This document shows, in pieces, positions 1 to 64,000 of a stretch of 64,000 bases of DNA. A model generated the notes under the pieces. That model had not been told where the DNA came from, ran no database searches, and saw only the letters and a list, made by a program, of their open reading frames with translations. How positions within the stretch are numbered: position 1 is the stretch's first letter; the number at the start of each line of letters is the position of its first letter. The position numbers were made by a program, and so were the translations under genes. Source of the stretch: Albimonas pacifica (GTDB taxonomy: Bacteria > Pseudomonadota > Alphaproteobacteria > Rhodobacterales > Rhodobacteraceae). The stretch lies in the NCBI RefSeq assembly GCF_900113695.1, contig NZ_FOQH01000001.1, positions 620,001 through 684,000 of the forward strand, written 5' to 3'.

Positions 1-384
1 GCCGGCAAGGCCTTCGAGGACACGCTCGCCTACGTGCAGGAGCGCAGGCAGTTCGGCGTCACCATCGCCTCCTTCCAGGCGATCCAGCACCGGGCCGCCC
101 ACCTGTTCGGGGAGATCGAGCAGGCGCGCTCGCTGGTGCTGGCGGCCCTGTCCGGGCTGGACGAGGGGGTCGAGGGCCTGCCGCGGCTGGTCTCGGCCGC
201 CAAGGCCAAGGCGGCGGCGGTGGCGGACCTGGCGACCAACGAGGGCGTGCAGCTCCACGGCGGCGTGGGCATGACCGACGCCTTCGACATCGGCCTGTTC
301 ATGAAGCGCGCCCGGCCGGCGGCCCAGCTGTTCGGCGACGAGCGATTCCACGCGAATCGATTCGCCTCCCTCAGCGGCTACTGA
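1..384 (+). CDS. Acyl-CoA dehydrogenase, C-terminal fragment
   Basis: The gene enters from outside the window; 127 codons and the stop are present. The family oxidises acyl-CoA to enoyl-CoA with FAD. The fragment is the C-terminal helical domain: RRQFGVTIASFQAIQH near residues 14-29 and the late family signature QLHGGVGMTDAFDIGLFMKRA near residues 84-104, which packs on the flavin and the neighbouring subunit. The end is complete and is followed by a strong terminator, so it is the last gene of its transcript. Substrate chain length cannot be judged from this part. Confidence 0.93.
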   Translation, partial: AGKAFEDTLAYVQERRQFGVTIASFQAIQHRAAHLFGEIEQARSLVLAALSGLDEGVEGLPRLVSAAKAKAAAVADLATNEGVQLHGGVGMTDAFDIGLFMKRARPAAQLFGDERFHANRFASLSGY

Positions 385-427
385 TCCGGCCCCACCGCGC
401 CCTCCGGGGCGCCGAAGACGCCCCGCG

Positions 428-460
428 CCCCGCACGCTCCGCGTGCGGGGCGTTTTGTTT
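428..460 (+). terminator. Intrinsic terminator after acyl-CoA dehydrogenase
   Basis: A perfect 10-bp stem (CCCCGCACGC, 428-437, with GCGTGCGGGG, 441-450) has a 3-nt loop and is followed by CGTTTTGTTTT. It is one of the few hairpins in the window with a real T-rich tail. Confidence 0.9.
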
Positions 461-513
461 TCGGCGACTTGACGCAGGGGTCACGGGATATTTTCCGCGA
501 AATTACGCACTCT

Positions 514-556
514 GCGCAATTTGCGCAAAAAGATCTTGAAACCGCGCAAATTGCGT
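514..556. promoter_or_regulatory. Pair of inverted GCGCAATTTGCGC boxes
   Basis: GCGCAATTTGCGC (514-526) and GCGCAAATTGCGT (544-556) are near-palindromes, inverted to each other and 30 bp apart centre to centre. They sit in an unusually AT-rich stretch upstream of the small gene at 629. This layout suits two dimers of a repressor or activator. The protein that binds is unknown, and I did not see the motif elsewhere in the window. Confidence 0.45.
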
Positions 557-628
557 GGAAAAAGGTTTTCGTTCGCTGGGGTCAGCGGAAAACAGCCGCG
601 CGGCGGCGAGAGAGCGGAGGACTGGAAC

Positions 629-844
629 ATGGTTCGGATCGGCATCGGGAGCATCGTGGCGACCTGCACGACCCTGGCCGCCCAGGCGGCCTGGTCCTTC
701 GAGGCGAAGTGGGTCAAGGTTGGCGGGGGAGCGCCCAACCTCATGGAAAACTGGGACGTTTCTCCTGGAATGACCATGTTCTTCGCCGCGGTGATCGGAG
801 TGGGCACAGCCTCGATCTGCGCATCGCTCTTCGCCGGCCGCTGA
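629..844 (+). CDS. Small membrane protein, unrecognised
   Basis: The gene encodes 71 residues. The ATG at 629 has GGAGG nine bases upstream; an in-frame ATG at 521 would add 36 residues but runs back through the paired GCGCAA boxes and is less likely. The product has a hydrophobic N-terminal segment (about residues 3-21), which could be a signal peptide or a membrane anchor, a short polar middle, and a second hydrophobic segment (about 48-69). I do not recognise a family. It stands alone, with a terminator in front and a hairpin behind. Confidence 0.6.
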   Translation: MVRIGIGSIVATCTTLAAQAAWSFEAKWVKVGGGAPNLMENWDVSPGMTMFFAAVIGVGTASICASLFAGR

Positions 845-851
845 CGGCTGA

Positions 852-888
852 GCGCCGCCGCGGTCCGGGGGTCGGATCGCGGCGGCGC
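852..888 (+). terminator. Hairpin after small membrane protein
   Basis: GCGCCGCCGCG (852-862) pairs perfectly with CGCGGCGGCGC (878-888) over a 15-nt loop and is followed only by TTG. The position eight bases after the stop suggests a terminator or an mRNA-stabilising hairpin. Confidence 0.6.
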
Positions 889-992
889 TTGTAAACTCCA
901 TGATTTCAGGTAGCATTGCGCAACAGACCACTTCGCGACAGGGCGCGGCCTGCAGGGGATGCGGGTCGCGCCGCATTTGGGGACACGCGGAC

Positions 993-1913
993 ATGCCGCA
1001 CCGAGCCTTGAAGGACAGCTCCTTCGACCGGCTGAAGGAAGACCGCACGATCACCGCCGCGGAGGCCACGCGCAATTTCGGGCGCCTGCAGGAAGAGGTG
1101 GCCGGCGGACCGATCACCCTGACCCACCACGGCCGCGCCCGGATGATCCTGCTCTCGCCCGAGCAGTACGAGGCGCTGGGCGGCGAGGGCGCGGCCGCCG
1201 ACCCGCCGCGGGTCGACGGCATCTCCTTCGTGCTCGACGAGATGGAGGAGGGCTTCATCGCCCTCGACCAGGACGACCGCTTCGCCGCGGTCAACCGCGT
1301 GGCCGAGTTCTACTTCGGCCGCGCGCGCGAGGATCTGCTGGGCCGCGCCTGGCACGAGGCGCTGCCCAACGTCGGGCGCAGCGGCATGGTCGAGATCATC
1401 GAGGGCGTGCGCGCCCAGGGCCGGCCGCGCCGGCTGTCGTGGGATTCGGTGATCCGCGACGGCCGCCGGCTGGAGATGAACATCTTCCCGATCCCCAACG
1501 CCCGCGGCTGGATCGGCGTGGTGTTCACCAACATCGGCGAGGTCGAGCAGCTCTCGCGCGAGGCCGCGGTGGCCCAGGGCGTGATCGACATGCTGCTCGC
1601 CGCCCTTCCCGGCGCCGCGCTGGCGGTGGTCGACACGGCCGGGCTGGTGATGGACTGGCGCGGCGCCGCCTCCGACCTGCTGGGCTGGAGCCCGGGCGAG
1701 ATCGTCGGCCAACCGATGGAACGCCTGGCCCCCGAGGACGGCGCCGAGCAGGGCCGCCTGTGGGTCCACATCGCCGAGGCGCGCCGCAAGGGCGTCGCCC
1801 ATTGCACCGGCCCGCGGCTGGCGCGCGACGGCTCGGTGGTCGAGGTCGACTGCACCACCACCTGGCTGCCCGAGCCCGACGTCTTCGTCTGCGTGATGCG
1901 CCGGGCGCAATGA
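993..1913 (+). CDS. Phd/YefM antitoxin-like domain fused to two PAS domains
   Basis: The product is 306 residues. Residues about 20-62 (ITAAEATRNFGRLQEEV, then ILLSPEQYEAL) look like the DNA-binding fold of Phd/YefM antitoxins. Residues about 76-188 form a first PAS domain (GFIALDQDDRFAAVNRVAE, then a GWIGVVFTNI end strand) and about 195-305 a second. No kinase, cyclase or receiver domain follows, so this is probably a one-component sensor-regulator. The ATG at 993 precedes the antitoxin-like domain; an earlier in-frame start at 900 lacks a good ribosome site. No toxin gene is adjacent. The ligand or cofactor of the PAS domains cannot be told from sequence. A phosphatase gene follows 37 nt later and may be co-transcribed. 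Confidence 0.8.
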   Translation: MPHRALKDSSFDRLKEDRTITAAEATRNFGRLQEEVAGGPITLTHHGRARMILLSPEQYEALGGEGAAADPPRVDGISFVLDEMEEGFIALDQDDRFAAVNRVAEFYFGRAREDLLGRAWHEALPNVGRSGMVEIIEGVRAQGRPRRLSWDSVIRDGRRLEMNIFPIPNARGWIGVVFTNIGEVEQLSREAAVAQGVIDMLLAALPGAALAVVDTAGLVMDWRGAASDLLGWSPGEIVGQPMERLAPEDGAEQGRLWVHIAEARRKGVAHCTGPRLARDGSVVEVDCTTTWLPEPDVFVCVMRRAQ

Positions 1914-1950
1914 ACCGCGTCCCCGCCGCGCCGGCCCGGGCCCCGACGCC

Positions 1951-2445
1951 GTGAGCGCCGAGATCCACGCGATCCCGGGCCCCGGCCCCGGCGTCCTGTT
2001 CATCGGCCCCGCGCCCTCGGGGGGGCGGGGGCTGGCGAGCGAGCTGCGCGCGATGCGCGAGGAGGGCGTGGACCTGCTGGTCTCGATGCTGCCGGCGGAG
2101 GAGGCGCTGCGCCTCGGCCTGCAGGACGAGGCGGCGGCCTGCGCGGCCGCCGGGATCGCCTTCCGCAGCTTCCCGATCCGCGACTTCGGCCTGCCGGGGC
2201 CGGCGCTGTTCGCAGCCCTCGTCGACGAGCTCGCGGCCGAGATCGCCGCCGGCCGCGGCGTCGCGGTTCACTGCCGGGCGGGCATCGGCCGCTCGGGCAT
2301 GGCGGCGGCCTGCGTGGCGGCGCGGTTCCTGGGCTCGGCCGAGGCGGCGGTCGCCGCCGTGTCCCGCGCCCGGGGGCTCGAGATCCCCGACACCCCGGCC
2401 CAGCGCGTCTTCATCGACGAGGTCGTGGCGCTGGACCGGGGATGA
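1951..2445 (+). CDS. Protein-tyrosine/dual-specificity phosphatase family
   Basis: The protein has 164 residues with a GTG start. The catalytic P-loop HCRAGIGRSG near residue 109 matches the HCX5R signature of cysteine phosphatases, and an upstream Asp in FPIRDFGLP is placed to act as the general acid. There is no signal peptide, so it acts in the cytoplasm. The substrate may be phosphotyrosine, a phospholipid or a small molecule; the sequence does not decide. It lies just after the antitoxin-PAS regulator. Confidence 0.85.
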   Translation: MSAEIHAIPGPGPGVLFIGPAPSGGRGLASELRAMREEGVDLLVSMLPAEEALRLGLQDEAAACAAAGIAFRSFPIRDFGLPGPALFAALVDELAAEIAAGRGVAVHCRAGIGRSGMAAACVAARFLGSAEAAVAAVSRARGLEIPDTPAQRVFIDEVVALDRG

Positions 2446-2461
2446 GGCGCGCGGCCCCGGC

Positions 2462-2905
2462 TCAGTCGGCCTGCGTCGCGCCTTCGGCGAGCTCGATCTT
2501 CAGCGTCTGCGCGCCCTTCCACAGGGTCATCGGCCCCAGCTCCTTGAGCTTGTCCAGTCCGCTGACGATGGTCGCGAACGGGTTGCCCGCCAGAGGCCCG
2601 GCCTTGGAGGCGAAGCTGCAGGGCCCGTAGGCGAGCAGGATCTCGGTCTCCGAAACCTTGCCCTTGCCGCCCGGGAACAGCAGGAACTGGCCCGGCGCTG
2701 GATGGCAGGTCGCGTCCTCGTAGGGCACCCCGAAGTCGAGGTCGCCCAGCGGCGCCCACACCGCCTCCCCCGACCAGCGCACGTGGATCGCCTGGCCGTC
2801 GAAGGGCAGCGCCTCGCGGATCTTCGCGCAGGTCAGCGGGCACTGCGCCTCGTTCAGGACGCCCAGGAAGCGGAACGGTCCGGCGGTGATGGCGAGGGTG
2901 GTCAT
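2462..2905 (-). CDS. DUF3830 family protein
   Basis: The protein has 147 residues and a strong GGAGGAG site before the ATG. It matches the DUF3830 pattern I know: IHVRWSGEAVWAPLGDLDF, a PGQFLLFPGGKG turn, SETEILLAYGPCSFASKAG and a C-terminal GNPFATIV. The family has a cyclophilin-like barrel and often sits beside amidohydrolase and transporter genes, but its reaction is unknown to me. It is the last gene of the minus-strand catabolic block, about 200 nt after the amidohydrolase and separated from it by a G-rich stretch. Confidence 0.8.
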   Translation of the reverse strand: MTTLAITAGPFRFLGVLNEAQCPLTCAKIREALPFDGQAIHVRWSGEAVWAPLGDLDFGVPYEDATCHPAPGQFLLFPGGKGKVSETEILLAYGPCSFASKAGPLAGNPFATIVSGLDKLKELGPMTLWKGAQTLKIELAEGATQAD

Positions 2906-3011
2906 GGGGGCTCCTCCGAGCGGCAGGACGACGACGGCCGGGCGCGAGGAGCGCGTGGCCGATCAAGGCTTTGTCCTGTGCGGGCGGAGGGGTCAAGCGG
3001 GGGGGAGCCGC

Positions 3012-3038
3012 GGGGATCGGGGGCGGGGAGGGGGCGGG
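3012..3038 (+). other. G-run block with quadruplex potential
   Basis: Five runs of 3-5 G separated by 1-3 bases lie between the DUF3830 and amidohydrolase genes, C-rich on the transcribed strand. A parallel G-quadruplex is possible on the plus strand. No hairpin arms flank it, unlike the G-loop hairpins described elsewhere. Confidence 0.4.
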
Positions 3039-3105
3039 ACGCTCCCGACTCGCCGAAGAACAGGCGCTTCGCGGCGGCCGCCCGGGGGGCGCCAGGGCGC
3101 CCGGG

Positions 3106-4332
3106 TTACGGGCGGTGAAGCGTGGGGAGGGGGCGGGTCACCGTTCGGCGGCCGGCGCGGTAGACGGCGACGGGCGGGGCGAGCTCGGCGACCGCGGCCT
3201 CGGGCGTGGGGGCGTCCAGGATCACCACGTCGGCGGCCATGCCGGGGGCGAGGCCGTAGTCGGCGAGGTTCATCAGCGCCGCCGGCTGGTCGGTGACCAG
3301 CGACAGGCAGGTGCGGAACGCCTCGGCCGAGCCGAGCTGGGCGGCGTTGGCGTAGAGGTTCGCCATGCGCAGCAACGAGCCGTCGCCGAAGGGCGTGAAC
3401 GGGTTCAGCACGTTGTTGGTCGCCAGCGAGCAGCGGCAGCCCTGCGCGTGGAAGGCGTGCGCAGGGGCGACGCCCCGGGGCGTCAGGCGGTCGTGCTCGC
3501 GGCCCATCAGGAACAGGTCGGTCGAGGGCAGCACCGTCAGCGCCACGCCCGCGTCGGCCATGCGCCGCGCCCAGGCCAGCGCCTCGGCCGGCGGCAGGGC
3601 GGAGAGGGCGGAGACGTGGCCGACGGCGACGCGGCCGCCCCAGCGGCGGGCCTCGGTGACCCGGCAGATCTCGCCCAGGTCCATGCGCGCGGGGTCGAGG
3701 TGGAAGTCGAGGTGGAAGTCGACGTCGAGGTCGAACTCGGCGGCCAGGTCGAAGATCCGGGCGATCTGGGCGTGGGGGTCGGCGTCGGTGTAGGGGCAGC
3801 CGCCGATCACCTCGGCCCCCGTCGCGCAGGCCTCGACCAGCAGCGGGTCCGTGCCGGGATCGTTGGTCAGCCCCTCCTGGGGGAACACGCAGATCTGCAG
3901 GTCGATCGCCCAGGCGTACTCGTGCTTCAGCGCCTTGACCGCGTGGAAGCCGCGCAGGCCGATGCGGGGGTCCGCCTCGACATGGGTGCGCATCCGGGTC
4001 GTGCCCTGGGCGATGCATTTCTCCAGCGTGCGGGCGCCGCGGGCGAAGACGTCCTCCTCGGTCCAGCCGGACTTGGCGGCCGACACGGCGGCGATGGCCG
4101 AGGGCAGGTCGGGCGCGCCGCCCACCCGGTCGAGCAGGCAGGACTTGTCGAGATGCACGTGGCTCTCGACGAAGCCGGGCAGGGCGAGGCGCCCGCCGAA
4201 GGATTCGGAGGGCGCCTCGGTCTCGATCTCGGGGGCGATCGCGGCGATGCGGCCGGCGCGCACGGCGACGTCGACCACCCGCTCCGGCGCGTCGGGCAGG
4301 CGCAGGCCGCGCAGGACGAGGTCGGGGGTCAT
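3106..4332 (-). CDS. CodA-like amidohydrolase (atypical active site)
   Basis: The product is 408 residues of the metal-dependent hydrolase superfamily, nearest to cytosine-deaminase-like amidohydrolases. Visible motifs are HVHLDK (first metal His pair), RTHVEAD, FHLDFHLD, VGHVSALS and PSTDLFL. Two CodA features differ: the HxDE catalytic stretch reads HLDF, and the late GHDD metal Asp region reads ATNNVLNPF. A 12-bp direct duplication around 3690-3715 makes the repeated FHLDFHLD. The substrate is therefore probably not cytosine. It starts 19 nt after the preceding hypothetical gene and shares the operon with the dehydrogenases. Confidence 0.8.
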   Translation of the reverse strand: MTPDLVLRGLRLPDAPERVVDVAVRAGRIAAIAPEIETEAPSESFGGRLALPGFVESHVHLDKSCLLDRVGGAPDLPSAIAAVSAAKSGWTEEDVFARGARTLEKCIAQGTTRMRTHVEADPRIGLRGFHAVKALKHEYAWAIDLQICVFPQEGLTNDPGTDPLLVEACATGAEVIGGCPYTDADPHAQIARIFDLAAEFDLDVDFHLDFHLDPARMDLGEICRVTEARRWGGRVAVGHVSALSALPPAEALAWARRMADAGVALTVLPSTDLFLMGREHDRLTPRGVAPAHAFHAQGCRCSLATNNVLNPFTPFGDGSLLRMANLYANAAQLGSAEAFRTCLSLVTDQPAALMNLADYGLAPGMAADVVILDAPTPEAAVAELAPPVAVYRAGRRTVTRPLPTLHRP

Positions 4333-4351
4333 GCGGCCGCGCGCCTCCGCA

Positions 4352-4909
4352 TCATTCCTCGGGCGCCTCGCCGTCCCAGACCTTCTTGGCCACCTTGCGG
4401 AACTCGGCCGCGGGCAGGCGCGGCTTGTCGCCGGCGGCGGCCTTCACCGCGGCGCGGTCGGCCTCGAACACCGCGCGCAGGCGGTAGCGCCCGTCGAGCA
4501 TCACCAGCGCCATCGCGTCCCATTCGGCCTTGTCGGGGCCGAGCCGCAGGGGGCCCTTCACGTCGCCCTTGGCGCCGCGCACCTGCAGCTTCAGCCGCCG
4601 GCCCGAGGCGTCGGTCGCGTCATGGCCGGCGTTGCGCCTGGCCAGCGTGAGGCCCAGCGCGCGGACGGCCTCGAGGGCGCCGATGCTCTCGGCCGCGCCC
4701 AGCGGACGGCCGGTGGTCCGGCGGAAGGCGAGCGCGGCGAGCCGCGCCTGCTTCAACGCCGCCGCCAGCGCCGGCCGGGCCCCGCCGGCCCCGCCCTTGC
4801 CGCCCTGACCGCCCTTGCGGCCCTTCGGCCCGCCCGCCTTCGCGCCGCGGCCCTTGCCGCGTCCCTTCCCGGCCGGGGCGTCGCCGCCCTTGTTCTCTCC
4901 GAGCGCCAT
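4352..4909 (-). CDS. Hypothetical protein with Gly/Lys-rich N-terminus
   Basis: The protein has 185 residues. Residues 1-45 are low-complexity Gly, Lys and Arg. The rest is compact, with TTGRPLGAAESIGALEAVRALGLTLA-like helices and a GHDATDASGRRLKLQVRG strand that resembles the D...QxK core of small nuclease-like domains such as DUF6998. That likeness is my inference and the catalytic residues are not convincing. It is coupled to the alcohol dehydrogenase gene (3 nt apart), so it is expressed with the catabolic genes. Confidence 0.65.
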   Translation of the reverse strand: MALGENKGGDAPAGKGRGKGRGAKAGGPKGRKGGQGGKGGAGGARPALAAALKQARLAALAFRRTTGRPLGAAESIGALEAVRALGLTLARRNAGHDATDASGRRLKLQVRGAKGDVKGPLRLGPDKAEWDAMALVMLDGRYRLRAVFEADRAAVKAAAGDKPRLPAAEFRKVAKKVWDGEAPEE

Positions 4910-4912
4910 CCG

Positions 4913-6061
4913 TTACATCGCCTTCCTGTAGAGTTCCGCGAGCGAGCCCGCGTCGACCGGGACCGGGTTCCCTCCGCAGGAGGGATCCTCGGCCGCCTCG
5001 GCCGCCAGCGTCTCGATGTCGGGGTTCTCGACGCCCAGCGCAACCAGCGTCGGCGGCACGCCCAGCCGGTCGCGGAAGTCGACGAGCGCCTCCATGAAGC
5101 CGTCGAAGCCGCCGGGGATGCCGAGGTAGGCGGCCAGCGCCTCGATCCGGGCCTCCACGGCAGGGCGGTTGAACGCCAGCACCACCGGCAGGAACACCGC
5201 GTTGGTCATGCCGTGGTGGGTGTTGAAATGCGCCCCGATCGGGTGGCTCAGCGAATGCACCGCGCCCAGCCCCTTCTGGAAGGCCGTGGCGCCCATGGCG
5301 GCCGCGCTCATCATGTGGGCGCGGGCCTCGAGGTTCCGGGGCTCCGCGACGGCGGTCGCCAGGTTCTCCCACACCAGCCGCAGGCCCTCGAGCGCGATGC
5401 CCTGGCTCATCGGGTGGTAGTGGGGGGAGCAGTAGGCCTCGAGGCAATGGGCGAAGGCGTCCATGCCGGTGCCGACCGTGATCGCGCGCGGCATGCCGAC
5501 GGTCAGCTCCGGGTCGCAGATCACCACCGAGGGCAGCAGCCGGGGGTGGAAGATGATCTTCTTGACGTGGGTCTTCGAGTTGGTCAGCACGCCCGCGCGC
5601 CCGACCTCCGAGCCGGTGCCGGCGGTGGTGGGGATCGCCACGATGGGGGCGATGGCCGCCGCGTCGGCGCGGGTCCACCAGTCGCCGATGTCCTCGAGGT
5701 CCCAGACCGGGATCGCCTGGCGGGCCATCAGCGCGATCAGCTTGCCGAGGTCGAGGCCCGAGCCGCCGCCGAAGGCGATCACCCCGTCGTGGCCGCCCTC
5801 GTTGAAGGCGTCGATGCCGGCCTCGAGGTTCTCCTCGTTCGGGTTGGGGTCGACGTCTGAGAAGAGCGCGCGGCCGAGGCCGGCGGCCTCCATCAGGTCG
5901 AGCGCCTGGGTGGTGATCGGCAGGGGCGCGAGGCCCCGGTCGGTGACCAGCAGCGGCTTCGAGATGCCGGCGGCGGCGCAGGCCTCGGCCAGTTCGGTGA
6001 TCCGCCCCGCGCCGAAGCGGATGGCGGTGGGGTAGCTCCAGTTCGCTCTCGGCGCGGCCAT
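4913..6061 (-). CDS. Iron-containing alcohol dehydrogenase
   Basis: The enzyme has 382 residues and belongs to the group III Fe-ADH family: GGGSGLDLGK for NAD(P) binding near residues 98-107, TTAGTGSEVGR near 140, and the metal site MDAFAHCLEAY followed by HSLSHPIGAHFNTHHG. It oxidises an alcohol or reduces an aldehyde. The ATG lies 2 nt after the ALDH stop, with AAAGG inside the ALDH end as ribosome site, so the two are translationally linked. The pairing suggests successive alcohol to aldehyde to acid oxidation. Confidence 0.93.
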   Translation of the reverse strand: MAAPRANWSYPTAIRFGAGRITELAEACAAAGISKPLLVTDRGLAPLPITTQALDLMEAAGLGRALFSDVDPNPNEENLEAGIDAFNEGGHDGVIAFGGGSGLDLGKLIALMARQAIPVWDLEDIGDWWTRADAAAIAPIVAIPTTAGTGSEVGRAGVLTNSKTHVKKIIFHPRLLPSVVICDPELTVGMPRAITVGTGMDAFAHCLEAYCSPHYHPMSQGIALEGLRLVWENLATAVAEPRNLEARAHMMSAAAMGATAFQKGLGAVHSLSHPIGAHFNTHHGMTNAVFLPVVLAFNRPAVEARIEALAAYLGIPGGFDGFMEALVDFRDRLGVPPTLVALGVENPDIETLAAEAAEDPSCGGNPVPVDAGSLAELYRKAM

Positions 6062-6063
6062 GG

Positions 6064-7443
6064 TCAGCCTTTCTTCAGATGGTAGGATTTCGGCCGGGTC
6101 AGGTTGTGGAAGCCGATCTGGGACAGCGCGCCGCCGCGCCCGGTGTCCTTGCAGCCCGTCCAGCACAGCGCCGGGTCGAGGTAGTCGCAGCGGTTCATGA
6201 ACACCGTCCCCGTCTCGATCCCCGCCCCGATCTGGGCGGCGGCGTCGGCGTCTTTCGTCCACAGCGAGGCGGTCAGCCCGTAGGGGCTGTCGTTCATCAG
6301 CCGCAGCGCCTCGGCGTCGTGGCGCACAGGCATGACGCCCACGACCGGGCCGAAGCTCTCCTCGCGCATCACCGACATCGAGTGGTCGACGTTCACCAGG
6401 ATCTGCGGGGCGAGATAGGCCGCCCCGTCGTCGGGGAAGCCCTTGGGGTTGATCAGCGGCCGGGCGCCGGCGGCGATGGCCTCGGCCGTCTGCTCGCGCA
6501 CCACTTTCGCGAAGCGCACGTTGGCCATGGGGCCGAGCGTGGTCCCCGTCTCCAGCGGGTTGCCGAGCACGTAGTCGTTGACGATCTCGACCGCCTTCTC
6601 GACGAAGGCGTCGAAGAGCTTCTCGTGGACGTAGATCCGCTCGATCCCGCAGCAGCACTGGCCGGAGTTGAACATGGCGCCGTCGATCAGCCCCTCGGCC
6701 GCGGCCTCGACGTCGGCGTCGGCGCGCACGTAGCCGGGGTCCTTGCCGCCCAGCTCCAGCCCCATCGGCGTGAAGGTGCCGGCCGCGGCGCGCTCGATGG
6801 CGCGCCCGCCTGCGACCGAGCCGGTGAAGTTCACGAAGTCGAAGGCGCGCTCGGACAGCAGCCGTTCGGTGGTGGCGTGGTCGAGGAAGATGTTCTGGAA
6901 GAGCTGCGACGGGATCCCGGCCGACACGAACGCCCGCACCATCCGCTCGCCCGCCAGCAGGGTCTGGGTGGCATGCTTCAGCACCACCGCGTTGCCCGCG
7001 ATCAGAGCGGGGGCGACGGTGTTGATGGCGGTCAGGTAGGGGTAGTTCCAGGGCGCGATCACGAAGACCACGCCGTGGGGCTCGCGCAGGATGCGGCGCT
7101 CGAAGGCGGCGGAGTTCTCGGCCACGATCGGCGCCAGCGCCTCGCCCGCCAGCTTCGCCATGCCGCCGGCGCGCTCCTTCACGCCGCCCATCTCGCCGCC
7201 GTAGCGGACCGGGCGGCCCATCATGCGGGCGAGTTCCGGGATCATCTCGTCGGACATGGCGTCGAGGGCGGCGACCCCGGCCTCGACCAGCGCGATGCGC
7301 TCGATCAGGGGGCGGGCGGCCCAGTCGGCCTGGGCGGCGCGGGCATGGGCGATCGCCTCGAAGGCCGCCTCGTGGGAGGCGACGGGACGCTCGGCGAAGA
7401 CCGAGCCGTCGATGGGCGACACGCACGTGAGAACCTGGGTCAT
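6064..7443 (-). CDS. NAD(P)-dependent aldehyde dehydrogenase
   Basis: The product has 459 residues. LELGGKDPGYV carries the general-base Glu and FNSGQCCCGIERIYV the catalytic Cys, here in a run of three cysteines. APWNYPYLTAINTVAPALIAG marks the cofactor domain. ESFGPVVG and the C-terminal end are complete. Its neighbours, a PuuA-type ligase and an Fe-ADH, suggest that it acts on a glutamylated amino-aldehyde, but the exact substrate is inference. GGGGAGG lies close before the ATG. Confidence 0.93.
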   Translation of the reverse strand: MTQVLTCVSPIDGSVFAERPVASHEAAFEAIAHARAAQADWAARPLIERIALVEAGVAALDAMSDEMIPELARMMGRPVRYGGEMGGVKERAGGMAKLAGEALAPIVAENSAAFERRILREPHGVVFVIAPWNYPYLTAINTVAPALIAGNAVVLKHATQTLLAGERMVRAFVSAGIPSQLFQNIFLDHATTERLLSERAFDFVNFTGSVAGGRAIERAAAGTFTPMGLELGGKDPGYVRADADVEAAAEGLIDGAMFNSGQCCCGIERIYVHEKLFDAFVEKAVEIVNDYVLGNPLETGTTLGPMANVRFAKVVREQTAEAIAAGARPLINPKGFPDDGAAYLAPQILVNVDHSMSVMREESFGPVVGVMPVRHDAEALRLMNDSPYGLTASLWTKDADAAAQIGAGIETGTVFMNRCDYLDPALCWTGCKDTGRGGALSQIGFHNLTRPKSYHLKKG

Positions 7444-7824
7444 CGACCTCCCCTCGATGGACGCCCGCGGCGACGGGCGGGGGAACCCTGACGCGGCGGG
7501 CGGGATGATTGCAAGGCGATCCTGCCTTGCGTGCGGTGCATGGCGCCGCCTCCGGGCGCCGCGGCCGTCGCAGCCCCCGCCGACGGCGGGGGGGCGCCCG
7601 ACGGTCGCCGCCGGCGCCGCGACGCCGGCCGCCCGCGAGGTCCGGCAGGGTCCGCTCCCCCCCGCCGACCGCGAGGTCCGGCGGGATCCGCCTCCCCGGC
7701 CCGCCGCTCGCGCCGGCCGCCTCCGGCGCCTCCGCCCGCCCCGCCGCGGCGGGCCGACCGCGGGCCCCGGGCGCGCGCGTCGCGCCGCGGCTCCCTCCGC
7801 CCGCCGCAGAGGCGCCCTGCCGGC
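7444..7824. other. Intergenic region between GS-like and ALDH genes
   Basis: No gene is visible in these 381 bases. They hold a small hairpin (GCAAGGC 7511-7517 with GCCTTGC 7524-7530), which could be an operator 68 nt before the ALDH start, then a GC-rich stretch with a tandem repeat at 7628-7699. A separate ALDH promoter is possible but no clear -35/-10 pair is seen. Confidence 0.5.
7628..7699. repeat. Two-copy 36-bp tandem repeat
   Basis: Units 7628-7663 and 7664-7699 share the core CCGCGAGGTCCGGC and a GGRTCCGC end, with a few substitutions. The repeat lies in non-coding sequence and no function is evident. Confidence 0.6.
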
Positions 7825-9189
7825 TTACGCGCGCTCGAAGCCGCGCTTGAGCTCCCAGTCGGTGACGCGGCGGTCCATTTCCATCTGCTCGATGTGGGCG
7901 GCGTGCAGGTAGTGCTCGACCACCTCGTCCCCGAAAGCGCCGCGCAGGAAGGCCGAGCCGCGCGCCAGCTCCATCGCCTCGCGCAGGGTGGCGGGGATCT
8001 CGGGGATCGTCTCGGTCTGGTAGGCGTCGCCGCGGTGCTCGGGGGGCAGCTCCATGCCCTTGTCGATGCCGTCGAGCCCCGCCGCGATCATCGCCGCGAT
8101 CGCCATGTAGGGGTTGAGGTCGGCGCCGCCGATCCGGCACTCGGCGCGCACGGCCTTCGTGCCCTCGCCCACCACCCGGAAGCCCGCGGTGCGGTTGTCC
8201 ATCGACCAGCAGATCTTGGTCGGCGCGAAGGTGCCGGCCACGAAGCGCTTGTAGCTGTTGATGTAGGGCGCGAGGAACAGCGTCATCTCGGCCGCATGCG
8301 CGAGCTGGCCCGCCAGGAACGCGCGCATCAGGTCCGACATCCCGTAGGGTTTTTCCGGATCGTAGAACAGCGGCTCCCCGTCCGGCCCTGCGAGGGACAT
8401 GTGGACATGGGAGGAGTTGCCGGCGTGGTCGTAGCTCCATTTCGCCATGAAGCTCACCGACTTGCCCTTGGCCCAGGCGATCTCCTTGATCCCGTTCTTC
8501 AGGATCACGTGCCGGTCGGCCATGGTCAGCGCCTCGGCGTAGCGGACGTTGATCTCCTCCTGGCCCGCGTCCGCCTCGCCCTTCGAGTTCTCGATGGGGA
8601 TGTCGGCCGCGTTCATCTGGGTGCGGATCGCGCGCATCACATCCTCCTCCTTGGTGGTCTGGAAGATGTGGTAGTCCTCGTTGTAGGCGCTGATCGTGGT
8701 CATCCCGAGGTGCCGCTTGGCCTGCGCCTCCTCGTAGCTTTCCCGAAACAGGAAGAACTCCAGCTCGGTCGCCGCGTTCGCCGTCCAGCCCCGGTGCGCC
8801 AGCCGCTCCACCTGCGCGCGCAGCACGTTGCGCGGCGCGTGCAGGACGGCGTGGTGGTGGTGGTCGAGCAGGTCGCAGACCACCAGCGCCGTCCCCTCCA
8901 GCCACGGGATCCGCCGCAGCGTCGAGAGGTCCGGCTTCATGATGTAGTCGCCATACCCCTTCTCCCAGGAGGTCGCGGCGTAGCCCTGCACCGTCTCCAT
9001 CTCCATGTCGGTCGCCTGGAGGTAGTTGCAGGAGTGGGTCTCCTCGACCGCGCCCTCCAGGAAGAACTCGGCCTGGAAGCGCTTGCCCATCAGGCGGCCC
9101 TGCATGTCCGGCTGCACCGCCAGGACGGTGTCGATCTCGCCGGTCTCGACGGCGGCGCGCAGCTCTTCCAGGGTCAGTTTACCGGGCAT
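7825..9189 (-). CDS. Glutamine synthetase family, gamma-glutamyl-amine ligase type
   Basis: The protein has 454 residues, close to PuuA/GlnT-type ligases. It shows ELEFFLFRESYEEA (first metal-binding Glu set), EADAGQEEINVRYAEAL, HAGNSSHVHMSL (ATP/glutamate site), FAPTKICWSMDNRTAGFRV and RAECRIGGADLNPYMA. Such enzymes join glutamate to amines such as putrescine, ethanolamine or isopropylamine using ATP. Placement between a TRAP transporter and ALDH/ADH genes argues for amine breakdown, not ammonium assimilation. AGAGG precedes the ATG. Confidence 0.88.
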   Translation of the reverse strand: MPGKLTLEELRAAVETGEIDTVLAVQPDMQGRLMGKRFQAEFFLEGAVEETHSCNYLQATDMEMETVQGYAATSWEKGYGDYIMKPDLSTLRRIPWLEGTALVVCDLLDHHHHAVLHAPRNVLRAQVERLAHRGWTANAATELEFFLFRESYEEAQAKRHLGMTTISAYNEDYHIFQTTKEEDVMRAIRTQMNAADIPIENSKGEADAGQEEINVRYAEALTMADRHVILKNGIKEIAWAKGKSVSFMAKWSYDHAGNSSHVHMSLAGPDGEPLFYDPEKPYGMSDLMRAFLAGQLAHAAEMTLFLAPYINSYKRFVAGTFAPTKICWSMDNRTAGFRVVGEGTKAVRAECRIGGADLNPYMAIAAMIAAGLDGIDKGMELPPEHRGDAYQTETIPEIPATLREAMELARGSAFLRGAFGDEVVEHYLHAAHIEQMEMDRRVTDWELKRGFERA

Positions 9190-9268
9190 GGGTCGCCTCT
9201 TCAGGGTCGTTCGGGATGCGGGAAGGGGGCCGCGGAACGGCCCCCCTCGTCAATAGGCGCCGGAAGCG

Positions 9269-10306
9269 TCAGCCGAGGCCGTAGGGCGGGCCCGCCTTCT
9301 CGATCACCTCGTTGTACTCGCGCAGGATCGACACGACGCGCGAGGCCCGGTCCGAGATCTGGCTCTTCTCGTCCCAGAAGGTCTTGGCGGCCTCGGTGAC
9401 CTGCTTCCACTCCTCGGCGGGGATCTCGGTCAGCTCCAGCTTCTCGCCCGAGGCGCGCAGCTTCGCCTCGCCGCCCCAGTACCACTGGGTGCGGTAGAAG
9501 TGGCCCATGTCGATGCACGACATCACCAGCTGCTGCAGCTCCGGCGTCAGCTGGCCCCAGCTGTCGGGGTTCACGTAGAACGAGCCGATCCAGGCCCCGC
9601 AGATGTTGTTGAGCAGGAAGTAGTCGGTCACGTCCGCCCAGCCGACCGTATAGTCCTCGGTGATCCCGGACCAGGCCATGCCGTCGAGCTCGCCGGTCTG
9701 CACCGCGACCTCGGCGTCCTCGTAGGGGATCGAGACCGGCACCACGCCGAACTGGGCCAGGAACTCGCCCGCCGTGGGGAAGGTGTAGAGCTTCAGCCCC
9801 GAGAGGTCGGCCAGCGAGGTGATCTTCTTCTTGGTGTTGAAGTGGCACGGGTCCTGGCCGGCGGCGGACAGCCACTTCACGCCGACTTCGTCGTAGGCCT
9901 CGGTCCAGATCTCGGCGAGCCCGTACTGCTTGAACAGCACCGGCACGTCCATGATCTGCTTGGTGGCCATCGGGAAATAGCCGCCGAAGACGGAGATATC
10001 CACCGGCGCCGCCATCGAGTCGTCGTCCGAGTGGACCCCGTCGATCACTCCGTTCTGCAGCGCGCGGAACAGCTCGCCCGTGGGCACGATCTGGTCGGCG
10101 TAGAACAGCTCGATCTCCAGCGCGCCGCCGGCAGCGGCGTTGATCGCGTCGATGATCGGCTTGGTCACATGCTCGCCCAGCGCCGCGCCGGCGTAGGTCT
10201 GGAAGCGCCACTTGATCGGGCTCTGCGCCTTGACGATCGAGGGCGCGGCCAGCGCGCCGACGCCCGCGAGGCCCGCGCCCTTCAGGAACTGTCTTCTCTG
10301 GTTCAT
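9269..10306 (-). CDS. dctP: TRAP transporter solute-binding protein, DctP type
   Basis: The chosen ATG at 10306 (345 residues) has GAGG eight bases upstream; a GTG nine bases earlier overlaps that site. The N-terminus is a Tat-type signal, QRRQFLKGAG followed by a hydrophobic run and APSIVKAQ. The body is a DctP-fold binding protein (FQTYAGAALGEHVTKPIIDAI, GLKLYTFPTAGEFLAQFG, GELDGMAWSGITEDY). It hands a solute, probably carboxylate-bearing, to the DctQ-DctM pair encoded just upstream. Confidence 0.93.
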   Translation of the reverse strand: MNQRRQFLKGAGLAGVGALAAPSIVKAQSPIKWRFQTYAGAALGEHVTKPIIDAINAAAGGALEIELFYADQIVPTGELFRALQNGVIDGVHSDDDSMAAPVDISVFGGYFPMATKQIMDVPVLFKQYGLAEIWTEAYDEVGVKWLSAAGQDPCHFNTKKKITSLADLSGLKLYTFPTAGEFLAQFGVVPVSIPYEDAEVAVQTGELDGMAWSGITEDYTVGWADVTDYFLLNNICGAWIGSFYVNPDSWGQLTPELQQLVMSCIDMGHFYRTQWYWGGEAKLRASGEKLELTEIPAEEWKQVTEAAKTFWDEKSQISDRASRVVSILREYNEVIEKAGPPYGLG

Positions 10307-10364
10307 CGGTCTCACCTCTCTGCTGGTTGCTGCGCCCGTTGGCCGGGCGCGTTCTGCTTCGACC

Positions 10365-11690
10365 TCAGTTGCCGTAGACCAGCCCCGGCAGCCACAGCGC
10401 GATCTGGGGGAAGACCATCACCAGGACCAGGGCCAGGATCATCACCCCCACGAAGGGCACGATCGAGCGGTAGATGTCGTGGATGTCGATCCCCGGCGGC
10501 GCCATGGCCCGCATCAGGAACAGGTTGTAGCCGAAGGGCGGGGTCATGTAGGCGACCTGGCAGGTGATGGTGTAGAGCACCCCATACCACACCAGGTCGA
10601 AGCCCAGCGACGCCACCAGCGGCACGAACAGCGGCGCCACGATCACCAGCATCGCGGTGTCGTCGAGGAACGTGCCCATGATCAGGTAGGTCAGCTGCAT
10701 CAGGATCAGGATCTCCCACGGACCCAGCCCCAGCTTCTCGGTGAAGAGGGACTCCAGCGCCCGCACCGCGCCCAGCCCGTCGAAGACGGCGCCGAAGCAC
10801 AGCGCGGCGAGGATGATCCACATGAACATGCAGGAGATGCCGAGCGTCTTGCGCACGGTCGCCTCCAGCACGCGGAAGCTCAGCCGGCGCTTGACCAGGG
10901 CGGCCAGCGTCGCGGCCACCGCGCCGACGGCCGAGGACTCGACCAGGCTCGTGTAGCCCATCACGAACAGCCCGGTCATCGAGAAGAAGATCAAGAGCGG
11001 CCAGATCCCGGCGCGAAGCGAGCGCAGCTTGTCCGCCCGGGTGATCTTCGCCCGCTCCTCCGCCGGCATCGCCGGGGCCAGCTCCGGCTGCAGCCGGCAG
11101 CGGATGACGATGTAGGCGATGAACATGCCCGCCATCATCAGCCCCGGGATCGCCCCCGCCAGCCACAGCTGCCCCACCGGCGCCCGCGCGATCATGCCGT
11201 AGAGCACCAGCACCACCGAGGGCGGCACCAGGATCCCCAGCGAGGACCCCGCCTGGATCACCCCCGTCACCATGATCTTGTCGTAGCCGCGCCTGAGCAG
11301 CTCGGGCATGGCGATGGTCGCCCCGATGGCCATGCCGGCGACCGACAGCCCGTTCATCGCCGAGATCGCCACCATCAGCCCGATGGTGCCCACGGCAAGT
11401 CCGCCGCGAAGGCCGCCCGACCAGACATGGAACATCTCGTAGAGGTCGTCGGCGATGCCGCTCTCCGACATCATGTAGCCCATGTAGATGAAGAGCGGCA
11501 GCGTCAGCAGCGGATACCACCGCATCAGCTTCATGGCCGACGAGAAGGCGAGCTCGAACCCGCCGCCCCCCCACAGCAGCACCGCCGAGGCCACGGCCAC
11601 CGCCCCGATGGCCGCGAACACCCGCTGGCCGGTGAACAGCATCACCATCATCGAGGCGAACATGGTCAGCGCGATGGCTTCATAGCTCAT
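10365..11690 (-). CDS. dctM: TRAP transporter large permease, DctM type
   Basis: The product is 441 residues, almost all membrane-spanning (about 12 helices), with family motifs FTGQRVFAAIG near the start, NGLSVAGMAIGATIAMPELLRRGYD and GILVPPSVVLVLYGM. It carries the sodium-coupled solute path. The ATG overlaps the dctQ stop in an ATGA arrangement, so the two subunits are translationally coupled. Confidence 0.94.
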   Translation of the reverse strand: MSYEAIALTMFASMMVMLFTGQRVFAAIGAVAVASAVLLWGGGGFELAFSSAMKLMRWYPLLTLPLFIYMGYMMSESGIADDLYEMFHVWSGGLRGGLAVGTIGLMVAISAMNGLSVAGMAIGATIAMPELLRRGYDKIMVTGVIQAGSSLGILVPPSVVLVLYGMIARAPVGQLWLAGAIPGLMMAGMFIAYIVIRCRLQPELAPAMPAEERAKITRADKLRSLRAGIWPLLIFFSMTGLFVMGYTSLVESSAVGAVAATLAALVKRRLSFRVLEATVRKTLGISCMFMWIILAALCFGAVFDGLGAVRALESLFTEKLGLGPWEILILMQLTYLIMGTFLDDTAMLVIVAPLFVPLVASLGFDLVWYGVLYTITCQVAYMTPPFGYNLFLMRAMAPPGIDIHDIYRSIVPFVGVMILALVLVMVFPQIALWLPGLVYGN

Positions 11691-12241
11691 GCCGGGCCCT
11701 CGCCGAGATGGTCGCGGACCGGATCGAGGCCGGAGGGCAGGGGCGTTCCGCGAGCCTCGGCGATATTGCGGATGAACTGGGCGACGGCCTGCAGCAGCAT
11801 CAGCGCGATCGCCACGCACATCACCACCTTGATCGGCCACATGTAGGGCCGCCACAGGGAGCGCGCCCGCTCCCCGAACTCAATGGAATAGGCGGTGGAG
11901 CTGATCCCGCCCGCCAGCAGGAAGCCCAGGTAGAAGACCAGGAACAGGACCGTGACCGCGTCCACCGTCGCCCGCGTCCGCGGCGACCAGCGCCCGTAGG
12001 CGAGGTCCATGCGCACATGGTCCCCGGTCTGCATCGAGTAGGGGCCGCCCAGCAGGTAATAGGCGACCATCAGGAACTGCGCCGCCTCCAGCGTCCAGAT
12101 CGAGGGGGTGAAGGCGGCCTTCGAGATCGCCGACCAGAACAGGACCCCGATCAGGGCGAAGATCCCCCACATCGCGGCCCGGCCGACGGCGCGGTTGATC
12201 CTGTCGATCCAGCGCACGTAGGCGCGGGCGAATGGCGGCAT
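11687..12241 (-). CDS. dctQ: TRAP transporter small permease, DctQ type
   Basis: The protein has 184 residues with four hydrophobic helices (about 18-40, 55-75, 95-115, 140-160), the size and layout of DctQ. SIWTLEAAQFLMVAYYLLGGPY and DHVRMDLAYGRWSPR match the conserved family loops. It is the first gene of the minus-strand block, so the promoter for dctQMP must lie upstream of it. Confidence 0.9.
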   Translation of the reverse strand: MPPFARAYVRWIDRINRAVGRAAMWGIFALIGVLFWSAISKAAFTPSIWTLEAAQFLMVAYYLLGGPYSMQTGDHVRMDLAYGRWSPRTRATVDAVTVLFLVFYLGFLLAGGISSTAYSIEFGERARSLWRPYMWPIKVVMCVAIALMLLQAVAQFIRNIAEARGTPLPSGLDPVRDHLGEGPA

Positions 12242-12497
12242 GATCTCCCCTCGGCGTCGGCCCCCCGGCGTCAGGTGGGCGCATCGGGCGTGGTGCGGCG
12301 CACAAGCCTCGACTATGGGAGCGGCCTTTTCATTGGTCCACCCTCAATTTCCGGGCGCGTCGGCGTCGCGGGCGTCCCCGCTCCGCCGTCCGCCGGCGCG
12401 GCCCGTCGCGCTTGCATCGGGCGGCCGGCTTTGTTCATATGCCTTAACGGAAGGACCCGGCGTCGACCGGGCGGCGGGGCGTGAGAAGGGGCGTGAG
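12242..12497. promoter_or_regulatory. Divergent region between dctQ and VPLPA protein
   Basis: This 256-base spacer drives genes on both strands. It contains TTGGTCCACCCTCAA (12333-12347), whose TGGTNNACC core resembles operators of FadR-type GntR regulators, in a locally AT-rich patch. No regulator gene lies directly beside it, and the nearest GntR gene is 8 kb away. The assignment is tentative. Confidence 0.3.
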
Positions 12498-13349
12498 ATG
12501 CGCGGACTGGCGATGGCGGCGATCCTGGCGACAAGCGCGGCGACGGCGGCCGAGGCGACGACGCTGGACTTCGTGGCGAGCTACGGCCTGGATGCGGCGC
12601 TGTCGGCGGGCGGCTCCAACTTCCATCCGCAGGGGCTGGGCTACGACGAGGCGACGGGCGAGCTGCTGTTCGCCCAGCAGGGCGTCGGCACGATCCACGC
12701 GACCGACCTGACCGGCGCGATCCAGAGCGCGCGGTCCACCGGATATTCCCACACCACCTCGGTCGCCGCGGACGGCACGCGCTATTTCTTCAGCGACTAC
12801 ACCGCCAACTCCAGCGGCCTCGACGTGCTGGCGATGGACAAAGCCGCCGGGTCGCCCGCCGGCTTCTCGAGCGAGACGGCGGCCTTCGGCGGCTATCCCA
12901 TCGACGTGCGCGACGGCACGCTCTACCGGACCGAGAGCAGCGGCGGCTACTCCTGGGGCGCGCTGACCCAGATCCGCATCTCGTCGCTCGCCACGCCGGA
13001 CGTGATCGACCGGGTGGTGACCCTGGACACGAGCCTGGGGCTCGGCGACATCGCCATCGATCTCGACCACAACGCGGTCTGGGCGCTGGACTACGCCGGC
13101 AGCGCCTCGATCCGGCGGTTCGACCTGACGACGGGCCTGCAGCTCGCGGCCTTCGACCTGGGCCTCGACGGGCTGGACGCCGGGCTGACCTATGCCGACG
13201 GCCGGCTCTATCACTACGACTGGATCGGCGGCTCGGGCAGCACGCTCAGCGTCTACGGCATCGCCGCGACGGCGGTTCCGCTGCCCGCCTCCGGCCTCCT
13301 GCTGGCGGCGGGGCTGGGCGTGGCGGGCTGGGTGCGGCGCCGGGGCTGA
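12498..13349 (+). CDS. Secreted protein with VPLPA-type sorting signal
   Basis: The product is 283 residues. The ATG at 12498 is preceded by a GAAGGGG site and opens a cleavable signal peptide (to about residue 18, AEA). The body repeats motifs such as HPQGLGYDEATGELLFAQQG and IAIDLDHNAVWALDY, typical of beta-propeller-like secreted proteins. The end is VPLPASGLLLAAGLG, a short hydrophobic run and RRRG: the VPLPA-CTERM tripartite signal for exosortase-like processing. It is likely exported and retained or released at the surface. The function of the body is unknown. Confidence 0.8.
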   Translation: MRGLAMAAILATSAATAAEATTLDFVASYGLDAALSAGGSNFHPQGLGYDEATGELLFAQQGVGTIHATDLTGAIQSARSTGYSHTTSVAADGTRYFFSDYTANSSGLDVLAMDKAAGSPAGFSSETAAFGGYPIDVRDGTLYRTESSGGYSWGALTQIRISSLATPDVIDRVVTLDTSLGLGDIAIDLDHNAVWALDYAGSASIRRFDLTTGLQLAAFDLGLDGLDAGLTYADGRLYHYDWIGGSGSTLSVYGIAATAVPLPASGLLLAAGLGVAGWVRRRG

Positions 13350-13434
13350 ACGCAGGACCCGCGCCGCTGCGACGCGACGCGGCCCGGGTCTCGGCCCGGG
13401 CCGGTCTTCGTCGCGATGCGGGCCGGCGCCCGGC

Positions 13435-14280
13435 TCAGGCGCCCCCGGTCTGCCGCGCGCGCAGCTCGGCGCGCATCTCGGCCACCTCGGCGCGCAGGGC
13501 GCGCAGCTCGGCCAGGGTCTCGGCCGCGGCGCCGTGGGGGTGGGGGGAGGCCGCGTTCTCGGCCGCCGCCTCGTCCTCGGCTTCGTGGTGGGTCTGCATG
13601 GCGTCGACCATGATGCCCACGAACAGGTTCAGCACCGCAAACGAGGTGATCAGGATGAAGGGCACGAAGAACGCCCAGGCGTAGGGGAACGCCTCCATCA
13701 CCGGGCGCACGATGCCCATCGACCAGCTCTCCAGCGTCATCACCTGGAACAGCGTGTAGGCGCTCTCGCCCATGGTCTGGAACCATTCGGGAAAGACGCC
13801 GCCGAAGAGCTTCGTGGCCATCACCGCGAAGACGTAGAAGATCAGGCTCATCAGCAGCACGACCGAGCCCATGCCCGGGATCGCGCGCAGCAGGCCCGTG
13901 ACCACCCGGCGCATCGAGGGCACGGCCGAGACCAGGCGCAGCACCCGCAGGATGCGGAAGGCGCGCAGGATCGACAGCGGCCCGGCGGCAGGGATCAGCG
14001 CGACGCCGACCACCACCAGGTCGAAGATCCGCCAGGGATCGCGGAAGAAGGCCAGGCGCCGCACGTAGAAGCGCAGCGCCAGCTCCAGCACGAACACCGC
14101 TAGGATCGCCCGGTCGATCGCCACCAGCGCGGGTCCGACGGCCGCCATGGCGGTGGGCGAGGTCTCCAGCCCCAGGATCAGGGCGTTGACCACGATCAGC
14201 ACGATGATCATGCGCTCGAAGGCGGGGGCCTCGACGAGGGCGCGCAGGCGGTCTCGCAGGGGGGCGGGCGCGGCGGACAT
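13435..14280 (-). CDS. Voltage-gated sodium channel (NaChBac/NavAb type)
   Basis: The protein has 281 residues with six predicted helices. The S4 voltage sensor has Arg at 106, 109, 112 and 115 (LRAFRILRVLRLV). The pore selectivity filter TLESWS (182-187) is the sodium-selective bacterial sequence. S6 (about 203-227) ends in MVDAM, followed by a linker and a C-terminal coiled coil (about 252-275) that would hold the tetramer. It is a complete single-domain channel that works in the inner membrane, for example in motility or pH responses. It is a single gene with no evident operon partner. Confidence 0.93.
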   Translation of the reverse strand: MSAAPAPLRDRLRALVEAPAFERMIIVLIVVNALILGLETSPTAMAAVGPALVAIDRAILAVFVLELALRFYVRRLAFFRDPWRIFDLVVVGVALIPAAGPLSILRAFRILRVLRLVSAVPSMRRVVTGLLRAIPGMGSVVLLMSLIFYVFAVMATKLFGGVFPEWFQTMGESAYTLFQVMTLESWSMGIVRPVMEAFPYAWAFFVPFILITSFAVLNLFVGIMVDAMQTHHEAEDEAAAENAASPHPHGAAAETLAELRALRAEVAEMRAELRARQTGGA

Positions 14281-14395
14281 GGCGGTCTCCGGGTCGGGTG
14301 GCGGCGGCGGCGGACGGGCGTTCCCGATCTAGGGAAGGAAGGCGTCCTTATCCATGTGTCCTCGCGGTCGCAGTTTTGGTTCGATCCAAAGCGAA

Positions 14396-14448
14396 GCCCC
14401 GCGCCGGGGCCGGCGCGGGGCGGGGCGGGGTCGCGGGGAGGGGGCGGG
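14396..14448 (-). other. Hairpin and G-runs after TAXI permease gene
   Basis: GCCCCGCGCC pairs with GGCGCGGGGC in a GC palindrome (about 14396-14421), next to repeated G4 runs up to 14448. It lies just 3' of the minus-strand TRAP permease gene and may end its transcript. There is no T tract. Confidence 0.45.
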
Positions 14449-14449
14449 C

Positions 14450-16414
14450 TCAGGCGGCGGCGCGCGGCCTCGCCCGGCTGCCGGTGGCCCGGGCCACGAT
14501 CAAGGGCAGGATCGCCAGCGCGACGCCCACGCCGTTCAGCGCCCAGCGGTCGAGGCCGAGCTCGCCGTCCCCGGGCATGGCGAGCGCGAGGCCCGCGAAG
14601 AACAGCATCGTGCGCAGCGCCATCCCCTTGAGGTCGGAGCCGAGGTCGCCAAGCAGGCTGACATGCCCCTGCAGGGCCGAGGCGATGAAGATCACCCCGG
14701 TCAGCGCGGTTGTGAGCGTCAGCGCCACCTCCCAGGCCGGCGCCTCGCCGACCAGGGCGGGGTTCAGCACGAAGAAGAACGGCGCGAGGTAGATCACGCC
14801 CCCCAGCTTCATCGCCTCGAACCCGGTGCGCATCGGCCCGGCGCCCGCCATGGTGGCGGCGGCGAAGGCCCCCAGCGCCACCGGCGGCGTGATGTAGGAG
14901 ACCATGCCCCAGTAGAGGATGAACAGGTGGACGGCGAGCTCGTTGAGCCCCGCCTGCACCAGCGCCGGCGCCAGCACCACGGCGAGGAAGATGTAGCAGG
15001 CCGTCACCGTCATCCCCATGCCGAAGATGAAGGCCGTGACCGCGCCCATCGCCAGCAGGGCCAGCGTCGAGTCGCCGGCCATGAACACCAGCTCGTTGAC
15101 CAGCGTGCCCGCGAGGCCGGTGGCCGAGAACGCGCCCACGATCAGCCCCACGCCCAGCAGCACCGCCGTCAGCTCGGCCAGCGCCCGGCCGATCCCCACG
15201 ATCAGGTCGCCGAAGCTCTTGATCGTGAAGCGCTGGCGCTTGAGCAGCTGGTTGATCACCAGCAGCAGGGCGATGGCGTAGAACGGGGCCAGCGTCTCCT
15301 GCCGCAGGGCGACCATGAAGAAGATCAGGACCGCGAAGACGGCGATGAAGGGCCAGCCCTCGGCGAAGGTGGCGCGGAGCGTCGGCGCCTCGCCGGGCTC
15401 GAGGCCCTTGAGCCCCCGGCGCGCGGCATAGGCGTCGATCTGCATGAACAGGCCGAAATAGAACAGCAGCGACGGGATCGCCGCGGCCAGCGCGATGTCC
15501 ACGTAAGGCCGCGACAGGAACGAGGCCATGACGAAGGCCGTGGCGCCCATGACGGGGGGCATCAGCACGCCCCCGGTGGAGGCGCAGGCCTCGGTCGCCG
15601 CGGCGTAGCGGGCCGAGAAGCCGGTGCGCTTCATCGCCGGGATCGACACCGCCCCCGTGGTCAGCACGTTCGAGATCACCGAGCCGGACATCGAGCCCAT
15701 GAAGCCACTCGCGAAGATCGCGACCTTGGCCGCGCCGCCGCGGAAGCCCCCGACCAGCGCCAGCGCCAGGTCGTTGAAGAACCGCCCGCCGCCGGTCTGC
15801 TGGAGCACCGCGCCGAACACGATGAAGCCGATCACCAGGCTGCCGAAGGCCTTCATCGGGATGCCGAAGGAGCTTTCGGAGGAGATCATGTGGTAGGGCG
15901 CCAGCGCCATGAACGGCGAGGCGAAGCCCGACAGCGGGTCGGGCATGATGTCGGCGACCGTGGGATAGAGCGAGAAGGCCGCCACGATCAGGAACAGGAC
16001 CAGCCCGCCCGCGCGCCGCGTCCCCTCCAGGATCAGGACGTAGAGCACGATCGAGACCCAGGCCGCCTCCTCGGGGGCGGCGTATTCCCAGCCCTGCTCG
16101 AGGCTCTGGTCCGCGGTCCAGGCGAAATAGCCCCCCGCAAGCGCGGCCAGCACGGCGGGGATCCAGTCCAGCAGGCCCGGCCCCTTCTCGCGCGAGACCG
16201 GGAAGACCAGGAAGGTCATCATCAGGAAGATGGCGCCGAGGATGTAGAGGTAGCGGCCCTCGATCAGCACGATCCCGAAGGCCTGCCAGTTGAACAGCTG
16301 GTGCGCCGCGAGCGCGACGGACGCCACCGTGCCGGCGATCACGATCGCACGGGCCAGCGGGGGCAGGGGGGCGGGGGCGGCTCCTTCGAGCTCGCGGCGG
16401 TCGGCCTCGTCCAT
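14450..16414 (-). CDS. TRAP transporter fused permease (TAXI type)
   Basis: The product is 654 residues. About four N-terminal helices correspond to the DctQ-like part and about twelve more to the DctM-like part, the fused layout used with TAXI binding proteins. Family signatures include EACASTGGVLMPPVMGATAFVMA, FMGSMSGSVISNVLTTGAVSIP and YWGMVSYITPPVALGAFAAA. It transports an unknown organic solute with sodium. It is transcribed after two binding-protein genes. Confidence 0.93.
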   Translation of the reverse strand: MDEADRRELEGAAPAPLPPLARAIVIAGTVASVALAAHQLFNWQAFGIVLIEGRYLYILGAIFLMMTFLVFPVSREKGPGLLDWIPAVLAALAGGYFAWTADQSLEQGWEYAAPEEAAWVSIVLYVLILEGTRRAGGLVLFLIVAAFSLYPTVADIMPDPLSGFASPFMALAPYHMISSESSFGIPMKAFGSLVIGFIVFGAVLQQTGGGRFFNDLALALVGGFRGGAAKVAIFASGFMGSMSGSVISNVLTTGAVSIPAMKRTGFSARYAAATEACASTGGVLMPPVMGATAFVMASFLSRPYVDIALAAAIPSLLFYFGLFMQIDAYAARRGLKGLEPGEAPTLRATFAEGWPFIAVFAVLIFFMVALRQETLAPFYAIALLLVINQLLKRQRFTIKSFGDLIVGIGRALAELTAVLLGVGLIVGAFSATGLAGTLVNELVFMAGDSTLALLAMGAVTAFIFGMGMTVTACYIFLAVVLAPALVQAGLNELAVHLFILYWGMVSYITPPVALGAFAAATMAGAGPMRTGFEAMKLGGVIYLAPFFFVLNPALVGEAPAWEVALTLTTALTGVIFIASALQGHVSLLGDLGSDLKGMALRTMLFFAGLALAMPGDGELGLDRWALNGVGVALAILPLIVARATGSRARPRAAA

Positions 16415-16517
16415 GGGTCTCCGTCCGGGTTCGCGCCCCCGCGGGGGCGCCCTGTCATCGGCGTTGGGGGAGGCGCCGCGCGGGACCGGCCCGCGCGGCG
16501 CAGGATCGCTCGGGCGC

Positions 16518-17681
16518 TCAGAAGACCGGCTTGAAGCCGGCGTCGGCCAGGGCCTTGCGACGGGCCTCGCTCCAGGCCGCGTCCCAGTCGGCGGGCGCCT
16601 GCGCCTTCAGCTCGGCCCAGGCGTCCATCAGCACCTTCTGGCGCTCGATCATCCGTTCGTTGTTGGCCTGGGCGGCCTCGGTCCAGGCGCCGACCTCCTC
16701 GTAGTAGCGGATCGCGCCCTCGTGGTAGGGGACCACCCACTCCAGCGACTGCTGCTCCAGCGCCCAGCCGTCGATGCCCGGGGCCTTGCCCTGGTAGGCG
16801 GGGAAGGTCTCGTACATCGCCTTGGTGAAGTTGTAGACGAGGTCCGCGTCCGTCTCCTCCATCGCGATCATCGCGGGGTAGGGGTAGCCGGCGGTGGGGA
16901 TGCCGCCCTCGGTGGTCTCGGCCACCGCGCCCTCGGTCGCGGTCATGGTGCGCATGTAGGGGGCCACGTCCTTCATCCGCGCCACGCCCTCGGCGTTCGC
17001 GGGATCGACGCGGGGCCAGTGCAGGCCCTCGGGCGAGGCCTCGACCTGGTACATGCCCCCGGCGGTCATCGAGGCGAAGGCCGCGTCCGTCGTGCCGTTG
17101 ATCATGCCGGTCAGGCTGTCGGCGTAGCCGCCGAACTCCACCTTCTCGACGTCGTCCCAGGTCAGGCCGGCGTAGGCGAGGTAGCTCTCGGTGTTCACGT
17201 TCAGCGCCGGCGAGCCCTTGATCCAGGCCACCCGCTTGCCGCGCAGGTCCTCATAGGTCTCGATGCCCGAGGTCTTGGTGACCGCGATCGCCTGGCCGAG
17301 CTTGCCGGCGAAGTTGGTCATCAGCATCCGGACCGGCTGCGGACCCCAGTCCTCGCCCGCGAAGTCGAAGACGCCTTCCTGCATCATGTAGTGCCCGACC
17401 CCGAAGGCCGAGAACGGAACCCGCCCCTGGCGGAGCGGCGCGGCGCGGGCGATGTCGTTCTTGCCGGGCAGGACGCGCAGGCTGACGCCGGCCTCGTCCT
17501 TGAAGGCGCCGCCGATGGCGATCATCTGGTTGAAGCCCGTCGAGCCCGTGTCATAGGCGGTCAGCGCCACGGTCGAGGGCAGGTCGAACTCGGCCGACGC
17601 CGGGCCTGCGAAGGGCAGCGTCAGCGCCAGGGCGCCGACGAGCGACAGGGCGGTTTTCCGGAACGGAACGGTGGGGGGCAA
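16518..17681 (-). CDS. TAXI-family TRAP solute-binding protein
   Basis: The protein has 387 residues. The best start is TTG at 17681, because AGGAGGAG lies seven bases before it. The Sec signal peptide ends at GPASA. Typical TAXI features are YDTGSTGFNQMIAIGGAFKDE, the LRVLPGKNDIARAAPLRQG segment and VAWIKGSPALNVN. It is a close paralogue of the next binding protein upstream and precedes the fused permease by about 100 nt. Confidence 0.92.
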   Translation of the reverse strand: MPPTVPFRKTALSLVGALALTLPFAGPASAEFDLPSTVALTAYDTGSTGFNQMIAIGGAFKDEAGVSLRVLPGKNDIARAAPLRQGRVPFSAFGVGHYMMQEGVFDFAGEDWGPQPVRMLMTNFAGKLGQAIAVTKTSGIETYEDLRGKRVAWIKGSPALNVNTESYLAYAGLTWDDVEKVEFGGYADSLTGMINGTTDAAFASMTAGGMYQVEASPEGLHWPRVDPANAEGVARMKDVAPYMRTMTATEGAVAETTEGGIPTAGYPYPAMIAMEETDADLVYNFTKAMYETFPAYQGKAPGIDGWALEQQSLEWVVPYHEGAIRYYEEVGAWTEAAQANNERMIERQKVLMDAWAELKAQAPADWDAAWSEARRKALADAGFKPVF

Positions 17682-17853
17682 GACAGGTCTCCTCCTGTGG
17701 TTTCTGATTGTCGGCCGACGCCCGCGCGCCGCGCCTCGTCGGGACGAGGGGGCGGCGAACGGGGAGCGGCGGCGGGACGCGCGCGGATCGCGGGCGCCCC
17801 GGTCTTCGGCGGGTCCGGCGTCGGGCCGGGCCTTCGACGGGAAAACGGGCGAC

Positions 17854-17897
17854 GGCGCGGACGGGCGGAGGGGCCTCTCCCCCCGCCCGCCGCGCCG
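17854..17897 (-). terminator. GC hairpin after first TAXI binding-protein gene
   Basis: A long imperfect stem (GGCGCGG..GGGCGG..GGGG pairing with CCCC..CCGCCC..CCGCGCC) lies directly 3' of the minus-strand gene ending at 17905. There is no T tract. It may damp read-through to the downstream transporter genes. Confidence 0.5.
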
Positions 17898-17904
17898 CGC
17901 GCGG

Positions 17905-19050
17905 TCAGAAGACGACCGGCAGGCCCGCGTCCTTCAGCGCCTTGCGGCGCGCCTCGCCCCAGGCGGCTTCCCAGTCGGCGGGCTTCTCGGCCTCGAGCGC
18001 GGCCCAGGCGTCCTGCAGGACCTTCTGGCGCGCGATCAGGCCGTCGTTATGGGCCTGCGCGGCCTCGGTCCAGACGCCGGCCTCCTTGTAGTAGCGGATG
18101 GCGCCGTCGTGGTAGGGGACCACCCACTCGAAGTTCTGGTACTCCAGCGCCCAGCCGTCGATGCCCGGCGCCTTGCCCGAGTAGGCGTCGAACAGCTCGA
18201 ACATCGCCTTGGTCTGGTTGTAGACCAGCTCCTCGTCCTGGTCGGCGTAGGCGATCAGCACGGGGTAGGGATAGGCGGCCGAGGGGATGCCCCCCTCGGT
18301 GGTCTGGGCGACGGCGCCCTTGGTGGCCACGACCGGCTGGAAGTAGGGCGCGATCGCCAGCATCCGCGCGAGCCCTTCCTTGTTCTCCGGATCGATGTGC
18401 GGCCACATCAGCCCGCGGGGCGAGGTCTCCATCTGGAAGGCCGAGCCGGAGGTCATGATCGCGTAGGCCGCGTCCACGTCGCCGTTGACCATGCCGTTCC
18501 AGCTGTCGCCGTAGCCGCCGAACTCGACCACCTCGACGTCGTCCCAGGTCAGGCCGCCGTAGGCGAGGTAGGCCTCCATGTTCACGTTCAGCGCGGGCGC
18601 GCCCTTCACGTAGGCGACGCGCTTGCCCTTCAGGTCGGCGTAGGTCTCGACGCCCGCGTCGGCGGCCACGCCCACGGCCAGCGCCGCCTCGCCGGAGTTG
18701 TTCATCGACACCAGGCGCACCGACTGCGGGCCCCAGCGGTCGGTCCCGAACTCGAACACGCCCTCCTGGAGCATGTAGATGCCCACGCCCATCGCCGAGA
18801 ACGGCGCCCGGCCCTGGCGGACCGGCTCCATGCGGGCGATGTCGTTCTTGCCGGGCAGCACGCGCAGGTTGGTGCCGGTGGCGTCCTGCATGGCCGCGCC
18901 GATGGCCACCGCCTGGGAATAGCCCGAGGAGCCGGTGTCGTAGGCGGTCCAGACGAGCTGGTCGGGCAGCTCGAGGTCGGCGGCGTGCAGGGGGGCGGCC
19001 AGCGCAGCGGCCGCGGCGCCCGCGGCGCAGAGCGCGCGAAGATGCTTCAT
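17905..19050 (-). CDS. TAXI-family TRAP solute-binding protein, second copy
   Basis: The protein has 381 residues, with GGAGG before the ATG and a Sec signal ending near LHA. It parallels its neighbour throughout: YDTGSSGYSQAVAIGAAMQD, LRVLPGKNDIARMEPVRQG, VAYVKGAPALNVN, GIDGWALEYQNFEWVVPYHDGAIRYY (shared with the neighbour as DGWALEQQSLEWVVPYHEGAIRYY-like text). Two binding proteins feeding one permease suggests duplication with divergence in affinity or ligand. Confidence 0.92.
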   Translation of the reverse strand: MKHLRALCAAGAAAAALAAPLHAADLELPDQLVWTAYDTGSSGYSQAVAIGAAMQDATGTNLRVLPGKNDIARMEPVRQGRAPFSAMGVGIYMLQEGVFEFGTDRWGPQSVRLVSMNNSGEAALAVGVAADAGVETYADLKGKRVAYVKGAPALNVNMEAYLAYGGLTWDDVEVVEFGGYGDSWNGMVNGDVDAAYAIMTSGSAFQMETSPRGLMWPHIDPENKEGLARMLAIAPYFQPVVATKGAVAQTTEGGIPSAAYPYPVLIAYADQDEELVYNQTKAMFELFDAYSGKAPGIDGWALEYQNFEWVVPYHDGAIRYYKEAGVWTEAAQAHNDGLIARQKVLQDAWAALEAEKPADWEAAWGEARRKALKDAGLPVVF

Positions 19051-19374
19051 GATTTCCTCCCGGTGGTCGATCCGGCCGCGTTGATCCGGCCTTGGTCGGT
19101 TGCTTTTGCGGCGTCAGACTTTCGAGAAACCTGCCGGCAGTCAAGGTGACGGGCGCGGCGCCCGGCGCGGAAACCGGACCCCGGGGCGCCGGATGGGCCG
19201 GAAAGCGTGAATCGGGCCTCACGCCCCGGGCGACGTTGCGGCGCCGCAATCCTGAGCGCGATGATCGGGATTGACGAATCCGACTGTTTCGCTCAGAAAA
19301 TTGGGAGACGCCGACGGAGAGGGGATCGGCCCCGTCGAATCGGCGTCTGACGCGACTTGGAGCGGAGCGGACGC
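19051..19374. promoter_or_regulatory. Divergent promoter region, TAXI operon / HemP operon
   Basis: These 324 bases contain no gene. Toward the minus strand, TTGACT (19144-19139) and AAGTCT (19121-19116) are 17 bp apart and could promote the TAXI operon. Toward the plus strand, TTGACG (19271-19276) with CAGAAA 17 bp later could promote the HemP operon. Both -10 elements are weak. No certain iron-responsive box is visible. Confidence 0.4.
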
Positions 19375-19533
19375 ATGCTGCGGACCCTTCTCAGGCGGAC
19401 CTTCTCGGCGGCGGGCCTTCCCCGACCGACGGCCGAGCGATCCGACGCCTGGACGGCGCTGCTGACCGGCGACCTCGCCCCGCTCGACATCAGTGTTGAA
19501 CGCTGGCTCGACCGGCTTGAGGAGGCGAGATGA
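19375..19533 (+). CDS. Small protein coupled to HemP
   Basis: The open frame encodes 52 residues (starting MLRTLLRRTFSAAG, ending WLDRLEEAR). Its stop overlaps the hemP start as ATGA (19530-19533), the usual sign of translational coupling. AGCGGAG precedes its ATG at a workable distance. The product is basic at the N-terminus and acidic at the end, with no known domain. It could be a real small protein or a leader that sets hemP translation. Confidence 0.55.
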   Translation: MLRTLLRRTFSAAGLPRPTAERSDAWTALLTGDLAPLDISVERWLDRLEEAR

Positions 19534-19769
19534 GCTATCTCCGACCGATTTCCGAACCTGGCTCCCCCGCCGCCGAGGCGCAGACCGCCGAGGCCCGCGC
19601 CCTTGTGCCGGGCGCCGAGCGCGCCCGCCGCGAGGCGGAGCTCAAATCGCCCCCGATGCACGACGCCCGCGCCCTGACCGGCGGCGGCTCCGAGGCGCGC
19701 ATCGTCCTCGACGGCTCGGTCTACACCCTGCGGGTGACCCGGCTGAAGAAGCTGATCCTGACGAAATGA
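19530..19769 (+). CDS. hemP: Hemin uptake protein HemP
   Basis: The product is 79 residues. The C-terminal half matches HemP/HmuP: RALTGGGSEARIVLDG followed by SVYTLRVTRLKKLILTK, the core of the family. HemP proteins are small and needed for expression or use of haem uptake receptors in several proteobacteria. No haem receptor gene is adjacent. The first 40 residues are variable and the family commonly starts later, but GAGGAGGCG just upstream supports this ATG. Confidence 0.88.
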   Translation: MSYLRPISEPGSPAAEAQTAEARALVPGAERARREAELKSPPMHDARALTGGGSEARIVLDGSVYTLRVTRLKKLILTK

Positions 19770-19823
19770 TCCGCCGGCGCGGCGGGGCCCCCGGGGCCCG
19801 CGCCGCGCCCGGAGACCGATCCG

Positions 19824-19848
19824 AAAAGGGGCGCCGCGCGCCCCTTTT
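19824..19848. terminator. Bidirectional terminator, hemP / gntR
   Basis: AAAAGGGGCGC (19824-19834) pairs perfectly with GCGCCCCTTTT (19838-19848) over a 3-nt loop. The A and T runs at the stem ends allow termination in both directions, which fits its place between convergent hemP and the GntR gene. Confidence 0.9.
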
Positions 19849-19878
19849 CGCGTTCCCCGCGCCGCGGAGCCGGTGCGG

Positions 19879-20673
19879 TCAGCGGAACGGGGCGGGCCGG
19901 GTCAGCGCCTGGGCCAGCGACATCGGCGGCGTCGGACGCTCGTCGAGGTCGAGGCCCGAGCGCAGGTCGACGATGTGCCCGCGCATGATCTCGGCCGCGG
20001 CCTCCCCGTCATGGGCCTCCAGCGCCTCGACGAGGGCGGAGTGGGCGTGGCTCTCGCAGGTCGCATCCGCCCGCCGCCAGTAGAGCGCGATGATCAGCGA
20101 CGAGCGCGCCACCAGCGCGCGCACCATCCCCGCCAGCACCTGCTGGTCGGCGATGTCGCAGATCCGGACGTGAAAATCCCCCGACAGCGCCAGCGCGCGG
20201 CCCTTGTCGTCGGCCGCCACGGTGACGTGCTCGTGCGCGAGATGGGCGCGCAGGGCGGCGCAGTGCTCGGGCGTGGCGACCTCGGCGGCGAGCCGCGCGA
20301 TGCGCGGCTCGATCAGGGCGCGGGCCTCGAAGACCTCGTTGGCCTCGCGCCGCGTGGGGCGGGCGACGAAGGCGCCGCGGTTGCGCTCGATCGTGGCGAG
20401 GCCGGAATGGGCCAGCGCGTGCAGCGCCTGCCGGGCCACGGTGCGCGAGGCGCCGAAGAGCTCGCCGACCTCGTCCTCCGACAGTTTCGCGCCGGGGGAG
20501 ATGCGATGCTCCAGGATCGCCGAATGCAGGCGCGCGCAGATGTCGAGCGCGCGGCCGGGAGGCAGGGAGAACAGGCGCGCGGCCTCCTCGCCGAAGGCGG
20601 GGCCGGGGGCGGCGCCTCCGTCCTCCGCCGCGGCGGCCTCCTCGAGGCCGGGGCTGCTGTCGCCGAGGGTCAT
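19879..20673 (-). CDS. GntR family regulator, FadR (FCD) subgroup
   Basis: The protein has 264 residues. The chosen ATG has AGGAG six bases upstream. A winged HTH occupies about residues 42-105 (LHSAILEHRISPGAKLSEDEVGELFG, then SRTVARQALHAL) and the FCD ligand domain about 110-245, with ARALIEPRIARLAA and HVRICDIADQQV supplying likely metal-binding Asp and His residues. It is divergent from the ABC operon and probably represses it until an imported compound binds. CGGATACGA boxes in the shared region are candidate sites. Confidence 0.9.
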   Translation of the reverse strand: MTLGDSSPGLEEAAAAEDGGAAPGPAFGEEAARLFSLPPGRALDICARLHSAILEHRISPGAKLSEDEVGELFGASRTVARQALHALAHSGLATIERNRGAFVARPTRREANEVFEARALIEPRIARLAAEVATPEHCAALRAHLAHEHVTVAADDKGRALALSGDFHVRICDIADQQVLAGMVRALVARSSLIIALYWRRADATCESHAHSALVEALEAHDGEAAAEIMRGHIVDLRSGLDLDERPTPPMSLAQALTRPAPFR

Positions 20674-20741
20674 CGCCGCTCCTGCAAGCTGTCTCGCCTG
20701 ATGGTTAGCGCAACCGGGACGGGGAAGCAAAGCCGGGTGAT

Positions 20742-20771
20742 CGGATACGATTCCATGTTCAACGGATACGA
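20742..20771. promoter_or_regulatory. Candidate GntR operator, two CGGATACGA boxes
   Basis: CGGATACGA occurs at 20742-20750 and again at 20763-20771, 21 bp apart (two helical turns), in the 349-base divergent region 20674-21022. A weaker inverted form lies at 20784-20792 (TCGTGTTCG). No gene is seen in the rest of that region. Binding by the neighbouring GntR protein is inference from position. Confidence 0.5.
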
Positions 20772-21022
20772 ACAACCCTGACATCGTGTTCGATATGCCC
20801 ATGGATGCGGCGCCCCCCTGCACAGGCGCCCGCGCCTTCGGCAGATGGACGCCGATCCCGCCTTGCAGCAGGCTGCGGCGCCGCGCGATCCCGCCGTGGG
20901 ACGCGCAGGCTTGCCTGTCGCTGCGGCGCGCGCGGGGCCGGGCGGCGAAACTGGCACGCGGCTTGCTGCGTCGTCGGGGTCGCGGACGGGCGACGCGCGG
21001 CATGGGAAGGGACGGGCAGGGC

Positions 21023-22012
<990 letters not shown>

Positions 22013-22097
22013 GCCGCCGCGCGCGCAAGAGGCGCGCGCCGCAGTCATCCGGGGCGGTCCGCCTGGCCGTCCTGCAACAGGGAGAAGGGAACAGGGC

Positions 22098-23399
22098 ATG
22101 ACCGAGATGAAGAAAGTCACGACGAAGAACGGCGGCTGGAGCCGGCGCGCGGTGCTCAAGGGCGGCGCGGCCGCGGTGGGCGCGGCGGCGGGGTCGGGCG
22201 TGCTGGGCGCGCCGATGATCTGGGCGCAGGAGATCAAGGACGTGACGCTGCGCCAGTTCGGCACGGGCGTCTCGAACCTCAACGAGGTGGCGCAGAAGGT
22301 GAAGGAGGACCTGGGCTTCACGCTGGAGATGACGGCGCTGGATTCCGACAGCGTCACCCAGCGCGCGGCGACGCAGCCCAACAGCTTCGACATCGCCGAC
22401 ATCGAGTACTGGATCTGCAAGAAGGTCTGGGGCGCGGGCAACCTGCAGGCGATGGACACCTCGAAAATCGCCAACTACGACAAGATCGTGGGCATCTTCA
22501 AATCGGGCAAGCTGACGCCTGAGAGCGTCATCGCCCAGGGCACCGCGCCGCATACGGTGGGCTTCACCGAAGGTCCGGGCTCGAAGACCTTCGCCGATAC
22601 CGAGACCGGCTGGATGACGCTGATCCCCACGATCTACAACGCCGACACGCTGGGCATCCGCCCCGACCTGATCGGGCGGCCGATCAACAACTGGCATGAG
22701 CTGCTGAACCCCGAGTTCCAGGGCAAGGCCTCGATCCTCGACATCTCCTCGATCGGGATCATGGACATGGCCATGGTCTGCGAGTCGATGGGCGAGATCC
22801 AGTACGGCGACAAGGGCAACATGACGACGGAGGAGATCGACAAGACCATCGCGATCTTCACCGACGCCAAGAAGCGCGGCCAGTTCCGCGCCTTCTGGAA
22901 GAGCTTCGACGAGAGCGTGAACTTCATGGCCTCGGGCGAGGTGGTGATCCAGTCGATGTGGTCGCCCGCGATCACCGCGGTGAAGTCGAAGGGCATCCCC
23001 TGCGTCTACCAGCCGCTGGAAGAGGGCTACCGGAGCTGGGGCGGCGGTCTGGGCCTGTCGGCGGCGCTGTCGGGGATCGAGCTCGAAGCGGCCTACGAGT
23101 ACATCAACTGGTATCTCTCGGGCTGGGTCGGCGGCTTCCTGATGCGCCAGGGCTACTACTCGGCGGTGCCCGAGACCTCCAAGGAGTTCATGACCGAGAA
23201 CGAGTGGGGCTACTGGTTCGAGGGCAAGGAGGCCGTGGAGCCGATCGCCAACCCGTTCGGCGACGTGATGGCCCAGGCCGGCGAAGTCCGCGACGGCGGC
23301 TCGTTCTACGAGCGCATGGGCTCGGTCGCCTGCTGGAACGCGGTGATGGACGAGAACAAGTACCTCGTGCGCAAGTGGAACGAGTTCATCGCCGCCTGA
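22098..23399 (+). CDS. ABC transporter substrate-binding protein (PotD-like)
   Basis: The product has 433 residues with a Tat signal (SRRAVLKGG, hydrophobic run, GAPMIWAQE). The body is a bilobed binding protein of the polyamine/iron group, with ADIEYWICKKVWGAGNLQAM, ETGWMTLIPTIYNADTLGIRPD and YEYINWYLSGWVGGFLMRQGY. The ligand could be a polyamine, an amino compound or a hydantoin, given the racemase at the operon end. A palindromic repeat follows the stop and separates it from the permease genes. Confidence 0.92.
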   Translation: MTEMKKVTTKNGGWSRRAVLKGGAAAVGAAAGSGVLGAPMIWAQEIKDVTLRQFGTGVSNLNEVAQKVKEDLGFTLEMTALDSDSVTQRAATQPNSFDIADIEYWICKKVWGAGNLQAMDTSKIANYDKIVGIFKSGKLTPESVIAQGTAPHTVGFTEGPGSKTFADTETGWMTLIPTIYNADTLGIRPDLIGRPINNWHELLNPEFQGKASILDISSIGIMDMAMVCESMGEIQYGDKGNMTTEEIDKTIAIFTDAKKRGQFRAFWKSFDESVNFMASGEVVIQSMWSPAITAVKSKGIPCVYQPLEEGYRSWGGGLGLSAALSGIELEAAYEYINWYLSGWVGGFLMRQGYYSAVPETSKEFMTENEWGYWFEGKEAVEPIANPFGDVMAQAGEVRDGGSFYERMGSVACWNAVMDENKYLVRKWNEFIAA

Positions 23400-23405
23400 C
23401 GGCGC

Positions 23406-23470
23406 GGTCGGCGGGACGGCTCTGTTTCGCGCCTGCGGCGCGAAAGGCGCCCGCCCGCCGACCCCCTCGC
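23406..23470. repeat. Palindromic repeat, copy A
   Basis: This copy has outer arms GTCGGCGGG and CCCGCCGAC, the shared box ACGGCTCTG, and an inner hairpin TTTCGCGCC (23425-23433) / GGCGCGAAA (23437-23445). The inner stem differs from copies B-D yet stays perfectly paired. It lies between the binding-protein and permease genes of one operon. Confidence 0.85.
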
Positions 23471-23538
23471 ACGCATCCGGCCTCCGCCTGCGCGGCGGGG
23501 GCCGGGGTCCGCAACGCCCGACATGCAGGGACGCCGAG

Positions 23539-24453
23539 ATGACCGACATGCCGCTCGACGCCGCGCCGCCGGCGGAGACGTCCCAGGCCTCAGAGGTGCG
23601 CACGCTGCCCGGCTGGCTGGCCTCCTGGCTGCTGGTGAGCCCGCTGGCCCTGGTGCTGGCGGTGTTCCTGCTGATCCCCATCGCGGTGATCGTCACCGTC
23701 AGCTTCTGGGGCTACAACGAGTGGGACTTCTTCCCCGACTTCACCTTCGAGAACTACGAGTATCTGCTGTCCTCGTCGGTGACCTGGGCGACCTATCTCA
23801 ACACGCTGAAATACGTGGCGCTGTCGTGGCTGTTCACCGCTTCGATCGGCTTCACGGCGGCCTATTTCCTGGCCTTCCACATCCGCTCGACCGTGTGGCA
23901 GGTGGCGCTGTTCCTGGTCTGCACGATCCCGTTCTGGACCTCGAACATCATCCGCATGATCTCCTGGGTGCCGTTCCTGGGGCGCAACGGGCTGGCGAAC
24001 CAGTTCCTGCAGGGCATTGGCGTGATCGACGAACCGCTGGAGTTCCTGCTGTTCTCGGACTTCGCGGTCGTGCTGGCCTTCGTGCACCTCTACACGCTGT
24101 TCATGGTGGTGCCGATCTTCAATTCGATGATGCGCATCGACCGGAGCCTGATCGAGGCGGCGCGGGACCAGGGGGCGAGCGGGTTCCAGATCCTCACCAA
24201 CGTGATCCTGCCGCTGTCGAAGCCGGGGCTGATGATCGGCTCGATCTTCGTGGTGACGCTGGTGATGGGGGATTTCATCACCGTGCGGTTCATGAGCGGG
24301 TCTCAGTCGGCCTCGGTGGGGCGGATCATCCAGAACGAGATCGCGCTCCTGCAGTATCCGGCCGCCGCGGCCTCGGCGGTGGTGCTGCTGATCACGGTGC
24401 TGATCATGATCGCCGTGATGCTGCGGCTGGTCGACATCCGCAAGGAGCTCTGA
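23539..24453 (+). CDS. ABC transporter permease (PotB-like)
   Basis: The protein has 304 residues and six predicted helices. The EAA loop that contacts the ATPase reads IEAARDQGASGFQILTNVILPLSKPG. The first helix follows an N-terminal cytoplasmic tail of about 28 residues. It forms the membrane channel with the next gene's product, 3 nt downstream. Confidence 0.93.
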   Translation: MTDMPLDAAPPAETSQASEVRTLPGWLASWLLVSPLALVLAVFLLIPIAVIVTVSFWGYNEWDFFPDFTFENYEYLLSSSVTWATYLNTLKYVALSWLFTASIGFTAAYFLAFHIRSTVWQVALFLVCTIPFWTSNIIRMISWVPFLGRNGLANQFLQGIGVIDEPLEFLLFSDFAVVLAFVHLYTLFMVVPIFNSMMRIDRSLIEAARDQGASGFQILTNVILPLSKPGLMIGSIFVVTLVMGDFITVRFMSGSQSASVGRIIQNEIALLQYPAAAASAVVLLITVLIMIAVMLRLVDIRKEL

Positions 24454-24456
24454 GCC

Positions 24457-25299
24457 ATGTCCGAGAAACGCGGCGCGGCCTTCTACGTCCTCGCGATCTT
24501 CTTCGCCCTGTTCGTGGCCTTTCTCTACGGGCCGATCGTGACCATCGGGATCCTGAGCTTCCAGGGGCCCTCGGGGGGGCTGACCTTTCCGATGAACGGG
24601 GTCTCGACCCACTGGTTCTTCGACCTGTTCGAGCAGCAGGCGGTGGGGGACTTCTGGGGGTCCTTCTCGCGCAGCTTCATGCTGGGGCTGATGGTGATGG
24701 CGGTGACCGTGGTGGTCTCGGTGATGGCGGGGCTGGCGTTCCGGCGGCGCTTCGTCGGCGCGACCTGGCTGTTCTACCTCGCCGTGACCTCGCTGATCAT
24801 CCCCTCGATCCTGGTCTCGCTGGGGGTGGGGCTGATGTTCGACATCGCAGGCATCACGCCGAACTGGTTCAGCTCGGCCTTCGGGGCGCAGCTGACCTGG
24901 ACGCTGCCCTTCGGCCTGCTGATCATGTTCGCGGTGTTCAACCGCTTCGACAAGAGCTACGAGGAGGCCGCCCGCGACCTGGGCGCCACGCCCTGGCAGA
25001 CGGTGCGCCACGTGGTGCTGCCGATCATCGGGCCCTCGCTGATCGGCGTCGCGCTGTTCGGCTTCACGCTGAGCTACGACGAATTCGCGCGCACGCTGAT
25101 GACCGCGGGGTCGAGGAACACGCTGCCGCTGGAGATCTTCGGCATGACCACCAACGTGACCACGCCGGTGCTCTATGCGCTGGGGACGCTGACCACGGTG
25201 TTCAGCTTCCTGATCATCTGCGCGGCGCTGGGCGCGGTGGCGCTGACCCGGCGGCGCAAGGCGCGCGGGCCCTCGGACGCCGGCAAGGGGATGGTGTGA
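24457..25299 (+). CDS. ABC transporter permease (PotC-like)
   Basis: The protein has 280 residues and six predicted helices, with the EAA loop YEEAARDLGATPWQTVRHVVLPIIGPSL. It is the second half of the permease pair. Its stop overlaps a possible GTG start of the racemase gene, so the racemase is in the same transcript and probably coupled. Confidence 0.93.
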   Translation: MSEKRGAAFYVLAIFFALFVAFLYGPIVTIGILSFQGPSGGLTFPMNGVSTHWFFDLFEQQAVGDFWGSFSRSFMLGLMVMAVTVVVSVMAGLAFRRRFVGATWLFYLAVTSLIIPSILVSLGVGLMFDIAGITPNWFSSAFGAQLTWTLPFGLLIMFAVFNRFDKSYEEAARDLGATPWQTVRHVVLPIIGPSLIGVALFGFTLSYDEFARTLMTAGSRNTLPLEIFGMTTNVTTPVLYALGTLTTVFSFLIICAALGAVALTRRRKARGPSDAGKGMV

Positions 25300-25304
25300 G
25301 GGCG

Positions 25305-25976
25305 ATGCGCCTGCTGATCGTGAACCCGAACTCCACCGCCTCGATGACGCGGTCGATCGGGGCGGCCGCGCGGGCCGTGGCCGGGCCGGGGACGGAGATC
25401 GCGGCGGTGAACCCCGCGGGCTCTCCCCCCGCCATCCAGGGCGCGGCGGACGGGGAGGCGGCGCTGCCGCACCTGCTGGCGCTGCACGCGGCCGAGACGG
25501 CGCGGCTCTCCCCCACGGCGGCGATCGTGGCCTGTTTCGACGACACCGGGGTGTGGGAGCTGAAGGCGAGCGCCCCCCATCCGGTGATCGGCATCGGCGA
25601 GGCGGGGATGATGGCGGCGGCCCTGCGCGGGCGACGGTTCTCGGTGGTCACGACCCTCGAGGTCTCGGTGCCGGTGATCGCGGAGAACGCGGTCCGCTAC
25701 GGGTTCGGGGAACGCTGCACGAAGGTCCGCGCCTCGGGCGTGCCGGTGCTGGCGCTGGAGGAGGACCCCGAGGCCTCGGCCCGCGCGGTGCGCGAGGAGG
25801 TGCTGCGCGCGGCGGCCGAGGACGGGATCGAGGCGGTGGTGCTGGGCTGCGCGGGCATGGCTCATCTCGCCGACGGCATGGCCCGCGACGCGGGCTTGCC
25901 GGTGATCGACGGGGTGGCCGCGGCGGTGCGCCTCGCCGAGGCGCTGCACGGGCTTCCGGGGATGCGCGCCGCCTGA
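25305..25976 (+). CDS. Hydantoin racemase / Asp-Glu racemase family
   Basis: The product is 223 residues. The start RLLIVNPNSTASMT is characteristic of hydantoin racemases. The two catalytic cysteines are in VACFDDTG and VLGCAGM. Such enzymes interconvert D- and L-5-substituted hydantoins, though related members act on other small ring compounds. No hydantoinase or carbamoylase gene is adjacent, so the pathway here is open. A GTG nine bases earlier is an alternative start. It is the last gene of the ABC operon. Confidence 0.85.
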   Translation: MRLLIVNPNSTASMTRSIGAAARAVAGPGTEIAAVNPAGSPPAIQGAADGEAALPHLLALHAAETARLSPTAAIVACFDDTGVWELKASAPHPVIGIGEAGMMAAALRGRRFSVVTTLEVSVPVIAENAVRYGFGERCTKVRASGVPVLALEEDPEASARAVREEVLRAAAEDGIEAVVLGCAGMAHLADGMARDAGLPVIDGVAAAVRLAEALHGLPGMRAA

Positions 25977-25982
25977 GCGGGG

Positions 25983-26046
25983 GCCGGCGGGGCGGCTCTG
26001 TCGCGGGCTGCGCCCGCGAGGCGCCCGCCCGCCGACCCCGTCGCCG
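25983..26046. repeat. Palindromic repeat, copy B
   Basis: This copy has the CGGCTCTG box, inner hairpin TCGCGGGC-TGC-GCCCGCGA and the right arm CCCGCCGAC followed by CCCGTCGCCGG. The left outer arm is partly decayed (GCCGGCGGG). It starts seven bases after the racemase stop. Confidence 0.85.
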
Positions 26047-26049
26047 GCC

Positions 26050-26080
26050 CGATCGCCGGCCGCCTGCGCGCCGGCGATCG
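26050..26080 (+). terminator. Hairpin after copy B, end of ABC operon
   Basis: CGATCGCCGGC (26050-26060) pairs perfectly with GCCGGCGATCG (26070-26080) around CGCCTGCGC. With repeat B it makes a double hairpin after the operon. No T tract follows. It may terminate or protect the transcript. Confidence 0.55.
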
Positions 26081-26140
26081 CCTTCGATCCGATGCAGGTT
26101 GCGCTTGACAGGCGGGGCGGGGGCGGGGCCTCTCGGGTCC

Positions 26141-27025
26141 ATGCCGAGCTCGCTCTACGTCCCGCCCCCCGGCCTGACCATCCGCCCCGCGACCCGCGAG
26201 GAGTTCGCGACCGCCGTCGACTGGGCGGCGGCGGAGGGGTGGAACCCGGGCCTCGACGACCTCGACGCCTTCTTCGCCGCCGACCCGCGGGGCTTCTGGA
26301 TGGCCTGGAAGGACGGAGCGCCGGTCTCCTGCATCTCGGTGGTGCGGGTCTCGGCCGACTTCGGCTTCCTGGGCTTCTACATCGCGCGGCCCGAGGCGCG
26401 CGGCGCCGGACTGGGCCTCGCGATCTGGGAGGCCGGGATGCACTATCTCGGCGAACGGACGGTGGGCCTCGACGGGGTGCCGGCCCAGCAGGAGAACTAC
26501 CGCAAGTCGGGCTTCGAATGGGTGGGGCGCAACGTGCGCTTCACCGGGACGCCCGCGGCGCTGCCCCCGGCGCCCGCGGGGATCGAGATCCGCGCGGCCG
26601 AGCCGGGCGACCTGCCGGCGATCCTGGCGCTGGACCGGGCCTGCTACGGCGCTCCGCGCGACCGGTTCGCGGCGGGCTGGATCCTGCCCGCGCCGGGCGT
26701 GCGCCGCCGCTCGCTCGTCGCGATCCGCGACGGGGGGCTGGCGGGCGTGGGCACGATCCGCGACTGCCGCGCGGGCTTCAAGATCGGCCCGCTCTTCGCC
26801 CCCGACCCGGAGGCGGCGCGCGGGCTCTTCGCCGCGCTCTGCGCGCTGGCGCCGCCCGGCGCCGCGGTCAGCCTCGACGTGCCGGAGGCCAACGCCCCCG
26901 CCGTCGCCATGGCCGAGGCCGCGGGCCTGGTCCCCGCCTTCGAGACCGCGCGCATGTACCGGGGCGAGGCGCCGGACCTGCCCGTCGGCTGGACCTGGGG
27001 CGTGACCACCTTCGAACTCGGCTGA
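26141..27025 (+). CDS. Tandem GNAT acetyltransferase
   Basis: The product has 294 residues with two GNAT-type halves. The first (about 10-135) has FYIARPEARGAGLGLAIWEAG, the acetyl-CoA loop. The second (about 150-290) keeps the fold, but its cofactor loop (IGPLFAPDPEAARGLFAAL) is degenerate. The layout is that of two-domain N-acetyltransferases with one active site. The substrate is unknown. TTGACA lies at 26105-26110 but I see no matching -10. Confidence 0.82.
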   Translation: MPSSLYVPPPGLTIRPATREEFATAVDWAAAEGWNPGLDDLDAFFAADPRGFWMAWKDGAPVSCISVVRVSADFGFLGFYIARPEARGAGLGLAIWEAGMHYLGERTVGLDGVPAQQENYRKSGFEWVGRNVRFTGTPAALPPAPAGIEIRAAEPGDLPAILALDRACYGAPRDRFAAGWILPAPGVRRRSLVAIRDGGLAGVGTIRDCRAGFKIGPLFAPDPEAARGLFAALCALAPPGAAVSLDVPEANAPAVAMAEAAGLVPAFETARMYRGEAPDLPVGWTWGVTTFELG

Positions 27026-27108
27026 GGCGGTCCGATTACCTCGCGGGTCATCGACGCGGCCCCCCTCGCGGCCCTAGCCTCCGGTCCCTGCAGCCGGAGG
27101 CCGATCCC

Positions 27109-27900
27109 ATGACCGCATCCCCCCAACCCAGCGTCGGCGACCACCTTCGCGCCTGGCGCAGGCGGCGGCGGATGAGCCAGCTCGCCTGCGCGCTGGAGGC
27201 CGAGATCTCCCAGCGCCACCTGTCCTTCGTCGAGTCCGGACGCGCGCGGCCCAGCCGCGAGATGCTGCTGCGCCTGGCCGACTGCCTCGAGGCGCCGCTG
27301 CGCGAGCGCAACGCGATCCTGCTCGCCGGCGGCTTCGCCCCGGTCTACCCGGAGCGCCCGCTGGACGCGCCCGAGATGGCCGCGGCCCGCGCGGCGGTGG
27401 AGCGGATCCTGAAGGGGCACGAGCCGTTCCCCGCGCTCGCCGTCGACCGGCGCTGGACGATCCTCGCGGCCAACGCGGGCGTCGCGGCGATGCTGGCGCT
27501 GGTCGAGGACGCCTCGCTGCTGGAGGGGCCGGTGAACGCCCTGCGCGTCACCCTGCACCCCGGCGGCCTCGCGCCCCGCATCGCCAACCTGGCCGAATGG
27601 CGCGCCCATGTGCTGGAGCGGCTGCGCGGCCAGGCGGCGCTGGCGCCGGACCCCGAGCTCGACGCGCTGGTCGAGGAACTGGCGGCCTACCCCGCCCCCC
27701 GCCCCGCGCCGCGCCCGCATCCGGACCCGCTGGGCGGCGTCGCCGTGCCGCTGAAGCTGGTGATGGGGGGGCGGGAGCTGTCGTTCCTCTCCACCACCAC
27801 CGTCTTCGGAACGGCGGCGGAGGTGACGCTGTCGGAACTGGCGCTGGAGTGCTTCTTTCCCGCCGACGAGGCGACGGCGCAGGCGTTGCGCGGGGCCTGA
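27109..27900 (+). CDS. XRE-family regulator with MmyB-like ligand domain
   Basis: The protein has 263 residues. The HTH spans about residues 9-65 (HLRAWRRRRRMSQLACALEA, RHLSFVESGRARPSREML). The C-terminal part (about 95-255), with FPALAVDRRWTILAANAG and FLSTTTVFGTAAEVTLSEL, is the MmyB-type domain thought to bind fatty-acid-like ligands. GGAGG precedes the ATG. TAGCCT at about 27075 may be a -10 element. The likely target is the convergent membrane protein gene, or itself. Confidence 0.9.
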   Translation: MTASPQPSVGDHLRAWRRRRRMSQLACALEAEISQRHLSFVESGRARPSREMLLRLADCLEAPLRERNAILLAGGFAPVYPERPLDAPEMAAARAAVERILKGHEPFPALAVDRRWTILAANAGVAAMLALVEDASLLEGPVNALRVTLHPGGLAPRIANLAEWRAHVLERLRGQAALAPDPELDALVEELAAYPAPRPAPRPHPDPLGGVAVPLKLVMGGRELSFLSTTTVFGTAAEVTLSELALECFFPADEATAQALRGA

Positions 27901-27936
27901 CGGCCGCCGGCCCCGCGAGGCCGGCGGCCGGAGGTC

Positions 27937-28314
27937 TCAGGCCGGCTGCGGGGCGCGGGCGGCGGCGCGGCCCTCGGCCCAGGCGAAGGCGGCGACGAGG
28001 GCGGCCTGCGCCAGCACGAAGGCGGCGCCGAGCGCGGAGGGCGAGGTCAGGGCCAGGACCCCGAGGCTCGCCGCCGCCCAGGCCCAGTTGCCGATGACGA
28101 TCAGCGCCACCAGAGGGCGGGCGGGCCGGCGCATCGCCAGCGCCATCAGCCCCGCGCAGGGGAACAGGGCCAGGCCCGCGCCCAGCAGCAGCGCCGGCGG
28201 CAGGCCGAACAGGGCGCCCAGCGGGCCCGCGCCCAGGCTCAGCGCCAGCCCGCAGACCAGGCAGGTCAGCGCGTCGAGCCGCAGCAGCGCGCGCAGGGAA
28301 AGGCTCTCGGTCAT
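27937..28314 (-). CDS. Small four-helix membrane protein
   Basis: The product is 125 residues, with hydrophobic segments at about 14-36, 40-58, 68-90 and 93-115. SLRALLRLDALTCLVCGLAL and VIGNWAWAAASLGVLAL resemble a family of uncharacterised proteobacterial membrane proteins. It has no catalytic motif. It is convergent with the XRE/MmyB regulator gene, 36 nt from it. Confidence 0.75.
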   Translation of the reverse strand: MTESLSLRALLRLDALTCLVCGLALSLGAGPLGALFGLPPALLLGAGLALFPCAGLMALAMRRPARPLVALIVIGNWAWAAASLGVLALTSPSALGAAFVLAQAALVAAFAWAEGRAAARAPQPA

Positions 28315-28428
28315 CTCTCGTCTCCTTCTTGGATCGGGACGGGAGGAGCCTCGCGCAGGCGCGGAGTCGGGTCGATTACGTGGCAGGTCGTCGTCGCGCG
28401 GCCGGCGCAGGGCCCGGCGCCGGCCGCC

Positions 28429-29529
28429 TCAGAACAGGAAGTCGCCGGCGTCGAGCGCCGAGGCCTCCACCCCCTCGAGCAGCAGGCGCGCGTCGCCGTC
28501 GCGGATCAGGGCGCCGTCGGGCCGCTCGCGCAGGCGCAGGCCGGCGAAGCCGTCGGCGCCGGAGAGGACCTCGATCCGGTCCTCGCCGGGCGTGAAGTCG
28601 GCGACCGCGTCGCGCCGGCCCTCGGCCTCGTCCAGAACGAAGAGGTCGGCGCCTCCGCCCCCGAGCAGCCGGTCCCGGCCGTCGCCCCCGCGCAGCCGGT
28701 CGTCGCCTCCGCCGCCCGCGAGCCGGTCGCGTCCCGCCTCGCCGTCGAGCGCGTCGTCCCCGCGCCCGCCCGCCAGCCGGTCGGCGCCCGCGCCCCCCGC
28801 GAGCCGGTCGCGCCCCAGGCCGCCCCCCAGGAGGTCCGCGCCGGGCCCGCCGCGCAGGTCGTCGGCGCCCGCGCCGCCCTGCAGCCGGTCGCCGCCGCCC
28901 AGCCCCGCCAGCAGGTCGTCCCCGCCGCCGCCCCTGAGCCGGTCCGCGCCCCCGTCGCCGGCCCGCAGGTCGTCGCCCGGTCCGCCCGGATCCGGAGACG
29001 GGCCGTAGAGCGCCGCCGCCCGGATCGCGTCGCGCAGCGTGAGGTCGAGCGCCGCCCCCGCGAAGGCGTTCATCAGCGAGCCGGCGCGCGGGTCGTGGCC
29101 CAGCCCGAGCGCGTGGCCGATCTCGTGCGCCAGGATCGCGTAGGCGTTCACCTCCTGCGATCCGAGCGGGTCGTGGGCGGGGTCGAGGTTCCAGCGCTCG
29201 GCCGCATCGAGGCGGACCGCGGCGCGCAGCTGCTCGCCGCCCCGGCGGCTGGAGAGGGTCTCGGCCAGCGTGCCGCCGGGCCCGTCGAGCGCGCTCCACC
29301 CGATCTCGATCAGCGCCGCGTCGTCCCCGGCGAAGGCGAAGCGGACGTCGGCGACGGCCGCCCAGGCGGCGAAGGCGCGGGCGGCCAGCGCCTGCAGGCC
29401 GGGGTCGGTCAGGGGGGCTGCGAAGTCGTTGAAGCCGTTGGGCGCGGCGAAGGACCAGGTCACGGTCCCGCCGGGCGTGCCGTGGGGCAGGCCGCTCCAC
29501 TTGCTGGCATGGACGTCGATGCGGGGCAT
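28429..29529 (-). CDS. RTX-type zinc metalloprotease
   Basis: The protein has 366 residues. The zinc site HEIGHALGLGH (135-145) with a later SLMN Met-turn (151-154) marks the metzincin clan, nearest to matrixins or serralysins. From about 175 to 300 there are repeated GGxGxDxLxGG calcium-binding nonapeptides, and the end DAGDFLF-like tail is hydrophobic, as in type I secretion signals. There is no Sec signal. It is probably exported by an ABC-type secretion system not encoded here. The catalytic part is short and lacks a visible propeptide. Confidence 0.88.
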   Translation of the reverse strand: MPRIDVHASKWSGLPHGTPGGTVTWSFAAPNGFNDFAAPLTDPGLQALAARAFAAWAAVADVRFAFAGDDAALIEIGWSALDGPGGTLAETLSSRRGGEQLRAAVRLDAAERWNLDPAHDPLGSQEVNAYAILAHEIGHALGLGHDPRAGSLMNAFAGAALDLTLRDAIRAAALYGPSPDPGGPGDDLRAGDGGADRLRGGGGDDLLAGLGGGDRLQGGAGADDLRGGPGADLLGGGLGRDRLAGGAGADRLAGGRGDDALDGEAGRDRLAGGGGDDRLRGGDGRDRLLGGGGADLFVLDEAEGRRDAVADFTPGEDRIEVLSGADGFAGLRLRERPDGALIRDGDARLLLEGVEASALDAGDFLF

Positions 29530-29661
29530 CGGCTCTCCTGCTCGGCCGGCGGGCCGGGTTGCAATCGGCGGGCGGGCGGGCTTCTCTCGACCGCGTCGCG
29601 CCCCGAGCGTTAGCGGGCCCGGGGGCGCGCTTCAAGAACAGGCCGGCGGGGAGGATGCGGG

Positions 29662-30405
29662 ATGACCGAAACGCGGACGATCGTGATCACGGGGGCGGGC
29701 TCGGGGATCGGGCGGGCGACGGCGCGGCGGTTCCTGGCCGCCGGCTGGAAGGTCGCGCTGGCGGGCCGCAGGCGGGAGGCGCTGGAGGAGACGGCGGGCG
29801 GGGCGCCGGGCGCGCTCTGCGTGGCGACCGACGTGACCGATCCCGCGCAGGTCGCCGCGCTGTTCGACGCGGCCGAGGCCGCCTTCGGGCGCATCGACGT
29901 GCTGTTCAACAACGCCGGCATCTTCACCAGGTCGGCCACCATCGACGAGACGCCGCTCGACGACTGGTTCCGGTCGCTGAACGTGAACCTGACGGGCTCG
30001 GTGCTCTGCGCGCGGGAGGCCTTCGCGCGGATGCGCCGGCAGGATCCCAAGGGCGGGCGGATCATCAACAACGGCTCGATCTCGGCCCAGTCGCCGCGGC
30101 CGGGGTCGTTCCCCTATTCGACCACCAAGCACGCGATGACGGGGCTGACCAAGGCGCTGTCGCTCGACGGGCGGCCCTTCGACATCGCCTGCTGCCAGAT
30201 CGACATCGGCAACGCCGCCTCCGAGATGACCGAGGCGATGGGCAAGGGCGTGCCGCAGGCCGACGGCTCGGTGCGACCCGAGCCGCTGATGGACGTGGAG
30301 CACGTGGCGGACTCGGTCCTGCACATGGCCTCGCTGCCGCTGAGCGCGAACATGCAGTGGCTGACGATCATGGCGACGAAGATGCCGCTGATCGGGCGGG
30401 GCTGA
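29662..30405 (+). CDS. Short-chain dehydrogenase/reductase
   Basis: The protein has 247 residues. The NAD(P) motif TGAGSGIG (10-17), LFNNAGIF, the catalytic Ser in NNGSISAQ and YSTTK (YxxxK) are all present. The substrate is unknown. GGAGG lies eight bases before the ATG. It is convergent with the class II aldolase gene, only 6 nt from it. Confidence 0.92.
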
Positions 30406-30411
30406 GGGGGC

Positions 30412-31134
30412 TCAGCCGTTCCCGTAGTTCAGGGCGCGGATCATCTCGTGGGTGTCGGCCATCTGGCGGGGCGTCAGCAGGGCCGGGCCGCCGATCTGCA
30501 GGGCGAGGTGGTGCTGGCGGGCCAGCGCCTCGAGCTCGACGGCGATCGCCATCGCCTTCTCCAGCGTCGGCCCGCAGGCGAGCAGGCCGTGGTTGGCGAG
30601 CAGGCAGGCGTTGCGCCCGGCGAGCGCGGCGAGCGCCGCGTCGCTCAGCGCCTGGGTGCCGAAGGTCGCGTAGTCCGCGCAGCGCACGTCGTCGCCGCCG
30701 AAGAGCGCGACCATGTAGTGCGAGGCGGGGATGCCCCGCCGGGTCATCGCCAGCGCCGTGGCGTAGGGGGCGTGGGCGTGGACGACCGCGTTGAACTCCG
30801 GCCGCGCGCGAAGGATGTCGCGGTGGAAGCGCCACTCGGAGGAGGGCGCCCTGGGGCCCTCCGCGTCCTCCCGCCCGCCCGAGAGGGGCATGCGGGCGAT
30901 CATCTCCGGGCTCATCGTCGCGTAGGGGATGCCCGAGGGGGTGATCAGCATCGCCTCCCCCTGGCGGACCGAGAGGTTGCCCGAGGTGCCCTGGTTGAAG
31001 CCGGTGGCGTTCATCGCCAGGCAATGGTCGATGATCGACCGGCGCAGGGCCGTGTCCTCGGCCGGGGTCGGGGCCTTCGGGGCGGCCTTCGTCGCCTTGG
31101 TCTTGGCGGGCTTGGCGGTCTTGTCGGCGGGCAT
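30412..31134 (-). CDS. Class II aldolase/adducin family protein
   Basis: The product has 240 residues. An N-terminal Lys/Ala-rich tail of about 25 residues precedes the domain. Zinc-binding histidines are in VVHAHAPYAT and LLANHGLLAC, and the phosphate/substrate loop is GFNQGTSGNLSVR. Members are sugar-phosphate aldolases such as fuculose-1-phosphate aldolase, or decarboxylases. The specific substrate is not evident. The 185 bases upstream are GC-rich with short palindromes. Confidence 0.88.
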   Translation of the reverse strand: MPADKTAKPAKTKATKAAPKAPTPAEDTALRRSIIDHCLAMNATGFNQGTSGNLSVRQGEAMLITPSGIPYATMSPEMIARMPLSGGREDAEGPRAPSSEWRFHRDILRARPEFNAVVHAHAPYATALAMTRRGIPASHYMVALFGGDDVRCADYATFGTQALSDAALAALAGRNACLLANHGLLACGPTLEKAMAIAVELEALARQHHLALQIGGPALLTPRQMADTHEMIRALNYGNG

Positions 31135-31319
31135 GGGCAGGGGTCTCCGCTGGGGCGGCGCGAAGATGGACGGGGGGCGGGCGGCTGTCCAGACGGGCGC
31201 GGTCCGGGGGCGCCCTGGCGCCCGCTGCGCGGACGCCTCGCCCGCCCGCCGGACCTGCCGCGGGAGCGGAGCCGGGCCGGCGCGCCTGGGCCGCGCGCTC
31301 GGGGCCGCGGGCCGCGCGC

Positions 31320-32852
31320 TCAGGCGGCGAGCGTCTGGGCGGCCATCCAGGCGTCGAGCGCCTTGATCTCCTCCGCGCTGAAGCGCAGGCCGAGGCGGGA
31401 GCGGCGGAACAGCACGTCCTCGGCGGTGCGGGCCCATTCGTGCGTCATCAGGAAGCGCACCTCGGCCTCGGTCAGGTCCCAGCCGAAGCGGGCGCCGAGG
31501 TCGGTGTCCTGCGTCGCGTCGCCGAGGAGCTTGCGGGCCTCGGTCCCGTACATGCGCGCGAGGCGGGTGGCCCAGCGCGCGGTCAGGAAGGGATGGGCGG
31601 CGCGCAGCTCGGCGACCAGCGCCGGGACGCCGTCCCAGGGCATGTCGCCGCCGGGCATCGGCGCGTCATGGGTCCAGGGGCCGGTCATCTGCGGGAAGCT
31701 GGGCTTCAGCTTCTCCAGCGCCGCCTCGGCGAGCTTGCGGAAGGTGGTGATCTTGCCGCCGAAGACGTTGAGCAGCGGCGCGCCGCCTTCGTCCTCGAGC
31801 TGCAGGACGTAGTCGCGGGTGGCCTGGGTCGCCGACTTGGCGCCATCGTCGTAGAGCGGGCGCACGCCCGAGTAGGTCCAGACCACGTCGTCCTTCTCGA
31901 TCGGCCTCGCGAGATACTGGGAGGCGACCTCGCGCAGGTAGTCGGCCTCCTCGTCGGTGCAGACGGCTTCCGAGGGGTCGCCCTGGTGGTCGCGGTCGGT
32001 GGTGCCGATCAGGGTGAAGTCGTCCTCGTAGGGGATCGCGAAGACGATGCGCCCGTCCGAGGTCTGGAAGATGTAGGCGCGGTCGTGGTCGAAGAGCTTC
32101 TTCGTCACGATATGCGAGCCGCGCACCAGGCGGATGTGGGCGGGCGCGTTGCGGCCGAGGCGATGGCGCAGGACCTCGTCGACCCAGGGGCCGGCGGCGT
32201 TGACCACGGCACGCGCGCGGATCTCGCGGATCGCGCCGTCGGGGCCTTCGAGGCGCAGGCGCCAGGCCTTGTCCTCGCGCACGCCGCCGACGAGGCGGGT
32301 GCGGGTCTCGATCACAGCGCCGCGGGCGGCGGCGTCGCGGGCGTTGAGCACCACCAGGCGGCTGTCCATCACCCAGCCGTCGGAATACTCGAACCCCTTG
32401 GTGAACTCGGGCTTCAGGGGCTTGCCGACTTCGGCCTTGCGCAGGTCGAGGGTCTTCGTGGCGGGCAGGATCTTCCGGCCGCCCAGGTGGTCGTAGATGA
32501 AGAGGCCGATGCGCAGCAGCCAGGCCGGGCGCAGCCCTGGGTGGTGGGGCAGCACGAAGCGCAGGGGCCAGGAGATGTGGGGCATGGCGCGGATCAGCGT
32601 CTCGCGCTCGATCAGCGCCTTCCGCACCAGGCCGAACTCGTAGAACTCAAGGTAGCGCAGGCCGCCGTGGAAGAGTTTCGTCGAGGCCGAGGAGGTGGCT
32701 TGGGCGAGGTCGCCCGCCTCGCACAGGTGCACGCTCAGGCCGCGGCCGGCGGCGTCGCGGGCGATGCCGGCGCCGTTGACGCCGCCGCCCACGACGGCGA
32801 GGTCGTAGGTCGGGATCGCGTCCGGGGCGTGGGCGGTGTCGGCGTCGGTCAA
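31320..32852 (-). CDS. glpD: Glycerol-3-phosphate dehydrogenase, FAD-dependent
   Basis: The enzyme oxidises sn-glycerol 3-phosphate to dihydroxyacetone phosphate at the membrane and feeds the quinone pool. With the TTG at 32852 (GAGGAG six bases before it) it has 510 residues, close to the E. coli length. An in-frame ATG at 32927 would give 535. VVGGGVNGAGIARDAAGRG is the FAD motif; SSASTKLFHGGLRYLE and NVFGGKITTFRKLAE are family signatures. No glpK, glpF or GlpR gene is adjacent. Confidence 0.93.
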   Translation of the reverse strand: MTDADTAHAPDAIPTYDLAVVGGGVNGAGIARDAAGRGLSVHLCEAGDLAQATSSASTKLFHGGLRYLEFYEFGLVRKALIERETLIRAMPHISWPLRFVLPHHPGLRPAWLLRIGLFIYDHLGGRKILPATKTLDLRKAEVGKPLKPEFTKGFEYSDGWVMDSRLVVLNARDAAARGAVIETRTRLVGGVREDKAWRLRLEGPDGAIREIRARAVVNAAGPWVDEVLRHRLGRNAPAHIRLVRGSHIVTKKLFDHDRAYIFQTSDGRIVFAIPYEDDFTLIGTTDRDHQGDPSEAVCTDEEADYLREVASQYLARPIEKDDVVWTYSGVRPLYDDGAKSATQATRDYVLQLEDEGGAPLLNVFGGKITTFRKLAEAALEKLKPSFPQMTGPWTHDAPMPGGDMPWDGVPALVAELRAAHPFLTARWATRLARMYGTEARKLLGDATQDTDLGARFGWDLTEAEVRFLMTHEWARTAEDVLFRRSRLGLRFSAEEIKALDAWMAAQTLAA

Positions 32853-32934
32853 GGCGGTCTCCTCGCTGGCGGGGCGGCCGTGCGCTGCAGCCAAGCACGG
32901 ATGTAGGGCGGGGTAAACCGCAGACACGGGCGGA

Positions 32935-33537
32935 CTAGCGCCGCAGGCGGTCGGCGGGACGGCTCTGTCGCGGGCTGCGCCCGCGAGGCGCCCGCCCGCC
33001 GACCCCGTCGCCGGCGCTCCCCGGGGGGGCGGGGTCGAACGGCGTGGCGTAGGGCACGGCGCGGGCGAAGGCCTGGGCGAAGTCGAGGCCGCGCAGCGCC
33101 ATCAGGATCGCCCGGATCGGGCCGGCGTGGCACAGCAGCAGCGCCCCCGGCGGCGCCTCGGCCAGCGCCTGCGCCGTGCGCGCGGCGAGAGCCTGGAAGC
33201 TCTCCCCGCCGGGCGGGGCGCGGCGGACCGGATCCTCGGCCCAGGGGTCGCTCTCGGCGCGGGGGATCTCGGACCAGCGCCGGCCCTCCCAGGCGCCGAA
33301 GTCGAGCTCCTGCAGGCGCGGATCCTCGATCACCCCGGCGCCCAGGGCCCTGGCCAGGCGGCGGGCGGGCTTGAGGCAGCGCGGCGCGGGGCTCGTCACC
33401 ACCGCCGCGGCGGCAAGGCCGGGGGAGAGCGCGTCGATCCGCGCCTCCCACCCCGGCGCGAGGCCCGGGTCGTGGCGGCCGTAGCACAGGCCCGGGGCCG
33501 CGGCGGTGCGGGGGTGGCGCATGACCAGGAGCGACAT
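32935..33537 (-). CDS. cobC: Histidine phosphatase family protein, CobC-like
   Basis: The protein has 200 residues. The phosphohistidine motif MRHPRTA is near residue 6, QELDFGAWEGRRWSEI holds the family core and LLLCHAGPIRA the second catalytic His. Its position 5 nt after cobS suggests alpha-ribazole phosphatase in the cobalamin nucleotide-loop pathway; its normal RHG is here RHP. The last 26 or so residues (GDGVGGRAPRGRSPR onward) are encoded by palindromic repeat copy C and are probably not part of the ancestral protein. Confidence 0.82.
   Translation of the reverse strand: MSLLVMRHPRTAAAPGLCYGRHDPGLAPGWEARIDALSPGLAAAAVVTSPAPRCLKPARRLARALGAGVIEDPRLQELDFGAWEGRRWSEIPRAESDPWAEDPVRRAPPGGESFQALAARTAQALAEAPPGALLLCHAGPIRAILMALRGLDFAQAFARAVPYATPFDPAPPGSAGDGVGGRAPRGRSPRQSRPADRLRR
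32949..33015. repeat. Palindromic repeat, copy C (inside cobC 3' end)
   Basis: Outer arms are GTCGGCGGG (32950-32958) and CCCGCCGAC (32995-33003). The inner hairpin is TCGCGGGC (32968-32975) / GCCCGCGA (32979-32986). It is nearly identical to copy B and to the reverse complement of copy D. It is read as codons at the end of the phosphatase gene. Confidence 0.88.
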
Positions 33538-33542
33538 GCGCC

Positions 33543-34364
33543 TCAGCCGGGCAGGAGGGCGGCGAGGACCAGCAGGGCCGCGATCTCGCCCGCCTGCTCC
33601 ATCGCCCCGAGGCCGTCGCCGGTGTAGCCGCCCAGCCGCCGCAGCAGCCGCGCCAGCACCGCCGTCGCCGCGAGATAGGCCGCGGCCAGCGCCGCCAGCC
33701 CGGCCCAGCCCGCGGCCGCGCCGCAGACCAGCGCGGCGAGGAGGACCGAGGCCGGGAACGCCCCGCCCGGCATTCCCCCCGCGACGGAGGCGGCCGCGCC
33801 CTCGGCCCGCGCATAGCCTGCGAAGCGGATTGCGGGGATCATCGCCGCGCGGCCGGCGGCATGGGCGGCGACGAGGGCGGCGAGGCCCTCCATCGGGGCG
33901 AAGGCGGCCAGCGCGCCGGCGCGCGCGAGCAGGCCGAGGCCGATCCCGGCGGCGCCGTAGGCCCCGATGCGGCTGTCGCGCATGATCTCCAGCGCCCGCT
34001 CGCGGGTGAAGCCGCCCCCGAGCCCGTCGAGCGTGTCCGAGAGCCCGTCCTCGTGCAGCGCCCCGGTCAGCGCCATGCCCGCGGCCAGGGCGAGCGCCGC
34101 GGCGGCCAGCGGCGGCAGCGCCAGGGCGGCGGCGGCGAAGACCAGGCCCGCGCCCAGCCCCACGAGCGCCCCCGCCACGGGAAACCAGCGCGCCGCCCGG
34201 GCCAGCCGGTCGGGCCCGTGCCCGGCGGCGGCCGACGGGATCGGCAGGCGGGTGAGGAACTGCAGCGCGTAGCACAGCAGCGAGGCCTCCTCCCCCAGCC
34301 GGCCGAGCGCGCCCGCCCGCGGCGGCGCGGCGTTCTGGGGATCGGGATCCTGGGGATCGGACAT
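33543..34364 (-). CDS. cobS: Adenosylcobinamide-GDP ribazoletransferase
   Basis: CobS joins adenosylcobinamide-GDP and alpha-ribazole (or its phosphate) to complete the cobalamin lower loop in the membrane. The protein has 273 residues with several hydrophobic helices. The family signature HEDGLSDTLDGLGGG and the following RIMRDSRIGAYG-like stretch (ALEIMRDSRIGAYGAAG) are present. GGAGG precedes the ATG. It forms a two-gene operon with the CobC-like phosphatase. Confidence 0.95.
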   Translation of the reverse strand: MSDPQDPDPQNAAPPRAGALGRLGEEASLLCYALQFLTRLPIPSAAAGHGPDRLARAARWFPVAGALVGLGAGLVFAAAALALPPLAAAALALAAGMALTGALHEDGLSDTLDGLGGGFTRERALEIMRDSRIGAYGAAGIGLGLLARAGALAAFAPMEGLAALVAAHAAGRAAMIPAIRFAGYARAEGAAASVAGGMPGGAFPASVLLAALVCGAAAGWAGLAALAAAYLAATAVLARLLRRLGGYTGDGLGAMEQAGEIAALLVLAALLPG

Positions 34365-34684
34365 GGGGCCTCCGGCGTCTCGGCCCCCTCTCTACCAGCC
34401 GTCGCGGCCCGCGCCAGCCCCGGCGCGGAGCGCAGGGCCGGCGTGGGGCCCGCGGGGGCGGCCCGACGGCGAGGTCGCCCTGCGCCCGGACGCGGACCTC
34501 GCCTGCCGCGACGGGGTCGGCGGGCGGGCGTCCCGTCCCGCGCAGCGGGGCGGCAGCGCCCGTCGACCCCGCGCCGCCGGCCTCCCGCGCCGGCCGGCGC
34601 GTCGCGGCTCGGCGCCGTCTGGCGCGCGCCGCCCGGCTCGCCTAGTCTCCCCTCCGACCCGACGCCCGGCGCGAGGAGCCCGCC
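34365..34684. other. Divergent region, cobS / PNPOx-like gene
   Basis: These 320 bases show no gene. They contain a decayed relative of the palindromic repeat at about 34513-34570 (GGGGTCGGCGGGCGGGCG kept) and TAGTCT near 34642, a possible -10 about 43 bases before the next ATG. Both strands must start transcripts here. Confidence 0.45.
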
Positions 34685-35278
34685 ATGCCCTTCTACGACC
34701 CGAAGATGCGCGAGCTGCAGGACCGCTACGAAGGCCGCGCCGTGCCCGACCGGCTGGAGCAGGTCCGCCGCCACGACGTCTTCACCGAGGCCGATCTCGC
34801 GATGATCGCCCAGGCCCCGTTCTTCTTCCTCGCCACCTATTCCGAGACCTCGGTCGACTGCTCCTTCAAGGGCGGCGCGCCGGGCTTCGTGCGCGCGACC
34901 GGGCCGAACACGCTGGAATTCCCCGACTACGACGGCAACCGCATGTACCGAAGCCTCGGCAACATCGCCGCCACCGGCCGCTGCGGGCTGCTGTTCATCC
35001 GCCTCGACGGCGCGCGCTTCGACGGCTCGGCCGCCCGCATGCGGATCTCGGGCCGCGCCGAGGTCGACGACAGTCCCGAGGCGATCGAGGGCCTGCCCGG
35101 CGCCCGCCGCCTGGTGCGCGTGACCGCCGAGCACATCTTCCCCAACTGCCCCCGCTACATCCCCGACATGGGCGCGGCCGAGCCCTCGCCCCACGCGCCC
35201 CGCCCCGGCCACACGCCCCCGGAGGCGGCGTGGAAGTCGGCCGAGTGGATGCGCGACCTCTTCGAGGACGAGGGCTGA
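34685..35278 (+). CDS. Pyridoxamine 5'-phosphate oxidase family flavoprotein
   Basis: The protein has 197 residues and a GAGGAG site before the ATG. FFFLATYSETSVDCSFKGGAPGFV and TLEFPDYDGNRMYRSLGNI are characteristic of the FMN-binding split-barrel group that includes many proteins of unknown role, rather than true PdxH. It may bind FMN or F420-like cofactors. It precedes cbiD by 8 nt, so it is co-transcribed with cobalamin genes, which may or may not reflect a shared pathway. Confidence 0.85.
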   Translation: MPFYDPKMRELQDRYEGRAVPDRLEQVRRHDVFTEADLAMIAQAPFFFLATYSETSVDCSFKGGAPGFVRATGPNTLEFPDYDGNRMYRSLGNIAATGRCGLLFIRLDGARFDGSAARMRISGRAEVDDSPEAIEGLPGARRLVRVTAEHIFPNCPRYIPDMGAAEPSPHAPRPGHTPPEAAWKSAEWMRDLFEDEG

Positions 35279-35286
35279 GGCCGCCG

Positions 35287-36417
35287 ATGCCCCCGCCGCC
35301 CCGCGACCCGGACGAGGCCCATCCGCCGCCCGAGGGGCCGGGCGGCGCCCGGCTGCGCACCGGCTTCACCACCGGCGCCTGCGCGACCGCCGCGGCCAAG
35401 GCCGCCTGGCGGGCGCTGCTGGGCGGGGGCTGGGAAGATCCGGTGACCATCGTCCTGCCCCGCGGCCAGACCCCCCGCTTCGCGCTGGAGACCCGCGCCC
35501 TCGCCCCCGACCACGCCCACGCGGCCGTGCGCAAGGACGCGGGCGACGATCCCGACGTCACCCACCTGGCCCTGATCGAGGCGCGGGTGCGCCGCGGCGC
35601 ACCCGGTTCGGGCGTGACCTTCCGCGCCGGGCACGGCGTCGGCACGGTCACCCGCCCCGGCCTGCCGATCCCCCCCGGCGAGCCCGCCATCAACCCGGTC
35701 CCCCGCAAGATGATCGAGGAGGCGATCGCCGAGGTCTCCGCCGAACTCGCCCAGGCCCCCGACGCCGAGGTCGAGATCTCGATCCCCGGCGGCGAGGCGC
35801 TGGCGGCGAAGACCTGGAACCCGCGGCTGGGGATCGTGGGCGGGCTCTCGGTGCTGGGCACCACCGGGATCGTGCGGCCCTATTCCTGCGCGGCCTGGAT
35901 CGCCTCGATCCACCGGGGCGTGGACGTCGCGAGGGCGGCGGGGCTCGCGCATGTGATGGGCGCGACCGGCGCCTCCTCCGAGGCCGCCGGGCGGGCGCGC
36001 TTCGGGCTGCCGGAGCACGCCTGCCTCGACATGGGGGATTTCGCGGGGGGGCTGCTCAAGTATCTCGCCCGCCATCCGGTGGCGCGGCTGACGCTGGCGG
36101 GGGGCGCGGCCAAGCTCGCCAAGCTGGGGCAGGGGGCGATGGACCTGCACTCCTCCCGCTCCCAGGTGGATTTCGCCGCGCTCGCGGCGCTGGCCGGCGC
36201 GGCGGGGGTGGCGGGGGCGGAGCGGATCGCCGCCGCCAACACCGTGCTTCAGGCGCTGCAGGAGGCCGGCCCGCAGGCGCCGGCGCTGGCGCAGGCCATC
36301 GGCCGCTCCGCCGCCGCCGCCGCGCGCCGGGCGCTGGGCGAGGCGCCGGTGGCGGTGGACGTGCTGGTCTGCGACCGCGCCGGCGGCGTGCTGGCCTTCG
36401 TGGAGGCGCAGGAATGA
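35287..36417 (+). CDS. cbiD: Cobalt-precorrin-5B C1-methyltransferase
   Basis: CbiD methylates C1 of the corrin precursor using S-adenosylmethionine. The protein has 376 residues. RTGFTTGACATAAAKAAWRAL near the start, GVGTVTRPGLPIPPGEPAINP and GGLSVLGTTGIVRPYS are clear family signatures. The first 20 residues are Pro-rich and variable. It is followed by a G-loop hairpin and then the precorrin-6A reductase gene. Confidence 0.94.
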   Translation: MPPPPRDPDEAHPPPEGPGGARLRTGFTTGACATAAAKAAWRALLGGGWEDPVTIVLPRGQTPRFALETRALAPDHAHAAVRKDAGDDPDVTHLALIEARVRRGAPGSGVTFRAGHGVGTVTRPGLPIPPGEPAINPVPRKMIEEAIAEVSAELAQAPDAEVEISIPGGEALAAKTWNPRLGIVGGLSVLGTTGIVRPYSCAAWIASIHRGVDVARAAGLAHVMGATGASSEAAGRARFGLPEHACLDMGDFAGGLLKYLARHPVARLTLAGGAAKLAKLGQGAMDLHSSRSQVDFAALAALAGAAGVAGAERIAAANTVLQALQEAGPQAPALAQAIGRSAAAAARRALGEAPVAVDVLVCDRAGGVLAFVEAQE

Positions 36418-36451
36418 TCTCGCCCGGCGCGGCCCCGTCCCGCCCGGGGCC

Positions 36452-36516
36452 GGCGTCCCGCCGTCCGGGCGCACGCCCCGCCCGCCCACCCGCGCGCGCC
36501 CGGACGGCGGGACGCC
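36452..36516. repeat. G-quadruplex-loop hairpin H1
   Basis: A perfect 21-bp stem (36452-36472 with 36496-36516) encloses a loop containing CCCCGCCCGCCCACCCG, the complement of CGGGTGGGCGGGCGGGG. It begins 35 bases after the cbiD stop. The loop matches H4 exactly, while the stem is unrelated to any other copy. No T tract follows. Confidence 0.85.
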
Positions 36517-36540
36517 TCGGGCAGCCCCCGAAGATCGACC

Positions 36541-37287
36541 GTGGCCGCTGAGCCGCCGCGGCTGCTGGTGCTGGCCGGCACCGCCGAGGCGCGCGCCGTG
36601 CTCGAAGCGCTGGCCCCCGCCGTCGCCGAGAGTCGGCTGCGGGTCCTCGCCTCGCTCGCCGGCGCCACCCGCGCGCCCCGGCCGCTGCCGGTCGAGACCC
36701 GCCGCGGCGGCTTCGGGGGCGCCGAGGGGCTGGCGGCCTTCCTGCGCGCCCGGCGCATCGACGCCGTGCTCGACGCCACCCATCCCTTCGCCGCCCGGAT
36801 CAGCGCCAACGCCGCCGCCGCCTGCGCCGCGGTCGGGGCGGCGCGCGCCCAGCTCCTGCGGCCGGGGTGGGACGGGCCGGCCCGCCGCTTCCCCGACCTC
36901 GCCTCGGCGCTCGCCGCCGCCCCCCCCGGCGCCCGGGTGCTGGCGGCGACCGGGCGCGCCTCCGCCCCGGCGCTGCAGGGGCGGGGCGACCTGGAGATCC
37001 TGCTCAGGGTGGCCGAGAGCGGCCCCCCGATCCCGGGCGTCGAGACCCTCGTCTCCCGCCCGCCCCACGCGCCCGAGGCCGACCGCGCGCTGATGCGCGG
37101 GCGCGCGATCAGCCACCTGCTCGCGCGCGACTCGGGCGGCGCCGACGGCGCCAAGCTCCACGTCGCCCGCGAGCTGGGAATCGAGATCCTGCTGGCCGAG
37201 CGTCCCCCGGCCGAGCCGGGCGCGGTCCTGCCGGGGGCGCCCGAGGCGCTGGACTGGGTGCTGGAAACGCTGGTCCTCGGCCGCTAG
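36541..37287 (+). CDS. cobK: Precorrin-6A reductase (CobK/CbiJ family)
   Basis: The enzyme reduces the macrocycle of precorrin-6A (or its cobalt form) with NADPH. The protein has 248 residues with a GTG start. LLVLAGTAEARAVLEALA is the nucleotide-binding start, and DAVLDATHPFAARISANAA and ISHLLARDSGG are family hallmarks. It stands 123 nt after cbiD with hairpin H1 between, so its expression may depend on read-through. Confidence 0.92.
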   Translation: MAAEPPRLLVLAGTAEARAVLEALAPAVAESRLRVLASLAGATRAPRPLPVETRRGGFGGAEGLAAFLRARRIDAVLDATHPFAARISANAAAACAAVGAARAQLLRPGWDGPARRFPDLASALAAAPPGARVLAATGRASAPALQGRGDLEILLRVAESGPPIPGVETLVSRPPHAPEADRALMRGRAISHLLARDSGGADGAKLHVARELGIEILLAERPPAEPGAVLPGAPEALDWVLETLVLGR

Positions 37288-37309
37288 CCGCGGCGCGCGG
37301 GGCCGCGAT

Positions 37310-37371
37310 GGGGTCGGCGGGCGGGCGCCTCGCGGGCGCAGCCCGCGACAGAGCCGTCCCGCCGGCGCCGG
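37310..37371. repeat. Palindromic repeat, copy D (inverted)
   Basis: This is the reverse-complement orientation of copies A-C, with the same outer arms, the CAGAGCCGT box and the GCGGGC-GCA-GCCCGC inner hairpin. It lies between the convergent cobK and ptsH-like genes, three bases from the HPr stop. Confidence 0.87.
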
Positions 37372-37373
37372 CC

Positions 37374-37652
37374 TTACTCGCCCTCGCCGAAGCGGCCGGC
37401 GACCAGCGCCTCCAGCGCATCCATCAGCTGCTCGGCCTCGGGCCCCGAGGTCTCGACCTCGATCTCCTCGCCCTGGGCGGCGGCGAGCATCATCAGCCCC
37501 ATGATCGAATCGCCCGAGACCTCCATCCCGTCGCGCCGCACGAAGGCGCGGGCGTCGTGGGATTCGACCACGTTCACGAACTGGGCCGACGCGCGCGCGT
37601 GCAGACCCTTGCGGTTGACGATCGCCAACCGCCGCGCCGTCGCGGCGGTCAC
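37374..37652 (-). CDS. ptsH: HPr family phosphocarrier
   Basis: The protein has 92 residues with a GTG start four bases after the EIIA stop. The active-site His is in RKGLHARASAQFVN, and the regulatory Ser region reads GDSIMGLMML. It passes phosphate from EI to EIIA. HprK encoded nearby would phosphorylate the Ser. No EI or sugar-specific EIIBC gene is present in the window, so the role is probably regulatory. Confidence 0.94.
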   Translation of the reverse strand: MTAATARRLAIVNRKGLHARASAQFVNVVESHDARAFVRRDGMEVSGDSIMGLMMLAAAQGEEIEVETSGPEAEQLMDALEALVAGRFGEGE

Positions 37653-37656
37653 CGTC

Positions 37657-38070
37657 TCAGGCCCGCATCTTGCGCCGCGCGGCGAGGATCCCGCCCGCGC
37701 TGTCGAGATACTTGCGCGCCGCCTCCAGCGCGTGGTCCACCGCCTCCTCCAGCGGCATCCCCCGGCATTTCGCCAGCTTCACCAGCAGCGGCAGGTTGGC
37801 GCCGTAGACCACCTCGGCCCGCGGCCGCGACAGCGCCCCCATGGCGAGGTTCGACGGGCTGCCCCCGAACATGTCGGTGATCAGCACCACCCCGTCGCCG
37901 CAGTCGACCTCCTCGGCCGCCGCGTCCACCTCGGCCTGGCGGGCGCGCAGGTCGTCCTGCGGCCAGATGCCGATCGCCCGCGCCCGTTCCATGGGGCCGA
38001 CCACGTGCTCGGCCGCCGCCAGCAGCTCCGCCGCCAGGCCCCCGTGGGCCACGATCACCACGCCGATCAT
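37657..38070 (-). CDS. PTS EIIA component, mannose family
   Basis: The protein has 137 residues from the ATG at 38070, which has AGGGG at good distance; a GTG three codons earlier is possible. MIGVVIVAHGG carries the phosphorylatable His, and VLITDMFGGSPSNLAMG is a family core. In alphaproteobacteria this EIIA usually acts in regulation together with HPr and HprK. It is coupled to the HPr gene. Confidence 0.93.
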   Translation of the reverse strand: MIGVVIVAHGGLAAELLAAAEHVVGPMERARAIGIWPQDDLRARQAEVDAAAEEVDCGDGVVLITDMFGGSPSNLAMGALSRPRAEVVYGANLPLLVKLAKCRGMPLEEAVDHALEAARKYLDSAGGILAARRKMRA

Positions 38071-38120
38071 GCCGCGCACCCCTGCGCGGCCGTCTTGCTC
38101 TTCATGCCGTCCTCCCGAGC

Positions 38121-38140
38121 GCCGCGGCTCCTGCCGCGGC
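38121..38140. terminator. Hairpin between rapZ and EIIA genes
   Basis: Self-complementary GCCGCGGC arms (38121-38128 and 38133-38140) surround TCCT within the 208-base gap after rapZ. There is no T tract in the direction of transcription, so partial termination or RNA protection is as likely as full termination. Confidence 0.4.
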
Positions 38141-38278
38141 TTTCCCCTTGCGTTCCCCGCCGCCGCCGATGGCGGAGGCGGGCCCCTGCGCGTGTGATTC
38201 CCTTCGCGGCCGCCGCCGCCCGATCCGTTCCACGCGTCGCGCCGCCCCCGGCGCCCGCGCCCCCAAGACCCCCTTCCC

Positions 38279-39220
38279 TCATGCCGCGGCCCGGTCCAGT
38301 TCGCGGTGGCGCACCGTCGCGGGCCAGCCGGCCTCGGCCAGGCGCGCCGCCAGGTCCTCGGCCACCGCCACCGAGCGATGACGCCCGCCGGAGCACCCCA
38401 GGGCCATACAGTAATAGGCCTTACCTTCGCGTCTATAGGCCGGCAGCAGCAGCAGGGTCAGCTCGGTCACCCGCTCGACGAAGGCGGCGTAGAGCGGGTC
38501 GCGGCGCACATGCTCGGCCACCGCCGGATCGCGCCCGGTCAGCGGCCGCAGCTCCTTCTGCCAGTGGGGATTGGCGAGGAACCGGCAGTCGATCACCGTG
38601 TCCGCCTCGCGCGGGGCGCCGCGCTTGAAGCTGAACGACTGGATCGACAGCGACAGGCTCCGCCGCGCCCCCGGCGTCGCCAGATGCGCCAGACGCGCCT
38701 TGAGGTCGTGGGGCGAGAGGTCGGTGGTGTCCAGCACCAGGTCCGCCTTCTCGCGCACCGGCCACAGCAGGTCCCGCTCGCGCGCGAGCCCCGCCTCGGG
38801 GCTGTCGTCGGGGGCGAGCGGATGGCGGCGGCGGGTGGTCTTGAAGCGATCCAGCAGCGCCGTGTCGGCGCAGTCGAGGAAGATCAGCACCGGCGCGAGG
38901 TCGCCGCGCGCCCGCAGCGCGTCGAGCCGCGCCAGCAGGGCCGGGGCCGAGAAGCCGCGGGTCCGCACGTCCAGCCCCAGCGCCACCGGGCGGGGGTCCT
39001 GCGGCTCGGACCCGCCCTCGGGGAACAGGCGCTCGATGAAGCTCAGGGGCAGGTTGTCGATCGCCTCGTAGCCCATGTCCTCCAGCACGCGGATGGCGGT
39101 GGAGTTCCCGGCCCCGCTCATCCCCGTCACCAGGGCGAGGGGGATGGGGGCCGCGCAGGGCTCGCCCGCGCCGGAGGCGTCGGGGCGGGAGCGGGGATCG
39201 GAGCTGTCAGCCAGGGTCAT
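38279..39220 (-). CDS. rapZ: RapZ (RNase adapter / NTP-binding regulator)
   Basis: The protein has 313 residues. RapZ controls glucosamine-6-phosphate synthase through small RNAs in enterobacteria; in alphaproteobacteria its role is less clear. DMGYEAIDNLPLSFI and the C-terminal GCSGGRHRSVAVAEDLA with DTVIDCRFLANPHW are diagnostic. The Walker A reads GMSGAGNST (33-41), with Asn where Lys (or Arg in relatives) is expected, so ATP binding may be weakened. The ATG at 39220 gives the usual domain start. Confidence 0.94.
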   Translation of the reverse strand: MTLADSSDPRSRPDASGAGEPCAAPIPLALVTGMSGAGNSTAIRVLEDMGYEAIDNLPLSFIERLFPEGGSEPQDPRPVALGLDVRTRGFSAPALLARLDALRARGDLAPVLIFLDCADTALLDRFKTTRRRHPLAPDDSPEAGLARERDLLWPVREKADLVLDTTDLSPHDLKARLAHLATPGARRSLSLSIQSFSFKRGAPREADTVIDCRFLANPHWQKELRPLTGRDPAVAEHVRRDPLYAAFVERVTELTLLLLPAYRREGKAYYCMALGCSGGRHRSVAVAEDLAARLAEAGWPATVRHRELDRAAA

Positions 39221-39689
39221 GCCTAGGGCCGTGTCGCGTCCTTGAAACTCGGGTCTGCGGCGCCCGCGGGGGCGCCTGCCTGAAAGCGGCGCCCTCGCGG
39301 ACGCCAAGCGGTCGACGCCGCCCGGAGGGGCGAGGCCGGGTGCGGCGCCGGAGCCGGCCGCCGCGGGTTCGCTGCGCCGCAAGCATGCGCCGCGGCACGC
39401 GCGGGGGCAAGGGCGTGCCGCAGTGCGGCGCCGAAAATCGCGCATCGCGGCGCCGGCGTCCCGCAGGGCGGTCCCCGGCGCCTCCGGCCCGGCCCCCCGC
39501 AGCCGGCGCGCGGACTTCTCATGCCCTGTCGCATGGCGCAGGAGATAGGGCGCCCGGCGCCGCAGCCGCAGGCCGGTCAAGCGAAGGTGACGGGCGGTGA
39601 TGGGGGCGGACCGGGGGGCAGGGCGCGGCGCCCTGCGCGCCCCTTCGCTGCAGGCGAGGCGCGGGCCGCCGCGTCGAGCGCGCCGCGGG
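39221..39689. other. Intergenic region, hprK to rapZ
   Basis: These 469 bases hold no gene that I can support. They contain hairpins, including GCAGGG/CCCTGC at about 39618-39636, which may act on the hprK 3' end, and CGCGGCACGC/GCGTGCCGC near 39390-39420. A separate rapZ promoter could be here but is not clear. Confidence 0.45.
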
Positions 39690-40238
39690 TCAGGGCGCGT
39701 GGCGGCGCCCGCCGGCGAGCAGCAGGGCGAAGAGCGCGGGCGCCGAGGGCTGCAGGATCAGCGGCAGGTCGACGCCCAGCAGGCGCAGGCGGCGCAGGGG
39801 CGGCAGGCGCTCGGGTTCGGGCCGCGAGAGGTCGACGGCCGCGACCACCCGCGCCTCGGCCAGCGGGTGCAGGGGGATCAGCCCCACGCCGCGCGCCTCG
39901 ATCAGGCCCGCGATGGCGGCGGGGGCGGAGGCGGCGAGGCCCGCGGGTCCCGCGCGCAGATGGCAGCGGTCGTCGGCGACCAGCCGCGCCCCGCGCGAGA
40001 TCAGCTCCAGCGCCAGCGAGGATTTCCCGGCGCCCGAAGGGCCCAGGATCAGCGCCGCCGCGAAGCCGGCCGCCGCCTCGCCGCCCTCCGCCTCCGGGGT
40101 CAGCGCCACGCAGGAGGCATGCAGCGTCGCGATCCCCTGCGCATCGGGGCGGGCCGCGGCGGCCGCGGCCGCGGCGGGGGAGAGGGGCAGGTCGGCGGGC
40201 GCCGCCCCGTCGGGGGCGCGAGGAGGCAGGCGGCTCAT
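39690..40238 (-). CDS. hprK: HPr kinase/phosphorylase, short alphaproteobacterial type
   Basis: The protein has 182 residues. It has only the kinase domain: GPSGAGKSSLALELISRGARLVADDR carries the Walker A and following Asp pair, and LIEARGVGLIPLHP the late catalytic loop. The N-terminal HPrK domain of Gram-positive enzymes is absent, as usual in this class. The first 30 residues are Ala-rich and may start later. It would phosphorylate HPr on Ser. It follows the histidine kinase gene by 97 nt. Confidence 0.9.
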   Translation of the reverse strand: MSRLPPRAPDGAAPADLPLSPAAAAAAAARPDAQGIATLHASCVALTPEAEGGEAAAGFAAALILGPSGAGKSSLALELISRGARLVADDRCHLRAGPAGLAASAPAAIAGLIEARGVGLIPLHPLAEARVVAAVDLSRPEPERLPPLRRLRLLGVDLPLILQPSAPALFALLLAGGRRHAP

Positions 40239-40335
40239 CCCGGGCGGCGGCGGGCGCCCCGGCGCGCGGGGGAGCGGGGCCGCCCGGCCGCGGCCTTCGC
40301 CGCGGCGGCGGCGCCTGCGGGGCCCGGCCCCCGGC

Positions 40336-42225
40336 TCACCCCGGAAGCTCCACCACGAAGCGGGCGCCGCGGCGGTCGTGGCCGGCGGGGCGGATGTTCT
40401 CGGCCGAGATCCGGCCGTTGTGCGCCTCGACGATCTGGCGCGAGATCGCGAGGCCCAGGCCCGAGTGGTTGCCGTAGGCCTCGGTGTCGGGGCGCTCGGA
40501 ATAGAAGCGCTCGAACACCGACTCGAGGTTGTCGTCGGGGATGCCGGGGCCCTCGTCCTCGACCGTCACCCGGATCCGGCCGTCGCCGCCGCGGGCGGCC
40601 GCGACGCGGATCTCGGAGCCCTCGGGCGAGAAGCTCAGCGCGTTCTCGATCAGGTTGACGAAGACCTGGGCCAGCCGGCCCTCGATGCCGCGCATGCGGA
40701 TGCTCTCGTCCACCGCCTCGTCGCGGATGCGCACCGCGCGCTCCTGCGCCTTGGGCTGGGTGAACTCGACGATGGTGGTCAGCAGGTTGGAGAGCTCGAA
40801 GGGCTCGCGCTCCTCGCGCACCAGCTCGGCGTCGAGGCGCGAGGCGTTGGAGATGTCGGTGACCAGCCGGTCCAGCCGCGCCACGTCGTGGTTCATCACC
40901 TTCATCAGCCGCAGCTTGTCGGCCTCGGTGCGCGCATAGCCCAGCGTCTCGACGGCGGAGCGCAGGGAGCTGAGCGGGTTCTTGATCTCGTGCGCCACGT
41001 CGGCGGCGAAGCTCTCGGTCGCCTCCAGGCGCTGGTAGAGCGTGTCGGTCATCCGCTTCAGCGCGCCCGAAAGGTGGCCGATCTCGTCGCCGCGGGCGGA
41101 CATGTCGGGCATCTCCACCCGGCGCTTGCCGCGCTCGCCCTGCTCGGCGGCCAGCGCCGCCTGGGCCAGGCGCTCGATCGGGCGGCCGATGGCCTTGGCC
41201 AGCAGCACCGAGAGCACCATCGACACCGCCAGCGCCACCAGGAACACCTGCAGGATCGAGATCCGCTCCGAGCGCACGATGGCGTCGATGTCGCCGCCCT
41301 CGGTCGAGAGCACCAGCGCGCCATGGACCTTGCGCAGGGTCTGGATGGGGACCGAAACCGAGACGATCAGCTCGCCGCGGGCGTTGACGCGCTCGCCGCG
41401 CGCGACGGCGCCGCCCAGCGCGGCGTAGACCTCCTGCATGCGCGCGACGCCGCCCAGGATCTCGGTCGCCACCGGCTCGCGCGCGTCGCCCAGCGCCACG
41501 TCGCGCAGGAAGCGGCCGGCGCGCTCGATCCAGGCCATCGGCCCGTCGGGGTCGTCGAAGCGCGAGGCGGGCAGGGTCTCGGTCTGGACGCCGCCGGTGT
41601 GACCGGCGGCGAGGTGGGTGTCCACCATCAGCCGCGCGCCGCGGTCGAAGATCTGGGCGCGCACGCGGGCGGGCTCGATCACGCGCGAGAGCACGACCTG
41701 CGCCTTGGGCGGGTCGATGCCGAGCGAGCCGTCGTCGCGCCCGGCGGATTCGGCCAGCGTGATGGCGATGATCGCGCCCTGCGTCTCCAGCGCCTGGGTG
41801 CGCAGCTCGATCAGCTTGCCGCGGAAGTCGTTCAGCGCCAGCACGCCCGCCACCAGCAGGCCGAGGCCGATGAGGTTGAACGAGACGATGCGCCGGGTCA
41901 GGCGCGAGGGCGTGCGCGGCGGGGCCTGGTCGTCGTCCTCGCCGTCGGGATTGCGGCGCAGGCGCGCCTTGCGGCGGGCCTCGCGCAGCTCCGCCGCCTT
42001 GGCGGCGCGCCGTTCGGCGCGGCCGGGCTTGGCGCTCGCATGGCGCGACGAGGCCGGCGCCTCCGCGCGGGGCGCGGCGTCCTCGGGCTCCTCCTCCGGC
42101 GCGGCGGCGGAGGGAGAGGCGGCCGCCCCGCGCCCGCCGTCGGCGCTCTGCTGCGTCCCCGGATCCTCGCCGGCGCGGCGTCCTGCGGACGACGTCCTGT
42201 CGGCCCCCTCGGCGACGTCCCTCAT
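40336..42225 (-). CDS. chvG: Sensor histidine kinase ChvG
   Basis: The product has 629 residues. Residues 1-100 are acidic/basic low-complexity sequence. Two transmembrane helices (about 110-130 and 325-350) flank a periplasmic sensor domain. A HAMP domain follows, then [24 protein letters not shown] with the phospho-acceptor His, N-box [13 protein letters not shown] and G-boxes DEGPGIP and [10 protein letters not shown]. ChvG senses acid or envelope stress in relatives. The start is seven bases after the chvI stop with GAGGCGGG as ribosome site. Confidence 0.93.
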
Positions 42226-42232
42226 GCCCGCC

Positions 42233-42934
42233 TCAGACCTCCTTGTATCGGTAGCCCACGCCGTAGAGCGTCTCGATCGAGGCGAAGCTGTCGTCGACCT
42301 GGCGGAACTTCTTGCGGATGCGCTTGATGTGGCTGTCGATGGTGCGGTCGTCGACATAGACCTGGTCGTCGTAGGCGGCGTCCATCAGCTGGTCGCGGCT
42401 CTTCACGAAGCCCGGGCGCTGGGCGAGGGCCTGCAGGATCAGGAACTCGGTCACCGTCAGGGTCACCGGCTCGTCGTTCCACAGGCAGGAGTGGCGCAGC
42501 GGGTCCAGCGAGAGCTTGCCGCGGGTGATGGCGCGGTCGGCCTCGGCGCGCTCGGCGTCGCCCTGGGCGGCGGCCTCGCGGCGGCGCAGCACGGCGCGCA
42601 CCCGCTCGACCAGCAGGCGCTGGGAGAAGGGCTTGCGCACGTAGTCGTCCGCGCCCATGCGCAGGCCCAGAACCTCGTCGATCTCCTCGTCCTTGGAGGT
42701 GAGGAAGATCACCGGCAGGTCCGACTGCTGGCGCAGGCGGCGCAGAAGCTCCATCCCGTCCATGCGCGGCATCTTGATGTCGAGCACGGCGAGATCGGGC
42801 GGCTGCGAGGTCAGCGCGGCCAGGGCAGCGGCGCCGTCGGTGTAGCACCGCACTTCATACCCCTCGGCCTCCATGGCCATGGAAACCGAGGTGAGGATGT
42901 TGCGGTCGTCGTCCACGAGCGCGATGTTCGTCAT
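42233..42934 (-). CDS. chvI: Response regulator ChvI
   Basis: The protein has 233 residues. The receiver (about 3-118) has the acidic pair DDD, phospho-acceptor Asp in [13 protein letters not shown] and the Lys in VRKPF. An OmpR-type winged helix (about 140-230) ends [36 protein letters not shown] precedes the ATG. It forms an operon with chvG, and the order chvI-chvG-hprK-rapZ-EIIA-HPr is conserved in related bacteria. Confidence 0.95.
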
Positions 42935-43330
42935 GCTAGCTCCGTCGCTTCGTTCCGCCTGCCCCCCTGGGCGGCGGTCGGCGCCGGCGCGCGGGGCGGT
43001 CTCCCGCCCTGCGGCGCCGAGCGCGCCCGGTCCAGACATGGACCTCTCATATCATTTCTCAACGTATCGGGTGCGAAAGCGGCCCCATTGAGGCCGAACT
43101 GCGCCATTTCGCCCAGCGCCGGGGCGCTGTTGAAGTGTTGTCGATATGTTATACCCCGCGCATCTTGGAAGGCGGATCGGAATCGTGACGCGCCCAGGCG
43201 AGGGGTCAGGCTGTGTGGGGCCGCCCCGACAGGAACGAGACCGGATCACGGCTGGTCGGGGGAGGCTGCGTCTGCACGCGCCCCCGGGCCGATCGGCCGG
43301 CAGAGGAAGCGATCGAAGGAGCCCATGAGC
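42935..43330. promoter_or_regulatory. Divergent promoter region, chvI / pckA
   Basis: These 396 bases contain no gene. A relatively AT-rich part at about 43030-43165 holds CTGTTG (43127-43132) and TTATAC (43149-43154), 16 bp apart, a plausible pckA promoter with a long leader. ChvI in rhizobia controls pckA-side genes, so ChvI sites here are possible but I cannot point to one. Confidence 0.45.
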
Positions 43331-44938
<1,608 letters not shown>

Positions 44939-44967
44939 TCCGAGCCTTCGCCATCGGCGACATCACG

Positions 44968-45006
44968 ACCGGCGGTCCGCGAGAGCGGGCCGCCGGTTCG
45001 CTTTCG
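44968..45006 (+). terminator. Terminator after pckA
   Basis: ACCGGCGGTCCGC (44968-44980) pairs with GCGGGCCGCCGGT (44985-44997) with one G-T pair, loop GAGA, then TCGCTTTCG. Stem position and the T-containing tail support termination. Confidence 0.7.
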
Positions 45007-45112
45007 GGGCGCCTGCTGGCGAGCGGTCTACAGGCGCCCTGCGGGCGGGCCTGGCTGGGGCGCGAGGCTCGGCGCGGAGCGCGGGATGGGCCGGCGGGGG
45101 AGCCTCCGGCGG

Positions 45113-45341
45113 GCTCCCGACTCACCCAAGAACAGGCCCCGCGCCTGTCCTCCGGATCCGTCTCTCGCTTGCGATGCCTGAGCGACTCGCCCCCTCCGGT
45201 CAAGGACAAGCCCCGCTCCGCGGGGTCGCTGCGCGATCCCTGACCGGAGGGGGCGAGTCGCTCCGGTCGGCATCCGCGAGAGACGGCTCCGGAGAACAGG
45301 CGCTTTGCGGCGGCCTCGGGCGTCGCGCCGGGGCGCGCGGG
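45113..45341. repeat. Inverted-repeat element between pckA and alkB
   Basis: Arms 45145-45203 and 45241-45300 are about 60 bases each and near-complementary, sharing CGACTCGCCCCCTCCGGTCA, CCGTCTCTCGC and CTCCGGA blocks. A 37-base middle carries its own hairpin CCCCGCTCCGCGGGG. The left flank (45113-45138) also matches 24 of 27 bases of 3041-3067. There is no gene inside. It lies in the 403-base gap between pckA and alkB and looks like a small non-autonomous element. Confidence 0.75.
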
Positions 45342-45953
45342 TCAGGCGGAGGTCACGACGCGCAGGGTCAGGTTGATGCGGCCGCCCTCGGGCAGCAGGG
45401 TCGAGCCGCCGAAGCGGATCCGGTCGACGCCGTGATAGGCGAGCCGGGCGGGGCCGCCGAGGATCGCCACGTCCCCGCTCTCGAGCGGGGTCGAGCGGGT
45501 GGGGGCGCGGCGCTCGAGTCCGCCGACCCGGAAGGTCGCCGGGTCGCCCAGCGAGATCGAGAGGACCGGGGCGGCGAACTCGCCCTCGTCCTCGTCGCGG
45601 TGCAGACCCATGCGGGCGCCCTCGCCGTAGAAGTTCACCAGGCAGGAATCGGGGTCGCGCGGCCAGCCCGAGAGCGCGCGCCACACCGACAGGACCGAGT
45701 CGGGGATCGGCGGCCAGGGGCCGCCGGCCGGGTGGCGGTCGGCGTAGCGGTAGCGGCCGCGCTCGATCACCCAGCCCAGGCGCCCGGCCGCCGTCATGCG
45801 CACCGTCATCGGCTTGCCCCAGGCGGTGGTGTAGCGCTGGAAGGGCGCGGCGCGGGCGATGGCGCGCACGTCCTCGACCATCGCCTCCTGCGCGGGGCGG
45901 TCGAGCCAGGCCTTGTGCAGGGCCACGCCGTTGAGATCGAGGGGAGGGGTCAT
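45342..45953 (-). CDS. alkB: Alpha-ketoglutarate-dependent dioxygenase AlkB
   Basis: The protein has 203 residues. The iron site is the HRDEDE pair with a later His in AYHGVDRIRF, and the 2-oxoglutarate Arg lies in RINLTLR. FQRYTTAWGKPMTVRMTAAG and CLVNFYGEGARMGLH are AlkB hallmarks. It repairs alkylated bases in DNA or RNA by oxidative demethylation. No ada gene is adjacent. Confidence 0.93.
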   Translation of the reverse strand: MTPPLDLNGVALHKAWLDRPAQEAMVEDVRAIARAAPFQRYTTAWGKPMTVRMTAAGRLGWVIERGRYRYADRHPAGGPWPPIPDSVLSVWRALSGWPRDPDSCLVNFYGEGARMGLHRDEDEGEFAAPVLSISLGDPATFRVGGLERRAPTRSTPLESGDVAILGGPARLAYHGVDRIRFGGSTLLPEGGRINLTLRVVTSA

Positions 45954-46000
45954 GGCGCGCAGGATCACGGGATTCGCCCCGGGACGCCAGACCGCGCGGA

Positions 46001-46489
46001 TCAGCGCCGCGCCGCCCTCAGCGCGCCGAGGCAGACCAGGGCGGCCGAGGCGCTCCACGCCCAGGCGATCGCCATCACCGGGCCGATGGGACGGTAGAGC
46101 ATCGCGTCCACCCGGTGCAGCGAGATCACCTCGGTTCCCACCACCGCCAGCGTCGCCGCCGCGCCCAGCAGCGCCAGGCGGGCGCCGGCGCCGCGCAGGC
46201 GGCGGGCGAGCAGCGCCAGCCCCACCACGACCCCCAGCGCCAGCAGCCCCAGCAGGATCGGCTGCACCTCGCGCCGGGCGCCGTAGTCGCCGGCCGCCTT
46301 CGCCGCCTGCACCATCCCGCGGCGCAGGTCCATGCGCAGGTCCAGCGCCATGTCGACCGACAGGAGCGCGTAGAGCCCCGCCATCCCGCCCCAGAACCCG
46401 GCCGCGACGCTTGACCGGCGCGCGGCCTGCGCGCACAGGAGGGCGGTGACGACAAAGGCCGCGAGGCCGACGATCTGGGTCGCGTTCAT
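46001..46489 (-). CDS. Hypothetical membrane protein
   Basis: The protein has 162 residues with four predicted helices (about 5-25, 32-50, 78-98, 104-125, and a weaker one near 135-155). The loop LRMDLRRGMVQAAKAAGDYGARREVQP is polar. I do not recognise the family. It is 47 nt upstream of alkB in the same direction and divergent from the next gene. Confidence 0.7.
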   Translation of the reverse strand: MNATQIVGLAAFVVTALLCAQAARRSSVAAGFWGGMAGLYALLSVDMALDLRMDLRRGMVQAAKAAGDYGARREVQPILLGLLALGVVVGLALLARRLRGAGARLALLGAAATLAVVGTEVISLHRVDAMLYRPIGPVMAIAWAWSASAALVCLGALRAARR

Positions 46490-46548
46490 GGCGCAAAGCC
46501 TTGGCCCCCTGCGATCCGCCTGTAAAGCCAGCCTCGAGGCGCCCGCGC

Positions 46549-47928
46549 GTGATCTCGCCGAGCCCCCTGATCTTCGCGGCCGCCGCCGCGGCCGTCTTCG
46601 CGCTCGCGCCCCTGCGGATCGCGATCCTGGCGGTCTATCTCGGCGGGCTGATGCTGCTGCCCATCGCCGAATACGGCCAGCCCTTCCCCGAGCGCTTCCC
46701 CTGGTGGATCGTCGGTCCGGCCCTGCCCTCGGAGGGGCTGGTGGCCAAGACCTGGATCGCGGCCCTGGCCGCGCTGGCCGGGGCTGCGATCCGCGATCCG
46801 CGGGCGCTGGCGGGCTTCCGGCCCGGCCTCGCGGACCTGCCGATGGCCGCCTGGTGCCTGTGGCCGCTGGCCGCGGGGCTCTGGATCGGGGGGGCGAGCC
46901 CGGGGCCGGTCGTCGCCTCGCTGCTGGTCACGGGCTGCTGGGGGGCGCCCTGGCTGCTGGGGCGGGTCTGGTTCGCGACGCCGGCAGACCGGGCGCTGCT
47001 GGTGCAGGGGCTGGCGCTGAGCGCGCTGGTCTGCCTGCCCGTCGCCGTGGCCGAGGGGCTGCAGGGCCCGTTCCTGCATGACCTGATCTACGGGCCCCAC
47101 CCGTTCCGCTTCGACGGCGACGAGCGCTACCTGGGCTTCCGGCCGATCGGCTTCTTCCTGCACGGCAACCTCTACGGCATCTGGGCCGCCGCGGCGGCGG
47201 TGGCGGCGGCGTGGAGCGCGGCGGCGCTGCGCGGCGCCTGGCGGGGGGCGCTGGCGGCGCTGGCGCTGGGGATCGCGCTGGCCTCGCAGTCGGTGGGCGC
47301 GCTGCTGCTGATGGCGGCGGCGCTGGCGCTGCTGGCCGCCTGGGGGCGGCGCTGGGTCCTGCCGCTGCTGGGGATCGGGGTGGGCGTGGCGGCGCTGCTG
47401 CTGGCGCTGCACCTCTCGGGCGCGGCGCCGGTGCAGCGGATCGCCCGCAACACCGCGCTGGGCCAGGCGGTGCTGGACGCCTTCCGCTCGGTCGGGCGCG
47501 CCTCGTTCCTGTGGCGGATCTCGCAGGACCTCAAGGCCATGGCGGTGTTCGAGGGCGATCCGCTGGTCGGCGTCTCGGCCTGGGACTGGTGGAGGGCGGC
47601 AGGCACGCGGCCCTGGGGGCTGGTGATGCTGATGGCGGGGCAGTACGGGCTGATCGCCGTGGCGCTGGTCTTCGGAGGCCTGGGCGCGGCGGCGGGCGCG
47701 GCCCTGGTCCGGCTGCGCCGCGCCCGCGCCTGGCGCCCCGAGGCGGCGGCCCTGCCGCTCGCGGCCATCGTGCTGATGGGCCTGGGCGACGCGGTCCTCA
47801 ACGCCTTCTTCCTGTTCCCCGCCGTGCTCGCCGCCGGCGCCGTCGCGGCCGGCGCCCGGACCCCGGTCGCGACCCCCGCCGCGGCCCCCTCCGCGACCCC
47901 CGCCGCGACCCCTGCCGCGGGGGACTGA
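46549..47928 (+). CDS. Polytopic membrane protein, O-antigen-ligase-like
   Basis: The chosen GTG at 46549 gives 459 residues; TTG at 46501 is an alternative. There are about 11-12 hydrophobic helices and a larger extracellular loop with HGNLYGIWAAAA, RNTALGQAVLDAFRSVGRASFLWRISQDL and VGVSAWDWWRAAGTRPWG. Helix number and a late large loop recall Wzy/WaaL-type polymerases and ligases, but the specific motifs are too weak to be sure. The tail is an (AT)PAA-rich low-complexity stretch. A role in surface polysaccharide is possible, given the capsule genes 6 kb away. Confidence 0.6.
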   Translation: MISPSPLIFAAAAAAVFALAPLRIAILAVYLGGLMLLPIAEYGQPFPERFPWWIVGPALPSEGLVAKTWIAALAALAGAAIRDPRALAGFRPGLADLPMAAWCLWPLAAGLWIGGASPGPVVASLLVTGCWGAPWLLGRVWFATPADRALLVQGLALSALVCLPVAVAEGLQGPFLHDLIYGPHPFRFDGDERYLGFRPIGFFLHGNLYGIWAAAAAVAAAWSAAALRGAWRGALAALALGIALASQSVGALLLMAAALALLAAWGRRWVLPLLGIGVGVAALLLALHLSGAAPVQRIARNTALGQAVLDAFRSVGRASFLWRISQDLKAMAVFEGDPLVGVSAWDWWRAAGTRPWGLVMLMAGQYGLIAVALVFGGLGAAAGAALVRLRRARAWRPEAAALPLAAIVLMGLGDAVLNAFFLFPAVLAAGAVAAGARTPVATPAAAPSATPAATPAAGD

Positions 47929-48003
47929 GCGGGCGCGCGCCGCGGGGCTGCGGCAGGGCGCCGCTTCGGCCCGCGAACAGCGTGGTTTCCCCCTCCCCCC
48001 TCG

Positions 48004-48032
48004 CTTGCAGGCCCCGGTTCAGGCCCCTATAT
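48004..48032 (+). promoter_or_regulatory. Heat-shock (RpoH-type) promoter of dnaK
   Basis: CTTGCA (48004-48009) and CCCCTATAT (48024-48032) are 14 bp apart, close to the sigma-32 consensus CTTGAA-N13/14-CCCCATNT. It lies about 130 bases before the dnaK ATG, which is the expected location. Confidence 0.7.
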
Positions 48033-48162
48033 CCCGCACGAACGTCGCGCTCCGCTTTTCGTGATCCCCCGGCGGGATCGGGGAGGGAGGGGCGCAGGGA
48101 TCGAGGGCGGGGGCCGCTTCCGGACCCGACCCTCTCACATCGCCGAACGAAAGGACGTCGCA

Positions 48163-50091
48163 ATGTCGAAAGTCATTGGCATCGACCTCGGGACCACGAA
48201 CTCCTGCGTCGCCATCATGGATGGCCAGACCGCGAAGGTGATCGAGAACTCCGAGGGCGCGCGCACCACCCCCTCGATGGTGGGCTTCACCGAGGACGAG
48301 CGCCTCGTCGGCCAGCCGGCCAAGCGCCAGGCGGTCACCAACCCCGAGAACACCCTCTTCGCCGTCAAGCGCCTGATCGGCCGCCGCTATTCCGACCCCA
48401 CCGTCGAGAAAGACAAGGGGATGGTCCCCTACAAGATCGTCGAGGGGAAGAACGGCGACGCCTGGGTCGAGGCCCGCGGCGAGAAATATTCGCCCTCGCA
48501 GGTCAGCGCCTACATCCTTCAGAAGATGAAGGAGACCGCCGAGTCCTACCTGGGCGAGAAGGTCGAGAAGGCGGTGATCACCGTTCCCGCCTACTTCAAC
48601 GACAGCCAGCGCCAGGCCACCAAGGACGCCGGCAAGATCGCCGGTCTGGAAGTGCTGCGCATCATCAACGAGCCGACGGCGGCCGCGCTCGCCTACGGGC
48701 TCGACAAGAAAGAGGGCAAGACCATCGCGGTCTATGACCTCGGCGGCGGCACCTTCGACATCTCGATCCTCGAGATCGACGACGGCCTGTTCGAGGTGAA
48801 GTCGACCAACGGCGACACCTTCCTGGGCGGCGAAGACTTCGACATGCGCATCGTCGAATACCTCGCCGAGGAGTTCAAGAAGCAGTCCGGCGTCGACCTG
48901 ACCAAGGACCGCCTCGCCCTGCAGCGCCTCAAGGAGGCCGCGGAGAAGGCGAAGATCGAGCTCTCCTCCTCGTCCCAGACCGAGATCAACCAGCCCTTCA
49001 TCTCGATGGACCCCGAGACGCGCCAGCCCCTGCACCTGGTGCTGAAGCTGAGCCGCGCGAAGCTGGAATCCATCGTGGGCGACCTGATCGCGCGCACGCT
49101 GAAGCCCTGCGAGGCGGCCCTGAAGGACGCCGGCATCTCCAAGTCCGAGATCGACGAGGTGGTCCTCGTCGGCGGCATGACCCGCATGCCCAAGGTCTAC
49201 GAGGAGGTGACGAAGTTCTTCGGGAAGGAGCCCCACAAGGGCGTGAACCCCGACGAGGTCGTGGCCATGGGCGCCGCGATCCAGGCGGGCGTGCTCCAGG
49301 GCGACGTGAAGGACGTGGTCCTGCTGGACGTGACGCCCCTCAGCCTCGGCATCGAGACCCTGGGCGGCGTGTTCACCCGGCTGATCGACCGCAACACCAC
49401 GATCCCGACCAAGAAGTCCCAGACCTTCTCCACGGCTGACGACAACCAGACCGCGGTGACCATCCGGGTCTTCCAGGGCGAGCGGGAGATGGCGGCCGAC
49501 AACAAGCTGCTGGGCCAGTTCAACCTCGAGGAAATCCCGCCGGCGCCCCGCGGCATGCCGCAGATCGAGGTCAGCTTCGACATCGACGCCAACGGCATCG
49601 TGTCGGTCGGCGCCAAGGACAAGGCGACCGGCAAGGAGCAGAAGATCACGATCCAGGCCTCCGGCGGTCTCTCGGACGACGACATCGAGAAGATGGTCAA
49701 GGACGCCGAGGAGAACGCCGACGCCGACAAGAAGCGTCGCGAGCTGGTCGAGGCCCGCAACCAGGCCGAGAGCATGATCCACGGCGCCGAGAAGTCGCTG
49801 GCCGAGCATGGCGACAAGGTCGACGAGGCCACCCGCGGCGCGATCCAGACCGCCATCGACGAGCTGAAGACCGCCGCCGAGGGCGACGATCTGGAGGCGA
49901 TCAAGGCCAAGACCCAGGCCCTGACCGAGGCGTCGATGAAGCTGGGCGAGGCGATCTACAAGGCGTCCTCGGACGCCGAGCAGGCCGCCGCCCAGGAGGC
50001 CGCGGCCCGCGACGCGGCCCGCGACGGCGACGACGTGGTGGACGCCGAGTTCACCGAGGAGAAGAAGGACGACGATCGGAAGGCCGGCTGA
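48163..50091 (+). CDS. dnaK: Molecular chaperone DnaK (Hsp70)
   Basis: The protein has 642 residues. The ATPase domain (1-385) has [51 protein letters not shown] and [13 protein letters not shown]. The substrate-binding domain (about 390-505) has [17 protein letters not shown], and a helical lid ends [15 protein letters not shown]. It folds proteins with DnaJ and GrpE. AAAGGA precedes the ATG, and a heat-shock-type promoter lies upstream. A strong hairpin separates it from dnaJ. Confidence 0.98.
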
Positions 50092-50116
50092 GGCCTCCGG
50101 TCCGACGCCCGGATCG

Positions 50117-50143
50117 CGGCCCCGCCCCCATGGGGCGGGGCCG
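50117..50143 (+). terminator. Hairpin between dnaK and dnaJ
   Basis: CGGCCCCGCCCC (50117-50128) pairs perfectly with GGGGCGGGGCCG (50132-50143), loop CAT, followed by TTGCGTG. It probably lowers read-through so that less dnaJ than dnaK is made. TTGACC at 50168 with GACCCT 17 bp later is a weak candidate for a separate dnaJ promoter. Confidence 0.75.
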
Positions 50144-50305
50144 TTGCGTGATGAAAGGACGCGCCGCTTGACCCGCGGCCCGTCCCGGAAGACCCTCGCC
50201 CCCGACGCCTCCCGGACGCCTGCGCGATGCAGACCCGGCGCGGGCGCGGCGGACGGATCGCCACGCGGACCGCGACGGACCGGCTAGACGGGAGAGACCC
50301 AAGGA

Positions 50306-51463
50306 ATGTCCAAACGGGATTTCTACGAGGTGCTGGGCCTGTCCAAGGGCGCCTCCGAGGAAGAGATCAAGAAGGCCTATCGCAAGAAGGCCAAGGAATA
50401 TCACCCTGACCGCAATCCGGACGACGCCTCGGCCGAGGGGAAGTTCAAGGAGGTCAACGAGGCCTACGACCACCTCAAGGATCCGCAGAAGAAAGCCGCC
50501 TACGACCAGTTCGGTCACGCGGCTTTCGACGGCTCCGCGGGCATGGGCGGCGGCTTCCGTCCGGGCGGCGGCCCGGGGCAGGGCGACTTCGGCTCGGCCT
50601 TCTCGGACGTGTTCGAGGACCTGTTCGGCGACTTCATGGGCGGCCAGCGCGGCGGCGCGCGCCGTCGCGGCGGCGCCGCGCGCGGCTCGGACCTGCGCTA
50701 CAACCTGCGCGTGACGCTCGAGGACGCCTTCAAGGGCAAGACCGAGACGATCCAGGTCCCCGGCTCCGTCCAGTGCGAGGCCTGCTCGGGCACCGGCGCC
50801 GAGGGCGGCGCCCAGCCCGCCGCCTGCCCGACCTGCTCGGGCCTGGGCAAGGTGCGCGCCCAGCAGGGCTTTTTCACCATCGAACGGACCTGCCCGACCT
50901 GCGCGGGCCGCGGCTCGGTCGTGAAGAACCCGTGCAAGGTCTGCAACGGCGCGACGCGGGTGCAGAAGGACCGCCGGCTGAACGTCAACATCCCCGCGGG
51001 GGTGGAGACCGGCACCCGCATCCGGCTCGCCGGAGAGGGCGAGGCGGGCGTGATGGGCGGCCCCTCGGGCGACCTCTACATCTTCATCGAGGTCGCCCCG
51101 CATCCGATCTTCGAGCGCGAGGGCCCCGACCTGCACTGCCGGATCCCGGTGCCGATGACCACCGCCGCGCTGGGCGGGGAGATCGAGGCGCCGCTGATCG
51201 ACGGCGGCCGCAGCCGGGTGAAGGTCCCCTCGGGCGTGCAGTCGGGCAAGCAGCTGCGCCTGCGCGAGAAGGGCATGCCGACCCTGCGCGGCGGACGGCG
51301 CGGCGACCTCTACCTCGAGCTCGCGGTCGAGACGCCGGTGAACCTGACCGCGAAGCAGAAGGAGCTGCTCAAGGAGTTCGAGGCCGCGGGCAAGGACAAC
51401 TCGCCCGGCACCACGGATTTCTTCTCCAAGGTGAAGTCCTTCTGGGACGGGATGACCGGCTGA
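50306..51463 (+). CDS. dnaJ: Molecular chaperone DnaJ (Hsp40)
   Basis: The protein has 385 residues. The J-domain (4-70) has YHPDRNPD, with the HPD triad. A Gly-rich linker follows (about 75-140). Four zinc repeats come next: [33 protein letters not shown] and [11 protein letters not shown] (the last lacks the second Gly). The C-terminal client-binding domain is complete. It stimulates DnaK. Confidence 0.98.
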
Positions 51464-51496
51464 GGCGACGGAGCCCGCAGCCCCGCGCGTGACAGG

Positions 51497-51526
51497 AAGG
51501 CCCCCGCATCGCGGGGGCCTTTCTTG
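51497..51526 (+). terminator. Terminator after dnaJ
   Basis: AAGGCCCCCGC (51497-51507) pairs perfectly with GCGGGGGCCTT (51511-51521), loop ATC, then TTCTTG. It is a standard intrinsic terminator. Confidence 0.92.
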
Positions 51527-51621
51527 TATCGTGGCGCCATGGAATCGGCCCGATCCGGCCATGCGCCGGCGCCGCCCGCTCCGCTACCTGCGGAGCCGAG
51601 CAGACAACTGGAGGAGCCTCC

Positions 51622-52686
51622 ATGAGCCCCCGATCCCTTCCCCCCCGTTCCGCCCCCTCGCGCCGCGCCGACCGCCGGGCCTCGTCCTCGGGCGTCGCGA
51701 CGCCCTCCGCCCTCTCGGTGATCGTGGTGGGCGCGCTGCTGGTCTCGGGCGTCGCGATGTCCCTGCCCGCCTTCGCCCAGCCGCAGGGCGGCAAGGCCGA
51801 GCTGCGCCGAGAGGCGCGCGAGGAGTGGCTCGAGGAAGCCGAGGCCGCGGGCGACCGCCTGCAGAAGGCGATCAAGGCCGCCGGCCGCGAGGCCGAGACG
51901 CTCGACGCCCGCATCTCGAAAGCGCAGGAGGCCGACGAGGCGCTGGGCGCGAAGCTGCAGCTTGCCCAGGCCGCCGGCTCCCAGCCCGCCCCCCGCCCGG
52001 CGCCCGAGCGCCCCGCGCGCGAGGGGCGCCCCGCCGCCGAGGCCCCCCAGTGCCGCGGCCGCCTGGTGGTCGAGGGCGAGGGGATCGAGACCGCGACCCC
52101 CGACGTGCTGCGCGTGAGCTTCGGCGCCGACGCCCGCGCCGAGGGGCCGGGCGAGGCGCTCGCCCAGGCGTCCGAGGCGGTGAAGGCGCTGCTCGACGCG
52201 GTGCTGGCGGCCGGCGTGGCGAAGGAGGACGTCTCGACCACGCAGGTGAACCTGAACCCGGTCTACGACCGCTCCGAGCGCAACGCGGCGCCGGAGATCG
52301 TGGCCTGGGAGGCGGGGTCGAGCCTGGCGGTGACGCTGAAGGACGTCTCGAAGTTCGGCGCGCTGGCGACGGCGGCGACCGAGGCGGGGGCGACCAGCAT
52401 CTCGGGCGTCAGCTTCGCGGTGTCGGACGAGAAGGACCGGCTGGAGGCCGCCCGCCAGGCCGCGGTGAAGGCCGCGCTGGCCCGGGCGGAGCTGCTGGCC
52501 GGGGCCGCGGACGCCCGCGTCGGCGCGATCCTGGAGCTGAGCGAGACCGGGATCTCGATGCCCGGCCCGCGGCCGATGTTCGCCCGCGCGGCGGTGGCCG
52601 AATCCGCCATGGCCGACATGCCCATCGCCGAGGGCGCGCAGGAGCTGCGCGCCACGGTGACCGCGACGGTCGAGCTCTGCCAGTGA
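51622..52686 (+). CDS. SIMPL (DUF541) domain protein
   Basis: The protein has 354 residues. An N-terminal signal or anchor (about 28-52, ending AFAQ) follows a basic tail, then a charged, partly coiled-coil region (about 58-115) and a Pro-rich linker. From about 145 the SIMPL domain reads RLVVEGEGIETATPDVLRVSFG, ETGAVAKEDVSTTQ-like and AILELSE. Related proteins are periplasmic or exported and poorly understood. GGAGGAG precedes the ATG. It stands alone after dnaJ. Confidence 0.88.
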   Translation: MSPRSLPPRSAPSRRADRRASSSGVATPSALSVIVVGALLVSGVAMSLPAFAQPQGGKAELRREAREEWLEEAEAAGDRLQKAIKAAGREAETLDARISKAQEADEALGAKLQLAQAAGSQPAPRPAPERPAREGRPAAEAPQCRGRLVVEGEGIETATPDVLRVSFGADARAEGPGEALAQASEAVKALLDAVLAAGVAKEDVSTTQVNLNPVYDRSERNAAPEIVAWEAGSSLAVTLKDVSKFGALATAATEAGATSISGVSFAVSDEKDRLEAARQAAVKAALARAELLAGAADARVGAILELSETGISMPGPRPMFARAAVAESAMADMPIAEGAQELRATVTATVELCQ

Positions 52687-52801
52687 GCCCACAGGCCCCC
52701 GCCGCGCCCGCGGCCGGGGCCTGAGCGCCCCGGCGTCGGGCGCCGGGGCGGTGCGGGTCCCCCGACCTGCGCCTTCCCGGCGCCCGGCGCGCCCGGCCCC
52801 C

Positions 52802-52860
52802 GCCGCCGCCCCCGGCCACGAGCCCCGCCCACCCGCCCCGCCGTGGCCGGGGGCGGCGGC
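52802..52860. repeat. G-quadruplex-loop hairpin H2
   Basis: A perfect 19-bp stem (52802-52820 with 52842-52860) encloses AGCCCCGCCCACCCGCCCC-type sequence, whose complement has four G-runs with 1-nt spacers. It lies 3' of the SIMPL gene, C-rich on that gene's transcript. Confidence 0.8.
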
Positions 52861-52900
52861 TGCCGGGGCGCCCGGTCTCCCGGCGCCCGGCCCGCGCCAA

Positions 52901-52949
52901 GCGCGGCCCCTGCGCGCGGGTGAGCGGGCGGGGCGCGCAGGGGCCGCGC
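52901..52949. repeat. G-quadruplex-loop hairpin H3
   Basis: A perfect 17-bp stem (52901-52917 with 52933-52949) encloses GGGTGAGCGGGCGGG, one base off the loop of H1 and H4 but with one G-run broken (GAG). It is oriented opposite to H2, so for the minus-strand gene it is also C-rich in the transcript. Confidence 0.8.
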
Positions 52950-53118
52950 GGGCTTGCCCTCGGCGCAACGCCGGCCGGTCCGCGGGCGTCCCGAGACCTG
53001 ACTTCGGCGCGAGGATCGGACCCGGCGGCCCTTCGCGAGGCGCCCCGGGCTCGACCCGGGGCCTCCGTCCCGCCGCCGCCGCCGCGGTCGCATCGTCGTG
53101 GATCGGGACGGCCGGCGT

Positions 53119-54345
53119 TCAGCCCGGCGTGTCGGGATGCCGGCGCGGCGCCAGGATCCGCTCGGCGACGTTCGCGGCGCCCTCGGCCAGGCCCTCGCCG
53201 TCGAAGTTTCCGCGCACCAGCGAAGTCCAGGCCAACGCCCGGAGGAAGGTCTCGACCCGCCCGGGTTCCGGCGGCCGGGGGGCGGACCAGAATGTCGCCA
53301 GCGGCTGCGGGTCGACCAGCCCCTCGCGGTCGAAGATCGCCCGGCCCAGCGTCTTCACCGGAACCCCCCGGCGCAGGGCCGAGAGGCCGACGGTCGAGTT
53401 CACCGTCGCCAGCCCCGCCGCCCGCCCGAGCATCGCGCCCAGGTCGCCGCCGTCGATCACCTCGACCCGGTCCTCCGCGCCATGGCGGGCCGCCGTCGCG
53501 CGCAGCAGGCGCCGCCAGGGGGTCAGGCCGTTGTCGACCGGGTGCTCCTTGACCAGCAGGCGCGCCTCGGGCGGGGCGTGCAGGGCGAAGCTGCGCACCA
53601 CCGCCTTCGCCGTCTCGCGCAGGTCGGGGTCGGGGCCGTGGGCGCGGATCTGGAAGTCGGTGCGCAGCTGCAGCGGGAACAGGAACAGCGGCGCCTCGCC
53701 CTGCCGCCACGCCTCCCACACCCGCGCCGCATGGGCCCGGTCGCGCCGGGCGCGGAGCATCTTCCACAGGAAGCCGCCGTATTCGGCCAGCGGGTGCCAG
53801 GTCTGGTGGCGCCGATAGCCCGGATGCGTGGCCCAGGAGAGCGCCAGGTTCGCCAGGTTCCAGGCGACGTCCATCGCCGCATAGGACGCGAAGGAGGAGC
53901 GGTAGAGGCGCGTCTCCTGCGGGACCTCGCCGCGCGCGGCCAGCGCCTCCAGCGCCGGCCAGTCGGCGGGGAAGGGCGCGCCGGCGCCGCCGCCGTCGGG
54001 CTCCACCGTCAGCCAGTCCGGGCGCACGTAGCCCAGCTCGACATGGTGCACCCGCACCCCCATCGCCTTCGCCCGGTCCACGGCGGGGCGATGCAGGGGG
54101 CGGTTGTCGCCCAACAGCACCAGGTCGGTGACGCCCTCGGCCGCCATGAACGCCTCGACGAATGCGGGCCAGTCCGCGAAGGGGCCGCGATAGGACCGCC
54201 CCCCGCCGCGCCGCCAGAACAGCGCGTCGCCGGGGGAGAGATGCAGGCGCAGCACCCGGGCGCCGCGCGCCTCGAGCGCGTCGCCCAGATGGGAGAAGAA
54301 CGTCGACGACGGCCCCTGCAGGAGCAGCGCGCAGCGCTCGGCCAT
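53119..54345 (-). CDS. Capsule polysaccharide protein, KpsS-like (1)
   Basis: The protein has 408 residues of the capsule synthesis/export family. It opens CALLLQGPSSTFFSHLGDALE. The conserved acceptor/donor region has LLVKEHPVDNG and later ATVNSTVGLSALRRGVPV, as in KpsS-type glycosyltransferases that build the lipid-linked linker. GGAGG precedes the ATG. It is divergent from a paralogue 220 bases away. No KpsC partner is in the window. Confidence 0.85.
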   Translation of the reverse strand: MAERCALLLQGPSSTFFSHLGDALEARGARVLRLHLSPGDALFWRRGGGRSYRGPFADWPAFVEAFMAAEGVTDLVLLGDNRPLHRPAVDRAKAMGVRVHHVELGYVRPDWLTVEPDGGGAGAPFPADWPALEALAARGEVPQETRLYRSSFASYAAMDVAWNLANLALSWATHPGYRRHQTWHPLAEYGGFLWKMLRARRDRAHAARVWEAWRQGEAPLFLFPLQLRTDFQIRAHGPDPDLRETAKAVVRSFALHAPPEARLLVKEHPVDNGLTPWRRLLRATAARHGAEDRVEVIDGGDLGAMLGRAAGLATVNSTVGLSALRRGVPVKTLGRAIFDREGLVDPQPLATFWSAPRPPEPGRVETFLRALAWTSLVRGNFDGEGLAEGAANVAERILAPRRHPDTPG

Positions 54346-54475
54346 CGCTCTTGTCCTCCGTCCTCGCGTCCCCGGCTTCCGGCCCCGTCCTGCCCGCCCG
54401 GGCGGGCGGGCGCAAGCCATGCCTGCTGCAGGCCCGGGCAGGTCGGGCCGGGGCCCATGCAGGGGCGGGGCGGCA

Positions 54476-54504
54476 TTGACTTGGCCCCCGCCCCGGCCTA
54501 GCCC
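54476..54504 (+). promoter_or_regulatory. Candidate promoter of second KpsS-like gene
   Basis: TTGACT (54476-54481) and TAGCCC (54499-54504) are 17 bp apart, about 60 bases before the ATG at 54565. The -35 is good and the -10 weak, in a GC-rich surrounding. Confidence 0.45.
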
Positions 54505-54564
54505 CTCCCGGCGGCGCCGGCCGGACCCGGCGCGCGCGCGTGACGGGCGGATGGGAGCGCCAGC

Positions 54565-55902
54565 ATGGCCGCAGTCGAAGCGGGCGGAGCGGACGGCCGC
54601 AGCACCCGGGCGCGCCGCGTCCTGTTCCTGCAGGGCCCGCCGACGGTGTTCTGGCGCGAGCTCGCCGGCGCCTTCGAGGCGCAGGGCCACGAGACGCGCC
54701 GCGTGAACCTCTCCACCGCCGACTGGCTGACCTGGCGCAGGCCGGGCGCGGACAGCTATCGCGGGACCTTCTCGGGCTGGCGGCGCTGGCTGGGGCGGTA
54801 TCTGGACGCGCAGGGCGTCACCGACGTCCTCTACTACGCCGACCGCCTCCCCTATCACGTCGTCGCCGCCGAGGAGGCCGAGCGCCGCGGCATCCCCTGC
54901 CACGCGGTCGAGTTCGGCTACCTGCGCCCCGACTGGCTGACGCTGGAGCGGCGGGGGATGGGCGCCTTCTCCCACTTCCCCAACGACCCGCAGACGATCC
55001 GCCGCCTCGCCGCCGCGATCGAGGAGAAGCCGGAGCTCGGCACGCGCTACGCCCACTCCTTCATCCGCGAGGCGACGGACGAGCTGCTGTTCAACCTCGT
55101 CAACGCGCTGTTCTGCTGGCCCTGGCCGTTCTTCGACATGGACAAGCGCTATCACCCGCTGACCGACTACCCCAGCTGGATCCCCCGCCTGATGCGCGGC
55201 GACCGGCTGAAGCGGGAGGCGGAGGCGGTGGTGGCGACCTGCGTCTCGGGCGCCTGGCCCTACCACCTCTTCGCGCTGCAGATCGAGGCGGACTACCAGC
55301 TGCGCGACAACTCCCCCTACGACACGCTCGCCCAGCCGATCGCGGAGGTCATCGCCTCCTTCGCGCGCCACGCCCCGCCGGAGCAGCGGCTGGTGTTCAA
55401 GCTGCACCCGCTGGACAACGGGCTGGAGAACTGGCCGGGCCTGGTGCGCCGCCGGGCCGAGGCCGAGGGCGTGGCCGACCGGGTGATCGCCATCGACGGG
55501 GGCGACCTCGACGCGCTGCTTCGCCATGCGGACGGGGCGCTGTCGGTGAACTCGACCGTGGGGCTGCATGCGATCCGGGCGGGGACGCCGACGCTGGCGC
55601 TGGGGCCGGCGGTCTACGACGTGGCGGGGCTGACCCACCAGGGCCCGCTGGCCAGCTTCTGGACGGCGCCCGAGCCGGTGGACGCGGGGCTCGCCGCCGA
55701 CCTGATGAAGGTGCTGGCGGACACGATCCAGGTGAAGGGCTCGTTCTACAACAAGGCGGGTCGGGCGCTGGCGGCGCAGGAGATCGTGCGCCGCGTCGCG
55801 GCCGGCGAGGTCAACGAGCCCGGCGCCTTCGTGCCCACACCCCCCCGCCTGCCGGTGCGCCGCCGCGACGCCGACGTGGCCTTCGCCGCCGCGCAGGGCT
55901 GA
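54565..55902 (+). CDS. Capsule polysaccharide protein, KpsS-like (2)
   Basis: The protein has 445 residues and is a paralogue of the divergent gene: RVLFLQGPPTVFWRELAGAFE at the start, LVFKLHPLDNGLENWPGL and LSVNSTVGLHAIRAGTPTLALG in the C-terminal half. It belongs to the same sugar-transferase fold and probably acts in the cytoplasm on the capsule lipid linker. The two copies differ clearly, so they may add different residues, for example successive Kdo units. Confidence 0.85.
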   Translation: MAAVEAGGADGRSTRARRVLFLQGPPTVFWRELAGAFEAQGHETRRVNLSTADWLTWRRPGADSYRGTFSGWRRWLGRYLDAQGVTDVLYYADRLPYHVVAAEEAERRGIPCHAVEFGYLRPDWLTLERRGMGAFSHFPNDPQTIRRLAAAIEEKPELGTRYAHSFIREATDELLFNLVNALFCWPWPFFDMDKRYHPLTDYPSWIPRLMRGDRLKREAEAVVATCVSGAWPYHLFALQIEADYQLRDNSPYDTLAQPIAEVIASFARHAPPEQRLVFKLHPLDNGLENWPGLVRRRAEAEGVADRVIAIDGGDLDALLRHADGALSVNSTVGLHAIRAGTPTLALGPAVYDVAGLTHQGPLASFWTAPEPVDAGLAADLMKVLADTIQVKGSFYNKAGRALAAQEIVRRVAAGEVNEPGAFVPTPPRLPVRRRDADVAFAAAQG

Positions 55903-55965
55903 TCCCGCCTGCCGTCCGGCGCCCCGCCGCTGGCGGCAGACGCCCCGCTTCCTTTTCCGCGCATC

Positions 55966-56046
55966 GCCCGCCGCCACGCCCGCGGCCCCGGCACGCGCCC
56001 CGCCCGCCCACCCGCGCGCGCCGGGGCCGCGGGCGCGGCGGCGGGC
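55966..56046. repeat. G-quadruplex-loop hairpin H4
   Basis: A 32-bp stem (55966-55997 with 56015-56046, two A-C mismatches) encloses exactly 17 bases, CCCCGCCCGCCCACCCG. It lies 63 bases after the second KpsS-like stop. This is the longest stem of the family. Confidence 0.87.
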
Positions 56047-56087
56047 AGGGCGGTTCGCGCCGGCTTGCGCAGGAGGGCGCCGCGCAA

Positions 56088-56146
56088 GCCGCCGCCCCCG
56101 CCCGCAGGCGGGTGGGTGGGCGGGGCCTGCGGGCGGGGGCGGCGGC
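56088..56146. repeat. G-quadruplex-loop hairpin H5
   Basis: A perfect 21-bp stem (56088-56108 with 56126-56146) encloses CGGGTGGGTGGGCGGGG, the complement of the H4 loop with one change. H4 and H5 therefore face each other with complementary loops inside a 326-base convergent gap that has no gene. Confidence 0.87.
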
Positions 56147-56177
56147 GGAGGCTGGACGGGGCGCGCGCCGGAAAGGC

Positions 56178-56203
56178 GAAGGGGGCCGCGCAGGGCCCCC
56201 TTC
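56178..56203. terminator. Terminator at capsule lipoprotein 3' end
   Basis: GAAGGGGGCC (56178-56187) pairs perfectly with GGCCCCCTTC (56194-56203) over GCGCAG. It is 25 bases beyond the minus-strand stop, and the A/T ends of the stem let it work in either direction. Confidence 0.75.
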
Positions 56204-56228
56204 CCGGGATCCGGCGTCGGCGCCCGGA

Positions 56229-57470
56229 TCAGTTGAGCTGGTTCAGCAGCCGCAGGGTCTGCGTGGTGGGCGAGAGCGCGTCGTCGACCACGCTCAGCAC
56301 CTTGCCCGCCTGCGCGAGATCGGCGTTGGCGGTGTAGACGATGTCCCCGTCCTCCATCGCGAAGCGCCGCGCGAGGAAGAACGAGCCCGGGTCCGACAGG
56401 TCCAGCCCGTAGACGATGGGCGTGGCCGAGGCCCCGGCTTCCGGCGCCGCCGAAGGCCCGGCCAGGGCCACGGCCACCTCCGGGTCCTCGTAGCGGAACA
56501 CGAAGACCGAGCTCGGGTCGGCCCGGCGGTCGTCGAGGCCCCCGGCCTCGGCGATGGCCTGGTCGAGCGTCACCACCTCGGTCGAGAAGGCGATGCGCCG
56601 CGCGCGCCCGTTGGCGCCCAGCGAGGTGAAGCTCTGCCCGATGTCGAGCGCCGCGATCACGTCGCCCGAGCGCACGCGCACGTTCTGCGCCGGCTCGCGC
56701 AGGATCCGCGCCAGATGCGCCTCGGCCTGCACGTCGCCGCGGGTCAGGCGGATCAGCGTGCGGTGGGCGGGGGTCTTCGAGCCGCCCGAGGCCGCCAGAA
56801 CGTCCAGCACCCGCTCGCCCACGCCGTTGAGCTGCACGCGGCCGGCGTTGCCGATCGCATCCCCCAGCACCGTCACCGAGGAGACCGGCGACTGCTGGAT
56901 GGTGACGATCACCTGCGGCTCGATCGCCTTGCCCGCCAGCGCCGAGACGATGGCCGAGGCGACCTGGTCGGGCGTGCGCCCGTTGGCAGAGATCCGCCCC
57001 GCGTAGGGCACCGTGATCCGCCCGTCCGGGCCGATGCGCTGGTCGGGCAGGGCGGCGCCCCGGCTCTCGGAGTTCTGGGTCGAGAACAGGCCGCCCTCGA
57101 CCGCCTCCCAGATGGTGATGCCGACGACGTCGCCCACGCGCAGCACCTGCGCGTCGGCCGCGCCGCGCCCGGCGAGATCGGCGGGGGGCTCGGCGCGGCT
57201 GCGCTCCAGCACCTCGACCGCCTCGGGGGTCAGGATCGCGTAGGCGTAGGGGAACACCGTGGTCTCGGGCGAGGCCGCCGCCTGGCGCACCGCGTCGCCC
57301 GTGGGGCCCGAGGCCGGCGCATAGGCGCAGCCCGCAAGGGCCGCGGCCAGCAGTCCGACGGCCAGGGCGCGCGCCCGCGCCCCGTTCCCGCCGCGCAGCC
57401 CGTGCCCGCCGCGCAGCCCAAGCCGCGCCGCCGACGCGCCGACGGCGCGTCCCGCTTCCGATCCGCGCAT
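56229..57470 (-). CDS. Outer-membrane polysaccharide export lipoprotein (Wza/KpsD family)
   Basis: The protein has 413 residues. The signal ends in the lipobox LAGC (about residue 48) after a Gly/Arg-rich start. The Poly_export domain begins ADAQVLRVGDVVGITIWE, continues RIGPDGRITVPYAGRISANGRT, and is followed by SLBB-type repeats (VTVLGDAIGNAGRVQL, RLTRGDVQAEAHLARIL). It forms the outer-membrane channel for capsule or exopolysaccharide. It faces away from the KpsMTE-like genes, with a small VPLPA gene between. Confidence 0.92.
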   Translation of the reverse strand: MRGSEAGRAVGASAARLGLRGGHGLRGGNGARARALAVGLLAAALAGCAYAPASGPTGDAVRQAAASPETTVFPYAYAILTPEAVEVLERSRAEPPADLAGRGAADAQVLRVGDVVGITIWEAVEGGLFSTQNSESRGAALPDQRIGPDGRITVPYAGRISANGRTPDQVASAIVSALAGKAIEPQVIVTIQQSPVSSVTVLGDAIGNAGRVQLNGVGERVLDVLAASGGSKTPAHRTLIRLTRGDVQAEAHLARILREPAQNVRVRSGDVIAALDIGQSFTSLGANGRARRIAFSTEVVTLDQAIAEAGGLDDRRADPSSVFVFRYEDPEVAVALAGPSAAPEAGASATPIVYGLDLSDPGSFFLARRFAMEDGDIVYTANADLAQAGKVLSVVDDALSPTTQTLRLLNQLN

Positions 57471-57694
57471 GACGCCAGGTCTCCCGTTCCGCTCGTCCCT
57501 CGGCGCGCGCCTGTTCCGACCGGCGCGCTCGCCTTTCAGCCTGTGTGCCCCGCGCCGGGCCCGCAGGCAAGGGCGCTGAACGCGCGCCGGCCGCGCGGCG
57601 CCCCCGGCCGGGTCCCCCCGGCCACGCAGCCGCGGCGCGCGCGGCGGACCGGGCGCGCGGCGCGAAGGGCGGCGGAGGGGCAGGGGGCGCGGGC

Positions 57695-58069
57695 TCAGTC
57701 GGGCCGGCGGCGGCGCACGATCAGGCCCAGCACGGTCAGGCCCGCGCCCATCAGCCCCAGCGCGGCGGGCAGCGGGATCGCCGTCGCCTCCACCGGCTCG
57801 GACACCACCATGGCGGCGACGGAAGAGGCGGGGGCGGAGCCGGAAGCGGGGTCGGGGCCGACGGCGCAGCCCGGCGTCTCGAGGCAGGGCCAGGCCATCA
57901 GGCTCTCCTCGGTCTCGGCGGCGCCGGGGGCGGCCTCGTGCGAGGCGGCGCGGCGCTCCGACAGATCCTGCTGGGCCAGGTCCTGCTGGGCGGCGAGAAC
58001 CGCCCCCGCGCCCAGCGCGAGGGGCAGGCAGGCGAACAGCACGATCGGGCGGGCGCGTCGGGTCGACAC
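57695..58069 (-). CDS. Small secreted protein with PLPA-type sorting signal
   Basis: The product has 124 residues from a GTG at 58069 that has AAGGAG eight bases upstream; an upstream in-frame ATG lacks such a site. There is an N-terminal signal peptide (to about GAVLAAQ), a Glu/Gln/Ala-rich body with two Cys, and a C-terminal ATAIPLPAALGLMG, hydrophobic run and RRRR. This is the same type of exosortase-like sorting tail as in the protein at 12498. Its place between polysaccharide export genes suggests a link to the extracellular matrix. Confidence 0.75.
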   Translation of the reverse strand: MSTRRARPIVLFACLPLALGAGAVLAAQQDLAQQDLSERRAASHEAAPGAAETEESLMAWPCLETPGCAVGPDPASGSAPASSVAAMVVSEPVEATAIPLPAALGLMGAGLTVLGLIVRRRRPD

Positions 58070-58432
58070 TGTCGGGCTCCTTCGGGACGAGTCGCGTTCC
58101 GGCGGCACCATGCACCGCGAACCGTGATGGAAGCGTGACGGCGCCTGCGTTGCGGCGCAATATAATCCGCTGCGGTGCGGCATGAGAGCGCGACCCTGCG
58201 GCGCCCGCGCAACGACGCGGCGTCAGGGGCGGCGGACGCGGGATGCCGGGGCGGGCGCAGGCGGCCGGCGCCGGGCGGGCCCGCGGGTCGCAGGGCGCGG
58301 GCTTCGGGCCGCCTCGCCAAGTCCGGCGCGGATATGCTAACCGGAACGCCGACGACGTCGCCCGCGACGTGCGCAGCCCCGTCCGCCGGCCCGTCCGGCC
58401 GGGGCGGACCGCCCGGACCTGCCGCAGGAACC
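58070..58432. promoter_or_regulatory. Divergent region upstream of kpsM-like operon
   Basis: These 363 bases hold no gene. TATAAT at 58161-58166 is the clearest -10 in the window, but no good -35 lies 17 bp before it (TGACGG at 58136 is 19 bp away). The patch CGCAATATAATCC is an AT-rich island and may serve either strand. The leader to the next ATG would be about 260 bases. Confidence 0.5.
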
Positions 58433-59236
58433 ATGGCCACGACGAACGCCTCCGCCGCCGACTCTCCGCTGCGCGTCCACCGGCGCGTGGTGATCGCGCT
58501 GCTGCGCCGCGAGATGTCCACCAAGTACGGCCGCTCGATGGGCGGCTATTTCTGGGCCGTGGCCGAACCCTGCGGCATGATCTTCATCATGTCCTTCGCC
58601 TGGTCCTTCATGTCGCGCAGCCCCGACCTGGGGCAGAGCTTCGTGGTCTTCTTCGGCTCCGGCTTCCTGAGCTTCAACTTCTACCGCAACACCGCCGCGG
58701 GCCTGTTCACGGTGGTGCGCAACAACTCCAGCCTGCTGAAGTATCCCAACGTCAACATCTGGGACGCGATCGTCGCGCGCACGCTGCTGCAGACGCTGAC
58801 CAACTGCATGGTGATGGTGCTGATCCTCGGCATCGCGGGGACCTTCACCGGCGAGACGCTGTCGCTCGACTTCCCGCGCATCGCCGGCGCGCTCTCGGTC
58901 GCGACGCTGCTGGGGGTGGGGATGGGCACGCTGAACGCGGTGCTGTTCCACATCGTCCCGACCTGGGAGCGGATCTTCAAGATCATCAACCGGCCGCTGT
59001 TCATCATCTCCGGCGTGCTCTACACGCCCGAGAGCCGGCTGGTCCCGGGTCCGGCCATGGACTTCCTGGCGCTGAACCCGCTGGTGCACGTGATCTCGGC
59101 CTTCCGGGAGGGGATCTATCCCGTCTATCACGCGCGCCTGAACCATCTGGAGTATCCGCTGGCCGTGGGGCTGGTGATGCTGTTCTTCGGCCTGCTGCTG
59201 CTGCGCCGCTACGACGAGAGGCTGCTGGAGCGGTGA
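58433..59236 (+). CDS. kpsM: Capsule ABC exporter permease KpsM-like
   Basis: The protein has 267 residues with six predicted helices and an ABC-2 fold: LLRREMSTKYGRSMGGYFWAV at the start, LKYPNVNIWDAIVARTLLQ and FIISGVLYTPESRLV. It moves lipid-linked polysaccharide across the inner membrane with the KpsT-like ATPase. AGGA precedes the ATG. The stop overlaps the next start by four bases (GTGA). Confidence 0.93.
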   Translation: MATTNASAADSPLRVHRRVVIALLRREMSTKYGRSMGGYFWAVAEPCGMIFIMSFAWSFMSRSPDLGQSFVVFFGSGFLSFNFYRNTAAGLFTVVRNNSSLLKYPNVNIWDAIVARTLLQTLTNCMVMVLILGIAGTFTGETLSLDFPRIAGALSVATLLGVGMGTLNAVLFHIVPTWERIFKIINRPLFIISGVLYTPESRLVPGPAMDFLALNPLVHVISAFREGIYPVYHARLNHLEYPLAVGLVMLFFGLLLLRRYDERLLER

Positions 59237-60000
59237 TCCAGCTCGAGAACGTCTCCAAGTCCTTCCCGATCAAGGGGGGCGTCAAGACCGTGCTGCACGA
59301 GCTCAGCATGACCATCCCGCGCGGGCGCTCGCTGGCGCTGCTGGGGCGCAACGGGGCGGGCAAGTCGACGCTGCTGTCGATGATCGCGGGGGCGCTGAAG
59401 CCCGACACCGGCCGGATCATCCGCGACTGCAAGGTCTCGTTCCCGCTGGGCTTCTCGGGCTCGTTCCACAGGGACATGACCGGGCGGCAGAACCTGCGCT
59501 TCGTCGCCCGCATCTACGGCGTCGACGTCGAGGAGCTGACCGACTACGTGCTCGATTTCTCCGAGCTGGGGCCGTATCTGGACCAGCCGGTGGGGGTCTA
59601 TTCCTCGGGCATGAAGGCGCGGCTGGCCTTCGGCGTCTCGATGGGGATCAAGTTCGACACCTACCTGGTGGACGAGCTGACCGCCGTCGGCGACCAGTCC
59701 TTCAAGGTCAAGAGCCGCGCGGTCTTCCAGGAGAAGCTGGCGAATTCCGACGTGATCATGGTCTCCCACTCGATGAAGCAGCTGCGCCAGTATTGCGACT
59801 GCGGGATCGTGCTGGAGAACGGGCGCGTCGAAGTCTATGACGACCTCGAGGACGCGATCTCGCGTCACATGAAGAACATGGAGCTGGGCAGCGTCGCCGG
59901 CGCGGACGTCGACGACCGCCGCCAGCGCCGGCGCCGGGACCAGGCGCGCGTCAAGGCGCGCATGAAGAAGCGCCGCGGCGCGCGGCGAGGATTGATCTGA
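59233..60000 (+). CDS. kpsT: Capsule ABC exporter ATPase KpsT-like
   Basis: The protein has 255 residues with a GTG start overlapping the kpsM stop. Walker A LLGRNGAGKSTLLSMIAG, signature YSSGMKARLAFGVSMG, Walker B YLVDELTAVGDQ and the H-loop MVSHSM are present. The late Arg/Lys-rich tail (about 220-255) is unusual in length. It drives export through the KpsM-like permease. Confidence 0.94.
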   Translation: MIQLENVSKSFPIKGGVKTVLHELSMTIPRGRSLALLGRNGAGKSTLLSMIAGALKPDTGRIIRDCKVSFPLGFSGSFHRDMTGRQNLRFVARIYGVDVEELTDYVLDFSELGPYLDQPVGVYSSGMKARLAFGVSMGIKFDTYLVDELTAVGDQSFKVKSRAVFQEKLANSDVIMVSHSMKQLRQYCDCGIVLENGRVEVYDDLEDAISRHMKNMELGSVAGADVDDRRQRRRRDQARVKARMKKRRGARRGLI

Positions 60001-60001
60001 C

Positions 60002-61606
60002 ATGGACCAGAACGACCGGCGGCCCGGCGACGAGCCCGCGCCGAACCTGACCAGCGACCCGCTCGAGACCGAGGGCGGCGCCGAGACGCCGGAGGCCGAG
60101 GGCCCCGCGCGCCGGCGCCGCAACCAGGAGAAGCGGGCCCGCAGGCTCGCCCGCAAGGCCGCGCGCGGCGAAGCGGGCGGCGGCGGCGGCCGCGGCGCCC
60201 GCGGCGGCCGCCGCGGCGGGCAGGCCGACGACCCGCTCGACGACGACTTCGACGAGGAATACGCGGCCGCGGCCGCCGCCGCCGCGCCGGCGGGCGCCGG
60301 CGCTTCCGCCGGGGCGCTGACCACCGCCGCCGACGCGCGCGCCGCGCGCCGCACGGCCCGCCGGGAGCGGCGGGCGGGCGCCTCCGCCGCCGCCTCCGCC
60401 GCGACCGAGAGCCCCGAGCCCCGGGGCGCCTCGATCATCGTCGACGTGCAGTCCGAGGAGATCGCGCGCCGCGCCCGCCGCCGCCGGATCTGGTCGCGCA
60501 TCTGGCTGTGGGCGAGCTTCATCGTCATGGTCGCCGCGCCCTCGGGGCTGGCGGGGTGGTATCTCAACGTCGTCGCCGCCGACCAGTACGCCAGCCAGGT
60601 CAGCTTCGCGGTGCGCAGCCTCGAGGGGGGCATCCCCTCGCCGCTGACCGAGATCTTCGGCGGCTCGGCCGACTCCACCGCCGGCGACAGCGAGATGCTG
60701 TTCGAATACCTCCAGTCGCAGCCGCTGGTGGAGCGGGTGCAGAGCGACGTCGACCTGGTCGAGATCTACAACCGCCCCGAAGGGGACTGGCTGTTCTCGA
60801 TGGGGACCGACCGCACCATCGAGGAGATGGTGGAATACTGGAACCGCGCGGTCACCGTCAGCTACGACACCGGCGCCGGCATCATCTACGTCGAGGCCCG
60901 CGCCTTCCGCGCCCAGGACGCCCAGGACGTCGCCGCCTCGGTGCTGGAGGCGAGCTACGACCTGATCAACGGCCTGTCGACCGGCGCCCGCCAGGACGCC
61001 GTGCAATACGCCCAGGCCGACCTGGCCGAGGCCGAGAACCGCATCCGCCGCACCCGCGTCGCGCTGCAGGAGTTCCGCTCCTCCCAGGGGACGGCCGACA
61101 TCAGCTCGGACATCTCCCAGCAGATGGCCCTGATCTCGCAGCTTCGCAGCGCCCGCTCCGAGGCGCAGGCGGAGTTCGACAGCCGCAAGGACCTGCTGGG
61201 CGCCGACAGCCCCACGCTCTCGGCGCTGAGCCGGCGGATCGCCTCGCTCGACGCCCAGATCGCGGCGGAGGAGGCGCGCATCGCCGCCACCCCCGGCGCC
61301 GCGGGCGAGGTTCCGGTCCCCGGCTCGCGCCCCACGCTGGCCGAAGCCGCCGGCGAGCAGGAGCGGCTGCAGGTGGAGCTGGAGCTGGCGACGCACATGT
61401 ACACCGCCGCCCAGGCCTCGCTGGAGGCCGCCCGGGCCGAGGCGCGGCGCACGCAGCGCTATCTCGCCACCCACATCCACCCCACGCTGGCGCAGGAGGC
61501 GGAGTATCCCCGCCGCATCGTGTGGTCGCTGGCGGTGTTCGTGGGGCTGCTGCTGACCTGGGCGATCCTGCTGCTGATCGTCGGCTCGATCCGCGACCGC
61601 AACTGA
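60002..61606 (+). CDS. kpsE: Capsule export inner-membrane protein KpsE-like
   Basis: The product has 534 residues, longer than usual. The first 160 are low-complexity, with acidic and Arg-rich blocks. A transmembrane helix (about 163-190) leads into a periplasmic region with a long coiled coil (about 335-480) and a second transmembrane helix (about 505-528). This is the PCP-type layout that links the ABC exporter to the outer-membrane channel. The ATG is one base after the kpsT stop. Confidence 0.9.
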   Translation: MDQNDRRPGDEPAPNLTSDPLETEGGAETPEAEGPARRRRNQEKRARRLARKAARGEAGGGGGRGARGGRRGGQADDPLDDDFDEEYAAAAAAAAPAGAGASAGALTTAADARAARRTARRERRAGASAAASAATESPEPRGASIIVDVQSEEIARRARRRRIWSRIWLWASFIVMVAAPSGLAGWYLNVVAADQYASQVSFAVRSLEGGIPSPLTEIFGGSADSTAGDSEMLFEYLQSQPLVERVQSDVDLVEIYNRPEGDWLFSMGTDRTIEEMVEYWNRAVTVSYDTGAGIIYVEARAFRAQDAQDVAASVLEASYDLINGLSTGARQDAVQYAQADLAEAENRIRRTRVALQEFRSSQGTADISSDISQQMALISQLRSARSEAQAEFDSRKDLLGADSPTLSALSRRIASLDAQIAAEEARIAATPGAAGEVPVPGSRPTLAEAAGEQERLQVELELATHMYTAAQASLEAARAEARRTQRYLATHIHPTLAQEAEYPRRIVWSLAVFVGLLLTWAILLLIVGSIRDRN

Positions 61607-61661
61607 CCGTGCGCCCCTGAAATGCAGACCGGCGCAGCCCCGATGGGGACCGCGCCGGACG

Positions 61662-61697
61662 CCGTGCCGGGCGGGAGCGCCTCCGCCTCGGCACGGG
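61662..61697. terminator. Hairpin after capsule export operon
   Basis: CCGTGCCG and CGGCACGG form a stem around a 19-base loop, in the gap between the convergent kpsE-like and RTX genes. No T tract is seen; a terminator role is tentative. Confidence 0.4.
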
Positions 61698-61724
61698 TGG
61701 GTGGGGGATGCCCGGGGGCGGCGC

Positions 61725-62801
61725 TCAGATCAGGATCTCGACCTCCGCGAGGTTCTCGAGGGAGACGTCCTCCAGCCGGACGCTGGCGGTCCCGTCGAGC
61801 GTCAGGCGCACGCCGTCGCCCGCCGCCGTGGCGATCGAGGCGAGGTCGAAGGGCGCCGCGAAGCCGAAGCCGGTCAGGTCGAGCACATCCTCCGCCACGT
61901 CGAAGCCGTGGATGCGGTCGGCCCCGTCGCCGGGGGCGAAGACGAAGACGTCGGCGCCGCCCTGGCCCCACAGCCGGTCGTCGCCCGCGCCGCCGATCAG
62001 CACGTCGTCGTCCTGGCCGCCCTTGAGCCGGTCGTCGCCCTCGCCGCCGTCCAGAAGGTCGGCCCCCTTGCCGCCGTCCAGCCGGTCGTCGTCGGCCCCG
62101 CCGTCCAGCAGGTCGCCGTCGTCGCCGCCGTCGAGCCGGTCGCGGCCCGCACCGCCCGACAGCCGGTCGACGCCCGCGTCCCCCGACAGGCGGTCGTCGC
62201 CGTCGCCGCCCGAGAGGTCGTCGTCGCCGTCGTCGCCACGCAGCCGGTCCTTGCCGGCGCCGCCCTTGATCTCGTCGTCGCCGCCGCCGCCGCGGACCCG
62301 GTCGTCGCCGCCGCCGGCCTCGAAGGCGTCGTCGTCGTCGTCGCCCTCCATCTCGTCGTCGCGCCTGCCGCCGCGCTCGGGCTTCGGCCCGTCCTCGTCG
62401 TCCTCGTCCCCGGCGGCCAGTTCGCCCTCGCCCAGGGCCTGCAGGCGGGCGAGGTCGTCGCCGGTCGCGGCGCGCTCGGTCTCGACCCCGCCGGCGTCGC
62501 GGGATTCGTAGACCTCGCCCTTCACCGCCTCCTCCGACCCGTCGGGGTAGGAGACCGCGATCATCCGCGGCGTCAGCTTCCACTCGGAGCCGTCGGCGAG
62601 CAGGCGGATCTGGAAATCGGCGCCCGCGCCGATCTCCAGCAGACGCGCCACGTCGTCCTCGGTCGCCACGCGGCGCACGTCCTCGCCGCGCTTCTCCTTC
62701 AGGCGATAGACGCCGTCCTTCAGCGTCTCGCGCGTGCCGTCGGCATGGCGGATGTCGATGCGGTCGGCGCTCAGCTTCGCGCGGGAAACGGTCATGCCCA
62801 T
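61725..62801 (-). CDS. RTX calcium-binding protein
   Basis: The protein has 358 residues from the ATG at 62801 (AGGGGG upstream); a second ATG two codons later is possible. Residues 1-130 carry two similar modules around RIDIRHADGTRETLKDGVYRLKE and MIAVSYPDGSEEAVKGEVYES. A very acidic linker follows, then about ten GGxGDDxLxGG nonapeptides (about 165-290) and a C-terminal beta region typical of type I secretion. There is no Sec signal. It may bind surface polysaccharide, given the neighbours, but this is inference. Confidence 0.85.
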   Translation of the reverse strand: MGMTVSRAKLSADRIDIRHADGTRETLKDGVYRLKEKRGEDVRRVATEDDVARLLEIGAGADFQIRLLADGSEWKLTPRMIAVSYPDGSEEAVKGEVYESRDAGGVETERAATGDDLARLQALGEGELAAGDEDDEDGPKPERGGRRDDEMEGDDDDDAFEAGGGDDRVRGGGGDDEIKGGAGKDRLRGDDGDDDLSGGDGDDRLSGDAGVDRLSGGAGRDRLDGGDDGDLLDGGADDDRLDGGKGADLLDGGEGDDRLKGGQDDDVLIGGAGDDRLWGQGGADVFVFAPGDGADRIHGFDVAEDVLDLTGFGFAAPFDLASIATAAGDGVRLTLDGTASVRLEDVSLENLAEVEILI

Positions 62802-62904
62802 CCACAGGCCCCCTCTGGTTTCGCTCCGGGGCACCATCGCCGGTCGGGGTGAGCGAATCGTTGGAAACCGGGGTTAACGGATTGCGGGATCGCGAGAATG
62901 CGAA

Positions 62905-62930
62905 CGGCCCGCGCCGGGGGGCGCGGGCCG
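62905..62930 (-). terminator. Terminator after tyrosine kinase gene
   Basis: CGGCCCGCGCC (62905-62915) pairs perfectly with GGCGCGGGCCG (62920-62930), loop GGGG, then TTCGCATTC in the minus direction. A second small hairpin (CCTCCGCC/GGCGGAGG) lies just before it. Confidence 0.75.
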
Positions 62931-62955
62931 CGGTCCTCCGCCGGGCGGAGGCCGA

Positions 62956-63783
62956 TCACATGTAGTCGTACTCGTAATAGGAGTAGGACTCGGAGTTCAG
63001 CGCATACTTGTTCAGGATCACCCCCGCGATCGGGATCATCTCCGACAGCTGCCGCTCGCAGTCGTCGAGGTTGCGCACCTTGGTGGTGCCCGCGGCGGCG
63101 ATCAGCAGGGCGCAGTCGACGTAGTTCATGAACGACATCGCGTCGTCGGAGGCCAGCATCGGCGGCAGGTCGAAGATGGTCACGTCGGGCTTCAGCACCC
63201 GGTCCATCTCCTTGAGCGCCTCGGCCGCGTCGGGGTGCTGGAGCAGCTCGGCCGAGTGGCGGAACGACTGCGAGGTCGGCCCCACGGCGAGGTTGTCGCC
63301 CATGCGGATGAAGAACTCCTCCGGCCGCACGCCGCCCATCAGGTAGTCGCCCATGCTGAGCTGGCTGTCGAGGCCGATGACCTTGCGCACCTGCGGCCGC
63401 TTGAGGTCGACGTCGCACAGCACGCAGCGCGTGTTGCGCTGGCGCGCGAAGGAGAAGGCCAGGTTGGTCGCGATCATGGTCTTGCCGCAGGACATGGTCG
63501 GCGAGGTGACCGCGATGGTCTTCCAGTTGTTGGCCTCCATCATGCGCAGGATCTTGGTGCGCAGGATGTCGAAGGGCACGTGCGCCGGATCGTCCTTGGT
63601 GAAGGTGACGATGCGGTTGCGCGTCAGCATCTCCTCGTCCGGCTCGATCTGCTGCAGCGCCAGCCAGCCCGGCGGCGTCTCGTAGCTGTCGAAGTCGGTG
63701 GGCCGGGGGGCGACGGGCGCCTCGCCCAGGGTGGCCGCGCGGGCCTGCTTGGCGCGGTTGATGGCGGCCTTGATGCGTTCCAT
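62956..63783 (-). CDS. BY-type tyrosine kinase (CpsD/CapB/Wzc C-terminal family)
   Basis: The protein has 275 residues. Walker A TSPTMSCGKT (93-102), A' motif VLCDVDLKRP (121-130) and Walker B DVTIFDLPPM are present. The C-terminal Tyr cluster SYSYYEYDYM is the usual autophosphorylation tail. It is the separate-kinase form, paired with a chain-length protein whose 3' end lies next upstream. It controls length and amount of exopolysaccharide through phosphorylation cycles. Confidence 0.93.
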   Translation of the reverse strand: MERIKAAINRAKQARAATLGEAPVAPRPTDFDSYETPPGWLALQQIEPDEEMLTRNRIVTFTKDDPAHVPFDILRTKILRMMEANNWKTIAVTSPTMSCGKTMIATNLAFSFARQRNTRCVLCDVDLKRPQVRKVIGLDSQLSMGDYLMGGVRPEEFFIRMGDNLAVGPTSQSFRHSAELLQHPDAAEALKEMDRVLKPDVTIFDLPPMLASDDAMSFMNYVDCALLIAAAGTTKVRNLDDCERQLSEMIPIAGVILNKYALNSESYSYYEYDYM

Positions 63784-63864
63784 GGGTCTCTGGGCCTTTC
63801 GAAGGGACGCGACGCGGACGGAGGCGCGCGCCCCGGCGCGGGCCGGGGCGCGGGGGCGCAGGCG

Positions 63865-64000
63865 TCAGAGCCTCAGGCGGGACCTCACCAGGTCCATGAG
63901 CGAGTCGATCTTGGTCTTCTCGATGATCTTCGCGCCGACCAGGTCCAGGGGCATGTAGTAGACATGCACCAGCGCGGTGGCGGCGACGACGCCGGCCACG
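63865..64000 (-). CDS. Exopolysaccharide chain-length protein, C-terminal fragment
   Basis: Only the last 45 codons are in the window. They encode a hydrophobic helix (VAGVVAATALVHVYYM) followed by a short charged tail ending in LVRSRLRL. This is the second transmembrane segment and tail of a Wzz/GumC-type protein, as expected directly before a CpsD-type kinase gene. The rest lies outside the window. Confidence 0.65.
   Translation of the reverse strand, partial: VAGVVAATALVHVYYMPLDLVGAKIIEKTKIDSLMDLVRSRLRL

Follow-up and report, generated by a model that had tools for sequence, protein, structure and literature searches.

What kind of element holds its loop nearly constant while the stem beneath it is free to change? 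The question is raised by five hairpins in a 64,000-nucleotide stretch of the Albimonas pacifica genome, which we call the window (73% G+C). A preliminary description had placed these hairpins from the letters of the window, and remeasurement of the arms finds all five at their reported positions. They are given here with the neighboring genes; the strand named for a hairpin is that of its G-rich loop.

35287 to 36417, plus strand: cbiD, upstream of hairpin 1 (NCBIfam TIGR00312, above cut-off)
36452 to 36516, minus strand: hairpin 1, arms of 25 nt, 96% complementary; loop core at 36477-36491 with four G-runs on the minus strand; cbiD stop upstream at 36417, called start of the next gene downstream at 36541
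36541 to 37287, plus strand: the gene that follows hairpin 1, resembling cobalt-precorrin-6A reductase (top NCBIfam match scoring under that family's curated cut-off)
51718 to 52686, plus strand: SIMPL-domain (DUF541) gene, upstream of hairpin 2 (PF04402)
52802 to 52860, minus strand: hairpin 2, perfect stem of 19 bp, loop GGGCGGGTGGGCGGG on the minus strand; 3' of the SIMPL-domain gene (plus strand, stop at 52686)
52901 to 52949, plus strand: hairpin 3, perfect stem of 17 bp, loop on the plus strand with one G-run broken (GAG); the 3' end of a minus-strand Capsule_synth gene faces it
53119 to 54345, minus strand: Capsule_synth gene (PF05159), 3' end facing hairpin 3
54565 to 55902, plus strand: Capsule_synth gene (PF05159), upstream of hairpin 4
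55966 to 56046, minus strand: hairpin 4, arms of 33 nt, 94% complementary, loop GGGTGGGCGGGCGGG on the minus strand; 3' of the plus-strand Capsule_synth gene (stop at 55902)
56088 to 56146, plus strand: hairpin 5, perfect stem of 22 bp, loop GGGTGGGTGGGCGGG on the plus strand; the 3' end of a minus-strand Poly_export gene faces it
56229 to 57470, minus strand: Poly_export/SLBB gene (PF02563), 3' end facing hairpin 5

The loop is as constant as had been proposed. Exact copies of its 17-mer lie on the minus strand at 36476-36492 and 55998-56014; copies that differ by one base lie on the plus strand at 52917-52933 and 56109-56125, and one that differs by three lies at 52823-52839 (minus strand). 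Four of the five loops carry the four G-runs of a quadruplex motif, hairpin 3 being the broken case, just as first reported; a fold model that allows quadruplexes, run with RNA parameters, places one in four of the loops and none in hairpin 3. The claim that the stems are unrelated stands except for the hairpins at 52802 and 56088, whose outer 13 nt are identical. With up to three mismatches, the 17-mer has 19 matches in the window, against a mean of 6.4 and a maximum of 16 in 100 dinucleotide shuffles.

The preliminary description had asked whether the 17-mer also occurs without flanking arms. All four exact copies in the whole genome lie within hairpins. A 1.264-Mb sample (the window together with 1.2 Mb from adjoining parts of three contigs) holds 20 copies of the four-run motif GGGNGGGNGGGNGGG, and 18 of these are hairpin loops with a stem score of at least 12; 17 reach a score of at least 19, and the two without a stem score 8 and 3. 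A score of 12 is attained by 37 of 6,000 random intergenic positions and by 2 of 642 intergenic 15-mers rich in G/C runs. The genome contains at least 56 such hairpins, their loops mostly 15-19 nt long with the fixed four-run pattern, and six facing pairs lie 94-253 bp apart. Since motif searches need intact G-runs, loss of runs is under-counted, and the strict conservation of runs comes partly from the choice of cases.

The stems are kept as structures rather than as letters. All 20 modelled stem pairs covary, with both sides varying, and the covariation score is 0.851 compared with 0.193 after shuffling; the alignment was chosen for stems, and its percentage paired is partly so by construction. 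Orthologous gaps keep the loop and its position while the stem alters. Between Albimonas (G000) and the related genome G001, 18 common gaps contain the element; 18 double changes exchange one Watson-Crick pair for another, and 15 of 54 linker positions differ. In two gaps common to four or five genera the stems are unrelated and the loop type is the same. The arms are thus maintained across orthologous gaps and, together with the covariation, this supports the selection on structure that a free stem and a constant loop had suggested. Among the window copies, the hairpin 1 gap in G001 has a hairpin whose arms are 81% identical and whose loop core is unchanged, and in the hairpin 4 gap both Albimonas sp. 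CAU 1670 and G001 have a hairpin that shares the loop core. The element is not kept in every orthologous gap: CAU 1670 has neither hairpin 2 (its orthologous gap there is about 65 bp) nor hairpin 3, and a motif scan of the hairpin 5 gap gave one hairpin only, the partner of hairpin 4.

In the samples searched, the element is restricted to the family. A model of it matches at least 30 of 198 Rhodobacteraceae genomes, counting the source genome, which is also the sole match in a sample of 240 from the class; both counts are lower bounds because 21-26 candidates were scored per genome. Carriers include relatives with loci of 60-65% G+C, where the stems mix purines and pyrimidines. An Rfam search of the window returned no match above the gathering score, a search of 20 loci in the carrier genome G104 returned two tRNAs only (both in locus L281), and a literature search, mostly at the level of abstracts, found no element of this kind; membership of an Rfam family is therefore rejected, and the earlier impression of an undescribed class holds. 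In G104 a unit of about 180 nt also occurs four times in near-identical form; rRNA or tRNA terminators were rejected as its source, since the search gave only those two tRNAs, both in a different locus.

Which strand matters had been left open. In 178 hairpins, stem mismatches read on the strand with the G-runs (the G strand) involve G in 167 cases and C in 11: G.T 89, G.G 48, and G.A 30. On the mRNA (C) strand the same mismatches become A.C 89 and C.C 48, with G.U only 2, so that the G.U-tolerant pairing of an intrinsic terminator is not seen. With DNA parameters, the G strand gives the more stable stem in 109 of 118 imperfect cases and the C strand in 8. Ordinary 3' hairpins lack such a bias (in G000, G.T 25 versus A.C 22 and G.G 28 versus C.C 42; in G020, G.T 10 versus A.C 9; in G104, too few), these controls having shorter loops of 3-14 nt and a stem score of 8. 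Pairing is thus kept on the G strand only, which points to the G strand as the one that matters. Linkers read on that strand are TCC in 72 of the 178 hairpins, TTC in 37, CCT in 15, CTT in 12, and TTT in 10; this variety, in which orders also occur mirrored, fits a constraint on the quadruplex rather than on one fixed string.

In G104 the element lies just after stop codons. Gene calls come from a purpose-written hexamer script, trained on G020 or G104 for most other genera. The G strand serves as template for the upstream gene at 27 of 29 distinct sampled sites; of these 27 stems, 22 begin between -1 and 29 nt from the stop codon (median 9), the place of a GC-rich terminator hairpin. No U-tract directly follows: at positions 1 to 5 beyond the stem, T occurs in 10, 8, 4, 8, and 4 of 27 cases, a weak excess at positions 1-2 only, and 21 of 59 other 3' hairpins in G104 have a U-tract. 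In tandem gaps, the G strand is template rather than sense in 13 versus 2 cases in G104, 22 versus 12 in Albimonas (n=34), 11 versus 6 in G001, and 7 versus 2 in G086; the orientation is weak in G020 (7 versus 8). Albimonas has further exceptions in 3 divergent gaps and 5 hairpins inside called genes.

In some genomes the element is also polar along contigs. Adjacent copies within a contig share a strand in 42/42 pairs in G104, 15/15 in G130, 8/8 in the small G086 sample, 28/35 in G020, and 20/27 in G001; polarity is partial in Albimonas (27/41) and absent in G039 (34/71 in the listed part), so a replication component is not general. The GC skew of the G strand is negative in 28 of 30 G104 loci, and the low-skew strand of both G104 and G020 is the G strand, probably the leading-strand template.

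Free stems and four GGG runs on one loop strand suggest that the folded G-rich DNA strand itself has a job. We propose, at a probability of roughly 0.4, that the element works as DNA: its template strand would fold as a quadruplex-capped hairpin and slow or stop RNA polymerase at gene ends. Transcription or replication would open the inverted repeat, and the four-run strand would then form a stem topped by a parallel G-quadruplex whose linkers are single bases. Lying just 3' of the stop codon with its G strand as transcription template, the fold would impede polymerase leaving the upstream gene; such a barrier may limit read-through into the next gene or give a transcript end without a U-tract. 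Stem letters would be free because only stability matters and linker letters because only quadruplex folding matters, and the limits on orientation would reflect instability when the G-rich strand is the non-template one or the template of the lagging strand. Slightly more tentative is the wider view of a lineage-specific class of gene-end signals acting as folded DNA, not RNA, free in sequence, with its strand set by transcription and, in some genomes, replication, and ending or attenuating transcription at selected genes. On stability, one study (PMC7023247) found (G3T)8 in E. coli to be 354 times more mutable when its G-rich strand was the non-template one, and the leading/lagging difference for G3T repeats was small, which counts against the replication argument.

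The betB-betA and amidohydrolase-agmatinase gaps, shared and with the G strand antisense to both neighbors, also count against a barrier. They look intercistronic, a place where complete termination would split an operon, and they rule out an element whose only role is to end whole transcripts. The betB-betA element is missing from seven named Rhodobacterales plasmid copies, three of which leave no room between the genes (10 nt, an overlap, or another annotated gene) and four of which have a gap without such an element, and from one S. meliloti bet gap.

Could the element act as RNA instead? The mRNA would form a long hairpin with a C-rich loop, serving as a 3' stabilizer or a terminator without a U-tract, its CCCRCCCRCCCRCCC loop being a possible binding site for Rho or some other protein that recognizes C. 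The G104 site, just after the stop codon and in the sense of the upstream gene, suits this, as do the strong C-strand RNA hairpins predicted for the five window copies (-41.6 to -81.1 kcal/mol), and a C-rich, G-poor RNA would also keep C and lose G. We nevertheless consider it unlikely, since the mRNA-strand mismatches are the reverse of those that are cheap in RNA, mirrored linker orders speak against a linear protein site, and RNA action alone gives no cause for polarity along contigs. Placing the function in an RNA of the G strand, which would end or stabilize antisense or opposing transcripts, accommodates the tolerated G.U and G.G mismatches and the read-through that convergent gaps would expose; it is quite improbable, as both neighbors lie on the other strand at 13 G104 tandem sites against 2 on the G strand, and in the betB-betA and amidohydrolase-agmatinase gaps, too, the G strand is antisense to both neighbors.

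Another explanation is a mutational by-product: a quadruplex on the leading-strand template would stall polymerase and a template switch would copy one flank inverted, re-forming perfect stems. This would account for the constant loop with arbitrary near-perfect stems, for stem turnover in orthologous gaps, and for polarity where present; it leaves unexplained the short stop-codon distance in G104 and the absence from the class sample, and template switching predicts mismatches without the strand bias observed, making it improbable. A REP/BIME-like repeat spread by a Y1 transposase would fit multicopy, mostly intergenic palindromes, the facing pairs in Albimonas, presence or absence between close species, and the repeated G104 unit. 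It is very improbable: stems differ between copies, and a Y1_Tnp match appears in none of seven carrier genomes, although the same search matches 5 of 14 controls; a RAYT-type REP is rejected on this ground. High G+C raises the background for a chance product, which we regard as practically negligible and reject, given the 18/20 against 2/642 contrast, the covariation, and the relatives of lower G+C.

How does the proposed folded-DNA element compare with known systems? It shares with intrinsic (Rho-independent) terminators a GC-rich hairpin 3' of the stop codons of diverse genes, and differs in lacking a clear U-tract, in its longer loop with four fixed runs, and in keeping to one strand per contig in G104. 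Actinobacterial "I-shaped" terminators, which have no U-tract, place a long GC-rich stem near the stop codon and are not known to have a fixed loop; they resemble the element in stem, position, and lack of a T-run and differ in the loop, and neither selection on one strand nor polarity with replication is known to us in them. REP elements have conserved stems and are linked to a Y1 (RAYT) transposase; the element is likewise a multicopy extragenic palindrome found 3' of genes and between cistrons, some copies facing each other in pairs, but its stems are free, both sides varying in every modelled pair. KOPS/AIMS are short replication-polar motifs that carry their G residues on the leading strand and are not known to form hairpins. 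The element resembles them in its strand polarity within contigs of some genomes, which may follow replichores, yet is a hairpin with G on the low-skew strand. In the E. coli G-quadruplex-hairpin-duplex switch attributed to Kaplan et al. 2016, quadruplex and hairpin reportedly compete for the same letters; both are repeated bacterial quadruplex motifs able to form hairpins, and in the present element a stem of its own carries the quadruplex as its loop. Intrastrand triplex motifs (PMC4666352) are abundant G/C-rich folded DNA repeated in bacterial genomes; the element is similarly abundant, G/C-rich, and predicted to fold, and differs in the mixed stems of its lower-G+C members. The nasT quadruplex of P. 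denitrificans was rejected as the same element: its sequence differs, and PMC5123632 contains neither "hairpin" nor "inverted repeat."

In our judgement, it is an open question whether G-quadruplexes in bacterial chromosomes have selected functions at all. In this element the quadruplex loop is retained over changing stems, in tens of copies in a genome, and the mismatch bias names the folded strand, so that a direct genetic test is possible in a culturable bacterium. If the proposed reading is true, these bacteria have a gene-end signal that is read as DNA structure. The strand polarity seen in some genomes also lends itself to testing, in nature, how the direction of replication constrains folded DNA.

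The five hairpins of the preliminary description are all present in the window as described. At a stem score of at least 13, the window holds eight hairpins; five have the shared loop type, one of those with a broken run. We call the strand with four G-runs in the loop the G strand and its complement the C strand.

36452-36516: hairpin 1, between cbiD and a cobalt-precorrin-6A reductase-like gene
52802-52860 and 52901-52949: hairpins 2 and 3, a facing pair in a convergent gap
55966-56046 and 56088-56146: hairpins 4 and 5, a facing pair in a second convergent gap
45180-45263: a second repeat family, with 20 further copies in sampled stretches L036-L090

At all five hairpins, the G strand is the template of the gene owning the nearest 3' end, so that this gene's transcript would carry a C-rich loop. 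The quadruplex-type loop proposed for all but hairpin 3 agrees with folding of the window G strands with quadruplexes allowed (ViennaRNA, RNA parameters): a cap is predicted in four of five, the exception being the broken-run loop of hairpin 3. Albimonas (genome 6.02 Mb) holds six facing motif pairs, spaced 94-253 bp and found also between tandem genes: window 52802-52949 and 55966-56146, and contig positions C35:309194, C41:77251, C41:79354, and C41:339980. In every pair, the left G loop is on the minus strand and the right on the plus.

The association of loop and arms far exceeds chance. The search for four G-triplets joined by single bases covered the window and 1.2 Mb of adjoining stretches from three contigs (1.264 Mb, both strands) and gave 20 sites, 18 of them with flanking arms at a stem score of at least 12; this score is reached at 2 of 642 motif-free intergenic G/C-run-rich sites and at 37 of 6000 random intergenic positions. 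With targeted stretches added, 56 of 72 distinct motifs lie in hairpins (mean stem 26 bp). The constant 17-mer loop was not found free of flanking arms: its four exact genome copies all sit in hairpins. Base composition is ruled out as the cause, because the loci of some members are only 60-65% G+C.

The structure is conserved; the sequence is not. A gapless 65-column alignment of 51 hairpins has 94.2% paired cells, against 55.0% when shuffled, a percentage raised by the selection of hairpins with 13 or more paired positions. All 20 pairs show changes on both sides, and the covariation score is 0.851 versus 0.193 shuffled. Orthologous gaps provide a cleaner test. For 18 of 25 hairpins compared from G001, another Rhodobacteraceae genome, a partner was found in Albimonas (both flanking genes matched in 16, one in 2). 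Across these pairs, arm identity is 62-100%, and linkers differ at 15 of 54 positions; in the arms, 65 changes are one-sided, 18 double changes swap one Watson-Crick pair for another, and 12 double changes are of other kinds. Five genomes of different genera carry a hairpin after betB (downstream betA recognised in four), and four of different genera carry one in the amidohydrolase/agmatinase gap, with unrelated stems in both cases; BetB, amidohydrolase, and agmatinase were named by NCBIfam, and BetA by matching annotated plasmid genes. The expectation that arms are maintained in orthologous gaps holds for these sets but fails in part in Albimonas sp. CAU 1670, source of the closest named relative found for a window protein (90% identity; next A. 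donghaensis, 69%): its orthologous gaps lack hairpins 2 and 3, and the gap matching hairpins 4 and 5 shows a single hairpin only. Among seven named Rhodobacterales plasmid copies of the bet genes, none has the element between betB and betA, and three leave no room for it there.

With a covariance model at a threshold of 1e-4, matches occur in at least 30 of 198 family genomes, Albimonas included; among 240 genomes sampled from the class, the window's own is the sole match found, and the other 239 include two or more of the same family. Few candidates were scored in each genome, which makes both figures lower bounds. Intact-pattern matches, in hairpins or not, number 128 in G039, 47 in G104, 39 in G020, 36 in G001, and 26 in G130, with 2-14 in each remaining genome searched.

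Stem imperfections distinguish the 2 strands. The set comprised 178 hairpins from 33 sources, with one copy from CAU 1670 repeating one from G001; read on the G strand, its 179 stem mismatches are G.T 89, G.G 48, G.A 30, C.T 5, C.C 4, A.C 2, and T.T 1. The G strand is the more stable in 109 of 118 imperfect stems, and the C strand in 8. Ordinary 3' hairpins have G.T and A.C about equally (25 versus 22 in Albimonas; 10 versus 9 in G020), with only 7 mismatches in the G104 control. The usual C-to-T excess on leading and non-template strands would push opposite to the G-strand bias. G-strand linkers are mainly pyrimidine and are seen in both orders, as expected if quadruplex folding, rather than a linear site, is kept. 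The loop is also found with its letters mirrored, as GGGGTGGGCGGGCGGGA and AGGGCGGGCGGGTGGGG (L078, L136, and others), and some orthologous pairs, L014/L240 among them, have linkers that mirror each other.

Position was best sampled in G104 (30 loci fetched from 47 motifs, two overlapping, hence 29 sites). There, 27 of 29 sites lie downstream of a gene whose sense strand carries the C-rich loop, and two do not. At the 27, the median distance from stop codon to stem start is 9 nt, with 22 within -1 to 29 nt; the remaining five are at 78-145 nt, and four of these are copies of a single repeat unit. Judged by their translations, the upstream genes are of many kinds. Within 400 kb of a G104 contig, genes on the positive-skew strand have this type as all six of their strongest 3' hairpins; four were seen after other-strand genes, all in convergent gaps, G-rich in sense and 74-89 nt away, three being the same hairpins. 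In tandem gaps, G as template versus sense is 22 versus 12 in Albimonas, 11 versus 6 in G001, 7 versus 2 in G086, 7 versus 8 in G020, and 12 versus 4 at loci sampled singly from other genera, a set that includes one locus each of G104 and G086. In Albimonas convergent gaps, the nearer gene has G as template in 12 of 14.

Neighbouring motifs share a strand in 42 of 42 pairs in G104 and 15 of 15 in G130 (0 of 20000 shuffles as high), 8 of 8 in G086 (898), 28 of 35 in G020 (33), and 20 of 27 in G001 (209). Polarity is partial in Albimonas (27/41), where skew is weak, and absent among the motifs listed for G039 (34/71; 13116 of 20000). The G strand has negative GC skew at 28 of 30 G104 loci and in 9 of 11 G020 stretches.

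What is kept, then, is a stable G-strand fold, a loop able to form a quadruplex, a preferred strand, and, where sampling was best, closeness to the stop codon. Judged from sequence, these features are most likely explained jointly by a hairpin with a quadruplex cap that would fold in the template strand and slow or end transcription. A serious rival is that the element acts in RNA, as an mRNA 3' element: such an element would be expected at this location relative to stop codons, and C would likewise be kept at mismatches by an RNA rich in C and poor in G. Orientation can be weighed against E. coli repeats. PMC7023247 reports 354-fold higher mutability of (G3T)8 with the G-rich strand as non-template, a small leading/lagging difference for G3T repeats, and, from work cited within it, stronger lagging-template effects for hairpins. 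On this basis, orientation of the element by transcription is supported directly, and its orientation by replication only indirectly.

Other repeats were also noted. The second family reads gagcgactcg, 8 variable nt, ggtcaagga ... tccttgacc, 8 mostly complementary nt, cgagtcgctc; it encloses a smaller variable hairpin and again combines fixed segments with a paired segment that is free to vary. G104 has four near-identical units of about 180 nt without an Rfam match, each terminated by a G-quadruplex-loop hairpin (L265, L272, L277, and L293, about 1340-1560). A REP-like palindrome with ccccggacttgatccggggcctc-type arms recurs (L038 13079, L054 7741, L068 7461, L087 18174). About 41 consecutive G on one strand at C54:32695-32735 of Albimonas may be an error of sequencing or assembly.

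Unlike intrinsic terminators, the element fails the U-tract and RNA-pairing tests; unlike REP elements, it fails those of stem conservation and transposase. The window has no match to Rfam families, and the literature covered, mostly non-subscription papers, yielded no account of the element, in keeping with the preliminary description, which had not recognised it as a described class. We rate the quadruplex-loop hairpin as a categorically new class of element with a putative function.
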